Positions 1 through 64,000 of a stretch of 64,000 nucleotides of DNA are shown piece by piece. The translations under genes and the position numbers were made by a program. The notes beneath the pieces are model-generated. The model did not search any database, was not told the DNA's origin, and saw only the letters and a list, made by a program, of their open reading frames with translations. How positions within the stretch are numbered: position 1 is the stretch's first letter; each line of letters starts with the position of its first letter. Source of the DNA: Lentisphaerae bacterium GWF2_44_16 (GTDB taxonomy: Bacteria > Verrucomicrobiota > Lentisphaeria > Victivallales > GWF2-45-14); NCBI GenBank assembly GCA_001803225.1, contig MHBF01000074.1:1-64000 (forward strand), in the 5' to 3' direction.

Positions 1-76
1 TAAAATGAGAATCGACGGCAATGTCATATTCGACATTGGAAATTATAAAGTCTCAGAACAACTTTTGCGACATTAA
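1..76 (+). CDS. C-terminal tail of an upstream CDS truncated by the window edge (…KMRIDGNVIFDIGNYKVSEQLLRH*)
   Basis: Open frame from base 2 to TAA at 74-76; too short to identify. Confidence 0.35.
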   Translation, partial: KMRIDGNVIFDIGNYKVSEQLLRH

Positions 77-454
77 CTGAAATTTATACCGTAAAAATTT
101 TATATGAAAATCATAAATAGTTAATTATAAGTATATTATAGTATGAAAATCATGAATGACACCATTAACTTTCAGGTACGTAATTTTCAGGGTGTGCGTT
201 TAGTATGTCCGAAAAACTGAATGAGCGTAACGCCCGAGGACTGTATTGCCTTTTTTGTCATAGTAAATGCACAATAGACTTGCAATTTCATCTCTTGAGA
301 AGTGAGAAGAAAAATCCTCCCCCTTTTTATCAGTTTGTCAATCTAAATGCACGACTTTCCACAGGTGATGTGCGTTTAATCTGAGAAACGTGCGCTTACT
401 TTTTCAATTGACCATTACCTGTTTTTGAGTACAAATCCCGATGGATAATTGAGC

Positions 455-925
455 TTAGATGCTGTCGAGGTAACGGAGGAGCCTGACGGCGTGGTCGCAG
501 GTTTCCTTATTAAGGGTCTGAAAAACCCTTATCGACTTCAGTTCGGGGTGGATTTTCATGAGTTCCTGAAAAATGTTTTCTATGTCGCATTCTTCTATCT
601 TGATAGCTATGGCGACGGCTTTTTTCCTTGTAAGATTTTGAGGCTGTTCTTTTACTTTGGACAGCAATGTTTTCTTTTCCGTAAGAGTCTGTTTGAGATA
701 TTCTACGGAAAGGCTTGTAAGTTCAGCCGGGAAAAGTCCCATCGAATTAAATGTATCTCTGCCCGATTGAATTATGGAAGCGTGGTTTTTTTCTTCCATC
801 GCGATCCGCCACCAGAATTCCTTGTCATCGGGGAATATTCTGGAAAATTCCATATATATTTCAGAAATGGAGCTTTCAAAATCTATAAGCAAATTAAATA
901 CTTCGCTGTTGTTTTCCATATTCAT
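455..925 (-). CDS. Ferritin-like / rubrerythrin-type diiron domain protein
   Basis: 156 aa, all-helical, conserved E…EEKNHA…E…CDH pattern of ferritin-like four-helix bundles. Confidence 0.6.
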   Translation of the reverse strand: MNMENNSEVFNLLIDFESSISEIYMEFSRIFPDDKEFWWRIAMEEKNHASIIQSGRDTFNSMGLFPAELTSLSVEYLKQTLTEKKTLLSKVKEQPQNLTRKKAVAIAIKIEECDIENIFQELMKIHPELKSIRVFQTLNKETCDHAVRLLRYLDSI

Positions 926-1179
926 CGCTGTTCCCTTCAGAACTCAAATTCTTTTTCATGCTCACTCTTAATATATATTCCTTTTTCTTTTTTAAAAGGC
1001 AGAGAGCCGCAGAGCGACATCAATAATGGAATTCCTTCCCGCCGTCCTTCAAATTGCAACTGGGCGACACCGCTGTAAAAAACTTCGTTCCCTAAAAAAG
1101 AGAAATATTTCAGAATTTCATTGGAGCTTTTGCTATAACATATTATAGTTATTTTCACAAACAGCAAGAGGGCCGAAAA

Positions 1180-2298
1180 TTGAAAGACAGAGATGCCTGC
1201 ATAATATTGAATATGATATCGGGGATAGGTTCGGCCCGCCTTGAGGCATTAACCTCGCATTTTGGGAGTCCGTCAGCCATACTTCAGGCTTCAGCTCAGG
1301 AAATATCGTCTGTAAAGGGGGTCGGTGCCGTGCTGGCGGAGAAAGTCGCCGACTGGAAAAACGAAGTTTCTTATGAGATGGAACTTGAGCTTGCCGAAAA
1401 AGGCGGAGTACGGATAATTACCCAATATGATCCTGAATATCCTGAAATACTAAAGGAAATATATGACCCGCCTATCTGTCTTTATGTGCGGGGCGAACTG
1501 CCGCTGCCGCTCGGACAGGCAATTGCCGTTGTGGGTTCGAGAAGAATAAGCAATTACGGCAGAAAAATGGCAAAACATCTTTCCGAAGCGGCCGTATACG
1601 CAGGCTGGACCGTTGTATCAGGGCTGGCTTATGGAATTGACGCCGTAGCGCATCAGGCTGCCCTTGACGCGGGCGGCAAAACCATCGCCGTGCTCGGAGG
1701 CGGACTGGCCAGAATCCACCCTCAAGACCACATACCGCTGGCAAGAGAAATAATAAATAACGGCGCGCTTATCAGTGAATTCCCCATGGAATTTCCGGTG
1801 AGCAGACAATCGTTTCCGAGGAGAAACAGGATTGTATCCGGGCTCAGCAAAGGAGTTCTGGTCATCGAGGCCGGACTGGAAAGCGGAGCGCTTATAACCG
1901 CGAATCAGGCACTTGAGCAGGGACGGCTTGTTTTCGCCGTGCCGGGAAACGCGGACAATCCACAGGCAAAAGGTTCAAACTCTCTCATACGGCAGGGGGC
2001 TAAACTTACAGAATCCTTTGAAGACATACTTGAGGAATTTGAATTTCTTCCGGGTTTCGAGGGATTGAAAAAAGTCAGGGAAGAAGCCGCTGAATATTCT
2101 GCTTCCCATGAATTCAGCGAAGAGGAAAAAAGGATAATTTCCATACTTGAGTCGGGGGACACGGGCTTTGACAGCATAGCGATGGAAACAGGTATTCCGG
2201 CAGGAAAGCTTCTTGCCTCACTCATGAAACTGGAAATGAAAAAAACCATAAATCAGCTACCGGGAAAAGTCTATTCTGTTTCAGCAAGACAGCCCTGA
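1180..2298 (+). CDS. dprA: DNA processing protein DprA/Smf
   Basis: AVVGSRRISNYGRKMA…SGLAYGIDAVAHQAAL…GGGLARIHP…SEFP…FPRRNRIVSGLS Rossmann motifs; TTG start. Confidence 0.95.
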   Translation: MKDRDACIILNMISGIGSARLEALTSHFGSPSAILQASAQEISSVKGVGAVLAEKVADWKNEVSYEMELELAEKGGVRIITQYDPEYPEILKEIYDPPICLYVRGELPLPLGQAIAVVGSRRISNYGRKMAKHLSEAAVYAGWTVVSGLAYGIDAVAHQAALDAGGKTIAVLGGGLARIHPQDHIPLAREIINNGALISEFPMEFPVSRQSFPRRNRIVSGLSKGVLVIEAGLESGALITANQALEQGRLVFAVPGNADNPQAKGSNSLIRQGAKLTESFEDILEEFEFLPGFEGLKKVREEAAEYSASHEFSEEEKRIISILESGDTGFDSIAMETGIPAGKLLASLMKLEMKKTINQLPGKVYSVSARQP

Positions 2299-2308
2299 TT
2301 ATAAAAAC

Positions 2309-2503
2309 TCAGGCGCTGTAAACATCCAGAAGCATCGCGAGTTTTTCTATTGGATCACTATTGGAAACTTTGCTTGCTGTCTCAAGCTTAACAGTTACGC
2401 TTTTCGCTTCCTTTGCTTCAGTCTGGATTTTTTCTTCGTCTTCTTCCAGATTACTGTAAGCCGCTGAAACGCTTGTGGTATCGGATATACTGCTGATACT
2501 CAT
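2309..2503 (-). CDS. Small hypothetical protein
   Basis: 64-aa ORF with low-complexity Ser/Glu/Lys composition and an AGGAG-like sequence upstream of the start. Confidence 0.4.
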   Translation of the reverse strand: MSISSISDTTSVSAAYSNLEEDEEKIQTEAKEAKSVTVKLETASKVSNSDPIEKLAMLLDVYSA

Positions 2504-2538
2504 TTGCTCCTCCGTATGAACTTCATAGTACTATTTTA

Positions 2539-3015
2539 TCACAAAGATGGGGGATTGCCAAGGGGCGGCCCTCCTTTTGTGTCTTTAAGGCCTTTATTAT
2601 TATTTAAGGCTTTTGGGGTATCTTTTGTATTTCCATTCTGATAGATAACATCCTCATTGCGGGAAACTATAACACGCAAGGTACGGTCTTCTTTGAGCAA
2701 GTCACCCTCGATTATAAGGATAATTCGCTTTTGGTCGGAGACCTGCCATGAGAAAGTGGCCTTTCCCTCCTTGTAACCTGTGTAAGCAAAGCCTTTTTCG
2801 GGCTCATTATTTCTTATATAACCCATCTCTATGGGGGTTAATTTGAATTTCTTTGATTTCAGAAATATCTGCCTGGCGTTATCTTCCAGAAATTTCTGCT
2901 CTATCGGATTGAGTTTATCCTCTTCACTTATCTCTCCGCTGCGGCAGGAAGAAAAAAGGGAAAGCAGAAGAAAAGACACTGAAAATATCAGAGCGGAACG
3001 GAAAAGTTTTTTCAT
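2539..3015 (-). CDS. Putative lipoprotein
   Basis: MKKLFRSALIFSVSFLLLSLFSSC lipobox; start moved to the internal Met with the signal peptide. Confidence 0.65.
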   Translation of the reverse strand: MKKLFRSALIFSVSFLLLSLFSSCRSGEISEEDKLNPIEQKFLEDNARQIFLKSKKFKLTPIEMGYIRNNEPEKGFAYTGYKEGKATFSWQVSDQKRIILIIEGDLLKEDRTLRVIVSRNEDVIYQNGNTKDTPKALNNNKGLKDTKGGPPLGNPPSL

Positions 3016-3017
3016 AA

Positions 3018-3788
3018 TCACAGTCCTGTTGGTATATCTATGAATTCGCAATCTATTTTGAATTTATTCTGGAGCAGTTTCATTACGGCGGCAACACCTG
3101 TTGTCTCGGAACAATAGTGTCCGAGAGAAATCACAGGAATACCGCTCTCTTTTATAACATGAGAGGAACTGTGTCCGACTTCCCCGGTTACGAAACAGTC
3201 AAGGCCAAGATTTGCGGCTTCATTTACGGCGGAAGCGGCCCCCCCGGAAACTATACCGATTCTGGAAACTTTGCGTTCCGGATCTCCGTACATGACATGT
3301 TTTGAGTTCAAACGCGCGTCGTAAAGCTTCCCTACCTGAGTCGCGGTCATCGGCTTCGGGATTTTACCCATAATGCCTATTTTAACATTTGAATACTCAA
3401 AAAACATTTCCCTGTCCTTCAATCCGATGATATCGGAAAGCACGGCATTGTTTCCATATTTGGGATGAGCGTCGAGAGGAAGATGCACGGCATAAAGCGA
3501 AATACCGTTCTGAAAAAGTATCCTGACCCGGTCCCCGGTAAGGCCGTTCAGACGTTTGAAACTGTTCTCCCAACTCAGTCCGTGATGGACCATTATGAAG
3601 TCAGCTTTCTTCTTTTTCGCCTTTTCAAAAAGCTCCATGCAGGCGTCAACCCCGAAAACAGCTTTTGAAACATAAGGATTTCCTTCGACTTGAAGGCCGT
3701 TATTGGAATGGTCTGCCGGAATTTTTTCAATTTGCAGAAGATTATCCAGATACGAAGTAAGTTTTTTAAGGGCAAGCTGTTTTTTCAT
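3018..3788 (-). CDS. Nif3-like dinuclear metal centre protein (YbgI/DUF34 family)
   Basis: DHSNNGLQVEG…GVDA…HHGLSW…LYAVHLPLD…GNN…TGEVGHSSSH…SLGHYCSE. Confidence 0.92.
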   Translation of the reverse strand: MKKQLALKKLTSYLDNLLQIEKIPADHSNNGLQVEGNPYVSKAVFGVDACMELFEKAKKKKADFIMVHHGLSWENSFKRLNGLTGDRVRILFQNGISLYAVHLPLDAHPKYGNNAVLSDIIGLKDREMFFEYSNVKIGIMGKIPKPMTATQVGKLYDARLNSKHVMYGDPERKVSRIGIVSGGAASAVNEAANLGLDCFVTGEVGHSSSHVIKESGIPVISLGHYCSETTGVAAVMKLLQNKFKIDCEFIDIPTGL

Positions 3789-3791
3789 GGT

Positions 3792-4727
3792 TTAATTTGT
3801 CCAATCTCTTATGAACCTGTGCCTTATTATTTTCCAGCGCAAATCATCAGCGCATTTATTTTTCACGAAATCCTTCAGCCCATTATTATTGCCCTTTAAT
3901 CTCGAAATTTCAAATATTTCATTCTTGGTAGAGCGGAAAAGCACGGCATAAGGATTATTCATTCCGGCTTCGGCAAGGACGCGCTCCGCACGCTTACAGC
4001 AATTCCTGCACAACTGGTTTCTTGAAAGAAGGAAAAGCGGATAGACAAAGGCCAGTATCCAGAACGGATAAACAGGTATCGCCCATGACGTAAACGTGGT
4101 GATTATCTGTACGGCAAGCAACAGGAAAACAGGAAGGATAAATAATATGGAGTCGTATTTGTACTGGAAACAATTTCCCATATAGCGTCTTAACGCGCTG
4201 AAAGAAAGCCTGTACGCAAAATGTTCCTCGAAAAACCTGTCGCCAATCGGCATCCTCGCCGCATGGCAGAGTTCATGGGAAAGCAGTTCATCGCGCCTAT
4301 ATATGAACCAGCGTCTCATGCGCGCAAAACTGGAACGTATCAGGAAGATGGAATAGCATTCCTCCGGAAATGAAATAGCACAGCCGCCCCAGAGAAAACT
4401 GAGGCTCTCCGAAAGAAAAAAACCCGGGACCCAACCGATACGGAAAGAATAAGCTTTTTCAGTTATTTCAGCTGCTTCACTCATTATTTCCTGGTTAATT
4501 CTGTCCTTTGCCTTCAGGAGCAGACAATCAAGGAGATTGAATTCGCCTTTTTTCTGTAAATCGTCTTCAATGGTTTTAAGTTTAGCGCCGATTTTGATAA
4601 GGCGCGCTTTAAAACTCCCGATATCTTCGGATGGGGCCGCAAAAATCCCCTGCGCGTCAAGTCCGGATAATGCGTCCAGATCGTTCCCGTCGAGCTTTTC
4701 TATTTCGTTTTCATCCAGAGGAAACAT
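3792..4727 (-). CDS. Membrane protein with HExxH motif (putative membrane metallopeptidase)
   Basis: LLSHELCHAARMPIGDRFFEEHFAY with downstream TM segments; start moved to MFPLDENE. Confidence 0.55.
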   Translation of the reverse strand: MFPLDENEIEKLDGNDLDALSGLDAQGIFAAPSEDIGSFKARLIKIGAKLKTIEDDLQKKGEFNLLDCLLLKAKDRINQEIMSEAAEITEKAYSFRIGWVPGFFLSESLSFLWGGCAISFPEECYSIFLIRSSFARMRRWFIYRRDELLSHELCHAARMPIGDRFFEEHFAYRLSFSALRRYMGNCFQYKYDSILFILPVFLLLAVQIITTFTSWAIPVYPFWILAFVYPLFLLSRNQLCRNCCKRAERVLAEAGMNNPYAVLFRSTKNEIFEISRLKGNNNGLKDFVKNKCADDLRWKIIRHRFIRDWTN

Positions 4728-4741
4728 TTCTTTGCTTTCTG

Positions 4742-5248
4742 TTAAGGAAGCACTTGGAACAAAGCGGAAATTTCCTTGCGTTTTATGGGCGCTGGCGTTT
4801 CCGCCGGATAACCGAGCGGTGAAATGGCAAGTATGCTCCATGGGGATACAATGTTCATGACTTTGTTCATCCGCTCGACATCATAAGCGCAAACCCAGCA
4901 GGTGCCGAGGCCTTCCGCGGCGGCGGCAAGCACCAGATGTTCCATGACTATGCCTATGTCCATATCGATTATGGGTTTCCCGTCAAGCCTTTTCCAGCAT
5001 TCTTCGCTGTTGCCGAGCGCAAGCACTATGGCGGGGGCCTGTTTCAGCCAGTCCCGCGAATAACATGAGGCTATCTTCTGACGGAGTTCAGCGTTCAAAA
5101 CAATTCTGAAACTCCACGGCTGAATATTGCACGCCGAGGGCGCAAGCCTGACGGATTCTCCGATTCTTTCGAGAGCGCCTTCGGGAATTGCCCTGTCCGT
5201 ATAAGCCCTTACGCTTCTGCGGGTTTTTATGACTTCATAAAATTCCAT
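4742..5248 (-). CDS. Nitroreductase family protein
   Basis: TRRSVRAYTDRAIPEGALERI…APSACNIQPWSFRIV…GLGTCWVCAYD. Confidence 0.92.
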   Translation of the reverse strand: MEFYEVIKTRRSVRAYTDRAIPEGALERIGESVRLAPSACNIQPWSFRIVLNAELRQKIASCYSRDWLKQAPAIVLALGNSEECWKRLDGKPIIDMDIGIVMEHLVLAAAAEGLGTCWVCAYDVERMNKVMNIVSPWSILAISPLGYPAETPAPIKRKEISALFQVLP

Positions 5249-5276
5249 ACTCGGTTCTCCTTCTATATATATTTAG

Positions 5277-6377
5277 TTAAACTGAGAATCTCACAAATAT
5301 GGCGTCTCCGTCTCTCATTATATATTCTTTGCCTTCTATACGGAGTTTTCCGGCGTTTTTGGCGGCGTTCCAGCCGTTGTATTTGCACATGTCGTCGTAG
5401 GAAATCACTTCCATGCGGATGAAGCCTCTTTCCATGTCGGTATGGATTTTTCCCGCCGCCTGCGGAGCGGCAGTACCGGCCTTTACAGTCCACGCCCTCG
5501 ATTCGGTGGGGCCCGCCGTGAAAAAAGTTATATAGTCCAGAAGCCTGTACCCTGTATGAATAACCCTCGAAAGGCCGCTTTCCTGAATACCCAGTTCGGA
5601 AAGGAAAAGCTCCGCTTCTTCGGGAGCGAGTTCGGCGAGTTCAGACTCAAGTTTTGCACAAACGGGAACGACTTCCATATTATGTTTAGCGGCATATTCT
5701 ATAATGGCCTTCGACTTTTCGTCCGTCCCGAAGGAACGGAAAGAAGCCTCGTCAACGTTCGCGCAGACAAACGCGGGCATCGTGCTTATGAGACCGAGAC
5801 TTTTACAATAGTCAAGCTCTGTCTGATTGTCTTTATCGATTTGAGGGATAACGCCTTCGGCAAGCTTTTTTGCCATCTCGGAAGCGAAAGCAAGTTCAGC
5901 TTTTGTCTCGGCATCTCCTGCCCTGATAAGTTTTTTTGATTTTTCCAGTTTCTTCTCAATGAAATCAAGGTCCGCCAGCATGAGTTCGGTAATTATGAGT
6001 TCCAGGTCTCTAAGGGGGTCAAGCTTGCCGGCAACATGCACCACGTCGTCATCCGCAAAAAGCCGCACCACATGAGCGACAGCGTCAACAGTACGTATAT
6101 GTCCGAGGAATTGATTTCCAAGCCCCTGTCCCTGACTGGCACCTTCGACAAGCCCGGCTATATCTATAAACTTGAGAGAAGTCGGCACAACTTTGGCGGA
6201 TTTCTCTATTTCCACCAGCTTGTCCAGCCGCTTATCGGGAACCGCGACTATGCCGGTATTAGGTTCAATCGTGCAGAAAGGAAAATTCGCCGCCGCCGCA
6301 CTGCCTCTGCTCAAGGCATTGAACAACGTTGATTTGCCTACATTAGGAAGCCCTACAAAACCACAGGAAAAGCCCAT
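5277..6377 (-). CDS. ychF: Redox-regulated / ribosome-binding ATPase YchF
   Basis: GLPNVGKSTLFNALS…ANFPFCTIEPNTGIVAVPD…C-terminal TGS-like AGTAAPQAAGKIHTDMERGFIRMEVI. Confidence 0.97.
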   Translation of the reverse strand: MGFSCGFVGLPNVGKSTLFNALSRGSAAAANFPFCTIEPNTGIVAVPDKRLDKLVEIEKSAKVVPTSLKFIDIAGLVEGASQGQGLGNQFLGHIRTVDAVAHVVRLFADDDVVHVAGKLDPLRDLELIITELMLADLDFIEKKLEKSKKLIRAGDAETKAELAFASEMAKKLAEGVIPQIDKDNQTELDYCKSLGLISTMPAFVCANVDEASFRSFGTDEKSKAIIEYAAKHNMEVVPVCAKLESELAELAPEEAELFLSELGIQESGLSRVIHTGYRLLDYITFFTAGPTESRAWTVKAGTAAPQAAGKIHTDMERGFIRMEVISYDDMCKYNGWNAAKNAGKLRIEGKEYIMRDGDAIFVRFSV

Positions 6378-6423
6378 AAATAAAGTCCATGAAGTAAAAT
6401 TAAATATTAAAATTAAAACGGCA

Positions 6424-7260
6424 TCAACCTTTGACAGCCGCAGAAGACAGACCTTTTACGAAAAGCCTCATAGTAAAAATAAATATAATAATCATAGGTA
6501 TGCTCGAAATAGTGTATCCCGCCATGAGCTGGCCCCAGTTTTTAACATACTCGGAGTCCATTCTCACAAGGCCGACGGCCAGAGGCAGCATATTGTCATC
6601 GCGTATGACAACCAACGGCAGAATATAACTGTTCCAGATGCTTATGAATTGAAGTATGCCCAGCGTCGAGAGTATGCTTCCTGACATCGGCAGAACTATG
6701 TTATAGACTTGCTGCAGGAGTGTGGCCCCGTCAACTTCAGCGGCATCAAACAGGTCCTGAGGTATCTCCTCTATGAAGTTACGGAGAATGTAGATCTGAA
6801 CAACCTGCGCTCCCGCCGTATCAACTATTATCAGCGCCCAGAAAGTATTGAGCAGGTTCAGGTTTTTCAAAAGCATGAACAAAGGTATAAGATTGGCAAT
6901 CCCCGGCATAAGCATCAGGATAAGGAAAAAATACCACAGCGCCTTATGCCCGGGCATTCTGTAACGGGCAAAGAAAAAGGCCGCGTTAAGGGTCAGCCCA
7001 AAGGTTAAAATAATAGAGGTAACGCATATAAAAATAGTATTAAAGATATAACCTGATACCATATTCCACGCCACTGTAAAATTTTCCCAGTGAAAAGGCA
7101 TCATGAACGTCCAGGGATTGCCCGCGAACTGCGCGTTTGTCTTGCCGCTTATAGTCAGCATGACATAAAATGGAAAAAAGGACATAGCCAGTATCAGAAA
7201 AATAAAGAGATGCTTTGAAAGTTCGGAAAATATGCTTTTTGTTTTACAGCCCAGTTTCAT
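6424..7260 (-). CDS. Carbohydrate ABC transporter permease (MalG-type)
   Basis: EAA loop EVDGATLLQQVYNIVLPMSGSILSTLGILQFISIWNSYILPLV. Confidence 0.92.
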   Translation of the reverse strand: MKLGCKTKSIFSELSKHLFIFLILAMSFFPFYVMLTISGKTNAQFAGNPWTFMMPFHWENFTVAWNMVSGYIFNTIFICVTSIILTFGLTLNAAFFFARYRMPGHKALWYFFLILMLMPGIANLIPLFMLLKNLNLLNTFWALIIVDTAGAQVVQIYILRNFIEEIPQDLFDAAEVDGATLLQQVYNIVLPMSGSILSTLGILQFISIWNSYILPLVVIRDDNMLPLAVGLVRMDSEYVKNWGQLMAGYTISSIPMIIIFIFTMRLFVKGLSSAAVKG

Positions 7261-7269
7261 GATATACCT

Positions 7270-8712
7270 CTATTTATCGACTCTGATATAACGGTTGTTA
7301 AGTTCGGTCAGGAGCAATATGAAAAAGAAAAGTATCAGCCCTATCGCGCAGGCGTAACCGGCCTGTCCGCCCGAAAATGCCTGAGCGAACATGAGCAGGC
7401 CCGGTACCATCAGCTTGCCGTTGGGCCCGCCGCTTTCGCCGAAAAGAATAAGTATAAAACCATAAGTCTGCAAAGTGCCGATAATCATCAGCACCATATT
7501 AATCCTTATCTGCGTAAGTATAAGCGGAAGCTCTATGTGGAAGAACTTTTCAAAGGCGTTCGCTCCGTCAATGTCGGCGGCCTCGTAAACGCTTGTGGAT
7601 ATCCCCTGAAGCCCCGCGAGATATATGAGCACTCCCGTAACGCCGACCCAGGGAAAACCCCAGAGAATAAACGCCGGAAGCACCAGATGCTCATTGCCCA
7701 GCCATACGGGCATGGTCCCGGCCTTGAAAATACCGCCCCAGCCCAAAAGATGGTCCAGATAAATCAATACGTCCATTATTTTCGTGTATATCAGCACTTT
7801 GTTGAATATGCCCACGTTCGGCTCGAAAAAGAACTTCCACAAAAGCAGATATACCATGCCCGGAATTATCATGGGAATTACGAAAAGCACCTTGTAAAAA
7901 TAGTTGAACTTTTCGCTTTTCAAACGGTGAACTACAACCGCCGTTGCTATTGACGGTATCATCTTGGGTATATTGAAGAGAACAAGTATGAAAACTATGG
8001 TGAAACCGCTCCATAGCACCGGATCGCCTCCGGCATGCTTCCCAAGCCCCCAGAAACATATTCCCAGCGCGATGAAGGACTGAAGCGTTCTTGCGCCCTC
8101 AATATGAGGAAGGTTTTCAGCGTAAGGCAGTATCCACATGAAGAAGCCGTTGAAAAGCATGACTATCATCCATGCGAAAACTGATGAAAAACCCGTCGCG
8201 TGAATAAAAGCCGCCGCTATGAAATCCAGCGGTATCAGCATGTATATCCATTTGTTTTTGTTTTCGTCGCTTATGAAAAACTTGAAAGCCAGAAGCAGCG
8301 TTCCCCAGACCAGCAGCGCGAAGCCGAAATGTTTTCCGGCCGCCTCTCTTGTCATATCAATATAGGCCCAGCCGTTTATAGCAATCGCTCCGGCGCCGGC
8401 TATCATCGAGCCGATCCCGGCTATAAGCCTGAAAAGATTTGATTTTATATCGTTTTTTCTGGCATAGAAAAGTACCAGCGCGAAAAGAGCGAAAGTGAAT
8501 ATCCAGAGCCAGTAATTGCCCATAAGGCGGCGGAAGTTCAAGTCACCGACAAAAGTATTTATGTCTTCACCGTTCCATCTGAAAAAGGCATGATACATTG
8601 CACTCAGGGCCGGATAATATGAAAAAACGCCCACAAGCAGGACGCTGGGAATAACAAAGAAATATACTTTCCAGTAATGTTTAAGTTTGCTGTAACCTAT
8701 GATTTTCGCCAT
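7270..8712 (-). CDS. Carbohydrate ABC transporter permease (MalF-type) with large internal membrane insertion
   Basis: EAADIDGANAFEKFFHIELPLILTQIRINMVLMIIGTLQTYGFILILFG; 480 aa with extra TM helices between NFRRLMGN and the core permease domain. Confidence 0.88.
   Translation of the reverse strand: MAKIIGYSKLKHYWKVYFFVIPSVLLVGVFSYYPALSAMYHAFFRWNGEDINTFVGDLNFRRLMGNYWLWIFTFALFALVLFYARKNDIKSNLFRLIAGIGSMIAGAGAIAINGWAYIDMTREAAGKHFGFALLVWGTLLLAFKFFISDENKNKWIYMLIPLDFIAAAFIHATGFSSVFAWMIVMLFNGFFMWILPYAENLPHIEGARTLQSFIALGICFWGLGKHAGGDPVLWSGFTIVFILVLFNIPKMIPSIATAVVVHRLKSEKFNYFYKVLFVIPMIIPGMVYLLLWKFFFEPNVGIFNKVLIYTKIMDVLIYLDHLLGWGGIFKAGTMPVWLGNEHLVLPAFILWGFPWVGVTGVLIYLAGLQGISTSVYEAADIDGANAFEKFFHIELPLILTQIRINMVLMIIGTLQTYGFILILFGESGGPNGKLMVPGLLMFAQAFSGGQAGYACAIGLILFFFILLLTELNNRYIRVDK
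8026..8514 (-). other. Approximately 160-aa polytopic insertion within the MalF-type permease
   Basis: About six hydrophobic segments (LWIFTFALFALVLFYA; LIAGIGSMIAGAGAIAI; FALLVWGTLLLAFKFF; MLIPLDFIAAAFI; FAWMIVMLFNGFFMWIL; SFIALGICFWGLG) absent from canonical MalF-like proteins of ~300 aa. Confidence 0.6.
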
Positions 8713-8715
8713 TTT

Positions 8716-10788
8716 TCAGTCTCTCCGTGTTTTTATCCGCTTGAAGTTTTCAAAGAAACTCTTACTGAATTCAGTTTTATCGGGGTTCGCAAAAAACGGC
8801 GCGAACATTGCCTTCGTAGCCGGTTGAACAAAACTGTAATCAATAATCACGTCCCAGCTCGCCTTCAGCTTGCGGCGGCTTTCTTCAAGTCCGGCATTGT
8901 CTTTGGAAAATATATATTTTGCCAGGTATATGCTTCTCTGGAGCTGTTTATCGGGAAGAGCGTCGCTTGCGCTTACCAGTATCGCGTCAAAATCATACGC
9001 CATGTCCTGCGGCAAGGATGACTTCAGCTTTTTAAGATATTCCTTATAATCGATTTCGCCGGAAATATACGGCCAGTAAACCTGAGATTCTATCATAGCG
9101 GAACGCGTCTTGCCGCCAAAGGAAAAATTAAGAGAGCCGAAATATCCCTTGAAATTAGGCTCAAAAGGCTTCAGCATCTCAATGGTTTTCGCGTATTTCA
9201 CCGCCGGTATCCACTCGACTATTTCATTGAATTTCTGATTGTTTTCAGGGGTTGTGCAGAACTGCAGAAAGTCTATGGCCGTCTCTTTATGCTTTGAAAA
9301 TTTTGTAATCCCGTAAGCGCATCCTGTTCTTGAAACTTCCGCTACCGGACCTGCTATGTATTTGGCATATTTATCATTTGGACCGGGTACGGGAAAGTCA
9401 AAAATACCTACCTCAAATCTTTTTCGCGGCATAAGTCCGGCATCTTCCGCGGGGGAAACGCTTTCAAGCTCTGTAATCACAGGGACTTTCCCGAGTTTCG
9501 TATCCTTTATGTCGGCAAGCTCGAAACCAAAAGTTTCCCTGAAATGTTTCTTTCCTTCAAGTGGTTTTATATTAACTTTGATTTTACTGCCTTCCCTGTT
9601 GAGGAGCAGGCTTATGTCTTTCTTAGCAGCCACGGCTTCGTTCATGGTTTTCATGATTTCATCCGAACTGGAAACTTTCTTGCCGTTTACTGCCAATATT
9701 ATATCGCCGAAAGGCTGAGAGCTGGCCTGGCCTATAAACGATTTGGCGTCCCAACTCCCCGAGGTTATAAAAGCCGCACGGCCCTGAACGAAGGCGAAGC
9801 CCGAATCCATACGTTCTATCGACATAAAACCCGGCGCGAAATACTTCGCCATATCCCTGACTGTCTCGATACCTGCCTCCATTTTCGGGTCATCAAAAGT
9901 CAAATCTCCGTTCAGAAAAGCCAGCAGCAACTCTCTGCCGTCCTTTAAACTGCCATCAAAGTTTACATCCAGCTCAAGGTATTTGTCCGCGGTAAACATG
10001 GCAAGATATCTGCCTTTGTAAGTGTTGATGTTATAGCGGTTTGAAGCTATGGGCACCAGCGGTGCTTTCTCCTTCAATTTGAGCGGCGCAAAGGGAAGCT
10101 TCTGCCACCATTTGAGATTTCTCATAACCTTCTGATTGTATTTTTCGGCTTCCGCGTTTTTCTGTGCCACATAATTCTGTATTTTTTTGCAGTAGTTCAA
10201 AAACTCGGAAAGGGTCTTCGGTTCCTTGTCTGTTTTCAGTATCCTCCTGAAAATATCCTTATTATAGAATATCCTGACTGAACCCTGATTCATGCCTACC
10301 ATATAGTAATCAAGCAAGTCGGGCATATAAGACCCCTGCAGGCTGTCAACAAAGGTGTCCATCCACGGAACATTTCTCAGCAGCGGGTTATCTTTATTAT
10401 AAGGATTGGGCTTTCTCAATTCATCGGTCAACGGAACAAAATAACGGCCCAGATAAAGTTTCGTATCAAATCCGCCTATTTCTATGAGATCCGGCGCGGT
10501 CCTGCCGAGAAGTTGCGTCGTAACCCACTGTCCATAAGCGCGTTCAGTAATCGGTATCTGAATAATTTTCACTTTAGGGTGTGTTTTCTCATAAAGCTTT
10601 ATCATTTCATCCATAGCATCTCTGTACCCGGCTTCAAGCTGCCAATGGCAAAGCCTTATTGTGGTTTTGTCAATTTCCTCGTTTTTGACTTTAAGCACAT
10701 TCCATATCGCGCCCAAGTAGCAGACAAGAAGAATGGCAAGGCCTATATAACTCATTATGGAAATGTTTTTTTCTTTTTTTTCCGCCAT
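8716..10788 (-). CDS. Membrane-anchored extracellular solute-binding protein with an internal PDZ-like domain
   Basis: N-terminal TM anchor; SBP motifs APDLIEIGG, GRAAFITSGSWDAKSF, FEVGIFDFPVPGPND…AGPVAEVS; PDZ motif GDIILAVNGKKVSSSDEI inside. Confidence 0.88.
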   Translation of the reverse strand: MAEKKEKNISIMSYIGLAILLVCYLGAIWNVLKVKNEEIDKTTIRLCHWQLEAGYRDAMDEMIKLYEKTHPKVKIIQIPITERAYGQWVTTQLLGRTAPDLIEIGGFDTKLYLGRYFVPLTDELRKPNPYNKDNPLLRNVPWMDTFVDSLQGSYMPDLLDYYMVGMNQGSVRIFYNKDIFRRILKTDKEPKTLSEFLNYCKKIQNYVAQKNAEAEKYNQKVMRNLKWWQKLPFAPLKLKEKAPLVPIASNRYNINTYKGRYLAMFTADKYLELDVNFDGSLKDGRELLLAFLNGDLTFDDPKMEAGIETVRDMAKYFAPGFMSIERMDSGFAFVQGRAAFITSGSWDAKSFIGQASSQPFGDIILAVNGKKVSSSDEIMKTMNEAVAAKKDISLLLNREGSKIKVNIKPLEGKKHFRETFGFELADIKDTKLGKVPVITELESVSPAEDAGLMPRKRFEVGIFDFPVPGPNDKYAKYIAGPVAEVSRTGCAYGITKFSKHKETAIDFLQFCTTPENNQKFNEIVEWIPAVKYAKTIEMLKPFEPNFKGYFGSLNFSFGGKTRSAMIESQVYWPYISGEIDYKEYLKKLKSSLPQDMAYDFDAILVSASDALPDKQLQRSIYLAKYIFSKDNAGLEESRRKLKASWDVIIDYSFVQPATKAMFAPFFANPDKTEFSKSFFENFKRIKTRRD
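9418..9714 (-). other. PDZ-like domain (apparently circularly permuted) inserted in the solute-binding protein
   Basis: Order is PFGDIILAVNGKKV…LLLNREGSKIKVNIKP…FGFELAD…VPVITELESVSPAEDAGLMP, flanked by SBP sequence on both sides. Confidence 0.7.
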
Positions 10789-10790
10789 AA

Positions 10791-11657
10791 CTATTTATCC
10801 TTGAGAGAGGCTATTTTTTCTTTTACATAGTATGTGATGTTGCTGTTTTCTATTTCTTTGTCAATGCGTTTGTAATACTCCAAGGCTGTTTTCGTGTCTT
10901 TCAATTTCTGCTCCGATATCCTGGCTATGGTAAAATATGCCTGTGACTTCATGGCATAACTGGTCGGGCCGAAGAAACAATATGCTTTAAGCCAATTGAT
11001 GCTTTGTGAATACGCTCCGCGCCAGAACAGACAGTTATAAAGGTAATAACACATGGGCGCCGCAAGAAGCGTCTTATCGGAAGAAACGGACTTGGCGTCA
11101 GTTGTAAAAGGCTTCAGATAAGCCTCAATAAGCTTTATATTCTCCGTTGTCGCCTCATCTGTAAAATCCTGAGTCTGCGAAACGGCTTTTAGGAGCATAG
11201 CATCCTGAGTAACAACTGAGTCGGGATGATTTTTTCTGAGGTAATCCCAAGTTGCCTCGGCTTTCGCCAGTTTCTGGGGGTTGTCTTCCATTACTGAAAC
11301 ACGATATTCACATTCCGCGATCATGGACTTCAGGAACGGCGAGAGCTTATGGTTTTCGCCTGTTTTCTCAAGCCCTTTCTTGTAAAGGCTTATCGCGTAC
11401 TCGTAATCGTATGCCGACACCTGATTTTTCTGAGCGAACTGATAGCAGAAAGCCTGTCCTGTCAATGCCTCGGCGTATTCATCCGGAGTGGAAACGCTTT
11501 TTTCCGCTTTTTTAAAGAATTCTTCTGCTTTCGCGAATTCTCTGAATTCATATTCAGACCAGCCTTTCTTCAGCAAATCCAGCGCCTTATCTTCTCCATG
11601 TACGACAATGAACGCGAACAGCAAGAAAAGAAAAAGAAAAAACTTTGATATTGACAT
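10791..11657 (-). CDS. Secreted TPR-repeat protein
   Basis: Signal peptide; helix-pair repeats (A..EFF.KAE…AYFTIARISEQKLKDTKTALEYYKRI). Confidence 0.75.
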   Translation of the reverse strand: MSISKFFLFLFLLFAFIVVHGEDKALDLLKKGWSEYEFREFAKAEEFFKKAEKSVSTPDEYAEALTGQAFCYQFAQKNQVSAYDYEYAISLYKKGLEKTGENHKLSPFLKSMIAECEYRVSVMEDNPQKLAKAEATWDYLRKNHPDSVVTQDAMLLKAVSQTQDFTDEATTENIKLIEAYLKPFTTDAKSVSSDKTLLAAPMCYYLYNCLFWRGAYSQSINWLKAYCFFGPTSYAMKSQAYFTIARISEQKLKDTKTALEYYKRIDKEIENSNITYYVKEKIASLKDK

Positions 11658-12141
11658 CTTTAATAACTTTCCTGAATTTCAGCTTTCAAAATCCCACGAG
11701 GAAACCGAACAATAACATTGCTTGAAAACTTTTCAAACCCCGGAAAAGGCAATTGCGTAAAAAGTTCTTATGTTTTTCTCATGTTTTTCTCAGGAACTAA
11801 ACAATCTGCAAATGTTAAATTTTACCCAAAACTTTGGAGAGCGTAATATCTGCCGACCGTCGATATAGAAGAGTCCGCATAATCTTCCATTCCGTTTTAC
11901 GTCTCCATTTTGAGGAACGGGATCATTCTATCCATGTTCCCGAAAAAACGGATATTTTCCCTTTTCAAGAAACCATTCTTATGCTATTTTTATTTTTCAG
12001 TTGTCAAAAAACACGCCTAAATCGGCTTTTTTTGATTGCTATTCCGCTATTTTACCCCTATCGGCTTCTCCTTGGATACCTATAACAATGCTTATTATTT
12101 TTAAATTATTTCCTTGTATTCTCCATGTTTTTCGAGCTAGT

Positions 12142-14706
12142 TTAAGCTTTTATTGGGCTGATAAAATATTTCAGAGAAAGACTTTGGCCTTTCTTGAATT
12201 CTCTGCCTAAATGAACCCTGAGGCTTCCCATTAATTGCCCTTTGTAGGTTGATTCTGGTCCAAACTCACAATCATGAGGCTCGTCAAAAATAAGCTCAAA
12301 ACCATTCCCTTTTGCATCGATGAATTTGATTGCCTTTGCCCGTCCAGGTGCTTCTGACCACTTGTCGTTTATTTTAAAAGCTATTTTCAGTCCTGTCTTA
12401 TTTTTTAAAAAGGGAATCTGCTCATAAAGATCTTTAACCTTTACGTCGTCATTAAAAGAAAATGCAATATTTTGCTCTATCCCTTTGTCATCGAATCTGA
12501 TTGTCCGCGTAACCGTTACAGGCAGTTCCACCAAATCATTTTTCAGGGTCAAGGCGTTTACGTTCTCGTCGTACCTGCTTTCAAGGCTCCAATAATCTGG
12601 GAAGGAGCATTTTCCATCCGTCAAATCAGCGCGAATCATCTGTGGCGTATTTCCGTTCCAGTTCATAGCTAAAACACCGTTGCCGTATTCCGGTGTCCAA
12701 AACATTGACAAACCCTGGATCTGATTCCATTTATAAACGGGCTTTTTGTTTTCCGGCTTCAGGTTTCGTCTCTGCTCTGTCCATTCCGCCGCGGTTTTGC
12801 CACAATAGACTAGGGCATAATAGCCGGGACGGCGGACGGCGATAAACTCATCGTTAAAATTTCGCGTGAAGTTCTGCGAGCTTTCAACCGGGAATTTTGC
12901 CCTGGGGAGTGTGGAAACAGCGCCGAGTAGATAATTCTCGAACCCCGAAAAAATTGCCGTGGTATATCTCATGACTTGCTGTGTCTCAGTATATTTCGAA
13001 ATTGGGAAAGGGAGTTGCTTCAGGAGTGTTTCTGCTGGGGCCGGACTTATTTCTTTACTGCACCAGGCGGTAGCTTCTGGCAATACACCGGCAAGCAGAT
13101 AAACTCCTCCGTTATATTGACGGTTCACCCAGCTTCCGGCTGTGCGATGGGAAAAATTGCTGGCTCCGAAAATCTTGCCGTCCGGTTCCGGAGCAACCGT
13201 ATGATTGAAAAAATCATAGATGATGGAAAGTGCCTTTTCAACATTCTTATCACCAGTCTTCAAATAGTAGACCGCCTGATAACATACGCCCAATCCCTGG
13301 TATGTTGCATCCGGCCCACCTGCCTCTTGTTGATATCCAGTTTTCAAAAATGGATTATTTTTAGGAATGCAAAGACCTGTTATATATTCTTTCGCCAACT
13401 GACGGTATACGGGATTACCACTACCTTGACCAATCATGAGATAGATATAAGGCCAATGCGACGATTGATTCTCGCAACTGACCCGGAACATCGAAAAACG
13501 ATCGGCTATGCGTGTCATCCCCTCTTGCCAGTCTTTCCACATGGGGTCACCTTTTAGCATGGCTCCTGCATAGCCGAATGAACTGCAAATCCCCGCCCAG
13601 TAAATCGCATCTGCTCCACTGTAGTTGTCCCAACCATTGTTAACTGTGTCGTTTTCTTTAAGACAAAGCAGGACACGGAAATCAGCCAAAAGCATGCGCC
13701 GCGCTATCGCCGGATCTTTGTAATAAGGGTTAAAGGGACGATCCAACATGTATACAGCGGCAAGAGCGGTGGGGTTCGGACTTTCCCCGTACTGTGCATG
13801 CCCAAATTTATTGACGCCGATATTGCGGTCAAGTATCTGGCGCTTTACAATCTGGTCGATATGGGTCATCAATCCCCAGTCGCCAAGCAGCCATCCAGAA
13901 TAAGGATCACTCTTAAACTCCTTGACATATTTTTGGGGATCATAAGGTTTGACCACTAACTTTTCATCAGTCAAATTCTGCATCCATTCATGCATCTTGA
14001 CTTGATATTTATGAGCGAAATATTTGCCATCGGAACTCTGTTCTACACTACCGTTAATGGCTTTCGCTGTTTCAACATCTCCGCAGATGATCCAAGGCAT
14101 ACCTCCCATCGCCAGGCGGGAGTTACTCGTTGAAAATCTCCAGACTTTACCGCGTTCGTCGTTAGCCTTGTGCTTGAACTCTTTACCGCTGGCAATGACA
14201 TATTTCTTTCCATTGGGGTCGGTCAATGTTACCGCTTTTCCCCAGGGTTGGAGCATGAATTCCTCGGCATTGGCGGCGATTATGAAATAAACCTCAGAAA
14301 ACTGTTCTGCCGATGTGCCAGTTAAAATGCAACGCATTGGCATCACGCCGAATGAACTTTCCGGGACAGAAGATGGCGTAACAACATAGTTTAATCCAGA
14401 AACTTTAACCTGATAAATTCCTTTCGGGGCGTTTGGGCCATAATCAAAAGAGACGGTATCGGTTTTTCCAGCAGGGACATGTAACAGGATTTTATTTTCA
14501 GAGAATTCGTCAGCATTTAAGAAGCGGCAAAAAACTTTTGCATCTTCATCGTTGGAAGCGTCTATCTTCAAAGAACATTTCAAGGGGCCGCCGTCGTGAA
14601 CAAAATAAAACGCCAAACCTTCGGCTTTAAACGGGCCTGGTAGATTTTTTGCGTACGATGCCAGACCTGCAGCGAGAATGGAAAGAACAAACAAGAATTT
14701 TAACAT
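12142..14706 (-). CDS. Large secreted protein, probable (alpha/alpha)-toroid polysaccharide-active enzyme
   Basis: Signal peptide MLKFLFVLSILAAGLASYA; helical Trp/Tyr-rich central region followed by a beta-rich C-terminus, reminiscent of polysaccharide lyase folds. Confidence 0.5.
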   Translation of the reverse strand: MLKFLFVLSILAAGLASYAKNLPGPFKAEGLAFYFVHDGGPLKCSLKIDASNDEDAKVFCRFLNADEFSENKILLHVPAGKTDTVSFDYGPNAPKGIYQVKVSGLNYVVTPSSVPESSFGVMPMRCILTGTSAEQFSEVYFIIAANAEEFMLQPWGKAVTLTDPNGKKYVIASGKEFKHKANDERGKVWRFSTSNSRLAMGGMPWIICGDVETAKAINGSVEQSSDGKYFAHKYQVKMHEWMQNLTDEKLVVKPYDPQKYVKEFKSDPYSGWLLGDWGLMTHIDQIVKRQILDRNIGVNKFGHAQYGESPNPTALAAVYMLDRPFNPYYKDPAIARRMLLADFRVLLCLKENDTVNNGWDNYSGADAIYWAGICSSFGYAGAMLKGDPMWKDWQEGMTRIADRFSMFRVSCENQSSHWPYIYLMIGQGSGNPVYRQLAKEYITGLCIPKNNPFLKTGYQQEAGGPDATYQGLGVCYQAVYYLKTGDKNVEKALSIIYDFFNHTVAPEPDGKIFGASNFSHRTAGSWVNRQYNGGVYLLAGVLPEATAWCSKEISPAPAETLLKQLPFPISKYTETQQVMRYTTAIFSGFENYLLGAVSTLPRAKFPVESSQNFTRNFNDEFIAVRRPGYYALVYCGKTAAEWTEQRRNLKPENKKPVYKWNQIQGLSMFWTPEYGNGVLAMNWNGNTPQMIRADLTDGKCSFPDYWSLESRYDENVNALTLKNDLVELPVTVTRTIRFDDKGIEQNIAFSFNDDVKVKDLYEQIPFLKNKTGLKIAFKINDKWSEAPGRAKAIKFIDAKGNGFELIFDEPHDCEFGPESTYKGQLMGSLRVHLGREFKKGQSLSLKYFISPIKA

Positions 14707-14727
14707 GACAATCTCCTATTTACTTTT

Positions 14728-16089
14728 TTATTTTCTGTGTATTGGTCCCATAAATTCCTTGCGCCAAGCTTCTGTTAAACCTAATATCTGCTTCATACAA
14801 TCCGCCGCATTGGGATCGCCATCACAATGCGCCTGCATTATCACCGCTTCTCTCCGACAAAGCTCATCATGCTTTGGAAAATACTCACGTAACAAAAAGT
14901 GGGCATATTTCACCAGACGCATATCAGCATAAACCTTTGCTGGAGCGTCAGGCAGTTTTTCGATAGCCGCGGAGCGACAGTGGAGCACTGCGGCACAGAT
15001 GTCCTCAAATGACATGGATTCTGCCAGAACAACAGTGCTATACCAATCAAACGTATCTCCCCCTTGACAACTATGTGAATCATTTACCCCAAGTGGCGGA
15101 ATCTTTACTCCAGTCGCCTGCGCCTCGAACCAACGAACTATTTGCCAGTTGTTATATTCTGCTTCATTATAGCCAAAACCGCTAACAACCTCCATTGCGT
15201 CAAAGTTGTGACGCCGGATTAGATGCTCAACAACCAGAGGAGAGACGGTCAATCCGCTAAGTGCGTAATAATACCAATAGGGATGGGATAAAATCGCCAA
15301 TCCCCCGGCCTCACGAATCTTAGCGAAAGTCCATTCCGTTGTCGCCATGACAAAGGTGTCCATCTGCGGCGGCATTTCTTGATAACTCTCCTCAAGCTCC
15401 CCGACTTCCCGATAGAATTTTTCCTTATCCGCTTCGATTAATTCTGTGATACTATGACGGCCTCCAAAATTTACCACGTGCTGGCTCCATTGCATGGGAT
15501 GGACTTCTTCTCCGGGAAAAAGAGCAATCTCCAGGGGGAAATCCTGATAGTCTTCAAGGGCTTTAGAAATAGAATAATAATATGAATGATCGGTAATCGT
15601 TGTAAAATCAAGTCCTATTCTCCGACTCTCAGCCACAATATGGGCGGGAGTATCTTCCTTTGCGTGACAACAAGGGCTAATGTTGCTATGTTGATGGAAG
15701 TTGCCGCGAAATGGCAGCAAGCCATGCCAATCTCGTTTGACAGAATAAAGGCGAAAAGATGCCAGAACCTTTCGTTTCTGAAATTTCCTGCTTTCATTCC
15801 CTATCGAATCAATCAGGTCAAGAGTATGTTCCTGTTCTCCCGCAAAGATTCCTTTAATGATGATCTTCTCTCCATCAAACCACCATTCTGGAACTGGATG
15901 TTCAACAATGTCTGCGGTAATTCTGCCATCGCTCAAAATATTTTCATGCGCCCGATAATAGAGTGTGAACTCGCCAAGCTCCAGAAAAGAATGTCCAGGG
16001 AGCGGACTAATCGTCACTTCGAAAAGCTGATCCGCAGGAACGAGGCGTGGAAGGAGTTCAAAATTATACGTTTGGAGCTTCATGGACAA
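14728..16089 (-). CDS. PHP-type / CehA-McbA family metallohydrolase
   Basis: [15 protein letters not shown]…[15 protein letters not shown]…LFPGEEVHP…HVVNFG…LAILSHPYW…GVNDSH. Confidence 0.8.
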
Positions 16090-16775
16090 ACGACCTTTGA
16101 ATTAACGTCGTATCCCACCCATACGAAACTGCCATCCGTCAATTTGCCCTGCGTTACCTGCGCGGCATGTCCATCGAAATAAAGCGCATTTCCGATGGCC
16201 GAATTAGGCGCAACAATTGAATCTCCAGGCACAGCTTTAATAGAACCATGACGAAATCCCCACCATTTCCAGGACGACGCCCGATAGTTATTGATTCCGA
16301 CTTCTCCCACATGCAGAAGCTCTGAGGGCGTGGTGACGCAAGTGGTTTTCCGCATCCAATTCCAACTCCAGTCGCTCCGCCATCGACCGCCCGTAAAAGC
16401 GTCATTTACACCATAACATGTATAGCTAAAATCCTCCTTCTTCTCGGACGGACAATAAAAAAGGGGGTTACGGCTATGCTTGCCGCGAAATCCGCAGGAA
16501 TAGCTGATACGCTCATACCAATATCTTCCGATATCACCTATACCATTCAAGTCTCCGTTGCAGACCCAGCCGTTCGAGTCGCACTGATAATTGACCGTGC
16601 CGAGATTGATCTGCTTCAAATTGCTTTTGCACACAATTGAATACGAGCTTTCTCGTGCGGCTTTTAACGCGGGAAACAGCAAGGAGGCGAGTATGGTGAT
16701 GATGGTAATAACCATGAGGAGTTCTATCAAGGTAAAACCCATTCGTAAGAGGGGCTTATTTTTATACTTTCTCAT
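16080..16775 (-). CDS. Prepilin-like protein (class III signal, H-X9-DG-type C-terminus)
   Basis: [30 protein letters not shown]…CKSNLKQI…[13 protein letters not shown]; start moved to MRKYKNK. Confidence 0.9.
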
Positions 16776-16818
16776 ATCACAATCTCCTGTTATTTGCAGC
16801 GTAAGCAAAGTATGCTGT

Positions 16819-17907
16819 TTATCTCATGCGCGATGCTAATTCAGCGTTATAAATTTTCTTGACGACATGGGATTTTTTATCTCCCTTAAATTTCCCAAAA
16901 AAATATTCTATTGCGTCACGCCCCATTTCAAACAGTGGCATTTTTACATAATTAAAATCATATTCATAGACGGACGAAATATAGCCTATGTCGTCGAAAC
17001 ACATAATCTCCAAATCGTCAGGAGTTTTCACCCCCAGACGGTGCATTGCTACGAACAAAGGCAGAGCAAAAGAACCGTTGAGCAAATATATCGCGCTGAT
17101 ATCCGATTTATGCAAATATTCATAAATCGCATTTGCGTAGAATTCATTGCTTTTTAATCTTGGAACATCGCAAATTTCAGGTTTTATATTTAATCCCTTC
17201 TTGAGAACCGCGTCTATGAATCCCAAATACCTGGGATGATTGGGCATCTCATTAATCCCTGCGGTTACAATTCCTATTTTACAATGTCCCTTGTTCAATA
17301 GCTGGTCAGCTGCTTTTTCAGATTCTTTGCGGTAATTTACTGAAAAATAAGCAATGTTTTCCAGCTCAGTTATACGATTGATAAATGCCACAGGAACGCC
17401 ATTTTTTGAAAAACTTTCATACATTTCGAAATCGGCTTCCTGGGCGCTTGACACGATAATGCCATCAACAAAACCTTTGCGCGCTTTCTTCAATACGGAA
17501 GGACTGACCAGCGCCAATCGGCAGTTATTTTTGGCACATGTCTCTTCGATGCCGCGCACTAGTTTCGAGGCGTACCAATCTTCGCCCGTAGCGGCTTCCT
17601 TAAAATTGATCCCGATGGTTTTAATATCATCATCGTCTTGCTTAAGGTCCTTCATGGTAAGGTCTTTAACAAAAGCTCCCTTGCCGGGCCGTTTGAATAT
17701 CCACCCTTCGTTTACCAGTTCCCTCAATGCCAAGCGAACAGAAGAACGGCTAATACCGTATTTGTTCGACAAAACATTCTCGGATGGGATTAAGCTGCCG
17801 GGAGGTAATATTCCATCGTCAATTGCTTGAAGCAAGTCTGCCTTGAGTGGCGTGGTGACGTTTTTTTTCGTCACTTTCTTTGTAGTGTTTTCAGCTAGAC
17901 TGAACAT
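16819..17907 (-). CDS. GntR-family regulator with LacI-type ligand-binding domain
   Basis: [46 protein letters not shown] wHTH plus periplasmic-binding-like C-terminus. Confidence 0.92.
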
Positions 17908-17949
17908 TTATCAACCCTGTTGTTTACACATGTATTATCTTCATGTTTA

Positions 17950-17978
17950 ATAATAATAGTTCCGAGCGATAAAGTCAA
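17950..17978 (-). promoter_or_regulatory. Candidate sigma70-like promoter of the GntR gene
   Basis: Minus strand TTGACT (17978-17973) - 17 bp - TATTAT (17955-17950). Confidence 0.55.
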
Positions 17979-18481
17979 GAGGAAATAATAAAAATCAGCG
18001 ATAAAAAACTTAGATTAGTGATTCGACGAGAGATTTTAGCTTGATTTAAGACGTTACGTTCTCGGTAAATTCTTGAATCTCTCAAGGTATCCTGGGCGAC
18101 CTGATATCCAGGCCGCCGCCTCATGGGAACTAAAACAAATGCGAACCAAGTGGGAAGCTGTAAAGTGTTTGGCAGGCATATAATACTTAATCTTGAACTT
18201 TCCAAGAAAAAAGAGTCCTGCATTGAATATATTATATTACAGTAATGTCCGGTAAAAATTAGAGAAAGATAAGGCAAGGATGAAGATTCCGAATATATTA
18301 ATAGTGGTCAACCTCTTAATAAATAAGGAATTATCATCAATGCCGCATTATAATACAATATTCAATCAGCTATTTCAATTCATCCCCGGACATCATTTTG
18401 AGAAAAAGGTGACAGAACTGAAAATGGACAATTACTGCAAAAGTTATCAGATTTTTCAACAGTCCCCAGATACGCACAGAT

Positions 18482-18748
18482 CTATTCACTGATAAACTTT
18501 TCAGGATAAGTATCGAGGGCCTTAGCAAGTCTCTGCGCGACTTTCGGGGTTATTTTGCGTTTGCCTTTTTCATATTCGCTGATGATTGACTGACGGATAC
18601 CTGTTCTTTCAGAAAGTTGCTTCTGAGTGATCCCGCGATGAAGGCGCGCCCCGGTAAGCACACGATGTTTATTCCGCTTCCAAAACTCAGAATCTTCAAT
18701 ATCAATAAGCTCCTCGTTAAACTTACACCTTACCTGTACTTTTCGCAT
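18482..18748 (-). CDS. XRE-family HTH protein
   Basis: RLHRGITQKQLSERTGIRQSIISEYEKGKRKITPKVAQRLAKAL. Confidence 0.88.
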   Translation of the reverse strand: MRKVQVRCKFNEELIDIEDSEFWKRNKHRVLTGARLHRGITQKQLSERTGIRQSIISEYEKGKRKITPKVAQRLAKALDTYPEKFISE

Positions 18749-18896
18749 GACGTTTTAATGTTCTCCTGTATCCAATTATATATCGGAAAAATCAAGCTTA
18801 TAATGTCGTGATATTTTTCACTATTTTATCACTTTTGTCACAAAAAAAGAAAAGAAGTGATCGGTCAACCCGCCTTGTTTGAGGTTTCCAAAAGAC

Positions 18897-19028
18897 GGAT
18901 TTGACGAAGCAAATCCCTCCATGTCGAACGTAAAAGAACGAAAATCGTGGGCGGCGCTTCGTCGCCGCCGTATACGGCAAAGCGGAGAGCCATCAAGAGG
19001 CCTCCGGCAGGCAGACCCAAGGGCCTGC
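18897..19028. repeat. REP-like hairpin element, copy A
   Basis: GGATTTGACGAAGCAAATCC (18897-18916), GGCGGCGCTTCGTCGCCGCC (18950-18969), GCAGGC…GCCTGC (19007-19028) followed by ACCATTATAG. Confidence 0.8.
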
Positions 19029-19070
19029 ACCATTATAGTCGTGAACACAATTTTTTTATGAGAACAAGAA

Positions 19071-20033
19071 TCAGTTATTGCTTGTACACTCGGGGGTCGT
19101 CAGTTTGCGGAAGAACTCGGCGCATTTGTCCTTTTCGGGACTGTTCCGCAAGGCTATGGCAACTCTCGGATGCTCGTTCAGCAAACCCGTTATCATGTAA
19201 GGTATGATGTATCCCCATTCTATATCTTTAGAAAGAGGAATGAAGACGTCTTCTATCGCCTGGAGGACGGGTTCGATACTGTATTTGGGATGTTTGAGCC
19301 AGCCGAGAAGCAGTTCGAGCGGACAATTTCCCGCGCCTCTCCCTATGCCGTTGATGGTGGCGTCGCAGAAACTCGCTCCCGTATTCAACGCCTGAACAGT
19401 GTTAGCGAAACCTAACTGGAGATTGTTGTGCGCGTGAAATCCGGTGCATATTCCAGACTTCAGTTCTTTCAGGAACAGCTTGACCAGATGCTCTGCGTTA
19501 TTCTGATAAAGTGAACCGTAACTGTCAACGATGTTGACGGCCATCACCTTCGTTTCGTTCTCTATCTGTTTCAGGCCTTCGGCAAGATCATAATCGTTAA
19601 CCGAGGATATGGCCATGATGTTTATAAACGCCTCGTAGCCTTTTTCAATGGCGTGATTTGCCAGCCAGATGGCTTTCTCTATGTCTTTCAGGTATGTCGC
19701 GACTCTGATGAAGTCAAGCGGGGACTCGCTTGCCGGAGCTATGTCATCATGTTCAACCCTGCCTATGTCAACCATCACGCCAAGCTTCATTTCAGTCTTC
19801 GTATCCCCGACTATTTCCCTTACTACTTCATCTTTCGTAAAACGCCATAAGCCGAATTCTCCGGGAGTGAACATTTTTTCGGAAGCGCGATAGCCAAGCT
19901 CCATATAATCCACGCCGGAAGCGTTCAAGGCAAGGAAGACTTTCCTTACCATTTCTTTCGAAAACTGCCATTTGTTTATGAGCCCGCCGTCACGTATTGT
20001 GCAATCGACAACCTTGAATTCACTGTTCAGCAT
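19071..20033 (-). CDS. Aldolase catalytic domain protein (HMGL-like TIM barrel)
   Basis: VVDCTIRDGGLINKWQF…VDYMELGYR…GFHAHNNLQLGFANT…DATINGIGRGAGNCPLELLL. Confidence 0.88.
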   Translation of the reverse strand: MLNSEFKVVDCTIRDGGLINKWQFSKEMVRKVFLALNASGVDYMELGYRASEKMFTPGEFGLWRFTKDEVVREIVGDTKTEMKLGVMVDIGRVEHDDIAPASESPLDFIRVATYLKDIEKAIWLANHAIEKGYEAFINIMAISSVNDYDLAEGLKQIENETKVMAVNIVDSYGSLYQNNAEHLVKLFLKELKSGICTGFHAHNNLQLGFANTVQALNTGASFCDATINGIGRGAGNCPLELLLGWLKHPKYSIEPVLQAIEDVFIPLSKDIEWGYIIPYMITGLLNEHPRVAIALRNSPEKDKCAEFFRKLTTPECTSNN

Positions 20034-20062
20034 TAAATTACCACTCCTGATTTAATTTGTGT

Positions 20063-20091
20063 AAAAAAAAGCCCGCCTTTTTCCGGCGGGC
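20063..20091 (-). terminator. Intrinsic terminator downstream of the TIGR04073-like gene
   Basis: GCCCGCC-TTTTTCC-GGCGGGC stem followed on the minus strand by eight T. Confidence 0.85.
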
Positions 20092-20119
20092 TTTGTATGA
20101 ACTTCAAATATCCCGGATA

Positions 20120-20524
20120 TTACCTCATCACCGCGGTGTCCGGATAAACCGTGTTGTAAACGTCATGGTCTTCGTCCACAATCCATTCAGGCCTCATTAT
20201 AGGCCCGTATCCCCAGCCTGCCTCTCTGGGATCATCCATACAGCCAGGTATCGGCATCGGGAATGTCAATATTTCGAAAATCCCTACACCTTCACGGGCG
20301 AAAAAACGACCTATTCCCTTAAAAAGGCCGTACGTCCATGCGGCTATACCACCCTCTGCCTGGTTTGTATCATATACACATATAGGTATTTCAAGCGCAC
20401 CCAAAGCCGTATTCGCAACCCCTCGTCCAAGCTTCCTTGCCGGATCTCCCGCAAAAGAGTTTACAGATAAGAATAACATAAACACTATCACCGTCGCGAG
20501 GATTGCCTTAAATGAGCGCTTCAT
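20120..20524 (-). CDS. Exosortase system-associated protein, TIGR04073-like
   Basis: Signal peptide then ARKLGRGVANTALGALEIP…YGLFKGIGRFFAREGVGIFEILTFPMPIP…GPIMRPEWI. Confidence 0.75.
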   Translation of the reverse strand: MKRSFKAILATVIVFMLFLSVNSFAGDPARKLGRGVANTALGALEIPICVYDTNQAEGGIAAWTYGLFKGIGRFFAREGVGIFEILTFPMPIPGCMDDPREAGWGYGPIMRPEWIVDEDHDVYNTVYPDTAVMR

Positions 20525-20714
20525 TAATAACCCCTATCCTTTTTACTTGTTTCATAAACCCGAACAATATCCGTAAAAAAACACCAACATCTTCAAATAT
20601 AACTTGATTTTTTCAACAATTCAAGAAAATTTCTATGATGTATAATATTAACTTGTAATAATTTATTATTTTAAACGTGTTTCCCGTGTTTATCAAAAAG
20701 AAATTGGAGCTTTT

Positions 20715-21176
20715 ATGAAAAAAAAATCGCCCGGCATTAAAAATCCCCCCCCGGGAAAGGAAAGATTCTCGAAACTTACACTCCTCAAGACATCTCATAC
20801 CAAAGTCTCCGACGGCCCCGAAAACGCGAAACTTGAAGTCTTTTCAAATATATACGCGGGAAGAGATTACGAGATAGTCTTTGACTGTCCTGAATTCACG
20901 TCTCTCTGCCCGGTAACGGGTCAGCCCGACTTCGGCGCGATTACAATCAGGTACATAGCCGATAAATACTGCATTGAAAGCAAGTCACTGAAACTCTACT
21001 TGTTTTCTTTCAGGAATCATAATACATTTCATGAAGAGGCCGTTAATTCCATCTTCGATGCCGTCGTAAAGGCCGCGTCTCCCAGATGGGCTGAAGTCAG
21101 CGGGATTTTCAATCCCAGGGGCGGCATAGCTATAAAAGTTAGAGTCTCAACAGATTTAAAGGTTGCAAATAAATAA
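20715..21176 (+). CDS. queF: NADPH-dependent 7-cyano-7-deazaguanine reductase
   Basis: FTSLCPVTGQPDFGAITIRY…CIESKSLKLYLFSFRNHNTFHE. Confidence 0.95.
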   Translation: MKKKSPGIKNPPPGKERFSKLTLLKTSHTKVSDGPENAKLEVFSNIYAGRDYEIVFDCPEFTSLCPVTGQPDFGAITIRYIADKYCIESKSLKLYLFSFRNHNTFHEEAVNSIFDAVVKAASPRWAEVSGIFNPRGGIAIKVRVSTDLKVANK

Positions 21177-21179
21177 AAT

Positions 21180-22415
21180 ATGAAAAAAAAGAAAAGTTTT
21201 GACATCATCGCAAAAGGCGGCGTAACATCGCCGAAAGGCTTCAAGGCCTCCGGCATATGCGCGGGAATCAAGAAAAGCGGAAAAGACGACATGGCGCTTA
21301 TATACTCGGAAGTCCCCGCTTTATTTTCAGGCGCTTTCACATCCTGTCTCTTTGAGGCCGCCCCGGTAACCCTCTGCAAAGAACGCCTCGCTTCAGATTC
21401 AAAATTCCGCGCCGTCATCATCAACAGCGGCAACGCCAACGCGTGCACCGGAACACCAGGTTACAAAAACGCTCAGAAAATGAGCGAAATAACAGCCGCT
21501 GAACTCTCAGTAGCACCCGAAAACGTCCTGGTATCGTCCACCGGCAGAATCGGCGTTCAACTGCCCATGCCCGTAATAAAACACGGCATCAAACTCGCCG
21601 CCGCCGCTCTTTCGGAAAAAGGAGGGGACAAGGCCGCTAAAGCCATCATGACCACCGATACAAGGCCAAAGGAATCTGCCGTATCCATTAAAATAAACGG
21701 CAAAAAAGTTACCATAGGCGGCATGACCAAAGGCGCCGGAATGATCGCCCCTAAACTTAACGTCCCGCACGCCACCATGCTCACTTATATCACTACTGAC
21801 GCAGACATAGGCAAACCCCTTCTCAGGGCATTGATGTCAGAAGGCGTGAACAGGTCATTCAACTGCGTCACCATCGACGGCGACACCAGCACCAACGACA
21901 CCGTTCTGCTCATAGCCAATGGAAGCTCCGGCGTTTCCATAAAGAAGGGAACAAAGGAAGCCGCGCTCTTTGCCGAAGCACTTTATTTCGTCATGGAAGA
22001 CCTCGCAAAACAAATAGTATATGACGGCGAAGGCATGACTAAATTTGTTACCGTTACAGTAAATAATGCCGCGTCCGCGAAGGATGCCGAGCTTTGCGCG
22101 CGTTCTGTCGCGAGTTCCCTTCTCTGCAAAACCGCATGGTTCGGCAGCGACCCCAACTGGGGAAGAGTCCTTGCCGCCGCCGGATATTCAGGCGCGACTT
22201 TCAAGCCCGAGAAATTTTCACTGGACTATGACGAAAAACCCGTAGTCAGAAACGGACAGGATGCCGGAACCCCTGAAAAAGCCCTCGCCAAACTCATGAA
22301 ACGCCCGGAATTTACCGTCAAAATCGATCTCAACGCCGGCAAACATTCGCATACCATCTGGACAAATGATATATCTTATGAATATGTTGAAATAAACGCT
22401 GATTATCATACTTAA
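21180..22415 (+). CDS. argJ: Bifunctional glutamate N-acetyltransferase / amino-acid acetyltransferase ArgJ
   Basis: INSGNANACTG…MTTDTRPKE…GMTKGAGMIAPKLNVPHATMLTYITTDA…DGDTSTNDT…DPNWGRVLAAAGYSG. Confidence 0.97.
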   Translation: MKKKKSFDIIAKGGVTSPKGFKASGICAGIKKSGKDDMALIYSEVPALFSGAFTSCLFEAAPVTLCKERLASDSKFRAVIINSGNANACTGTPGYKNAQKMSEITAAELSVAPENVLVSSTGRIGVQLPMPVIKHGIKLAAAALSEKGGDKAAKAIMTTDTRPKESAVSIKINGKKVTIGGMTKGAGMIAPKLNVPHATMLTYITTDADIGKPLLRALMSEGVNRSFNCVTIDGDTSTNDTVLLIANGSSGVSIKKGTKEAALFAEALYFVMEDLAKQIVYDGEGMTKFVTVTVNNAASAKDAELCARSVASSLLCKTAWFGSDPNWGRVLAAAGYSGATFKPEKFSLDYDEKPVVRNGQDAGTPEKALAKLMKRPEFTVKIDLNAGKHSHTIWTNDISYEYVEINADYHT

Positions 22416-22420
22416 TAAAT

Positions 22421-22495
22421 GTGGCTGCGACGAAGCGCAACCCTCCACAGTTTCGAGTGTTTCGTGGAGATTTGCTTCGTCAAATCCGTCTTAAA
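22421..22495. repeat. REP-like hairpin element, copy B (inverted relative to A)
   Basis: GGAGATTTGCTTCGTCAAATCCGTCTT is nearly the reverse complement of the copy A core; lies between argJ and argB. Confidence 0.75.
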
Positions 22496-22539
22496 ATAAC
22501 GAATTTCGATATTCATTGAATTAAGGAGGTTTTTATAAA

Positions 22540-23409
22540 ATGGAGAAGCTTATAAACAAGGCCGCTGTCCTGATGGAAGCGTTGCCTTACATTCAGAAGT
22601 TCAAAGATGAGGTTTTTGTAATAAAATTCGGCGGCAGCGCCATGGAGGATGAAGACCTCATCACACAGACAATGCGCGATATAGTCCTGCTGGAATGCAT
22701 CGGCGTTCACCCGGTAGTCGTCCATGGCGGCGGCAAAGCAATTACCGCAAGGCTCAAGGAACTCAACATAGAAACGCGCTTCGTAAACGGTCTCCGTTTC
22801 ACCTGCGAGAAAACCATTGACGTCGTCGATGACGTCCTGCACAATGTCATCAACAAAACCCTCGTCAACGCCGTAGTCGAACAGGGCGGCAAGGGACAGC
22901 GCATATCCGGCAAAGATGTCCTCAAAGCCGAAAAAACATATTCAATTGCCCCCGACGGCACCAAAAGCGATGTAGGTTTTGTAGGCAACATCGTATCGGT
23001 CGATACACAACTCATCATGGCCATGGCCAAGTCGGATATAATTCCGGTCATAGCTCCGCTGGGACTTGGAGAAGACGGACAGGTCTTCAATATCAACGCC
23101 GACACCGCGGCATGCGAAATAGCCGAAGCCCTGAAAGCAAAAAAACTTGTTTTCCTCAGCGATGTCCCAGGCATCCTCCGCGACACCAAAGACGAAAAAA
23201 GCATCATATCAACAATAAAGGTTTCCGAAGTCGATTCCATGATAAAGGAAGGCGTAATCAGCGGCGGCATGATACCCAAAATAAGAAGTTGTCTGCACGC
23301 GATAGAAGCCGGGGCCGAAAAAGTCCACATGGTTGACGGACGCGTCAGACACTCACTGCTACTCGAAATATTCACCGACAGCGGCATAGGCACTGAAATA
23401 GTCAGATAG
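22540..23409 (+). CDS. argB: Acetylglutamate kinase
   Basis: VIKFGGSAMEDEDL…PVVVHGGGKAIT…RFVNGLRFT…NINADTAACEIAEAL…GGMIPKIRSC; AAGGAGGT RBS. Confidence 0.97.
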   Translation: MEKLINKAAVLMEALPYIQKFKDEVFVIKFGGSAMEDEDLITQTMRDIVLLECIGVHPVVVHGGGKAITARLKELNIETRFVNGLRFTCEKTIDVVDDVLHNVINKTLVNAVVEQGGKGQRISGKDVLKAEKTYSIAPDGTKSDVGFVGNIVSVDTQLIMAMAKSDIIPVIAPLGLGEDGQVFNINADTAACEIAEALKAKKLVFLSDVPGILRDTKDEKSIISTIKVSEVDSMIKEGVISGGMIPKIRSCLHAIEAGAEKVHMVDGRVRHSLLLEIFTDSGIGTEIVR

Positions 23410-23833
23410 CATAATCTCAGAATTAACAAATTTTTACTTATCTTCTGCCGAAAAGGGGAAAAGGCTGTAATCAGATTTTTCGGAGACAATACTGTAATTA
23501 TCTATCGGCGCATAGGTCAGCCAGTTTGCTCTATTGTAATTTTCACCAGAAGGGTAGAACTGGGTATTATAAGCAAAACCTGAGACTCCATCGTTTAAGA
23601 TAAATTCATTGAATTCCCGATTTTTAGCCCCAATACTGTTCACTTATGGCTATTATAGCTAAACAATAAGCAACTCTATTAATGTGAAGATCTTAAACAC
23701 AATGCGCATCCATTTCAGGCGGTTACCTGAAGAATCTGTTAAGTTCATCGTTCTCCAATCATTCTTTTGAATCTTCCTGCATGTCATTTAAACACCTCAC
23801 TGATATATTTTTAAGCCCTTTAATAATAGTATT

Positions 23834-24862
23834 TTATCCTGAGTCACGCAGATGCAGTGTTGTTTTCAGCAGCACATTTCCAGGCGCCTCGCAACCGGTT
23901 ATAATATGGTTCAGGAGCTTGAAAGCTGCCCGGCCCTGCTCAAAAGGTAAATTATCAAATGTGGTCAACGTCGGGGTTATAAAACCGCCTAAAGCGATAT
24001 TGTCAGCGCCGACAACAGCTATTTCCTCGGGAATCTTGATCCTTGCCTCTGTCAGGGCGCTGATTGCGCCGATGGCCATGGTGTCATTGGCGCAGACAAT
24101 GGCATCCTCCTTGAGTCCGCCATGTATCCAGCGTTCCCGTACAAATGTTTCCGCGTTTTTCCACTTGAATTCGGCACAGAAAAAATTTTCCTCCGGAAAT
24201 TGAATATTCCCTTTCCTCAACGCGTCTCGAAATCCCTTGTATCGCTCACTCCCCGGATAAGCGTCTGGAGGGCCGCCGAGGTAGATAAACTTACTGTGTC
24301 CTTTATCGATTAGATATTCCGCGAGTTTAAACGATGCCCTGTAGTTGTCCACATTGACGCATGGAATACCATGCGCCGGATCAATGGCGATACCAACAAA
24401 TTTAAAATTTTCCCTGCTGAAAATCCGGTTCCATTCATCCGGGATGCCGAAACCGTAATAAATCAGACCGTCTATCTCTCGGTTTTTGAACCATTCAAAA
24501 ATGCTGTCTTTTTTCATTCCTTCTGAATAAAACCGAAAGCCAAACTGATATCCGGCCTTGTCGGCTTCTTCCGCAATTCCGCCGACAATATTAGCGACGT
24601 TGTATTCCCTGAACGGACTCTGTTCATCTTCCCCGGCTTCACGGCCGATAAGTACTCCGATGTTCTTAACAATGGAACTGTTCATCCGCTGAGCATGGAT
24701 GTTCGGACGATAATCCACTTTTGCGCAGAAATCACGGATGCGTTTTTCCAGTTTCTCGCTGATTCTTCTGCCGTCCGTGTTGTTCACGACAAATGAAACG
24801 GCAGTTTTACTGACGCCAAGCTTCTCGGCAATCTTCGCCAGGGAATATGTGTTCTTTCTCAT
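23834..24862 (-). CDS. LacI-family transcriptional regulator
   Basis: YSLAKIAEKLGVSKTAVSFVVNN…NIGVLIG…CANDTMAIGAISALTEARIKIPEEIAVVG; start moved to MRKNTYS. Confidence 0.93.
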   Translation of the reverse strand: MRKNTYSLAKIAEKLGVSKTAVSFVVNNTDGRRISEKLEKRIRDFCAKVDYRPNIHAQRMNSSIVKNIGVLIGREAGEDEQSPFREYNVANIVGGIAEEADKAGYQFGFRFYSEGMKKDSIFEWFKNREIDGLIYYGFGIPDEWNRIFSRENFKFVGIAIDPAHGIPCVNVDNYRASFKLAEYLIDKGHSKFIYLGGPPDAYPGSERYKGFRDALRKGNIQFPEENFFCAEFKWKNAETFVRERWIHGGLKEDAIVCANDTMAIGAISALTEARIKIPEEIAVVGADNIALGGFITPTLTTFDNLPFEQGRAAFKLLNHIITGCEAPGNVLLKTTLHLRDSG

Positions 24863-24867
24863 GTTTA

Positions 24868-24887
24868 CTAGTTTATCATAATAAAAG
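24868..24887. promoter_or_regulatory. Candidate operator in the lacI-type gene promoter
   Basis: ACTAGTTTATCATAATAAAA; on the minus strand it follows TTGACA-N16-TAAACT; nearly the same motif recurs at 25154-25172. Confidence 0.5.
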
Positions 24888-25127
24888 TAAATGTCAAGAC
24901 GCAAGCACAAAAAATCTTAATAAAACAAAATTATTTTGATTTTTGCCGTTTTCATTAGACAGGACTAAAGGAAAACCTTTTTCAGAATATTGTCATTCAC
25001 TTATTGTTTTTTTATCAGGTCTTGTTGTAAGTTTAAAGTGCTAATAATAAGATACATAAATAACTACAAGACTCGTGTGTTGTTTTGAAGAATAAATAAT
25101 ATCTTTTCAGTTTTTTCACTTTTCATC

Positions 25128-25156
25128 TTGGCAGCCCGTAATTTATATGATATACT
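25128..25156 (+). promoter_or_regulatory. Candidate sigma70-like promoter of the dehydrogenase operon
   Basis: TTGGCA (25128-25133) - 17 bp - TATACT (25151-25156). Confidence 0.6.
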
Positions 25157-25171
25157 AGTTAATCATATAAA
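25142..25171. promoter_or_regulatory. Perfect 10-bp inverted repeat (candidate operator) over the -10 region
   Basis: TTTATATGAT-N10-ATCATATAAA. Confidence 0.6.
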
Positions 25172-25231
25172 ACACCCAATAAGGAAATGTCTTATTACAA
25201 TCAGCAACGCGTGACAGGAAAGCATTATTCT

Positions 25232-26278
25232 ATGAATATATCCACATCAAAAGCCATTGTTTTGGAACGCCCGCGCCGGGCTCAACTCAGGGAAATCAAG
25301 TTAACAGAAATAACTCGGAGCAGCATAGTCTGTCGGACAAGGCTGAGCGCGGTCAGTTCCGGAACGGACATGAAAACCTGGCGCGGGCAGCAGCATCCGG
25401 AACAGTGTTACTATCCCCTGGTCCCCGGTTATGAAAATATGGGGATTGTTGAATATGTCGGGCCCGATACAGATACCGGGTTGAAGACCGGTGACCGTGT
25501 AATGATAAATGAGTGCCGCTTGTTCGGAGATGTCTGTGCCGCCTGGGGCGGAAATACTCTATATGCCATAAAAAACAGGGAAACAGCCTCGTCTCCATTC
25601 GATTATCCTGTCAAGATACCTGATGAAGTCTGCGACAAAGATGCCGTTCTGGCATATCTTGCCTGCGTTTCGCTGAAAGGCGCAAAACGTTTCTCTTTCC
25701 GGAAAGAGGAAACTATTCTGGTAACCGGAGCGGGGATGATTGGCATCAGTGCCATTCAGATACTTAAACTGCTCAATCCGTCCGCCAAAGTGATCTGTAT
25801 CGACCGCTCGCCCTTCCGCCGTGAAATTGCGGCACATTACGCGGACTGCGTTTTACATGGCAATGGGAGTGAGCTTGAAAAAATCAGGGAGTTCACCAAT
25901 GGCCGGATGGCGGACAAAGTCATGGAGTGTACCGGCAACTCCGAGATTGTTGGAACTTTGCATAAATACATCAAAGACGGTGGATGGGGGCACGATGATG
26001 AGCCGGCCCATATTCATCTTCAGGGAGACTATCCCGAGCCAATCATTATGGATTCCTGGCACCGCTGGTTCTGTAAAAACTGCACAGTTACCATGAGTTG
26101 CGCGCTGGCCCCCGGCTGCAAGGAGCAGATTTTACAGTGGATGAGCGAAGGCAAATTCAGCACTGCGCATTTGCCTGTGGAAATCTGGCCTGCCGCCCAA
26201 TGCCACGAAGCTTTTGCATATAAAGAAGCCAAAGGTGAAAACGTATTTAAAATCCTATTCGACTGGAGCGGTGAATGA
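25232..26278 (+). CDS. MDR-family (zinc-type) alcohol/polyol dehydrogenase
   Basis: SAVSSGTDMKTW…PLVPGYENMGIVEYVG…GDRVMINE…ILVTGAGMIGISAIQILKL. Confidence 0.82.
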   Translation: MNISTSKAIVLERPRRAQLREIKLTEITRSSIVCRTRLSAVSSGTDMKTWRGQQHPEQCYYPLVPGYENMGIVEYVGPDTDTGLKTGDRVMINECRLFGDVCAAWGGNTLYAIKNRETASSPFDYPVKIPDEVCDKDAVLAYLACVSLKGAKRFSFRKEETILVTGAGMIGISAIQILKLLNPSAKVICIDRSPFRREIAAHYADCVLHGNGSELEKIREFTNGRMADKVMECTGNSEIVGTLHKYIKDGGWGHDDEPAHIHLQGDYPEPIIMDSWHRWFCKNCTVTMSCALAPGCKEQILQWMSEGKFSTAHLPVEIWPAAQCHEAFAYKEAKGENVFKILFDWSGE

Positions 26279-27144
26279 TGATAATCGGAAACGCGGCATG
26301 GGGATTCCGGGAGACCCCTTTGGAAGAACAGCTCAAAATTACCCGGACAATGGGCTTGAAGCTACTGGAATTAAGTATTGCCGGGCATCATGGCGACCGA
26401 TTGCAGTTGAATGCGTCCCACCAGGAGATCTCGGAGGTTAAAAACCTGTTTCAGCAAAACGGCATTGAACTCTGCTGTTTTGCTACCGGCAATGACTATA
26501 CTTTAAAGGATAGAGAAGCATGCTTCGCCCAACTCGAAAACGTGAAAAAAGTTATAGATATATGCAGTCAGTTCGGCGGCGGACACCTGCGGATTTTTGC
26601 CGGATTTGAACCTGTCGGGGAAATTACCGGGAAGCGCTGGAAAACAATGATAGACTGCCTTGTGGCAAGCGGGGAATACTGCATGGGCAAAAATATTGTC
26701 CCGGTTATTGAAACTCACGGTGGAGTCAGAAATTACAGCGATGGAGTTGAGCATTTCCACAGTACATCTTCGGAACCGGACACCATGTTCCGGATGCTGA
26801 ACGAACTGCCGGAATCAATAAAAGTCAATTTCGACCCGGCCAACCTTTATGCCGTGGGTATTGAACATCCTGAAAAAGTTTATTCACGCATCAAATCCCG
26901 GGTTGGGTATATGCACTTGAAGGATTTTGTCCGCGTTCCAGGCACAAGCCGCCTCCGTCCCGCGGCATGCGGAAAAAGCGAGATGGACTGGAATTCGCTT
27001 ATGGAGGCGATTAAAGATTACCGGGGACCGGCGCTGATTGAATATGAAAACGTAGAAGACGTCAAAGCAGGCTGCCGTTCTTCGCTTCAATTTATCAAAA
27101 AATTTCTGTTGAAAAACTCTAAAAAAGTGATAACCACAACCTAG
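26275..27144 (+). CDS. Sugar phosphate isomerase/epimerase (AP-endonuclease-2-like TIM barrel)
   Basis: GHLRIFAGF…VPVIETHGG…VNFDPANLYAVGIEHP…YMHLKDFVR…IEYENVEDV. Confidence 0.85.
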   Translation: MMIIGNAAWGFRETPLEEQLKITRTMGLKLLELSIAGHHGDRLQLNASHQEISEVKNLFQQNGIELCCFATGNDYTLKDREACFAQLENVKKVIDICSQFGGGHLRIFAGFEPVGEITGKRWKTMIDCLVASGEYCMGKNIVPVIETHGGVRNYSDGVEHFHSTSSEPDTMFRMLNELPESIKVNFDPANLYAVGIEHPEKVYSRIKSRVGYMHLKDFVRVPGTSRLRPAACGKSEMDWNSLMEAIKDYRGPALIEYENVEDVKAGCRSSLQFIKKFLLKNSKKVITTT

Positions 27145-27154
27145 ATGGAGTTAA

Positions 27155-28177
27155 ATGATTGAAATGGAAATGCCGGAAAAAAGACTTGAAATGGTTCATC
27201 TGCAACTTACGCGGATGTGCAATCTGAACTGTCACTTCTGTGGTCAGTGGGGCGATAAGGGATTCTTCGCGAACTGTGGCCCCGGCGAAATGACATTAAC
27301 GGAGTGGAAGCAGGTTGTCGACTCAATTTGGCATTACGGAACTGAAGCAGGCAAACTGCCTTTGATTACGCTGTGGGGAGGAGAACCGCTGCTTTATCCT
27401 GAGTTTGATGATATTGTCCATTACTTAAGGGCGCGTGCTTTTGAGCTTGCCGTTATTACCAATGGAGTTTTACTTGACCGTTATGACGAGTTGATCAGGT
27501 CCGAATTCAGCGCGGTATATGTTTCCATCGATGGCCCAAAGGCCATTCATGACTCCATACGGGGCAAAGGCGTTTTCAGGCAGGCTGTCGGCAATATTGA
27601 AAAACTGAAAAATGCAAACCCGAAGATTTTTCTGATGACCACAATCTGTCCGCAAAATATCGAAGTATTGCCGGAATTGCCTTATCTGTTTGACAGTTTA
27701 GGGGTGGACAAGGTACTGCTGCATGAACTTATATGCCTTAATTCGCGGGAACTTGCCGATTATAAAAGCTGGCTGCGTTCCAGTTTCGGCTTAGACGCGA
27801 CAAAAATCGATTCATGGCATGCGGAGCTTCCGCCTGACTATCAAAACCGGAAAAATGAAAAGTTGGCCGAAATGTTCCGCCGTCTTGGCGTTTCCCCGGC
27901 AAAAACCCCGGTAGAGTATCTGCCGCATGGTATTGCGGAGCAGGAAAATTATTGCCTTTCACCATTTCGTCATCTGCATGTGGCATGGGACGGAGGGGTA
28001 TTGTTTTGTACTGATTTTTACGACTTCAGCGCCGGAAATGTCCGCAATAAAGATTTGATTGACATCTGGCGCGGCGAAGATGCCGAGAACTTCCGTCGGG
28101 AAATCATGCTGAGACGTTGTCCGGCTTGCAGTCATTGTTCATGGCAGCGTAACCGGGAATATTCTTTTGAAAACTGA
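27155..28177 (+). CDS. Radical SAM / SPASM domain protein
   Basis: LQLTRMCNLNCHFCGQWG…LWGGEPLLYPEF…SIDGPKAIHDSIRG…CLSPFRHLHVAWDGGVLFCTDF…CPACSHCSW. Confidence 0.92.
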   Translation: MIEMEMPEKRLEMVHLQLTRMCNLNCHFCGQWGDKGFFANCGPGEMTLTEWKQVVDSIWHYGTEAGKLPLITLWGGEPLLYPEFDDIVHYLRARAFELAVITNGVLLDRYDELIRSEFSAVYVSIDGPKAIHDSIRGKGVFRQAVGNIEKLKNANPKIFLMTTICPQNIEVLPELPYLFDSLGVDKVLLHELICLNSRELADYKSWLRSSFGLDATKIDSWHAELPPDYQNRKNEKLAEMFRRLGVSPAKTPVEYLPHGIAEQENYCLSPFRHLHVAWDGGVLFCTDFYDFSAGNVRNKDLIDIWRGEDAENFRREIMLRRCPACSHCSWQRNREYSFEN

Positions 28178-28218
28178 AGTTCTATTTTTATAAGTTTATA
28201 TTAAAAAGGCTGTTAGTT

Positions 28219-29103
28219 ATGAAAGGTATTGACGATTTTGTTGGGATTTCAACCAATGTTATGACTGGTGTTAATATTTGGGAAGCGGCCAGCCTTACCC
28301 GCGAATACGGACTGTCATGTCTGGAAATTCATCTGGGGGATTTTGAAGCCGCGGTGGGCAATCCCTGGATGCTTCCGCATGCCGGGGTCTGGCCGCGGAA
28401 TTTCAGTGCAAAACAACGCCGGGAATTGAAGGAACAGCTTTCGCATATCAAAAACCTGATAATTCATGGCAGCCCGGTCGATTTGAATATCGCCGCGCTC
28501 AATCCGGGTATTCGTGAAGAATCCAAACGTCAGTACCGTGAAGCCATCGGCCTTGCCGCCGATCTCGGTGCCAGATGGGTCACATACCACCCCGGGCGAC
28601 CGACCAATTCGGTTGTTCCGCCGCAATATGCCGAAGACAGAAACGTTGAATTCATCCTGGAAGTTCTTGATGACGCCAAACATGCGGGCGTCAAACTCGC
28701 TTATGAATGTTTTGAGGCAAGTTATCTGGAACGGATTCCCGATCCCGATTTCGGCATCCTCATTGACACCGGACATGCGGTCATGATGCAAAATCGCTTT
28801 GCCCCTCTCGGTCGCGGTAACACCCAAACAGTTATCGACTGGATTGAGTTTCTCGGAAACCGGCTGATTGAAATGCATATCCATAACGTCATTAACTGGA
28901 GTGAAAACCCGCATCTGGGTACAGCTCATCGGTCATTTGAATACGGACTTTGCCTTGACCTGGAAGCAATAGTCAGAAAATTAAAAGAAAAACTGATCAT
29001 GCTCCCGCTGGTTTCGGAAATTTACGAGCCAAGCGCCGAAGAAGCCGTAAAGACCGTTGTCAGAACTAAAGAAAGGATTGTCAAGACTTGGCAGTCAAGC
29101 TGA
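28219..29103 (+). CDS. Sugar phosphate isomerase/epimerase (TIM barrel)
   Basis: LEIHLGDFEA…IIHGSPVDLNIAAL…VTYHPGRP…LAYECFEAS…GILIDTGHA…EMHIHNVINW. Confidence 0.85.
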   Translation: MKGIDDFVGISTNVMTGVNIWEAASLTREYGLSCLEIHLGDFEAAVGNPWMLPHAGVWPRNFSAKQRRELKEQLSHIKNLIIHGSPVDLNIAALNPGIREESKRQYREAIGLAADLGARWVTYHPGRPTNSVVPPQYAEDRNVEFILEVLDDAKHAGVKLAYECFEASYLERIPDPDFGILIDTGHAVMMQNRFAPLGRGNTQTVIDWIEFLGNRLIEMHIHNVINWSENPHLGTAHRSFEYGLCLDLEAIVRKLKEKLIMLPLVSEIYEPSAEEAVKTVVRTKERIVKTWQSS

Positions 29104-29204
29104 TTTTTTTAGGTTGCTTAAAGAGAAAATCGTGTATTGAAACCGGATCGCAAATCACAGAGTAAGCTGGTAATCGGTCCGCCTTATTTGGGTCTCTGAA
29201 AAGC

Positions 29205-29282
29205 GGATTTGACGAAGCAAATCCCTCCCCGCCAAGTGCAAAAATAGACCTCTCTCGCGGAGGGCGGCGCTTCGTCGCCGCC
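29205..29282. repeat. REP-like hairpin element, copy C
   Basis: GGATTTGACGAAGCAAATCC (29205-29224) and GGCGGCGCTTCGTCGCCGCC (29263-29282), identical to copy A hairpins. Confidence 0.85.
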
Positions 29283-29313
29283 GTATGCAGCAAAGCCGAC
29301 AGACCGATTACGT

Positions 29314-29340
29314 AAGCCGGAGATTATTTCCGGCTTTTTT
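29314..29340 (+). terminator. Intrinsic terminator
   Basis: AAGCCGG-AGATTATTT-CCGGCTT followed by TTTT. Confidence 0.8.
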
Positions 29341-29350
29341 CAAAAGGCTA

Positions 29351-29379
29351 TTGACTTTCAGGATTCTTTTCTGTATAAT
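29351..29379 (+). promoter_or_regulatory. Near-consensus sigma70-like promoter of the GntR gene
   Basis: TTGACT (29351-29356) - 17 bp - TATAAT (29374-29379). Confidence 0.8.
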
Positions 29380-29380
29380 A

Positions 29381-29399
29381 TGTCCTAGCGGGTAGGACA
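29381..29399. promoter_or_regulatory. Candidate GntR operator overlapping the transcription start
   Basis: TGTCCTA-GCGGG-TAGGACA perfect inverted repeat just after the -10 box. Confidence 0.7.
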
Positions 29400-29482
29400 G
29401 TTGGGCCGGCATCCCGGGCCCGGAGTAGAAAAAGAACATATGGATGCCGCCGCCGCGCGTTGAAAAGACAGGAGTTTGCTTT

Positions 29483-30529
29483 ATGATTGAAACGATTAAC
29501 AAGACCGAGCAGTTGAAGAGCATAATACTGGAAGACATAAGAAATGGCGTTTACAGCCATGAGGATTTTCCTTCCATAAGGGCGCTCTCAAAAAAATACG
29601 GCGTATGCAAGCATACTGTTTCACAGGCGCTTTTTTCGCTTAAGGAAATCGGAGCGCTGAAAGTCCATCCGGGAAAAAGCGGAACAGTGAACTGCGATCT
29701 TGCCCAGAAAAATATCGCGGTACTGTATATAGGCATGACGCCGCTTTCGCAGTCTGAATTCGGCGCGGAACTTTTCAGGGGCATAGAGGAAGGCATCAGG
29801 GAAACCGGTAAATATTCATATAATACATATTCCCTCCCTGAAGGTGACAGCATCGGTTCGCTCGATGAAAATCTTGACAGGGTGCATACAGCCGGAATTC
29901 TGCTCGTCGGTTCAGACAATCCCTATAAACTCAGTTGTCTGAAAAAATATAAAATCCCCTTTACCGTCGTCGGCACTTCTGTTAATGACGCGGATGTTTC
30001 CTTTGTCGCCCCGCACATGGAAAATGAAGTTTTTGAAGAGGTAGATTTATTCGTCAGAAAGGGACGCAGAAAGATTGCTTTCATAGGCAATATCAGGGAA
30101 GGCAGCCCATCCTCCTGCGAGAAGACGAATCCTTTTTTCAATGTATTGAAAAAGAATAAAATAAAAATCTCTGAAAAGTTTATAAAAAAATGCAGCCATC
30201 TGCCCGAAAACGGTTATGTGCAGATGAAGGAAATCTTGGAAGCTCCCGAAATTCCAGACGCCGTGTTCTGCACGAGCGACCTGCTTGCGGTAGGCATATA
30301 CAGGGCAATACATGAACGGAAACTTAGAATACCTCAGGATATAGCCGTTGCCAGTTGTGACGATCTTGAAATCGCCGCTTATCTCAGCCCTTCATTGACC
30401 ACTGTCAGGATGCCGCGTTACGAAATAGGCTATCAGTCCGTAAAACAGCTTATGGCTAAAATCAGCGGCAGACGTTTTCTTTTACATAAAATAATTCCCT
30501 CAGAGCTTATTCTCAGGGAATCCATATAA
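29483..30529 (+). CDS. GntR-family regulator with LacI-type ligand-binding domain
   Basis: HEDFPSIRALSKKYGVCKHTVSQALFSLKEIGALKVHPGKSGTV…FCTSDLLAVGIYRAIHERKLRIPQDIAVASCDD; start moved to MIETINK. Confidence 0.9.
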   Translation: MIETINKTEQLKSIILEDIRNGVYSHEDFPSIRALSKKYGVCKHTVSQALFSLKEIGALKVHPGKSGTVNCDLAQKNIAVLYIGMTPLSQSEFGAELFRGIEEGIRETGKYSYNTYSLPEGDSIGSLDENLDRVHTAGILLVGSDNPYKLSCLKKYKIPFTVVGTSVNDADVSFVAPHMENEVFEEVDLFVRKGRRKIAFIGNIREGSPSSCEKTNPFFNVLKKNKIKISEKFIKKCSHLPENGYVQMKEILEAPEIPDAVFCTSDLLAVGIYRAIHERKLRIPQDIAVASCDDLEIAAYLSPSLTTVRMPRYEIGYQSVKQLMAKISGRRFLLHKIIPSELILRESI

Positions 30530-30553
30530 AAATAAGGATGAGGATAAATTAAT

Positions 30554-32641
30554 ATGCGGAAAAAGAAAAAAAACTCTTTTCTAATAACATCGGTCGGAGA
30601 GAAAATATTCAGAGTACACTGCGGCGCAGAATCGGATTCAGCTTTAAATAAATACGGTTTCATAAGGGAAATGGAAGGCCCTGGAAAAGTTGCAAGGGAT
30701 TTTGATATTGAAAAATTCATGCCCGATTTGCTGGGCGAAACAGGGGAGCTTTCCTTTACTGTCGGGAAAGAAGAAGACTGGATTGGTTTCGGTGATGTTA
30801 CCCGGGAACGGATGTACCATCGCGGATATAAAATAAGTTGTTGGGTCAGAAATGTAAGCTCATATATTCCGGTACCGTTTTTCATGTCAAGCAAAGGATA
30901 TGCCGTGCTGGTAAATTCCACGCACCGTGTTGAGTTTGACATGGCGGCTTCAGATAAACAAAAAGTGAGCTGGCATGATCATAGCGGCAGAATTGATTTT
31001 TATCTGATGACAGGCGCTTCATTTATTGAAAATATTCGCCTTTATACTAGGCTCTGCGGCAAACCTTTCCTTCCTCCTGAATGGGCTTTCGGGCTTTGGT
31101 ATATCTGCCGCGAACAGGCCAATGATTATGAAGCCGTCAATGACGCCCTGAATTTCAGGCGCGAAGGTATTCCCTGCGACGTAATAGGACTTGAGCCGGG
31201 ATGGATGGAAAAGAAATATGATCTCTCACCTGATAAAAAATGGCATCCAGAACGCTTTCCAATTCCTTCATGGTGTCAGAACGGGCCGCATAATTTCATC
31301 AATGCCATAAAGCGCATGGGATTTCATTTCGAATTGTGGGAATGCAACGAGTACGATTTTTCTTATGAGGAGGAACGCAGGCTGGGAAAGAAAGCAGACA
31401 GCGTCGAAACAGATAAGCCCGTCGATTTCCATAAAGATGGTGAAGCCGATGACCATTTCATCTGGCCCAGATATTCGGATACGCTTACAAAAAAAGATGA
31501 GGCGTGGTTTGAACATCACAAGAAATTCATAGACCAGGGGGCTGATTTTTTCAAACAGGACGGTACCTATCAGATGTGTCCTCATCCCGGGCGCGTATGG
31601 GGTAACGGCATGTCCGACGACGAAATGCATAATCTTTATCCTTTGCTTTATGCAAGGCAGATGAATGAAGGCTTATCGAAATATACCAATAAACGCCCTG
31701 TCGTTTTTACCGTTGCCGGATGGACGGGTTTTCAGTCATACTGCGGGACATGGACAGGTGATGTCGGAGGCCGCCTGGAAACGCTGGGCTCAATGCTCAA
31801 CACTGCGGTCATGGGCCATAACTGGTGCACAAATGATATGGAGGTGATTCAGCCGGAAGGTATTCATTTCGGTTATCTTCAGCCCTGGAGCCAGATTAAC
31901 AGCTGGACATATTTCAGAATGCCGTGGGTACAGGGGGAAAAACTTTGTGAAACGCACAGGTTTTACAGCAGATTACGTTCACGCCTTATACCCTACATAT
32001 ATTCGTGGGCATATCAGACAGCGGAACAAGGCGTGCCTCTTCTGATGCGCCCTCTTCAGATTGAATTTGAAAAGGATATTAAATGCCGGGGCATCATGCA
32101 CGAATATCTTCTGGGAAGAGATATGCTCGTTACCATTTACAAAAATGATATTTATCTTCCCGAAGGCAGATGGATAGATTTTTGGACAGGGAAGCTTTAC
32201 AGGGGCGGCAAAACGTATAAAATAGAATGGCCCGATGATAGAGGCGGCGGTATTTTCATCCGCGAAGGCGCTATTATCCCGTTCGGCCCTGTCATGCAGT
32301 ACCGTGGGGAAGTGAAACTAGATAAGCTGGAGCTGCATATATTCCCTTCTGAAGAAGAAAGTTTTTTCGAACTCTATGAGGATGACGGTATTTCTTTTGA
32401 CTACCAGAAAGGAATGTTTTCAAAAACCTTAATCACATGCCGTAGAATGAAAAATGCGGTAACTGTTGAAATAGCAGACCCTGCAGGGAAACACATACCG
32501 CCTGAACATGAATGGAGTTTTGCAATCTCCCTTGATAAAAAACCGCTGGAAGTAAATCATGGAAACTGGCAATGGAATGCGCATAGAAGAGAATTAACGA
32601 TATCCTCTTTTAAAGGAAGAAAACTTGAAGTGAAAATCTAA
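30554..32641 (+). CDS. Glycoside hydrolase family 31 (alpha-glucosidase/xylosidase-like)
   Basis: PPEWAFGLWYICREQANDYEAV…DVIGLEPGWM…DFFKQDGTY…TWTGDVGG…PYIYSWAYQTAEQGVPLLMRPL. Confidence 0.92.
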   Translation: MRKKKKNSFLITSVGEKIFRVHCGAESDSALNKYGFIREMEGPGKVARDFDIEKFMPDLLGETGELSFTVGKEEDWIGFGDVTRERMYHRGYKISCWVRNVSSYIPVPFFMSSKGYAVLVNSTHRVEFDMAASDKQKVSWHDHSGRIDFYLMTGASFIENIRLYTRLCGKPFLPPEWAFGLWYICREQANDYEAVNDALNFRREGIPCDVIGLEPGWMEKKYDLSPDKKWHPERFPIPSWCQNGPHNFINAIKRMGFHFELWECNEYDFSYEEERRLGKKADSVETDKPVDFHKDGEADDHFIWPRYSDTLTKKDEAWFEHHKKFIDQGADFFKQDGTYQMCPHPGRVWGNGMSDDEMHNLYPLLYARQMNEGLSKYTNKRPVVFTVAGWTGFQSYCGTWTGDVGGRLETLGSMLNTAVMGHNWCTNDMEVIQPEGIHFGYLQPWSQINSWTYFRMPWVQGEKLCETHRFYSRLRSRLIPYIYSWAYQTAEQGVPLLMRPLQIEFEKDIKCRGIMHEYLLGRDMLVTIYKNDIYLPEGRWIDFWTGKLYRGGKTYKIEWPDDRGGGIFIREGAIIPFGPVMQYRGEVKLDKLELHIFPSEEESFFELYEDDGISFDYQKGMFSKTLITCRRMKNAVTVEIADPAGKHIPPEHEWSFAISLDKKPLEVNHGNWQWNAHRRELTISSFKGRKLEVKI

Positions 32642-32645
32642 TAAA

Positions 32646-33305
32646 ATGGGTATTTTTATGAAAGCGCGAATTTGGGAAAAAGATTTTTTTACAATTGTCG
32701 AGCTCCTCGTTGTAATCGGCATAATGATAATTCTGGTAAGCATTCTTATGCCGGGATTAAAATCAGCGCGTGAAAAGGCCCGGACGATACAATGTGCCGG
32801 AAATCTCAAGCAGATAGTCACAAGTACACATATGTATGTTGACGATTTTAATTCATATCTGCCGGGAGAACCTAATAACTTTTGGGATGACACATGGGTT
32901 TCTCCCTTGACCAGTGACGGATATGTGCCGTTGAAGCTCCTTGTTGACAAAACCTATCCAGGAGGCTTCGGAATAGGATGTCCTTCGGATAATGTTCCAA
33001 GCATTCAGTATTTCAGTTATTCTCTCAGATCTGCGGCAAGGGGTAAGATGATTACCAGGGCCGCATATGGTCTGTCAAAAACATTTTTATTCGCCGACGT
33101 GCCGGGACGCGCTAAAGCCCTTTACGCGTCTTCCAATGTAAGATGGAATCATGCAAACGGAGCTAATTTTGTTTTCGGAGATGGTCACGCCCAGTGGTAT
33201 TCCTATAACGGCATGCTCAATGCCGGGGATAACGGGGACCAAGAATGGATATTCCCTTTTCTAAAACGGGGCGGTGCGTCATATAACACAATTTTTTATT
33301 ATTAA
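32646..33305 (+). CDS. Prepilin-like protein with H-X9-DG C-terminus
   Basis: FTIVELLVVIGIMIILVSILMPGLKSAREKA…CAGNLKQIV…WNHANGANFVFGDGHAQW. Confidence 0.9.
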   Translation: MGIFMKARIWEKDFFTIVELLVVIGIMIILVSILMPGLKSAREKARTIQCAGNLKQIVTSTHMYVDDFNSYLPGEPNNFWDDTWVSPLTSDGYVPLKLLVDKTYPGGFGIGCPSDNVPSIQYFSYSLRSAARGKMITRAAYGLSKTFLFADVPGRAKALYASSNVRWNHANGANFVFGDGHAQWYSYNGMLNAGDNGDQEWIFPFLKRGGASYNTIFYY

Positions 33306-33325
33306 ACTAAAATAGGGGTAAGTTT

Positions 33326-36300
33326 ATGAAAATGTCAAAAGTTCTGTCCGGTATTGCGGTAATTTATTTTCTGCATTCGGCTTATGCGTTGAATATTAAT
33401 GAAATTCCGCTTCTTCCGAATATACCGGAAGGAAAATCGACAAAAATACTTACTTCCGACATGAATGGAAAAGACCTTTCATGGGAGACGCCATTTGAGA
33501 AAAAACTTACAAGCGCGGAAATACTCATTGATGAAAGTGAAAATCCCAATGCGGATGGAAAAGGTTATTATCCAGTCCAGAAAATTCTTCTGAAAGATTG
33601 CAGGGCAGTCAGAGGGTTTATCAATTATCCTGTTGACGGACGACTTGACAGCAGGGATTACGCGCCACGGAATTACGTAACTGAATGGCCCGCTACTCCC
33701 GAAATCGTAAGCTACGGACTGCTGTCTTACTGGATGAAAAATATGTTTGACGGACTGCATATTGTCCTTGACGACAAGAATGGATTTAATTCAATTCTCT
33801 TGAGAAGCAAAGACGGTTTCACTGGAACTCTTTTGCGCGACAACAGCAGTTTGTTTCCACCATGGGACGGAAAGGATGTATATAGATTTAAAGATGAAAA
33901 ATTAATGATTCAGAAAACTTTTAAGAATAAGATTGAAACAGATCATTTAAGTTTTGTGGACAAGGTAAAGAAGAAAACGCTTGGCGATGTTTCTTTTCTG
34001 AGAACAGGCGATATGGCAGTTGAAAAAAAATATTCCGGCAGGGTAAAATTCCATCCCTCTAAGCAGAATGCCATTCCCAATGAACTGAAAGCTTTTTTCA
34101 GCACCTATTTCAAATCGGATGAAAAGATTATAAACTTCAAAACTGCTAAAGAAAATTATTCAGGAACTTTTCCAAAAGAAAAAAGCGGTTTTGTTCACTT
34201 CATATTAACGCCTTTCAGTAAAGATATTGCGATAGGAGGAGTTACTCTTGATCTTAAATTTTCCAATTTCCAGAAAGGTGAAATAGCCTACATCAGTATT
34301 CAGGACCCTTTCAGTCCGCGCCGGGAACTGATGGGATATAATTTCCCCATTGACAAGAACGGCGAACTCAAGGCATATCTCGATTTTCCTGACCAGATTG
34401 TTCCCGCAAATACTTCGATATGGGTAAAAATATGGACAGACAAGGCTGAACTTGTTTCTGATAATCAGACAACACCATGCATCAATCTGCTTATAGTTGA
34501 CAAGGAACAAGCCCTCGCTGAATATTTCAAATACCGTATGTTTCTTTTCAAAGGCATTTTTGGCGCGGCTTCGGAAGCAAGGCCTCATACAAGGGCCAAA
34601 GCCAAACCCGAAGATATTCAGCTTAAGGAAAAGATAATAAGGGAAGATACTCATGCGGGGGATACGATAAGAGAATTATGGGATACTGTAGATGAATTGA
34701 AGAGGCTTTACCCGGAAGACAAAACAGTAAAAATCTATTATGAGTGGATATATACGGCGGAAGGAATGGATATGTTTCCGAAAGATATGAAGGTTAACTT
34801 GGACAGGAAACCGGAAGAAAAAGACGTTCCTGAATGGGCGCTTGCGGCAGAACGCAACACTGACGCTATTTTGCGCGTCGCTGACTGGTGGATAAAGAAC
34901 AGGCAGATACCTGATGGAGAATTCGGTGGTGCTATCGGCGATGACACAGACCTGCTTCAGCAATTTTATGGCGTAAGCCTTATGAGAGGGGACGAGACCG
35001 GAACGAGGATAAAGGAAGCGTGCAAAACATTGAATGACCTCACGCTAAAAAGCATATTCAAAAACGGAATGCATATATTAAAGAATGATCCTCTTCATGG
35101 ATATGAGGAAGGAATCAACACTGCTTCGATAATGCCTCTTCTTTATTACGGAGACCCTCTGGATTTTGAGAACCTTATGGAAATATGCAGGGCTTCTATG
35201 AAACTTACTGTTAAGAAAGATGACGGCAGACGTTATTTCAGAAAATACTTATTCAATCATAACGATCTGGATAAAACCGATATGGATACTCAATCTTCTA
35301 CGCATTTTCTTTATCTGCATCCGTTCTGTGTGATATCATGGTACAATAAAAATGAAAAAGCGACTGAATTTGTAAGTGAAATAATAAAAGGGCTTATCGC
35401 GCATATGAAAGACGGAATGGTGCCCAAGTTAATAGATGTCAGGGAAGATAAAGCGAAAGACGGCGCAATCTATGAACCTGTCTTCAGCATGTTTTATCAT
35501 CCGGCTTTCTTATCTTTATATTTCAGTGCGCCCGAAAAGCTTTCTTTTCTGGACAAGGAATATCGTGAGAAACTGGAAAAGAGACTGGGGATTGCCACTC
35601 CGGCCCCATACTGGATGGAGGCGTATAATGGAAATGCCACAGGCAGGATCAAGCGTGATGCCGCGCGTATGGAGCACTTTGAATATATTCACACAGAGGC
35701 GGAGATTTTTGATGACAGGGTTTTCATGGACAAGAGGGCATTATACATGATGTCAATGGGAACTAATCTGGAAAGAAACTTCTGGGCGCCAGTTCATCAT
35801 GCCACTTATGAAGGGTTCAGTAAAGGATTTTCAGCAATGCTTCTTGAAACAAAAAATGACAGACTGAAAATAGCGCTTTACAATAACAGCGACAAGGTGC
35901 AGGAGGGGGTCATAAGGACATGGCGGCTTGACAACGGCGAATATTCCCTCGTCTCCGGCCCTGACAATAATAATGATAATGTGATAGACAAAACAGAACA
36001 TGAAATGAAAGATTTGAAACTGGCCAGGCATTCGGCTGTTCCTGTCAGCTTGCCTCCTCGAAAGACATGGATAGTTGAGATGACACAGAAGAAAAAAGCG
36101 GATGACATCAGGCTTCGTCCTGATCTGGCGCTTTCTCCGCGTGAAGTAAAATGGGACAAGGAGAAGAAGGAAATATCCTTTGCCGTTCATAACATCGGTG
36201 CGAAAGCTTCCGGTAATTTTACCATATCGCTTTTCAGGGGAGATAAAAAAGTGCAGGACTTATCTGTCGAAAACATTGATGCCCCGCTGGATTTGTTTCC

Positions 36301-36442
36301 GAGAAAAAAACATCTGTCTTTCAAAGATGTTGAAAATATTGAAAACATGAGAATAGTCATAGACCCCGATAATAAAATAGAAGAGATAACGGAAGAAAAT
36401 AACAGAACCGCAATAAGCACTAACTCAGACTGGAGATCTTAA
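33326..36442 (+). CDS. Very large secreted protein with CARDB-like C-terminal domain
   Basis: Signal peptide; C-terminus RPDLALSPREVKWDKEKKEISFAVHNIGAKASGNFTISLF…VIDPDNKIEEITEENN typical of CARDB. Confidence 0.7.
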   Translation: MKMSKVLSGIAVIYFLHSAYALNINEIPLLPNIPEGKSTKILTSDMNGKDLSWETPFEKKLTSAEILIDESENPNADGKGYYPVQKILLKDCRAVRGFINYPVDGRLDSRDYAPRNYVTEWPATPEIVSYGLLSYWMKNMFDGLHIVLDDKNGFNSILLRSKDGFTGTLLRDNSSLFPPWDGKDVYRFKDEKLMIQKTFKNKIETDHLSFVDKVKKKTLGDVSFLRTGDMAVEKKYSGRVKFHPSKQNAIPNELKAFFSTYFKSDEKIINFKTAKENYSGTFPKEKSGFVHFILTPFSKDIAIGGVTLDLKFSNFQKGEIAYISIQDPFSPRRELMGYNFPIDKNGELKAYLDFPDQIVPANTSIWVKIWTDKAELVSDNQTTPCINLLIVDKEQALAEYFKYRMFLFKGIFGAASEARPHTRAKAKPEDIQLKEKIIREDTHAGDTIRELWDTVDELKRLYPEDKTVKIYYEWIYTAEGMDMFPKDMKVNLDRKPEEKDVPEWALAAERNTDAILRVADWWIKNRQIPDGEFGGAIGDDTDLLQQFYGVSLMRGDETGTRIKEACKTLNDLTLKSIFKNGMHILKNDPLHGYEEGINTASIMPLLYYGDPLDFENLMEICRASMKLTVKKDDGRRYFRKYLFNHNDLDKTDMDTQSSTHFLYLHPFCVISWYNKNEKATEFVSEIIKGLIAHMKDGMVPKLIDVREDKAKDGAIYEPVFSMFYHPAFLSLYFSAPEKLSFLDKEYREKLEKRLGIATPAPYWMEAYNGNATGRIKRDAARMEHFEYIHTEAEIFDDRVFMDKRALYMMSMGTNLERNFWAPVHHATYEGFSKGFSAMLLETKNDRLKIALYNNSDKVQEGVIRTWRLDNGEYSLVSGPDNNNDNVIDKTEHEMKDLKLARHSAVPVSLPPRKTWIVEMTQKKKADDIRLRPDLALSPREVKWDKEKKEISFAVHNIGAKASGNFTISLFRGDKKVQDLSVENIDAPLDLFPRKKHLSFKDVENIENMRIVIDPDNKIEEITEENNRTAISTNSDWRS

Positions 36443-37153
36443 ATGAATGGAAACTTTTTCAGAGTGTCTTTAATCATATTTCTTCTTGGCACCGCAATAC
36501 TTTTCTGCAATGCGGAAGAGAAAAAGATAAAAATCGCATTGGCGGGCGATTCGACTGTTGAGTCCTTCAAGAAGGAACACATTGCCGGATGGGGACAGGT
36601 TATCGGGAAATATTTCAAAGATAGTGTCAGCATTGAAAATTTCGCTCTCAGTGGCAGAAGCACAAAAACTTTTCAGGAAAAGGGCGACTGGCAAAAACTC
36701 ATGCTTTCAAAACCCGATTACATATTCGTTCAATTCGGGCACAATGATTCCCACGCCAAGACAAGGCCTGAAGCAACCGATGCGGCTACGGATTACAAAG
36801 ATAACTTGAGAAAGTTCGCGGACGACGCAAAATTGGCTGGCGCAAAAATGATTTTCGTTACTTCTGTTCAGAGAAGATTTTTCAATAAGGATGGTACTAA
36901 ACTTGTTGATAATCTTTTCCCATACGCGAACGCTATGAAAGAAGTGGCGATGGAAAAGGGTCTTCCCTGTATTGACCTTCATACTTCCAGCGGAAAGTTG
37001 TTCATGGAACTGGGAAATGAAAAATCCGCGTTCATGTCGTGTAAACCGGGCGACAGGTCTCACTTTTCAAAAGAAGGGGCCGACAGAATTGCCCGACTGA
37101 TAGTGGAAGACCTTAGAAAAACAGATTCGGAACTGAAAAATTATTTAAAATGA
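36443..37153 (+). CDS. SGNH hydrolase, rhamnogalacturonan acetylesterase-like (CE12-like)
   Basis: LAGDSTVESF…GWGQVIGKYF…ALSGRSTKTFQ…VQFGHNDSHA…DRSHFSKEGADRIA. Confidence 0.88.
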   Translation: MNGNFFRVSLIIFLLGTAILFCNAEEKKIKIALAGDSTVESFKKEHIAGWGQVIGKYFKDSVSIENFALSGRSTKTFQEKGDWQKLMLSKPDYIFVQFGHNDSHAKTRPEATDAATDYKDNLRKFADDAKLAGAKMIFVTSVQRRFFNKDGTKLVDNLFPYANAMKEVAMEKGLPCIDLHTSSGKLFMELGNEKSAFMSCKPGDRSHFSKEGADRIARLIVEDLRKTDSELKNYLK

Positions 37154-37244
37154 CCGTAAGCATCCGGCAAATACACATAGTTGACAGATAAGTTTTCAAA
37201 ATGCTTGGTAATGGAAATTATTTCTGCGCCTGGAATTTTTCCTG

Positions 37245-39035
37245 TTATGATAATGTGTTATATCTTTGTATGCCCTTAAAGCAATAAAGTCTATCTTCTC
37301 TTGAAGGTCCTTTGAGATCTTCTGAAATAACACTATTCAGAAGTATCTTTTCTTTTTCTCTTATGGAATTAAGCACGAAGTTAATAACTTTTTCCGTCGC
37401 TTGAATGTTCCCTCGCTCTATAGCCCACATTGTCAGCGCTATTTTCTGAGAATAAAGATGTAATTTTAAAATATCAACAAATCCGGCATAAGTCTTATAA
37501 TACATATCAAAAATATTTTTTTTGACTGTTTCATCATAGCATTTGAGCTCTGTTAAATTTGCTTCCGCCTTATGCAACAGTTTGTCTTTCTTCTCAAAGA
37601 ATGCCGGAAGATTTTTCAAAATGGACAATATTTTTTTGTCTCCGTCAACTAGAGTACAAGTGGACCAGGACGCATGTTCCTTGTATGCCTCAAGCTGCAG
37701 GGACATATCGTTCATATAATGATTTGGAGAGAGAATGGAAAAACCGTTACAATTAATTATGTCATGGGCCAGTTTTTCCATACCAATAAGCGTGTCCGCC
37801 AATTTAGCGCCATCATTAATTCCATGTTTCCTGAAAAGATATTCAATGAGTAAATCTTTAACATTTATTTCAGAACGGCTGCTGATAAGTTTTGAAATCA
37901 GAAACGGTGTGAATGCGGTAATGAAATGATTATTTGTTCTGTGTATATTATATGTCGAGCCGGAACGATTCGAGCCGCTGAAAACAAATTGTCTGCTTTT
38001 CTCATCCCATACTTCTGTAAAACCGAATGCGCAAGGTAATGCCATAACGCCTTTGACTTTTCTGACATGAGCATAATCGGAAAACCTCTTCATTTGATTT
38101 GCAAGTAAAAAATATTTTTCTGTTGGTCTGCAATAACATTCGTAACTTATTTCTATAATCTCCTTATTTCGCGGAAAACACCCTGTCCATGGATTTTCCG
38201 GCTGCATTAAATCAAAATCCTGCCATGTGGCTTTGGTAGATATAAAAATTGACTTGTCACAGATATTTGCCAGTTCACTCAAAACTTTTTTGGGTTCAAA
38301 CGGAAGACGTGAACATTTTTCAACAGTTTCTTTCAGAGATGCCTTTTTACCTGTCCAGGCCCACAGCGTTTTGATTCTTTTCCTGTAAAATATATCAGGG
38401 AAGTGCATACCCCATATTCTGAAAATAATATCAGCAGATACTTTAACCTTGTCTTTCCCTTTTCGTATTGCATCCAATAACATATTAAGACGTTCAGCTT
38501 GAGAAAAACTCTGACAATATTTACATTTGTGCATATAGTATTGTCCTTCAGTTGCTTCTTTTGCTGTAAATATTATTCCAGCCAGTTTAGGAAAAGTTTC
38601 AAAGACTTCAGCGATTTTGTCTTCTATAAATTTCTGGTTTTCGGGCAGCGCCATACAAAAATTATTATTCCCGGGATAGAATTCCGGATAAAATTTTTGA
38701 AGATTATAAGGCAACGATAACTCATATATGGAAAGTAGAGGCTTCAATCCTAATTTTACGGCGAGACTTATTTTATAATTAATCCTTTCCTGCACACGTA
38801 GAATTCTTTCTCCAGCTATTTTGCTTCTCTCTTTTTTCAATAAAGGATATTCATGAAAGAATAAAGGCAAATCATCGTTTATATCTTTCCCCTTCCCGGC
38901 CATTTCAAAAGAAATACCTTTCTCGTTGCGATGGGCATGACCGATGCTGTGGATTACAACGTGCGTATAATCAAAGTCAACAGCGTCTTTTATTAACTCA
39001 GGAGCAGGCGCATAAAATATTCTTACGGGAAACAT
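37245..39035 (-). CDS. Hypothetical protein, probable glycoside hydrolase-like TIM barrel, no signal peptide
   Basis: 596 aa; LAGIIFTAKEATEGQYYMHKCKYCQS…IIFRIWGMHFPDI pattern; neighbours are carbohydrate-active. Confidence 0.45.
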   Translation of the reverse strand: MFPVRIFYAPAPELIKDAVDFDYTHVVIHSIGHAHRNEKGISFEMAGKGKDINDDLPLFFHEYPLLKKERSKIAGERILRVQERINYKISLAVKLGLKPLLSIYELSLPYNLQKFYPEFYPGNNNFCMALPENQKFIEDKIAEVFETFPKLAGIIFTAKEATEGQYYMHKCKYCQSFSQAERLNMLLDAIRKGKDKVKVSADIIFRIWGMHFPDIFYRKRIKTLWAWTGKKASLKETVEKCSRLPFEPKKVLSELANICDKSIFISTKATWQDFDLMQPENPWTGCFPRNKEIIEISYECYCRPTEKYFLLANQMKRFSDYAHVRKVKGVMALPCAFGFTEVWDEKSRQFVFSGSNRSGSTYNIHRTNNHFITAFTPFLISKLISSRSEINVKDLLIEYLFRKHGINDGAKLADTLIGMEKLAHDIINCNGFSILSPNHYMNDMSLQLEAYKEHASWSTCTLVDGDKKILSILKNLPAFFEKKDKLLHKAEANLTELKCYDETVKKNIFDMYYKTYAGFVDILKLHLYSQKIALTMWAIERGNIQATEKVINFVLNSIREKEKILLNSVISEDLKGPSREDRLYCFKGIQRYNTLS

Positions 39036-39074
39036 TTGTTTGTCCTTTTTTTAGTTTTAATAAAATTTTGATTA

Positions 39075-40388
39075 TCAGATGGAAAAAATCCATAAAAATC
39101 TGCGATTGTATATGATTGCTTCGTCCTTACCGTCATTATTCAAATCCGCCGCTTTAAGCCCGAAACTGCCGCCCAGATCGTCCCTCCTCAACGTATCAGG
39201 AATATTCTCTGGTCTGTCAAACGGTTTTGAATTTACAGGAACTTCAAACTCTAAGGATATTTCTCCTTTTCCATCCATTCCCCAGGGCCATCCGCCATCC
39301 GCATAAGCAATCCATTGTTTCTTATCGTCTCCGGAAAGTTTTACTATCGGCCTGTTTCTGTGCATACGGTTTTTCTCCCAGCCTTTTCCCGGTCCGAGAG
39401 GCCATCTTCTTTCAGTCGCTTTGCGCCATATTTCATTTCCGTTTTTATCATGAAGCACCATCGGACCGTTTGGGGAATTGTAAAGGGCTATCTGAAAATC
39501 GTTGTTTTCCGCAAACTGTCCTATCGCAGTACCTTGACAGTGGATATCTTCTTTTGCAAAAAAGGTTTTCCCGCTCTCATCCGCGAGAAATATTTTGTCG
39601 GAACCGGCTATCGAAAAAAACAACTTGCCATCGGGGGACATAAAAATATCCGTGTAATCAACATGCTGGCTGGATGAATCAAATTTCAAGGTGTCGACCA
39701 CATCAAGTGTCCAGAGTATTTTTCCATCAAGACTTACCGCACAATATCCGATCAGAAACTCATTCCTGCCATCTTTATTCAAGTCTAATGCTAATATATG
39801 GTGACCTCCTCCTGTTATGCCAAGCGGTCCCCATATCATTTCAAGTCGGCTGTTAAGGCCAATTACCGGCTCTCCGTAATGCCACCCGTCATATCCTCCT
39901 TCTCCGTTTTTAATTACAATCGCGGCTTCATTATCAGCGGTTTTCTCTCCGGCGCACTGAACAATATAAAAATTGTCGTACGGTAGTTTTACCGTATTCT
40001 TCTCATGTCCGGTCCTGCCGTCAAGTATCACGACACGGTCTCCATCCGCAATAACAATCTCAATTATTCCGTCATCGTCTATGTCAGCGGCAGCAATGCA
40101 CGCCTCATAGGAATGAGAAATATAATGATCATCCGGAGGATTGGGCAAGCCCCAGGTCCATAACCTTTTTCCATCGCAGCTGAATGCGGAAACAGAAACT
40201 GTTTTTGGAATGAAAGGACTAATAGTTTTGTTATTTTTAAAAATACCCGCGCCAAATACACCCGGCCCCTGATAAGAAAGAATTTCAAGTTTTCCGTCGT
40301 TATTAATATCATAAAAGAAGTATTCGGCCCCGCCATATTCCCCAAAATTAACTTCTCTACCGCATTTGACATTTTTCATGATCATCAA
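39075..40388 (-). CDS. FG-GAP/VCBS-type beta-propeller protein (PL11-like?)
   Basis: YDINNDGKLEILS…AADIDDDGIIEIVIADGD…LDLNKDGRNEFLIGY…AADLNNDGKDEAIIYNRR Ca-binding propeller repeats; no signal peptide. Confidence 0.65.
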   Translation of the reverse strand: MMIMKNVKCGREVNFGEYGGAEYFFYDINNDGKLEILSYQGPGVFGAGIFKNNKTISPFIPKTVSVSAFSCDGKRLWTWGLPNPPDDHYISHSYEACIAAADIDDDGIIEIVIADGDRVVILDGRTGHEKNTVKLPYDNFYIVQCAGEKTADNEAAIVIKNGEGGYDGWHYGEPVIGLNSRLEMIWGPLGITGGGHHILALDLNKDGRNEFLIGYCAVSLDGKILWTLDVVDTLKFDSSSQHVDYTDIFMSPDGKLFFSIAGSDKIFLADESGKTFFAKEDIHCQGTAIGQFAENNDFQIALYNSPNGPMVLHDKNGNEIWRKATERRWPLGPGKGWEKNRMHRNRPIVKLSGDDKKQWIAYADGGWPWGMDGKGEISLEFEVPVNSKPFDRPENIPDTLRRDDLGGSFGLKAADLNNDGKDEAIIYNRRFLWIFSI

Positions 40389-42300
40389 GCCTTTCTCTTA
40401 AAGAAATAATAGTTGTATCTTTTTTGCCTGAAATTCCAGGTTTGTAATTGACCCAGAAGTCATCAAATATAAATTTCCCTTTGTTTTCCTTTATAAAATT
40501 CCAATATTCATCCCAGGCTTTAAGCGCCTTTCTTACACGGCATATTTTATTATCAGGAATATGTTTGATTGTTTTCCATGGATATAACGTATGAGAAAAT
40601 TTCTTTCCATGCAGATTTCTATAGACTGCCATAGTCTGGCGCAATGCATTACAGTAAAGCGCCGTGTATTCAAATCCCTTTTTAACGAATTTTATTCTAT
40701 CTCTGAATTCATGTCCCTCTACTTTTTTTAGAGCTGTATCCAACTCTTGCCTTCTTGCATTCAGAAAAGTTTCGGGATACAACTCAGTCAATGCCATGCG
40801 TTGTTCCGGAAATTCCTTAGAGAGTTTTGTGGCACTTTCTGTTTCTTTCCATTTTTCAGCAAACGATGAAAAGTAACTTTTCATTTCTTCAGAAGCTGCT
40901 CCGAACCCCTTTTCACAATAATCATTCAATTGTTCCCTTGCACTCAACTTACGGTTCCACAGCAGCCTTGCGAGGATATATGAGTTAGTTCCATTAATGG
41001 CAAATCCCATTCCAGGTTGAGTGGCAAAATACCTGGCGCCAGAATTGTAATACATGTTTAAGCTTTTTTCTATCAGTTCTGGAAATAGCCTGTGGATTTC
41101 CGGCCATTTGCCATTCGAGTAGTATTCATAAATGCCGAGTGTCGGAACTTTTTGGGATATGGCGTTGAGGAGCTTCTTTTCAGAACGCAGTATTTTTTTA
41201 TTCCATAAGGAATTTCCCATTATACAGAATTGGCCCATCACATTATTACGCAGGGATTTTCTTCGAGGTGCAAAACGGGAATTTGAATATAAAAGAATCA
41301 GGAGTTTTTTATCCGGAAATTTTTTTGAGACTTTTTTTGCTACACTGTTGGCATTGGCAAAAACAATATCTGTCAAATTTCCCAATCCTTTTGTTCGTCC
41401 TGTACCGGCAAATTCGTCCGTCTGATTGTCTAAATCCCTGCTTTTTCCGTTGCTGAGGGTTTTTCTTTTGCATTCAGGACACTCACATATTCCAGTACCG
41501 TCATTAAATGCTATACTGCATACATCAAGCATCGGGTCACTTTTAAAACGGGAACACGCGTATTCAGCCATCAAATCAGGAATTTCCTTATTTGAGAGGC
41601 AGGGATGGTTATTGTGTTTACCATTTAAAAATTGGCAGTCTCTTTTTCCGTTTACAAAGGCATAATATTCGGGATGGGCATTTCCATATTTATCAATTGG
41701 CGCTATTTCGCTCCAGCGATGTCCATCCAATACTTTCAATCCGCCCAATCTGTTACGTCTTGCCCATAACATAAATTCTGAACGTACTGATAGCGGCAAT
41801 TTCAATATTGCATGGCACATTGTAGCCCAATCAATCCCTTCATAATCGCCATGAATAGCACCTTTAGTCTGAATGGCCCTCCATTCAAAATCAGGTTTTT
41901 CCCTGATGGCAGATACCCGCCATGACAGAGTTGAGGATTTCGGGACTATCTCGCCTGTTTCCCCTGGCCAGAGCCAGCGAATGCCGAGAGCGTTCTCCAG
42001 AAAATAGTAAACCGCATGGAACATCGCCTCGACATTTCCGGCAATAAAAGAAATTCTTTTCTCATCTGAATCGATAATGAATTCTTCACGCTCAAGCTTG
42101 GAAAAAGTATCCAGAAACAATTCAAGACGGATTGGATATGATTTGTCATATTGAGGTATTTTTACAGCCAGGCTTTTTTCCAGATAATTTACAAGTTCAT
42201 CGGCAGGTTCAATAATTTCTTCGGCGCTCTGGCAAGGTAGCCGGAATATTGAAAAATTTACTTTTGAATTCTCAAACAGGACAATTTTACTCTTTTTCAT
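40357..42300 (-). CDS. DUF4838-type / alpha-glucuronidase-like glycoside hydrolase
   Basis: ALGIRWLWPGETGEIVPK…HPEYYAFVNGKR…PCLSNKEI…SIAFNDGTGICECPECK. Confidence 0.75.
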   Translation of the reverse strand: MKKSKIVLFENSKVNFSIFRLPCQSAEEIIEPADELVNYLEKSLAVKIPQYDKSYPIRLELFLDTFSKLEREEFIIDSDEKRISFIAGNVEAMFHAVYYFLENALGIRWLWPGETGEIVPKSSTLSWRVSAIREKPDFEWRAIQTKGAIHGDYEGIDWATMCHAILKLPLSVRSEFMLWARRNRLGGLKVLDGHRWSEIAPIDKYGNAHPEYYAFVNGKRDCQFLNGKHNNHPCLSNKEIPDLMAEYACSRFKSDPMLDVCSIAFNDGTGICECPECKRKTLSNGKSRDLDNQTDEFAGTGRTKGLGNLTDIVFANANSVAKKVSKKFPDKKLLILLYSNSRFAPRRKSLRNNVMGQFCIMGNSLWNKKILRSEKKLLNAISQKVPTLGIYEYYSNGKWPEIHRLFPELIEKSLNMYYNSGARYFATQPGMGFAINGTNSYILARLLWNRKLSAREQLNDYCEKGFGAASEEMKSYFSSFAEKWKETESATKLSKEFPEQRMALTELYPETFLNARRQELDTALKKVEGHEFRDRIKFVKKGFEYTALYCNALRQTMAVYRNLHGKKFSHTLYPWKTIKHIPDNKICRVRKALKAWDEYWNFIKENKGKFIFDDFWVNYKPGISGKKDTTIISLRERLDDHEKCQMR

Positions 42301-42338
42301 TAAATTAACCATAATTTAAAAAATTATTTAATTTACTA

Positions 42339-42367
42339 TTGCTTTACTGCATCGAAGCAGTTATAAT
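42339..42367 (+). promoter_or_regulatory. Candidate promoter with embedded inverted repeat upstream of the GntR-SBP gene
   Basis: TTGCTT (42339-42344) - 17 bp - TATAAT (42362-42367), with ACTGC-ATCGAA-GCAGT (42346-42361) in the spacer. Confidence 0.65.
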
Positions 42368-42450
42368 TATATCATAAAAACATTTAGAAGTAAATAGAAA
42401 ATGAAAATAATTTTGATAAATAAAATAATGCCATTATAAAAAAAGCAGGG

Positions 42451-43842
42451 ATGAAGATGTCTGTAAAAGAAGAGAACATTTTGAGAAAAAACATTCCAAT
42501 TCCCCGCTATTATCAGTTGGCCGAACATATACGGAAAGCAATACAGGAAAATAAATTTCCCAAAGGCGAACCGTTATGGTCGGAAAGAAATCTGATGGGC
42601 GAATATAAAATAAGTCTTGCCACTGTCAGAAAGGCTTACGAGATACTTTTTAATGAAGGATTAATACTGAAGGAACAAGGCAGGGGAATTTTTGTCGCAG
42701 ACAGGAGCGGGAGGACGGTTACGCTTAAGGCGGTGCTCAACACGATGATATTTCCGGAAAAGGTCTGGATGGAGATCATCCGGGAATTCAACAGGATATA
42801 TCCACATGTCAGAATTGATTGCATTTGGGCTGGAGGCGCCAGGGGCTGGGGAAAAAATATAGACCGTTTGCAGCCCGACATATATAGCGTTGATGAAGCC
42901 ATGTGGTATATTTTAAATAAGGCGGATTTGCTTCTTGATATCGCGGATTTTGTAAAGCAGGATATTGATACAATAAACGGGATATACGAAAATGTCCTTA
43001 ACTGCTATAAAAAGGATAATTGCATTTTCGGGATACCATATCGTTTCAGCACGTTTGCCCTTTTTTATAATAAAAAAATATTCCGTAAATACAATATTGA
43101 TTTTCCTGAGAAGGGAATTTCATGGGAAACCCTTCTGGATATTGCTGAAAAACTTACAGTTCTGCGTAATAATGGAAGCATAAAACATTATGGTTTCATC
43201 TCTAACGGAAATATCAACAATATGTCCACGTATATATGGCAGAATGGCGGAGACTTTTCTCCGTACACTCTGTCCAGCTTCAATGATAAAAATGTGAAAG
43301 AGGCTATTTCTTTCTGGTATTATGATATGCTTTATAAGCATAAGGTTTCTCCCGCATGGGGAATTGTTGATGCTATTGATCTTTTCCTGAAAGATAAAGT
43401 AGCAATGTTTTGTGAAAGATATTATTCAGTTTCTCTATTGAATAAAAAATGCGACTTTGAATGGGGAGTAGCGCCGCTTCCACATGGAAAATTGAAAGCA
43501 TGTTCTCTGCCGAGCCAGGCCTTGTCAATTTCAAAAAAGACAAAAAATGTAGTCTCCGCGTGGAACTTCATAAAATTTATTTCCACTTTGGAAACACAGA
43601 AGCTTTTCTCGAATAAAGGATGGGGATTGCCTTCACAGAAAGTTGTTGCGGAATCTATGCCTTATAATAAATATTTTATTGAACAGCTTAGATACGCCAG
43701 ACCAGCATGGCCTTCCGCTTTCACTGAGCCCAGAGAAATAATAAAAGAAGAATTTGACCTGCTCAGACTCAACATGCAAAATGCCGAAATAACATGTAAT
43801 AAAATAGCTAGACGCTGTGAAAAAATTAAGGATAATCATTAA
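42451..43842 (+). CDS. GntR winged-helix domain fused to an ABC-type extracellular solute-binding domain
   Basis: N-term PRYYQLAEHIRKAIQENKFPKGEPLWSERNLMGEYKISLATVRKAYEILFNEGLILKEQGRGIFV; C-term PDIYSVDEAMWYI…YGIPYRFSTFALFYNKKIFRKYNID-type SBP signatures, VSAWNFIKFISTLETQKLFSNKGWGLPSQK; no signal peptide. Confidence 0.88.
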   Translation: MKMSVKEENILRKNIPIPRYYQLAEHIRKAIQENKFPKGEPLWSERNLMGEYKISLATVRKAYEILFNEGLILKEQGRGIFVADRSGRTVTLKAVLNTMIFPEKVWMEIIREFNRIYPHVRIDCIWAGGARGWGKNIDRLQPDIYSVDEAMWYILNKADLLLDIADFVKQDIDTINGIYENVLNCYKKDNCIFGIPYRFSTFALFYNKKIFRKYNIDFPEKGISWETLLDIAEKLTVLRNNGSIKHYGFISNGNINNMSTYIWQNGGDFSPYTLSSFNDKNVKEAISFWYYDMLYKHKVSPAWGIVDAIDLFLKDKVAMFCERYYSVSLLNKKCDFEWGVAPLPHGKLKACSLPSQALSISKKTKNVVSAWNFIKFISTLETQKLFSNKGWGLPSQKVVAESMPYNKYFIEQLRYARPAWPSAFTEPREIIKEEFDLLRLNMQNAEITCNKIARRCEKIKDNH

Positions 43843-43865
43843 TTAAAATTTAAAAAATAACGCTT

Positions 43866-44561
43866 ATGAGGAAACTGATGAAAGGGAAAAAACTGAATTT
43901 TACAATCATTGAACTGCTCATGGTTATTTCAGTGATATTCATATTGGCAAGCTTGCTTCTGCCTTCATTAAAGCAGGCCAGAAACAAAGCCAGTACGATA
44001 GTTTGCACTTCTAATCTTAAGCAGATGGGACAGACTTTTCATTTATACGGCACTGATTTTAATGGAATGGCGCCACCTTTCTCTACTTCTCTTAGCGGAC
44101 ATGATGACATTTTGTGGAGCACGCTTCTATGGCCATATTTATATGGGGATAAAAATACGGCATATAATGTTCCCGGCTATAATGGACAGTATTCAGTGGG
44201 AATAAATAAAAAAACTATTTTTGCGTGTCCCTCCAGAGACGCAAAGAGCGCCAGCGGTCATAGCACCTGGTTTATTTCATATGGTTTAAATTATCGCTTT
44301 GCCGAACCTGTTGGGCATTACCTTCAAACACCTTATCGCTTTACCCGCAATCAACAGGCGTCAAAGACGGCGGCGGTTATCGATTCTTATTCAGCATGCG
44401 CAGCCTCTGGAGAATTGAATCCTTATATTCTCGATGCGTCAAAAAGGCATTCCAACGGGAACAATGTTTTATATTCCGACATGCATGCGGCCTGGAAAAA
44501 GTTCACTGATTTCCCATCTCATGACATGAATATTTTCTGGCGTTATAATGGAGTAAATTAA
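43866..44561 (+). CDS. Prepilin-like protein with H-X9-DG-type C-terminus
   Basis: FTIIELLMVISVIFILASLLLPSLKQARNKA…CTSNLKQMG…RHSNGNNVLYSDMHAAW. Confidence 0.9.
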   Translation: MRKLMKGKKLNFTIIELLMVISVIFILASLLLPSLKQARNKASTIVCTSNLKQMGQTFHLYGTDFNGMAPPFSTSLSGHDDILWSTLLWPYLYGDKNTAYNVPGYNGQYSVGINKKTIFACPSRDAKSASGHSTWFISYGLNYRFAEPVGHYLQTPYRFTRNQQASKTAAVIDSYSACAASGELNPYILDASKRHSNGNNVLYSDMHAAWKKFTDFPSHDMNIFWRYNGVN

Positions 44562-44588
44562 AATAATCAGGAAAGGATGGTTTGAGCT

Positions 44589-47345
44589 ATGAGGTTTTTT
44601 TTAAAGACAGTAGTATTGGTATCATTGTTTTTAACAGGAGCACTCCTGCCGGGCGAAGAGATAAGCTTTGAAAAAATAAAAGGGGCAAAAAGATTTGAAA
44701 TGAATACCGGTATATGGGAATTGGGCTGGGTCCCTCCTTCCTCTGGTAAAACATATCCGGTAAAGGGATTGGAAGGAATTGCTTACAAGGACTTTTCCAA
44801 CAAAATTTTCGATGAAAACACTGTAATCACTCTTAAGGATATGGATTTGAAAAAAGCGGAATTGCCGCTTCTTGGCATCAAAGGAGATTATTACATAACT
44901 ATTTCGCGGGATCTGGAATGTCCTGTCAGATATTATGCAAACGACGGAAAAATAGCTTTGGAAAGATGGACAAGAAGCATTTACGCAAGTTGTTATCTTG
45001 GAAACAGAGCTGAACAACTGAAATGGTTGAACAGCAAAAATAAAGTTGAGGACAGGAAGAAAATTCTGGGATATCCCAAGAACATTACTCCCAGAAATGT
45101 GTTAATTGACAGTCGCTGGCTTGACAATTCTTTTTCCGGCATCTGGAATGCTGATCCTATGATGCAGATAAGAAATTATAAAATACCCATGAAAATAGCA
45201 TATATCCTTTTCCTGCCCGCCTCTGTATTGGAATTTGCCATGAAGGAAGAATGGAAAAAGGGGGCTGAAATAAGTTTTGAATGTCTTCTAAATGGGAAAT
45301 TTGAAAAGAAATCTTTTTTGCTTGATCCTGCCTATATGCCGGAAACAGGTAATCTGCGAATAGGGTTTGTAGGGACAAGTGGCGCCAAAACATATATAGT
45401 TCAAAATCCAGGAGAAGGCAAAGATGGAATAATAATAGGAAGCGTCAACACAGAAAAATCTCCATGCCTTTCTGTAAAACAAAACAGCGTTAAAGTTACG
45501 AGAGCTGTATGGCGTCCCTATGACAGAATTGCCGTGGACATCAGAAAACACATAGGCTATGAAGGATGTCCGGATAACAATGAATTTGAGGCATTTGATT
45601 TGCGCGACGGCTGCGACTGGGGATATCTCATGTCTTACATTAAGGTTGGAAACAAATCTGCCGGGAGTGCCTACCCGAAGAGAAACCCCTTCACATCAAT
45701 CCGCGAAGACATGGTTGAGAGAGAAAAAAAAGATGCCCTGAAAACAGCATATAAATACGGTATGCGGATTGCGTTCGACATTAATGAGGACATAACTCCC
45801 GGAAATTACATACCTGATAAGTACAAGGGGGAAATCCTCAATCCGGAAACCGGGAAATTTGTAAAAGCCGATTTTCTTGACTGGGCCAATCCGGAGGCCG
45901 TTTCGTGGGAAGGTGAAAATATCAAGGAAAGGGTCAGGGCCTACAAAGGGCTTCCTGAATATCTCATGCTTCACGAGGGAATCGGGGAAGAACCCAGCGA
46001 TAACATGAGCAGATATGCCCTTGAGAGCTTTCGCAAATTCGCATCGGACCCGAATGCAAAGTTCCCTGTGATACCGACTTCGCCGGAAACCGAAAGAACT
46101 ACCAATAAACCGACTGAGGAATTAATAAAAATATATACTGAGTGGAAACTTGGTTATTACAGGGGGGAACTTTTCATGCTCGGCATTTTTAACGCCGCCT
46201 GCGAAGCCCTCAAAGGGGGAAATTTCAAAGGGGGATGTTACTTCGGTTCGGTGGAGGATGGCGGCGCTTACTTTGTGCCCTATATCGCAAAATCTCCCAA
46301 CGTCGTTCTTCTTTGTCCTGAAAATGTCAGGAACAGCAAACAGGGCATTTTCCAGTTATGGCTGGATGCGGCGAAAAAATATCCTGACAGGCTGAAGCTG
46401 ATGCCGCATTCCTATCCCATGCTTGTAACGGCGTCAACTGAAACCTTCATAGAATGGTTTGAAGATATTGGACTTTTGCCTGAAGTCAAAGGTCTTATCC
46501 TTGGAGGGGGCGGGCTGGTGCCCAAGGTGCTTTTCGAGGCCCTTGCCGCAAAACACTACGGAAAGAGCAGAATGTCCCAGGAAGAGGCGGATAAAGTAAT
46601 CGACACTCTTAAGAAAAATGGAATTTTTTATCTCGACAAATATCCTGAAAAAGCAATGAACACCGAGAAAAAATTAAAAGGTTCCGGCGACAGAAAGACT
46701 GATATGAAAAACGCCGGGAGATATGAAGCAGCTAAAAAAAAAGTTGATATTGACGGGGACTTCAAGGACTGGGAAAACCTGAAACAGCAAAATGTTGAGG
46801 GTGAAAAACATCTGCTCGCAAAAAAAGAATTGAAGGGAAAAGAGGACCTCAGTTTTTCATTTGCCGCCTCTTATGACGAGAAAAACCTCTACTTTACAAT
46901 AAAAGTCAGGGACGATAAACTGGTCTTGAGGACAAATACATTATCCGGAGAAGGCGATGAAGTACAGATGTTCATAGCGTATCTTGATAATCCGCTTGAG
47001 CAGAGCATAACTTTGGGACAGAATGGAATGTCGTTCCGTTTTATCCCCTCAAAAGACTATAAACATGTGTATTTGGGACATCGTTTTCTGGATGCAGTAC
47101 CGGGGAGCAAGTCTGATTTCAGGATACTTCCGGACGGCTATGAAATCGAAGCGTCAATACCGTGGGCAAATTTCAAATACAAGCCGGCCAAAGGGAAACT
47201 CCTGCCGGTGGAATTGCATGTGCTGGACACTGATACGCCGGCCGGAAAAGTGGAGAAATCCATGCTCTGGAATGCCTTTGACGGAAAAGAGCGCCCATGG
47301 AGCGTGAAGGGAACAACGCAGTGGGGACTTTTTGAGCTTCAATAA
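44589..47345 (+). CDS. Large secreted protein with C-terminal CBM9-like domain
   Basis: Signal peptide; C-terminus VDIDGDFKDWENL…FAASYDEKNLYFTIKVRDDKL…GDEVQMFIAYLDN…GYEIEASIPWANF. Confidence 0.72.
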   Translation: MRFFLKTVVLVSLFLTGALLPGEEISFEKIKGAKRFEMNTGIWELGWVPPSSGKTYPVKGLEGIAYKDFSNKIFDENTVITLKDMDLKKAELPLLGIKGDYYITISRDLECPVRYYANDGKIALERWTRSIYASCYLGNRAEQLKWLNSKNKVEDRKKILGYPKNITPRNVLIDSRWLDNSFSGIWNADPMMQIRNYKIPMKIAYILFLPASVLEFAMKEEWKKGAEISFECLLNGKFEKKSFLLDPAYMPETGNLRIGFVGTSGAKTYIVQNPGEGKDGIIIGSVNTEKSPCLSVKQNSVKVTRAVWRPYDRIAVDIRKHIGYEGCPDNNEFEAFDLRDGCDWGYLMSYIKVGNKSAGSAYPKRNPFTSIREDMVEREKKDALKTAYKYGMRIAFDINEDITPGNYIPDKYKGEILNPETGKFVKADFLDWANPEAVSWEGENIKERVRAYKGLPEYLMLHEGIGEEPSDNMSRYALESFRKFASDPNAKFPVIPTSPETERTTNKPTEELIKIYTEWKLGYYRGELFMLGIFNAACEALKGGNFKGGCYFGSVEDGGAYFVPYIAKSPNVVLLCPENVRNSKQGIFQLWLDAAKKYPDRLKLMPHSYPMLVTASTETFIEWFEDIGLLPEVKGLILGGGGLVPKVLFEALAAKHYGKSRMSQEEADKVIDTLKKNGIFYLDKYPEKAMNTEKKLKGSGDRKTDMKNAGRYEAAKKKVDIDGDFKDWENLKQQNVEGEKHLLAKKELKGKEDLSFSFAASYDEKNLYFTIKVRDDKLVLRTNTLSGEGDEVQMFIAYLDNPLEQSITLGQNGMSFRFIPSKDYKHVYLGHRFLDAVPGSKSDFRILPDGYEIEASIPWANFKYKPAKGKLLPVELHVLDTDTPAGKVEKSMLWNAFDGKERPWSVKGTTQWGLFELQ

Positions 47346-47368
47346 AATTAACAAGGAGGAAGATAATA

Positions 47369-48064
47369 ATGTTAAAAAAAATTTTACTGTTTAGTCTTTT
47401 GGTAAGTTTTTCCGCAAATTCTTTTTCGGGAGAACAGATAAATAACAATAAATGGAATGTAAAAATTGAAAAAGGAGAAATTGCAGGCCTCTTTGCGAAG
47501 GGAGAAGCAATAGCGGATATCTTGGGTTCTTTCCGTGTAGCGGGAAAAAAAGAAATAAGACAGTTTTCAGAAGTTAGCACTTTACGCGAAAAAAAGGAAA
47601 ATCAATTTATATATGAGGGAATTAGTGATGACGGTGATTTTCTCTATGCGGAATTCGGAGAAGTTATAGCCGTGGACAAAAAGACTTTTGATTTCATGTT
47701 ATACACAGCATGGCTTCCGCCAAGCCCAATGCCGCCTGATGCAGTGGAGGGTATATTGAAATTCGGTAAAGATGTAGAAGTTGTAAAGAGAATAGAGCTC
47801 TCTCCTGAAAAAACATTGCCCCCTAATACATTGGCTTATGAAATTACGATGAAGAGTGGAACTAAACTTAATTTGAAAATTATAGGGCTTGATAAAAGTA
47901 AAACTGTATTAGCGAAAGAAGCTCCTTCTTTTGTCATTAACTTTCGTGGTGCAAGTGACTATGTAAAAGAACCGAGAAATGAGAACCAGAGAACTCTAAG
48001 TTATTGGATAAGCAGTACAGATACCCATTATATGCGTTTCATTTTTTCATTAGAGGATAATTAA
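47369..48064 (+). CDS. Secreted hypothetical protein
   Basis: Signal peptide MLKKILLFSLLVSFSANSFS; same operon direction. Confidence 0.6.
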   Translation: MLKKILLFSLLVSFSANSFSGEQINNNKWNVKIEKGEIAGLFAKGEAIADILGSFRVAGKKEIRQFSEVSTLREKKENQFIYEGISDDGDFLYAEFGEVIAVDKKTFDFMLYTAWLPPSPMPPDAVEGILKFGKDVEVVKRIELSPEKTLPPNTLAYEITMKSGTKLNLKIIGLDKSKTVLAKEAPSFVINFRGASDYVKEPRNENQRTLSYWISSTDTHYMRFIFSLEDN

Positions 48065-48065
48065 C

Positions 48066-48857
48066 ATGCGCTGTTTAATGATATTACTCATCTGTTTTTT
48101 CTTTTCGCTTCCTTCCGTCTTTTACGGCATGGAACAGAAAAATATAAATGTTGTTATTTTCAGCAGTAAAGAAACATTAAAAATGGAGCAGGTATTCAAG
48201 TCTTTCGGGGCCAATGTTTACGTTTTTAAAAGTTCTTTTAAGGAAATACTGGCGGATAAAAAAGATATCAATGAGTTAGCTGATAAAATTGCTCAAGCCG
48301 ATATCATGGTTCTCTACAATCAGGAAGAATTCGGTTTTCTTGCTAAAAGCAATATAAAGTTCAAAGAAAGCATTATACAATTCTTCAATTCAGGCGGAAT
48401 ACTTATTGCCCTGATACAATGGATTTCATCTTCTGATTTTGCGGATTTCTGCAAAAAAGAAAATTTATGGTATCCTGCTTATGAACAGATAAAAGCATAT
48501 TCGAATTACAGAATAGCATTTCCTTCTCAGCTTTACATAGCAAACGAAAAAATATCTCATCCTATATTGGAGAAACCCAATAAGATTTCAGGTGTCGTAG
48601 GTTACCAGAATTTCGGATATTTAAAACCCGAAGGAGAAGATTTTTATCCACTTGCTATTTGCCAAAACAACTCCAATTGCGTAGGTGTCATGTTACAGAA
48701 AAATGTAATAAAAAATGGATTTGTAATTTTTTCATGTCTTTATGAATTCATAGGCGACGGCAAAAAAACAATGAAATATCCGAATGAACCGCTGCCTAGG
48801 CACAGTATGCTTATTATTGAAAATATTGTAGATTGGGCGTCAAGAAAAAAACTGTAG
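48066..48857 (+). CDS. Secreted hypothetical protein, class-I GATase/ThuA-like fold suspected
   Basis: Signal peptide; NVVIFSSKETLKMEQVFKSFGANVYVF…ADIMVLYNQ…FFNSGGILIALIQW. Confidence 0.5.
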   Translation: MRCLMILLICFFFSLPSVFYGMEQKNINVVIFSSKETLKMEQVFKSFGANVYVFKSSFKEILADKKDINELADKIAQADIMVLYNQEEFGFLAKSNIKFKESIIQFFNSGGILIALIQWISSSDFADFCKKENLWYPAYEQIKAYSNYRIAFPSQLYIANEKISHPILEKPNKISGVVGYQNFGYLKPEGEDFYPLAICQNNSNCVGVMLQKNVIKNGFVIFSCLYEFIGDGKKTMKYPNEPLPRHSMLIIENIVDWASRKKL

Positions 48858-48888
48858 AATTGCCAATATATGGAGCGCGCTAAATTCC

Positions 48889-49653
48889 ATGAAAAAATCT
48901 AATAACTTTATTGATTACAATAAATCTGTATTTGCTATCCTGTGTATAATACATCTTTTAATATTCAGCAATACAAATTTGCTTTCCACAGACACTCTTG
49001 AACCCAGAATGATTGTTTTTCTGAGCGATATTTCCCATAAAGAACATTTCACAGGTCTGAAAACATTCGGAATAAACATGCTCTTTTACGATGAAAAAAC
49101 AATAATCAGAGATGGTGTTGAAAATTTTCTGGGCGAACTGAAAAATACACAGGTACTTACTATTACGCAGAAATCTAAGTCAGCCTGGCGGAAACTTACG
49201 GATTATGATTCAGCCAGAGAAGCCATAAGAAAATTTGTAGCAGATGGCGGAACAATTTTCTGTGATTACAAGTCGGCTTCCAACGGTAATGATTTTCTTT
49301 TTTTCCTTGGAGTATGCGGGTTACCGTGGGAGAGTTCCTCTCGTGCAAATTTTGAAGATGGAATTTCCGCTGATGAAAATTTAATTCCGGCGGATCTTTC
49401 ATTTAGAGGACATGGCGGTTGGAATGAATATATTCGCCCATTTAAAAAGTTGCTTGTAATGAAACAACATCCGGATACGGCAATGCTTTTAATGCAGGAA
49501 AATGTAAACGGCAAAGGCAGAGTAATTTACTCGAATCTGATAGAATTCCTCTTATGGTCGAAAAATGACAAAATGAAGAAACTGAAAGAGAAAAACGTGG
49601 AAACACTCCTCAATCTTATTTTTAATAAAAAAATCTCTCAAGCTCATGAATAA
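48889..49653 (+). CDS. Secreted hypothetical protein, class-I GATase-like fold suspected
   Basis: RMIVFLSDIS…LKTFGINMLFY…IRKFVADGGTIFCDY…NGKGRVIYSNLIEFLLW. Confidence 0.5.
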   Translation: MKKSNNFIDYNKSVFAILCIIHLLIFSNTNLLSTDTLEPRMIVFLSDISHKEHFTGLKTFGINMLFYDEKTIIRDGVENFLGELKNTQVLTITQKSKSAWRKLTDYDSAREAIRKFVADGGTIFCDYKSASNGNDFLFFLGVCGLPWESSSRANFEDGISADENLIPADLSFRGHGGWNEYIRPFKKLLVMKQHPDTAMLLMQENVNGKGRVIYSNLIEFLLWSKNDKMKKLKEKNVETLLNLIFNKKISQAHE

Positions 49654-49721
49654 TTATTATCAAATACAGGTAGACAAATAAAAAGCATCCCTTACGGTAA
49701 TATACGAAAGAAAATAACCAA

Positions 49722-50825
49722 ATGGCAGAAGAAGCTAAAGGAACGTTAAAATATCTGAAAGCTGAGAATATTTTCATAGAAACATCGTATGAAAACAGCA
49801 ATCCCCCATTGGAAAATATCAGTATCGATGACGAAGGTGTCTGTAATATATTCCAGCGATTTGAAGAAGGCGCCTCTTCCGGATATTCATTTCATTTGAA
49901 TGTCGCCTTTATTAATGAGAACCTGAAGCCTTCCCGGATAAAGCTCCGGATACATTGGGGCGAAACGGAGTACGACTTCTGCCGCGATTACATGTATGTC
50001 GGTTATGATTCCGGGACTGCGTGGAGGATGATTACGATACCGTGTGATAAAAGCATAAGCGAATTTGAAATAATAGTTCCCCGTGGACGGCATCTATTAT
50101 GCTGTAGTCCTAAATTCGATAATGGTGATTATAGATTACTCTTGGAAAAATATCAAGACACTCCAAATTTTAAAATAATGGAAATTGCAGAAACTCCTGA
50201 GAAAAGAAAAATATCATGTTTCAAGTTAGGCGCTGGAAATGGAAATAAGGTTATTATAACAACCCGTGCACACGGCTATGAGACTTCGGGCGCATATTGC
50301 ATCAAAGGGCTTCTTGCGGATTTTGTGAGAAATTCCCAAGAGTATGAAGAATTTCTCAGAAAATATCAGCTTTATATATTTCCCATGCTAAATCCGGATG
50401 CGGTAGCAGCGGGAAATTGCTGCATTTCCACAAGTGGCGTGAATTTTGGCAAAGATTTGGGGGATAAGCATTCACATCTGAAAGATAAAACAACAAAAAC
50501 TTTAACAGAATTTATAATGCATCTAAAACCCGCCTACTATCTTGATATGCACAATAATACAGGGCCCCATCTAGCTGATTCTTTCAGGTCAAACAGTCTT
50601 GAGTTATTGGAAATTTTTTCTGTCTTAGCCCCGGACATGTCAGTTCAGCAGAAAATGTGGAATATTTACAAAAAAGACTTCAATTCAGAACGTCTTATGG
50701 TAATGTGTCATGAAAAATTCAGTACAGACTATATGTTAACTGAATTTCCTTGGTATTGTCGTTTACCTGAAGATATGGAAGAGTTTGGTATAAAATTTTT
50801 CAGAACCTTATTCAAAATTTTCTAA
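49722..50825 (+). CDS. M14-family-like zinc carboxypeptidase/deacylase
   Basis: KVIITTRAHGYETSGAYCIKGLL…YIFPMLNPDAVAAGNCCISTSGVNFGKDL…KPAYYLDMHNNTG: retained HxxE and distal H. Confidence 0.75.
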   Translation: MAEEAKGTLKYLKAENIFIETSYENSNPPLENISIDDEGVCNIFQRFEEGASSGYSFHLNVAFINENLKPSRIKLRIHWGETEYDFCRDYMYVGYDSGTAWRMITIPCDKSISEFEIIVPRGRHLLCCSPKFDNGDYRLLLEKYQDTPNFKIMEIAETPEKRKISCFKLGAGNGNKVIITTRAHGYETSGAYCIKGLLADFVRNSQEYEEFLRKYQLYIFPMLNPDAVAAGNCCISTSGVNFGKDLGDKHSHLKDKTTKTLTEFIMHLKPAYYLDMHNNTGPHLADSFRSNSLELLEIFSVLAPDMSVQQKMWNIYKKDFNSERLMVMCHEKFSTDYMLTEFPWYCRLPEDMEEFGIKFFRTLFKIF

Positions 50826-50837
50826 GGATTTATTATT

Positions 50838-52184
50838 ATGGAAAAAACAAACGCTTCTTATGATGTTCTTGTCTGCGGAGGCGGGCCTGCCGGTATCGGC
50901 GCTGCTATTGCAGCAAGTCGCTCTGGCGCTAAAACATTACTGATAGAACAGCAATTTGCATTGGGAGGTATTGCCACGGGTGCATATATTTGTAATTTTA
51001 TGGATACTTTTTATGACCCTATTTTAAAAGAATTAGTTGAAGAAATGATAAATATTGGCGCATCTGAAAAAAATTACAATCCTTTGGTCCATCACAAACC
51101 GGGGAGAGTAAAATTTCATCCTGAAACATTGAAGGCCATATTGATTAAAACAGTTTTGGCTTCCGGATGCGATGTCCTTATGGGAACAATAGCGGAAGAC
51201 GCTCAAATTGAAGGTGACACAGTCAGGGGCGTGTATATGGCAAATAAGGACGGGCGCACTTTATTCACTTCAAAGGTCACAATAGACACTACTGCAGATG
51301 GCGGCATTGCCGCCTCGGCAGGTGCCGAATTCATGAAAGGCGATACTAGTGATGGACGTTTGCAGCATGTAAATTTTAAATTCAATACAGACGGAATAGA
51401 CTGGGAAAAATTTGAAACTCAAAAACCGTCGAATGAAAAACTGGCTGAAATTTTCAGTACGGCAGTAAATAAAAATATAATAACCCCACCCCGTGGAGCT
51501 TTTAATCCTGCACCGAAAAGTTTTCCTTTTCATATTTCTGAAGCCCGGCTCGCTCTCTCAAAATGGGAAATAGAAAAAGTTGACCCTTCTGATGCATTTC
51601 AAATCAGTAATACCATGGCCGAATGTCAAATAGCGGCATTCCAGATTATGGAGTTTTGCAGAAAAAATCTCCCCGGGTTTGAAAATTCTAAAATTGCAAG
51701 ATTTCCGTCTGTGCTAGGCACCAGAGAATCTCGAAGAATAAAAGGCAAATACATCCTTACAGGTAATGACGTTATTATTGGACGCAAATTCGGAGACGGC
51801 ATAGCGCGGGCAAGTTTCTTTATTGATTTCCATGACTCTCCTCCGGGAAAAACCATTCCCTATTCGAATGAATATAAATTGACACATCGGCCTTCCCCTG
51901 GCGACTGGTATGATATCCCTTATCGCTGTCTCCTTCCTGAAAAAATAAAAGGCCTTCTAATTGCGGGACGCTGTATTTCGGCAGACAGAGAAGGGCTTGC
52001 TTCCACGCGAGTGATGCCAACTTGTTTTTACACAGGAACAGCAGCCGGTATAGCTGCCTCTATTTCTGTCAAAAAGAATATACTTCCGGATGAAGTACCT
52101 GCTTCTGAAGTAAGGAAAAAAATAGACGGTCTGAATAAAAAATTTTTACAAAAATATAATGAAGAAAAAGAAAGTGAAATATGA
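50838..52184 (+). CDS. FAD-dependent oxidoreductase (FAD_oxidored type)
   Basis: YDVLVCGGGPAGIGAAIAASRSGAKTLLIEQQFALGGIATGAY…TRESRRIKGKYILTGNDVI. Confidence 0.92.
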   Translation: MEKTNASYDVLVCGGGPAGIGAAIAASRSGAKTLLIEQQFALGGIATGAYICNFMDTFYDPILKELVEEMINIGASEKNYNPLVHHKPGRVKFHPETLKAILIKTVLASGCDVLMGTIAEDAQIEGDTVRGVYMANKDGRTLFTSKVTIDTTADGGIAASAGAEFMKGDTSDGRLQHVNFKFNTDGIDWEKFETQKPSNEKLAEIFSTAVNKNIITPPRGAFNPAPKSFPFHISEARLALSKWEIEKVDPSDAFQISNTMAECQIAAFQIMEFCRKNLPGFENSKIARFPSVLGTRESRRIKGKYILTGNDVIIGRKFGDGIARASFFIDFHDSPPGKTIPYSNEYKLTHRPSPGDWYDIPYRCLLPEKIKGLLIAGRCISADREGLASTRVMPTCFYTGTAAGIAASISVKKNILPDEVPASEVRKKIDGLNKKFLQKYNEEKESEI

Positions 52185-53458
52185 AAAAAAAGTATGCAGT
52201 TGTGGGTATCAGCGGACGCTCAAGGGCCTTTACGGGAAGAATAAACGGGACCTATAAGGAAACTTGCGAAATTGTCGCATTGCTTGACAGTAACCATAAA
52301 AGGATGGAAGAATTCAACAGAGAAAATAATTCAACTCATCCGTGCTATGGTGCCGATGAATTTGCAAGAATGGTAAAAGAGACAAAACCTGACGCTGTAA
52401 TTATATCTACAACAGATGCCACGCATCATATCTACATAGTCGCCGCGCTTGAAAATAATATTGACGTTATTACTGAAAAACCGATGACAACTGATGAAGA
52501 AAAAGTAAAGATGATACTTGATGCGGCTGCAAAAAGCAAAGCACGCGTAATCGTAACTCATAATTACAGGTATAATCCTGTAAATACAAAGATAAAAGAA
52601 ATGCTGCTTGATGGAGATATCGGCAGACCGCTCCATGTGGATTTTAATTATTACCTTGATACTTTCCACGGCGCTTCTTATTTCAAAAGATGGAACAGAT
52701 ACGAAAAGGAAAGTGGTTCGCTTCTTGTTACAAAAGCATGTCATCACTTTGATCTGGTCAACTGGTATTTGGCGCAGAAACCAACGGAAGTTTTTGCCTA
52801 TGGAGCCTTAAATTATTATGGCCCTGCCGGAGATTATAATCCTGAAAAAAAAGATGGCAGACGATGTTCCGGCTGCCAGAAAAAATGCATGTATTTTAAA
52901 AGACATGCGACAGCTGAAGGCAGTGGTTCTTACGATGAGCATCTTATCAATTTTAATAACCCCGGCAAAAATGAACTTTTCGGTTCTGTTGACGGTTATT
53001 ACGCAGACCGTTGTATTTTCGATGCTGACATTGACACCTGGGATACTTTCGTTCTCGCTGTAAAATATGATGGCGGCGCTATGATGAGCTATTCTCTCAA
53101 CGCCTCTGTACCTTATGAAGGATATCGCTTGGCGATTAACGGAACAAAAGGCAGGATTGAAACTGAAGCGTTTCATGGAGGGGCAGCAAGACTGCCTTTC
53201 CCCGACCCTGGACTGCAAAATATAAGATATATTCCCTTGTTCGACGGCATGCAAATTATAAATGTCATAAATAAAGGAGGCGGTCATGGAGGAGCTGATC
53301 CGCTTCTTGCAAAAGACATATTCAATGGGCCTGATAAAGATGATAAAACAGGAAGATTTGCCAATCATATTGATGGAGCAATGGCCGTACTGATTGGGGC
53401 TGCCGCACGAAAATCCATAAAAACAGGTAAACCAATAAGAATAAATGATTTTCTTTAA
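52181..53458 (+). CDS. Gfo/Idh/MocA family oxidoreductase
   Basis: YAVVGISGRSRAFTGRI…DAVIISTTDATHHIYIVAALENNIDVITEKPMTTDEEK…VTHNYRYNP. Confidence 0.93.
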   Translation: MKKKYAVVGISGRSRAFTGRINGTYKETCEIVALLDSNHKRMEEFNRENNSTHPCYGADEFARMVKETKPDAVIISTTDATHHIYIVAALENNIDVITEKPMTTDEEKVKMILDAAAKSKARVIVTHNYRYNPVNTKIKEMLLDGDIGRPLHVDFNYYLDTFHGASYFKRWNRYEKESGSLLVTKACHHFDLVNWYLAQKPTEVFAYGALNYYGPAGDYNPEKKDGRRCSGCQKKCMYFKRHATAEGSGSYDEHLINFNNPGKNELFGSVDGYYADRCIFDADIDTWDTFVLAVKYDGGAMMSYSLNASVPYEGYRLAINGTKGRIETEAFHGGAARLPFPDPGLQNIRYIPLFDGMQIINVINKGGGHGGADPLLAKDIFNGPDKDDKTGRFANHIDGAMAVLIGAAARKSIKTGKPIRINDFL

Positions 53459-53570
53459 CACTTATCAGATATTATAGATAAGGCTTCCTGAAAAGTCATT
53501 TCATGCCTATCTTTTGGAAAATCTTTTAATATAGATATACTGAACAAAAAAATACCGGTATCATTGCCCG

Positions 53571-54368
53571 TTATTTTTTGCTCAAATCGTTTTCCTCGCA
53601 GAATTTTTTCCATGCCTCGCCTTCATAGTGTATAACACTGCCGTTCGCGAGAAGAACATTTCCGTAATTTTTCCCACTGGAGCTTGAGAAAGAACTGCGG
53701 CTTATTCTTTTATTGTTACGGTTTTCATATTTATTCCATGCTACAGGCCGGGTATTTTTTTCTGAATATTTTTCCCCGCTTCTGTAATGAACTGAAATAT
53801 TTGCGCCTTTCAGTTCATTCGTTGCAGACTTTCCCGAAACAGACGGATAGGTATAGATTTTATAATCCGTCAGATAATTATTTTTTCTGAGCATTTCAAA
53901 CCCTTCTGCGCCATTTTTATCAGGAAAATAGCCGCCATTATCCATAGAATACTGCTTCAAGGCCACGCCTATCTGATTTAATCTGCCGGCATGCGAAATT
54001 AAATGTATATGTTCTTTCTGCATAACTATTTTATCCATGAAACAAAAGGAAATAACATAAATAAGTCCGATAACAAAGATTACGGCAATTAAGTGCTTTC
54101 TGTATTTATCTTTAACTATCATGAATATCAGCGCAATGAAAAACCAGTAAAGAAAAATTAATAAAGGTGGAGAAATATCTGGTACGTTCAACACCGACAG
54201 CAGAATAAAAATCGGAGAAAATAAGAAATATAATAAAGTCGCTAAAAATTCTAATCTTAAGAACATGCAGACAACAAAGAGCAAGATAATGCTTATTGAA
54301 AAAACAAACGCTACCGCATTGTATTTCAGCGTCTTGTCCAATCTTCTGTTTTCAGACATAAAAGACAT
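53571..54368 (-). CDS. Multi-TM protein with prepilin-like (DUF1559/H-X9-DG-like) C-terminal domain, paralog 1
   Basis: N-terminal TM bundle, then RLNQIGVALKQYSMDNGGYFPDKNGAEGFEMLRKNNYLTDYKIYTYPS…GNVLLANGSVIHYEGEAWKKFCEEN. Confidence 0.75.
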   Translation of the reverse strand: MSFMSENRRLDKTLKYNAVAFVFSISIILLFVVCMFLRLEFLATLLYFLFSPIFILLSVLNVPDISPPLLIFLYWFFIALIFMIVKDKYRKHLIAVIFVIGLIYVISFCFMDKIVMQKEHIHLISHAGRLNQIGVALKQYSMDNGGYFPDKNGAEGFEMLRKNNYLTDYKIYTYPSVSGKSATNELKGANISVHYRSGEKYSEKNTRPVAWNKYENRNNKRISRSSFSSSSGKNYGNVLLANGSVIHYEGEAWKKFCEENDLSKK

Positions 54369-54378
54369 TCCATGTTAT

Positions 54379-55140
54379 TTATTTGTTTAACATATTCTCT
54401 TCGCAGAATTTTTCCCAGGCCTCACCTTCATAGTGAATAACGCTGCCATTCGCGAGAAGAACGTTTCCGTAATTTTTCCTGCGAGAGAGAGAACTGCGGC
54501 TTATTCTTTTATTGTTATGGTTTTCATATTTATCCCATGCTACAGGGCTGGTGTTTTTTAGTGAGTATTTTTCTCCACCTCTGTAATAATATGAAACGTT
54601 TTTTTCATTCAATTCATTTGTTCCTGCCTCATCTGAAGATGATGGACAGGTATATATTTTATAATCTGTTAGATAAAAATCTTTTCTCAGTATTTCCAAT
54701 CCTTCAGCACCACTCTTATCAGGAAAATAATCATTGTTATCTTCAGCGTACTGCTTCATGGACAAACCTATCTGTTTTAAATGGCTTGCGCATGATATTC
54801 TCTTGGCTGGCTCTCTTGCTACACCTAACTCAGGAAGGGAAAAAAATGCATATAAGAGAGTAAAAAATATAAACACCCCCAAAGACAATGTCGTGCTTTT
54901 ACGTCTATACAGGATCTTAACTGTGAGGATTATAAGAAACCAATAAATAAAAACCAAGATATAAACGTGCACACTACTTGAAGAAATTGCCAATACCGGC
55001 AGGTTCAATAAACAAAATAGGAGTTTGATATTTTTCGAAGCAAAGATATTGACAAGAACGAAAAACAAAATAAAACTTGCCGAAAAAATAGATGGTTCTA
55101 TGCAATATCTCAATTTTTCTTTCAGGCTCATCTTTGACAT
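54379..55140 (-). CDS. Multi-TM protein with prepilin-like C-terminal domain, paralog 2
   Basis: RISCASHLKQIGLSMKQYAEDNNDYFPDKSGAEGLEILRKDFYLTDYKIYTCPSS…GNVLLANGSVIHYEGEAWEKFCEEN. Confidence 0.75.
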   Translation of the reverse strand: MSKMSLKEKLRYCIEPSIFSASFILFFVLVNIFASKNIKLLFCLLNLPVLAISSSSVHVYILVFIYWFLIILTVKILYRRKSTTLSLGVFIFFTLLYAFFSLPELGVAREPAKRISCASHLKQIGLSMKQYAEDNNDYFPDKSGAEGLEILRKDFYLTDYKIYTCPSSSDEAGTNELNEKNVSYYYRGGEKYSLKNTSPVAWDKYENHNNKRISRSSLSRRKNYGNVLLANGSVIHYEGEAWEKFCEENMLNK

Positions 55141-55151
55141 AATATCCTCTG

Positions 55152-55952
55152 TTATTTTTTATTTGACGCGTTCTCTTCGCAAAATTTTTCCCAGGCCTCA
55201 CCTTCATAGTGGATAACAGTGCCGTTCGCGAGAAGAACGTTTCCAAAGTCTTTCATTGGAAATGTTGAAAATCTGCCTGCCTTTTTATCATTGTGATTTT
55301 CAAATTTATCCCATGCTAAAGGCTTATTGTTTATTCCCGAATATTTCTCCCCGCCTCTATAATGGTATGAAATTTTTTCTTCTCTAAGCGCCCCTGATTT
55401 TTCAACACCGTTTTCATTTGATGAAGGACATTTATATATCACATAATCGGTAAGATAAGCGTTTTTCCTAAGCACATTCAAACCCTCTTCACCATTTTTA
55501 TCGGGATAAAAACCATTATAATCATCGGCATACTGTTTTAAAGCAATGCCTATCTGTTTCAGATTGCTCATGCAGGCAATCCTCCTTGACGGCTCTCTTG
55601 CTTCTCCGGAATCGGGAATGAAAACTATCAACAAAAAATATATTATCACAAGAAGTGAAATCAGTAGCCCTCTGCTACCTTTGAAACGCTTAAAAAGCAA
55701 TGCAATAAAAAACCAGTACGCAAAAACCGTTATACACAATGATATAATGCCGACGCTTCCCGAACAAGGGGAAAAAATAGAAAGAAAATAAAAAACTATA
55801 AAAACAGGCATAGCCAATAAAAGCAGAAACGTCTGAACAAATTCTATGTTCCCAAGTAAAACAAGAATAAGAAGTAAAAGAAAAGATACCGAAAAAATAA
55901 ACGAGCCTCTACAATATTTCAGCTTTTCTTTCAGGCTCATGTTTTCAGACAT
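55152..55952 (-). CDS. Multi-TM protein with prepilin-like C-terminal domain, paralog 3
   Basis: RIACMSNLKQIGIALKQYADDYNGFYPDKNGEEGLNVLRKNAYLTDYVIYKCPSS…GNVLLANGTVIHYEGEAWEKFCEEN. Confidence 0.75.
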   Translation of the reverse strand: MSENMSLKEKLKYCRGSFIFSVSFLLLLILVLLGNIEFVQTFLLLLAMPVFIVFYFLSIFSPCSGSVGIISLCITVFAYWFFIALLFKRFKGSRGLLISLLVIIYFLLIVFIPDSGEAREPSRRIACMSNLKQIGIALKQYADDYNGFYPDKNGEEGLNVLRKNAYLTDYVIYKCPSSNENGVEKSGALREEKISYHYRGGEKYSGINNKPLAWDKFENHNDKKAGRFSTFPMKDFGNVLLANGTVIHYEGEAWEKFCEENASNKK

Positions 55953-55963
55953 AATATCCTCTG

Positions 55964-56740
55964 TTATTTTTTATTTGCGGAGTTCTCTTCGCAGAATTTC
56001 TTCCAGGCTTCATTGCTATAGTTAATAATACTGCCGTCGGAAAGAAGGACATTTCCATAAGCGTTTTCAGGTTTTCGTTTATCATTATGGTTTGCGCATC
56101 TATCCCAAAGTATCGGCACAGGGGATTCATTTGAAGCCTTAATGCCGCCCTTATAATGATATGAAATATTCTTCTCTTTCAACCCGTCTTTCCCGGCTTT
56201 GTCTGAACTTGCAGGACATGTATAAATTTTATAATCTGTCAAATAATTATTTTTTCTGAGCATTTCAAGCCCTTCGGCTCCGTCTTTATCAGGGAAGTAA
56301 TCATCATTATCCATGGAATATTGTGTAAACGCCAGACCTATCTGTTTTAAATTGCTTGCGCATGATATCCTCAGCGCTTTTCGTGGTGGGCGTCCTCTGC
56401 CCAAACCAGTTTCATTAATGAAACAGAAGGAAAGAAAATAGAAGAGTCCTAAAACGAAAAATGCCGACATTAATTGTTGACTGTATTTATCTTTGATTAT
56501 CTTGAATATTAAGATAACGAAAAACCAATAAGAAAATCCGCCTAAAACTCCAACCATAATTGGTGGCTCTAATAAAGCTAAAAGCAGAAAAGCAGGGAAA
56601 CTTAATATCAACACAGCAATTACAAAAATTTCTATTTTAAAAAGTATGCCGAGGAGAAAAAGCAAAATTACGCTTACTGAAATAATAAACGGAACAGCAC
56701 AGTATTTCAATTTTTCTTTTAAGGTCTTTTTTTCAGACAT
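55964..56740 (-). CDS. Multi-TM protein with prepilin-like C-terminal domain, paralog 4
   Basis: RISCASNLKQIGLAFTQYSMDNDDYFPDKDGAEGLEMLRKNNYLTDYKIYTCPAS…GNVLLSDGSIINYSNEAWKKFCEEN; start moved to MSEKKTLKEK. Confidence 0.75.
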   Translation of the reverse strand: MSEKKTLKEKLKYCAVPFIISVSVILLFLLGILFKIEIFVIAVLILSFPAFLLLALLEPPIMVGVLGGFSYWFFVILIFKIIKDKYSQQLMSAFFVLGLFYFLSFCFINETGLGRGRPPRKALRISCASNLKQIGLAFTQYSMDNDDYFPDKDGAEGLEMLRKNNYLTDYKIYTCPASSDKAGKDGLKEKNISYHYKGGIKASNESPVPILWDRCANHNDKRKPENAYGNVLLSDGSIINYSNEAWKKFCEENSANKK

Positions 56741-56872
56741 AAAATAATCTCGCCTGTAAATGTTCTTTATGCGCCTTTTGTTCCGCAAGAGTCATAAGCA
56801 ACAGCGCAAAATATTATTCGTTACAGCAACTGTCAAGCGCTTTATGCGAGTGAACTCCATCCGCAAACGTTC

Positions 56873-56997
56873 TTTATGTGCCTTGATTTCATAAGGCACA
56901 TAAAGTCCCACTATAAGTGTCGCTTCGCTACCGACCCGGTAGTTCGCACCGGGAAGCGAGCAGGTTGGAAACCTGCACCATAATAGTAAAAGGGACT
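56873..56997. repeat. Intergenic multi-hairpin element, copy D (divergent REP-like)
   Basis: TTTATGTGCCTT-N8-AAGGCACATAAA; CCCGGT…ACCGGG within CGCTTC…GAAGCG; GCAGGTT…AACCTGC followed by ACCATAATAG (compare ACCATTATAG after copy A). Confidence 0.6.
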
Positions 56998-57023
56998 TCG
57001 TCCTTTAAACGTGAAAATAACAC

Positions 57024-58055
57024 TTATCTCTGGACGCGGCCGGAGGCGTCTCCGCCTTTGAGAGCTTCAACTTCCTTGACGCTGACCCTGTTGAAATCGC
57101 CGGGTATCGAATGTTTCAGGCAACTCGCGGCAACCGCGAAATTAAGGGCGTCTTCCTTGTCTTTATAATTGAGAAGGCCGTATATAATGCCGCCCGCAAA
57201 AGAATCGCCGCCCCCTACTCTGTCAACAATATCAGTTATCTCATACTTTTTGCTGAGATAGAACTTTTTGCCGTCATGGAGACAGGCAGACCAGTCGTTA
57301 TGGTCCGCGCTTCTGCTTTCACGCAGAGTGATTGTCATAACTTTCATATCAGGAAAAGTCTTCATTACTTTTTCACAGAGCAGTTTGTACTTTTCGGTGT
57401 CGAGTTTGCCGGACTTGACATCAACGTCAACAGTTATGCCGAGGGACTTCTGACAGTCCTCTTCGTTGGCAATGCCGACATCGACATATTTGACGAGTTC
57501 GCTCATAACGTCGGGAGCGCTTTTTCCGTATTTCCAGAGCTTGCCCCTGTAATTAAAATCGCAGGATACGGTAATCCCCATAGACCTGGCGGCTTTCACG
57601 GCTTCAAGGGAAAGCTCCGCGGCGCTCGCCGTGATGGCAGGAGTTATTCCGGTAATGTGAAACCATGTCGCGCCGGAAAGGGCTTTCTTCCAGTCGATGT
57701 CCCCTGGTTTGGCGTTTGCTATGGATGAATCAGCGCGGTCATAGACTACGTTTGAACCCCTCTGGTTTGCGCCTGTTTCGAGGAAATAAATCCCCATGCG
57801 GCCTTTGCCTTTGACGATACGGGAAACATCCACTCCGAATTTTCTGAGTTCCGCCCTGCACGCGTCCCCTACGGCGTTGTCGGGAAGCACGCTGACAAAG
57901 GCCGCATCCATGCCGAAATTGGAAAGGGATACAGCGACATTGGCTTCGCCGCCGCCGAAAGTGGCTTCAAATGTCGGAGACTGAAAGAGCCTTTCAAGTC
58001 CCGGCGATTTAAGCCTGAGCATGATTTCCCCAAACGTAACAATTTTATCAGCCAT
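57024..58055 (-). CDS. PfkB-family sugar kinase, 2-keto-3-deoxygluconate kinase-like
   Basis: [14 protein letters not shown]…[28 protein letters not shown]…[12 protein letters not shown]…[17 protein letters not shown]. Confidence 0.9.
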
Positions 58056-58070
58056 CGTAAAAACTCCTTA

Positions 58071-59033
58071 TTATTTTTTCTGTAAAAGATGTACCGCGAA
58101 ACCGCCGATTTCATTCTTGAGGTAAACTGCAATCATGGGGCCTTTTTCAGGCTTCACGGTGCTCATGTCAACTTCAATCCCGTTGCGTTTCAGATAAGCT
58201 ATCGCCCTCTGAATACTGTTAGTCCTGATGGCGATATGCCCGTTTTTGCCGAGGCCGGAGCCCTTGTTGACTTCAATAAGCGTACCGGCAAAATTCGAAC
58301 TGTTGCCTTCTTTGAGAGGCATATTGAAAATAGAAGAAAAGGTTTTCGCTGTCTTGAGTGAAGTTTCCGCGTCAGGCGCGTTTATGCCAATATGTCCGAG
58401 GTCAAAACCAAGCATACCCGTAACGGCCTGCTGAGTAAGTTCTGTTATTTTCGCGAAGTTCTCCTCTTTCAGAAATTCCGGCTTGACCATCCAACTGCCG
58501 CCGCAGGCCACTACTTTGTCAAAAGCCAGATACTCATTGATGTTTGTCGCGTCAATGCCGCCTGTAGGCATGAACTTCAGGTCTCCGTAAGGAGCGCTGA
58601 GGGCTTTCAGCGTTTTCAGTCCGCCAAAAGATTCAGCGGGAAAAAATTTTACCACTTTAAGGCCCGCTTCGAGGGCCATTTCAATATCGCTCGGATTGCA
58701 TACGCCCGGAACTATCGGGAGTTTTTTTTCCATGCAATACGCTACAACTTTGGGATTGAGGCCGGGAGAAACGACAAATTTAGCGCCCGCGTTTTTCGCT
58801 TTTTCGGCCTGTTCAATGCTCAGGACTGTACCCGCTCCGACAAGCACATCGGGCATTTCCGAGGATATTCTCCTGATTGATTCTTCGGCCGCCGCCGTTC
58901 TGAAAGTTATTTCGGCTACCGGCAATCCGCCGGCAGTCAGGGCTTTTGCCAGCGGCACGGCGTGTTCGGGATTATCAATCTTTACGACCGGGACTATTCC
59001 CAGTTCCCCAATTTCTCTGAAAATATCGGACAT
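58071..59033 (-). CDS. KHG/KDPG aldolase with C-terminal VOC (glyoxalase-like) domain
   Basis: IVPVVKIDNPEHAVPLAKALTAGGLPVAEITFRT…VGAGTVLSIEQAEKAKNAGAKFVVSPG…PGVCNPSDIEMALEAGLKVVKFFPAES…MPTGGI; C-term GHIGINAPDAETSLKTAKTFSSIFNMP…GHIAIRTNSIQRAIAYLKRNGIEVD. Confidence 0.9.
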   Translation of the reverse strand: MSDIFREIGELGIVPVVKIDNPEHAVPLAKALTAGGLPVAEITFRTAAAEESIRRISSEMPDVLVGAGTVLSIEQAEKAKNAGAKFVVSPGLNPKVVAYCMEKKLPIVPGVCNPSDIEMALEAGLKVVKFFPAESFGGLKTLKALSAPYGDLKFMPTGGIDATNINEYLAFDKVVACGGSWMVKPEFLKEENFAKITELTQQAVTGMLGFDLGHIGINAPDAETSLKTAKTFSSIFNMPLKEGNSSNFAGTLIEVNKGSGLGKNGHIAIRTNSIQRAIAYLKRNGIEVDMSTVKPEKGPMIAVYLKNEIGGFAVHLLQKK

Positions 59034-59127
59034 ATTGAACTCCTATGCTTTATAAAAATAATCAATGAAGGCCAGTTTTTTATACTACATGAGGAATGCT
59101 TTTTTTCAAGCATGCGGAATAAACGAA

Positions 59128-59172
59128 AGACACAAAGAAAATGGATGGTTGCTTTTCCATTTCTTTGTGTCT
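59128..59172. repeat. Long hairpin (17-18 bp arms, one bulge)
   Basis: AGACACAAAGAAAATGGA … TCCATTTCTTTGTGTCT. Confidence 0.8.
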
Positions 59173-59214
59173 CTGTTTTAAAAATCAGACGAAGTCAATA
59201 TCTCTGTTTATTTA

Positions 59215-60543
59215 TCAGCTTATTTTCAGGTTTTTGAACTGGGGCAGGTAAGCTTTATTTTTGAGGAGCATTTCCTGAACCATTTTCTTTATTTCAGCGA
59301 GGGAAAGAACCGCCGCCGAAAGCGGGTCGTTGGCGATGGCGTAATAAACCATCATCGGGTCCCCGCTGAGAGAAGCGTCAACCGCCATGTTTTCCACGGC
59401 AACACTTACGTTGTTCAGCACCGCGAGTTGTGGAGGCAGAGCGCCCACATGGACGGGATGGAAACCCATCCTATCGACGAAAACAGGAACTTCCACGCAT
59501 GAGCCTTCCGGCAGATTTGTTATAATTCCGGTGTTGGGCACGTTGCCGTTGAAGCTGAAAATTTCTCCGCCCATATAGGCGTTGATGATGGAAGCGGCGT
59601 ACTCATGCCCGCGTTCCAGGTTAATATCCTTTTCAGCAAGCCATTTTTTGATATCATTTTTCCAGTTTTTATCTCTGGCCAGATAATGTTTCAGGATGAA
59701 GGCGTGTTCGCCGGGATTCCACGCAGTGCCTTTCAAACAATATTTTTTAAGCAGGTCGGGACGCTTCCTGAACCACCAGTTGTACTCTGAATTATGTCCG
59801 CTTGATTCAGTTACGTAATAGCCGAGATGCAGAAACATTTCGTTTCTGACAAGCTCTTCATTATATATTTTTTTGTTTTCGGAAACGACTTTTCGTATCT
59901 GCGGATAGATATCTTTACCGTTATGTTTAAGTTCGAGATACCATGACAAATGGTTGATGCCCGCGGAAAGGTATGTTATTTCATCCGCCGGTATGTTCAG
60001 CCATTTTGCAAATCTGCCGGGCATGCCCTGAACGCTATGGCAGAGTCCGGTTATTTTGATTTTGCTGACCTTCTGCATGGCATGGCAGAGCATGGCCATG
60101 GGGTTGGTGTAATTGAGGAGTATGGCATCCGGGCAGTAACGTTCCATGTCGCGGCAGATGTCAAGCATCACAGGGATAGTCCTCAATGCTCTAAAAACAC
60201 CAGCAACGCTACGGGTATCGCCGACATTCATATCGACGCCGTACTTTTTCGGGATTTCTATGTCATGCCTCCAGACATTGACGCCGCCCGCCAGGATGGT
60301 ACAGATAACGGCATCGGCTTTTTTCAAAGCCTCGGCCCTGTTCGTGGTCGATATGACTTTTGCCGGATACTTTCCCGCTTCTATAATTTTTTTAACGGCC
60401 AGAGTTATGTATTTGAGGCGTTCCTCGTCGATATCCATAAGGACCAGCGTTGAGTCTCTCAAGTTCGGAAACGTCAGGATATCCTTTACAAGACCTCTTG
60501 TAAAGCCGAAACTTCCCGCACCGATAAATGCTATTCTCGCCAT
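59215..60543 (-). CDS. Glycoside hydrolase family 4 (NAD-dependent), copy 1
   Basis: [23 protein letters not shown]…[15 protein letters not shown]…[14 protein letters not shown]…[10 protein letters not shown]. Confidence 0.92.
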
Positions 60544-60582
60544 AAAAAATTCCCTTTATTTTGAGACACTTTATTGTGTCTG

Positions 60583-61920
60583 TTATTTGAACTTAGGTAA
60601 AAATTTGCCGTGAGCTTTGATGAGATCATCGCACATTGCGCGGATCTTATCAAGAGTGAGCTCGGACGAAGTATGCGGGTCAAGCATTGCCGCCTGATAT
60701 ACATGCTCTTTCAGTCCGGTCTTCGCGGCTTCTATCGTCAGAAGATGCACGTTTATGTTTGTCCTGTTAAGGGCGGCGCACTGTTCGGGAAGCGCCCCGA
60801 CATGCGTCCCCTGGACACCGTTTCTGTCAACAAGGCACGGTACTTCGACAACCGAGTTTGACGGCAAATTTGTAATGAGGCCGTTATTCATAACGTTGCC
60901 GCCTATTACAGTCGGGACGTTTGTTTCAATCGCTTCCATTATTCTTGAGCCGTACTCATGAGTTCTTTCGTGTGAAAGCGAAGGATTTTTAATAAGATCG
61001 GCACTTCTTTTTTTCCAGTTGGCAATCTGGTTTACGCAACGGCGGGGGTACTCGTCGAAAGGAATATTGAACTCCTCAATCAATTCAGGATAATTACTTT
61101 TTATCCAGTAAGGAGTGTATTCGGCGTTATGCTCTGAAGATTCGGTGATGTAATAACCGAACTGAAGCATCATCTCAAGGCGGACCATATCCCCGTTTTT
61201 TTCAGCGCCTTTTTTGCGCCACTTTGTCAGAAGCTGACGCGCGCGCTTTTTTATTTCCGGATAAAGGTCTTTGCCGCCGTCAGTGATTTCAAGGAGCCAC
61301 GCCATGTGGTTTATTCCGGCAATTTTCCACTGAAGCTTTTTAACCTTATCTTTCATTCCGAGATTATTGAGAAGACCATCCGCGCAAACCTGCACCGAAT
61401 GGCAGAGGCCGACTGTTTTGACATTGCTCAGGCGCAACATCGCTCCGGTCAGCATGCTCATGGGATTTGTGTAATTAAGGAACCACGCGTCAGGACAGAC
61501 AGTTTCGATGTCTTTGGCGAAATCCAGCATTACAGGTATGGTCCTCAGCGCGCGGAAGATGCCGCCTATGCCAAGAGTGTCGCCGATTGTCTGGCGCAAG
61601 CCGTATTTCCGCGGTATATCAAAATCAATCACGGTCGAAGGCTCATAACCGCCCACCTGAATGGCATTCACAACATAGTTCGCGCCTTTCAACGCTTCTT
61701 TGCGGCTGGAGACTCCGAGATGAGTTGTTATAGCGGCTTTAGCGCCGTTAATATTTTTATTCAGTATATCAAGCATCTTCTTTGATTCTTTGAGCCGTGT
61801 GCTGTCTATGTCGTAAAGAGCTATATGAGCGTCTTTCAACGCCGGGGTTGAAAGAGCATCCCCTATGATATTCTTTACAAATACTGTGCTTCCAGCACCC
61901 ATGAATGTTATTTTAGACAT
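60583..61920 (-). CDS. Glycoside hydrolase family 4 (NAD-dependent), copy 2
   Basis: ITFMGAGSTVFVKNIIGD…FLNYTNPMSMLTGAM…GLCHSVQVCADGLL…INHMAWLLEI; start moved to MSKITFM. Confidence 0.93.
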   Translation of the reverse strand: MSKITFMGAGSTVFVKNIIGDALSTPALKDAHIALYDIDSTRLKESKKMLDILNKNINGAKAAITTHLGVSSRKEALKGANYVVNAIQVGGYEPSTVIDFDIPRKYGLRQTIGDTLGIGGIFRALRTIPVMLDFAKDIETVCPDAWFLNYTNPMSMLTGAMLRLSNVKTVGLCHSVQVCADGLLNNLGMKDKVKKLQWKIAGINHMAWLLEITDGGKDLYPEIKKRARQLLTKWRKKGAEKNGDMVRLEMMLQFGYYITESSEHNAEYTPYWIKSNYPELIEEFNIPFDEYPRRCVNQIANWKKRSADLIKNPSLSHERTHEYGSRIMEAIETNVPTVIGGNVMNNGLITNLPSNSVVEVPCLVDRNGVQGTHVGALPEQCAALNRTNINVHLLTIEAAKTGLKEHVYQAAMLDPHTSSELTLDKIRAMCDDLIKAHGKFLPKFK

Positions 61921-61951
61921 AATACTTTTTCTCCGTCCTTTTCTGTTTAAT

Positions 61952-61980
61952 TTGTCAATGTATAAATTATATGCTATAAT
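61952..61980 (+). promoter_or_regulatory. Candidate sigma70-like promoter for the AraC-family regulator
   Basis: TTGTCA (61952-61957) - 17 bp - TATAAT (61975-61980). Confidence 0.7.
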
Positions 61981-62035
61981 AATATCAAAAGGCAAGCTTA
62001 AAATATATGATTTAATTGCTAATTATGGTAATTTC

Positions 62036-62905
62036 ATGCTATCAAGGATAAATAAAATCGGAATAAGGGACTTCCCGGCAGTGTTTCCGGGCAGGACAGT
62101 TCCTCTCTATGCGATTATAACAGGCTGCGGACATCAGCACAGGACATCAACGGACTATAACAACTACGGCCTGAAGAGAGGAAACGCCGAATTTACGATA
62201 TGGCAATACACGCTCGGAGGATGGGGGATACTTGAAATAGAAGGCAAATCGTACAAGCTGACTCCCGGCAAGGCAATGCTTCTTCACATTCCTCAAAATC
62301 ACCGTTATTACCTGCCTAAGGAATCCGAATTCTGGGATTTCATTTACATAAGCACACACGGGCGAGAAATAATGAGGCTCTGGCATGAGCTTGAGAAAGT
62401 AAGCGGGCCTATCGTTGAACTTGATGAAACCTCCAACTCGTTGAAGACCTTCACGGAAATATTCGAAAAGGCCGCAACGGGAAAACTTAACAGTCAATTC
62501 AAGGCCTCAGCCATGGCATACCAGATGCAAATGTCCCTGATGGATGACCTGCTGCCCAGCGCAACGGGCAAAGGAAAAGTACCCGAATTCATGAAAAACG
62601 TCATAAGTTTCTGTCAGGAAAATATTGAAAGGAACATCAATGTGGATGACATGGCGGAGATTTCCGGATACAGCAGATACCATTTCAGCCGGCTCTTTTC
62701 TGAATATCAGGGCATATCCCCGGCAGCCTTTTTGAGTGAACTCCGCATGAAACAGGCAATCCGTCTGCTTCAGCACGAAGCGCTGACAGTAAAAGAAATA
62801 GCCCTGAAATGCGGCTTCCAGGACGCCAGTTATTTTTGCAAAACTTTCAGGCGTTCCTTCGGCGTGTCCCCTGATGAATTCAGAAAAAGCGGAACCCCCA
62901 ATTAG
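62036..62905 (+). CDS. AraC-family transcriptional regulator with cupin-type sensor domain
   Basis: NVDDMAEISGYSRYHFSRLFSEYQGISPAAFLSELRMKQAIRLLQHEALTVKEIALKCGFQDASYFCKTFRRSFGVSPDEFR; start moved to MLSRINK. Confidence 0.92.
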   Translation: MLSRINKIGIRDFPAVFPGRTVPLYAIITGCGHQHRTSTDYNNYGLKRGNAEFTIWQYTLGGWGILEIEGKSYKLTPGKAMLLHIPQNHRYYLPKESEFWDFIYISTHGREIMRLWHELEKVSGPIVELDETSNSLKTFTEIFEKAATGKLNSQFKASAMAYQMQMSLMDDLLPSATGKGKVPEFMKNVISFCQENIERNINVDDMAEISGYSRYHFSRLFSEYQGISPAAFLSELRMKQAIRLLQHEALTVKEIALKCGFQDASYFCKTFRRSFGVSPDEFRKSGTPN

Positions 62906-62934
62906 TATATTGTAATTCAAATGAAGAACGAAAA

Positions 62935-63603
62935 ATGGAAAATGTCAGTTTCAGAAAAATCAAATTTCCGCCTCTTGAAGAGGCAAACGAAGACGGCATA
63001 CTGGCTGTAAGCAGAGAAATCAACACGGACTTTCTGTTTTCCGCCTATGCCGAAGGGATATTTCCCTGGCCGTCCGAAGAGGAATACGTCTTGTGGTTCG
63101 CGCCACCCGATAGAACAGTGCTGGATTTCCATAACCTGAAAATATCGGAACGCACAAAACGTTACCTGAAAAAAGCGGATTTTAAATTTCAAGTAAATAT
63201 GAATTTCAGGGACGTAATAAAAGCCTGCTCGGAAAGTCCCCGGAAGTTTCAGTCCGGGACATGGATAACCAAAAAACTAATGAGTGCCTACATTGATTTT
63301 AACAGGCTCGGCTTTGCATGGAGCTTTGAAACGCTGAACTCAAAGAATGAGCTGGTAGGAGGACTTTACGGAGTGCTGGCTGGAAAATATTTTTCCGGCG
63401 AAAGCATGTTCTGCCGTGAGGACAACGCCTCTAAATTCGCGCTTATAAACACAGTAAATTATCTGAAAGAACACGGTCTGACATGGATGGATGTACAGGC
63501 TGAAACGCCACTGCTGAAACGTTTCGGGGCCGCGAATATTTCAAGAGAGGAATTCACCGCAAGACTCAAAAGGGATTTGTCTTTTACCTTGAAAGAACGA
63601 TGA
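62935..63603 (+). CDS. aat: Leucyl/phenylalanyl-tRNA--protein transferase
   Basis: SAYAEGIFPWPSEEEYVLWFAPPDRTVL…TWITKKLMSAYIDFNRLGFAWSFET…LVGGLYGVLAGKYFSGESMF. Confidence 0.94.
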   Translation: MENVSFRKIKFPPLEEANEDGILAVSREINTDFLFSAYAEGIFPWPSEEEYVLWFAPPDRTVLDFHNLKISERTKRYLKKADFKFQVNMNFRDVIKACSESPRKFQSGTWITKKLMSAYIDFNRLGFAWSFETLNSKNELVGGLYGVLAGKYFSGESMFCREDNASKFALINTVNYLKEHGLTWMDVQAETPLLKRFGAANISREEFTARLKRDLSFTLKER

Positions 63604-64000
63604 AATAACGTGAATGGTCATCCTCGACATACAGCAGAAGACTGTCAGAATTAATTGAAGCGGCTTTTTCGGCATCTGAAATGGAATTGATTTTATAACG
63701 GTTTACACCGTAAATCCTCATGCCTTTTACCAAGTTGCCGAGTTCCGCAGGGGAATTGGGCTTTACTTCGGCGATATAGACATTGCCTTTTTTCTCTCCG
63801 AGTTTTATACCGAAATCGGCAAAGATTCCGCCGGAGCTTCTGGCGGAACCGACTTTATTTTCCTCTCCATCCATATATGCCTTCTGATTTCCAGCAGTGA
63901 GTTTCAGTTCCATTTTTTTGCCTTCACGGAAAAGTGATACGGGTATTTTGTCGCCGGGCCTGTACTTGAGGACGGCCATCTGGACTTCCTGAGGAGCATT
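63584..64000 (-). CDS. PDZ-domain protein, C-terminal part (HtrA/Deg-type), truncated by window edge
   Basis: VLKYRPGDKIPVSLFREGKKMELKL end of one PDZ, then GIFADFGIKLGEKKGNVYIAEVKPNSPAELGNLVKGMRIYGVNRYKINSISD second PDZ; frame stays open to 64000. Confidence 0.75.
   Translation of the reverse strand, partial: NAPQEVQMAVLKYRPGDKIPVSLFREGKKMELKLTAGNQKAYMDGEENKVGSARSSGGIFADFGIKLGEKKGNVYIAEVKPNSPAELGNLVKGMRIYGVNRYKINSISDAEKAASINSDSLLLYVEDDHSRYFIVLSR

Follow-up and report, generated by a model that had tools for sequence, protein, structure and literature searches.

Analysis of the window (the whole 64,000-nucleotide stretch of DNA studied here) revealed a solute-binding protein (SBP) of an ABC importer, encoded on the minus strand at 8716..10788, whose inserted segment is very probably one circularly permuted PDZ domain. 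A first-pass annotation had proposed both the insertion and the permutation, and both were supported by profile matches in the two possible orders with controls, by eight orthologues in which the position of the insert is conserved, by sister proteins that lack the PDZ and retain the empty site, and by AlphaFold2 models. The explanation as a whole, in which an anchored sugar-type SBP acquired a permuted PDZ domain in a single insertion and the domain is modeled as a partner-binding adaptor, appears probable to us.

The host protein and the order of its PDZ elements

The minus-strand open reading frame 10788..8716 encodes 690 amino acids, of which residues 359-457 correspond to 9714..9418, exactly as first quoted. 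Pfam matches to SBP_bac_1 (5.5e-18) and SBP_bac_8 flank the insert, and within the insert only half of PDZ_2 is matched. The AlphaFold2 model of the whole protein (13 sequences; mean pLDDT 85.6, pTM 0.82) has as its nearest Foldseek neighbors the sugar-binding proteins RafE, 4g68 (a xylan-utilization protein) and a chitin-oligosaccharide binding protein. The SBP_bac_1 fold together with adjoining permease genes places the protein among the carbohydrate-type (CUT1/MalE-like) SBPs, and its structural neighbors predict that it binds a sugar. With such proteins (SBP_bac_1; RafE, 4g68 and CbpB) it shares the fold, a GSW/GPW-type motif and MalF/MalG-like permeases in the operon; unlike RafE, 4g68 and CbpB, it is 690 amino acids long and has an N-terminal helical anchor, a coil at residues ~206-243 and the PDZ insert.

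The anchor spans residues 9-38 (10675..10764, minus strand), with a hydrophobic stretch at residues 9-27 (mean KD 2.13) and a modeled helix at 11-38. Because of this hydrophobic helix, which is probably an uncleaved signal anchor, the sequence suggests a membrane-anchored SBP rather than a free or lipid-tethered one. Alignment to PDZ-less paralogues and to orthologues divides the remainder into a first SBP segment (residues 42-358; 9715..10665, minus strand), which ends in the GSWDA helix followed by QP, and a second segment (residues 457-690; 8719..9420, minus strand), which begins RFEVGIFDFP. The insert interrupts the loop that connects the helix following GSW to the strand FEVGIFDFP. The first segment contains a second insert, charged and variable, at residues ~206-243 (10060..10173, minus strand), which in the protein alignment occurs in the PDZ carriers but not in the PDZ-less sisters; it is predicted to form a long helix and may contact the PDZ domain.

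Comparison of PDZ_2 matches to the 99 residues in native order and after exchange of the two halves provided the principal evidence for permutation. In native order the match was confined to profile positions 33-79/80 (29.8 bits), whereas with the halves swapped it extended over positions 8-79/80 (39.2 bits against a cut-off of 27; E 9e-10). Five orthologues behaved similarly, with a best native stretch of 32/33-78 (26.6-38.5 bits in total) and, after swapping, one stretch running from position 4, 8 or 14 to 78 (35.5-46.7 bits), so that in six of six proteins one near-full-length PDZ appeared only after swapping, as the first-pass annotation had anticipated. A full-length PDZ_2 match in native order, the result that annotation had named as contradicting its proposal, was not found in the window protein or in the five orthologues, as expected of a permutant; the domain is therefore described as a circularly permuted PDZ and not as an ordinary one. 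Nine shuffled front halves joined to the real back half scored 26.3-32.3 bits, well below the swapped score, indicating that the gain on swapping goes beyond chance and that the front half supplies the portion of this domain type that the back half lacks.

The back half of the PDZ, now first, occupies residues 360-409 (9562..9711, minus strand) and comprises β4-β5-α2-β6-β1′, as judged from the match to PDZ_2 positions 33-79/80 and the DSSP assignment of the model. The front half, now last, occupies residues 416-452 (9433..9543, minus strand) and comprises the carboxylate-binding loop, β2, β3 and α1, closing with SPAxxAG (S445, P446, A447, A450 and G451, all invariant); here the swapped match begins at PDZ_2 position 8 and DSSP agrees. 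A PDZ insert is thus present where it had been placed, at residues 359-457, but its true ends differ slightly. At the empty site, the PDZ-less sister SBPs read (E/D/N)QP|..RFEVG, so Gln358-Pro359 and approximately Lys456/Arg457 are SBP residues, leaving an insert of residues ~360-455 (~96 amino acids; ~9424..9711, minus strand). The proline preceding FGD is an ancestral SBP residue and does not correspond to the proline of the PDZ PGD motif.

Structure prediction gave the order of secondary-structure elements expected for a permuted form of the PDZ fold, a β sandwich capped by α1 and α2, and modeled the insert with confidence. Modeled alone by AlphaFold2 (7 sequences; pLDDT 82, pTM 0.69), the insert contains strands at its residues 4-9 (β4), 34-40 (β6), 43-49 (β1′), 64-71 (β2) and 75-83 (β3) and helices at 17-29 (α2) and 88-91 (α1), with a short helix after β1′, giving the order β4-β5-α2-β6-β1′-β2-β3-α1. 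The same elements were predicted in the full-length context, where the insert blocks had pLDDT values of 81-94. In these models the PDZ chain is opened between α1 (SPAxxAG) and β4 (GDIILxVNG), and the original termini are connected through β6-β1′-β2. Profile and predicted secondary structure thus agree on what defines a circular permutant, that is, the elements of one domain once each, a new cut and joined former ends. Foldseek returned no match to the insert at E <= 0.001, which says nothing against a PDZ fold because the aligner keeps chain order and does not allow for permutation. Its sequential alignments paired half of the insert with the HtrA PDZ 9pno_A (47 columns at 1.4 Å) and gave matches at 9-18 Å to stretches of the tandem PDZs in RseP and DegP, a pattern expected of a permutant under sequential alignment but not proof of one.

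Distribution, selection and origin of the insert

The insert was found in eight genomes spanning seven genera in five families, all within one order, and always at the same site and in the same four-gene operon. These carriers are the window, six full-length orthologues among 100 relatives and one from a phylum sample; those with names are MAGs labeled Lentisphaerae, Victivallales, Lentisphaera, Victivallis and 'Verrucomicrobia'. A single-sequence scan of genome contigs detected no relative; the relatives were found with an alignment query. A profile of the insert, run against 138 genomes from the order and 390 from the phylum, recovered the eight carriers at E <= 2.2e-29. All further matches were weak (E >= 3.6e-9) and fell in proteins 468-567 amino acids long, and those inspected were RseP-type proteases with several PDZ domains; no insert-bearing SBP from outside the order was found with this profile in the 390-genome phylum sample. 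SBP-family reading frames of 742-942 amino acids, possibly with other extra domains, were also noted in the phylum (G167:C22, G298:C86 and G273:C352).

The source assembly is a draft in 209 contigs, which is all that speaks for a chance resemblance or for an assembly or frameshift artefact. We assign this explanation a negligible probability: the same architecture in eight independent assemblies refutes an artefact, the GC content is 44.1% both in the insert and in the whole gene, and the shuffle control argues against chance.

In a tree of 50 SBPs, built with the insert columns left out, the eight carriers formed a single clade (support 99/97), and presence of the insert required one change in 100% of bootstrap trees. 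The sister group of this clade consists of three PDZ-less SBPs from elsewhere in the phylum. The PDZ domain entered this SBP a single time, in an ancestor belonging to one order of Lentisphaerota-type bacteria, and has been retained since.

Selection on the insert is purifying. Between the two closest orthologues (L042 and L044), dN/dS was ~0.13 for the insert and ~0.06 for the remainder of the SBP (NG86; rough values, since synonymous sites are near saturation), and identity between genera was 31-46% in the insert compared with 47-57% elsewhere in the protein. Gly421, Asp426, Arg398, the Ser-Pro-Ala and Ala-Gly of α1 and the Gly-Asp of β4 are invariant in the eight orthologues. Gly421 lies in the putative carboxylate-binding loop TFGF (residues 419-422; 9523..9534, minus strand), where the motif before β2 reads (Y/F)-G-(I/L/F) in seven of eight proteins and A-G-I in the remaining one (L046). 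Conservation among the orthologues is poor in helix α2, which lines one side of the groove.

A standard source of a permuted domain is a tandem array, from which the back half of one copy and the front half of the next are taken together. The insert profile aligned in register, in native order, across the junctions between PDZ(n) and PDZ(n+1) in RseP-type, DegP-type and GRASP proteins, making a tandem-array origin plausible, and the permuted shape most likely arose in this way. The best-scoring candidates for a source of the half-domains were a 468-amino-acid reading frame in L106 (39 bits; 'DegP-like' by its length only) and an RseP-type protein in L092 (34 bits). Alignment across tandem boundaries would also be seen if the insert were two unrelated half-PDZ-like stretches from such an array, lying in separate loops, the other outcome that the first-pass annotation had named against its proposal and one on which the models bear indirectly. 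We consider this quite improbable, in view of the confident model of the 99 residues alone with its elements in the right order, the invariance of signature motifs from both halves in all eight orthologues, and the presence of exactly one PDZ's elements. One permuted domain remains the preferred reading.

Operon context and possible roles of the PDZ domain

The eight carriers and the three PDZ-less sisters share one operon order, consisting of a TPR-like exported protein, the SBP, a MalF-like permease and a MalG-like permease. In the window, all on the minus strand, the first gene (10791..11657) encodes a product with weak TPR matches and precedes the SBP gene in the eight PDZ-containing and the three PDZ-less operons; the permeases, assigned by BPD_transp_1 matches and synteny, are of 480 amino acids (MalF-like; 7270..8712) and 278 amino acids (MalG-like; 6424..7260). 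The MalF-like protein has an extra hydrophobic region of ~165 amino acids near its N-terminus (residues ~63-230, with about five hydrophobic segments) that is absent from a 317-amino-acid homologue in L048. MalF-like permeases of 675-678 amino acids were seen in paralogous operons of the same order (L049:8723-10747 and L050:3999-6032).

Two proposals about the history of the operon were rejected. The PDZ-less sisters are encoded in the same operon and have the MalF hydrophobic region, so both are older than the PDZ domain: the operon did not arise with the insert, nor was the hydrophobic region gained jointly with it. No region of the MalF-like or TPR-like proteins co-occurred with the PDZ domain, their lengths being similar in operons with and without it.

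The C-termini of the TPR-like protein, the SBP and the MalF- and MalG-like permeases were rejected as PDZ ligands, since in each of the eight PDZ-containing operons these proteins end in polar or charged residues or in glycine. No PDZ-type hydrophobic C-terminus was found among the proteins of these operons (MalG ends in KG), and those of MalF and MalG would in any case be cytoplasmic. The ligand is thus encoded elsewhere or the domain is structural.

Outside the operon, an HMGL-like aldolase, a small exported protein, QueF, and ArgJ with the gene after it are encoded at 19071-23409 of the window; these genes accompany the transporter operon in several genera (L037, L039, L040 and L041), forming a partly conserved neighborhood. 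An HtrA-type protease with two PDZ domains is encoded on the minus strand at the end of the window (~62.8-64.0 kb) and runs off its edge.

In the MalE-type SBP fold, the helix after the GSW/GPW motif points out from the cleft, to which the following strand returns, and this places the PDZ loop at the base of the C-terminal lobe. In this position, away from the sugar cleft, the domain would leave sugar binding and permease docking intact. From the PDZ fold, an opening between α1 and β4 should leave the β2/α2 groove free, and the domain could then present this peptide-binding groove to the periplasm. In the simplest working model, the PDZ domain would tether the binding protein, or the importer, to an envelope partner encoded outside the operon.

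Any partner-binding role for the insert is put forward tentatively, as a putative function read from sequence, with odds slightly against it. The suggestion in the first-pass annotation that sugar uptake may be coupled to a protease, a signaling protein or a protein C-terminus is plausible as a conjecture; the nearly invariant (Y/F)-G-hydrophobic motif of the carboxylate-binding loop speaks for it, the lack of a PDZ-type C-terminus among the operon's proteins does not. More doubtful still is the specific proposal that a functional, previously undescribed type of PDZ cut between α1 and β4 physically links the capture of substrate to a protein of the envelope, for instance a quality-control protease or the C-terminus of an outer-membrane protein. 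A purely structural role, in which the permuted fold stiffens or spaces the SBP, or makes contacts with other SBPs or with the permease through its surface, and binds no peptide, is in our estimate rather unlikely but is a rival to be taken seriously. Consistent with a structural role, there is little conservation on the α2 side of the groove, the insert changes more quickly than the rest of the protein, a C-terminal PDZ ligand is not co-encoded in the operon, and the operon has non-PDZ insertions too (the MalF hydrophobic region and the SBP coil at residues 206-243). Against it, purifying selection acts on the insert and the positions of the binding loop are retained, with Gly421 invariant, Tyr or Phe before it in seven of eight proteins and a hydrophobic residue following in every one.

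Relation to known PDZ proteins

Permutation of PDZ domains is a known principle, as is their insertion into other proteins. The D1 C-terminal processing protease (D1P) has a naturally permuted PDZ in which β1 follows β6 (PMC3503759), and CIRPIN distinguishes four PDZ topologies, with permutants represented by 2z9i, 2hga and one AlphaFold cluster (PMC12667903). The insert shares its fold with D1P and the prokaryotic 'noncanonical' PDZ domains but has another start point, with β1 after β6 as in D1P; unlike the known permuted PDZ domains, it is cut between α1 and β4 and lies inside a host loop, a comparison that covers those CIRPIN topologies named in the article's text, where the fourth is left unnamed. 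In the ProDomino data set, PDZ is the most promiscuous insert superfamily, with 11 parents (PMC12328240). In those cases, as here, a PDZ lies within another domain; unlike them, so far as can be said of parents given there by count and not by name, the host here is a sugar-type SBP and the PDZ is permuted.

The tandem PDZ domains of RseP-type site-2 proteases and of DegP/DegQ are the closest non-SBP matches, both within the taxonomic order and among solved structures, and show the same succession of back half, linker and front half across the domain boundary. There, the halves belong to two complete neighboring domains of a protease, whereas in the SBP they form one domain and no protease is present. 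The main text of a survey of microbial PDZ proteins does not mention transporters or solute-binding proteins (PMC6411480), and a search of open-licence literature for a PDZ domain within a solute- or substrate-binding protein returned nothing relevant. The combination of host and domain, and apparently the cut site, therefore look new.

In sum, these results describe a natural domain insertion of single origin that occurred as a circular permutant, while the protein as it was before insertion persists in a sister lineage in the same operon, so that the step from host to chimera can be tested with real before-and-after proteins. They extend PDZ insertion to a solute-binding protein and suggest that the binding protein of an ABC importer may serve to recruit a partner. 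If the envelope coupling proposed above is real, sugar uptake would be responsive to the state of the envelope or tethered to an outer-membrane machine.
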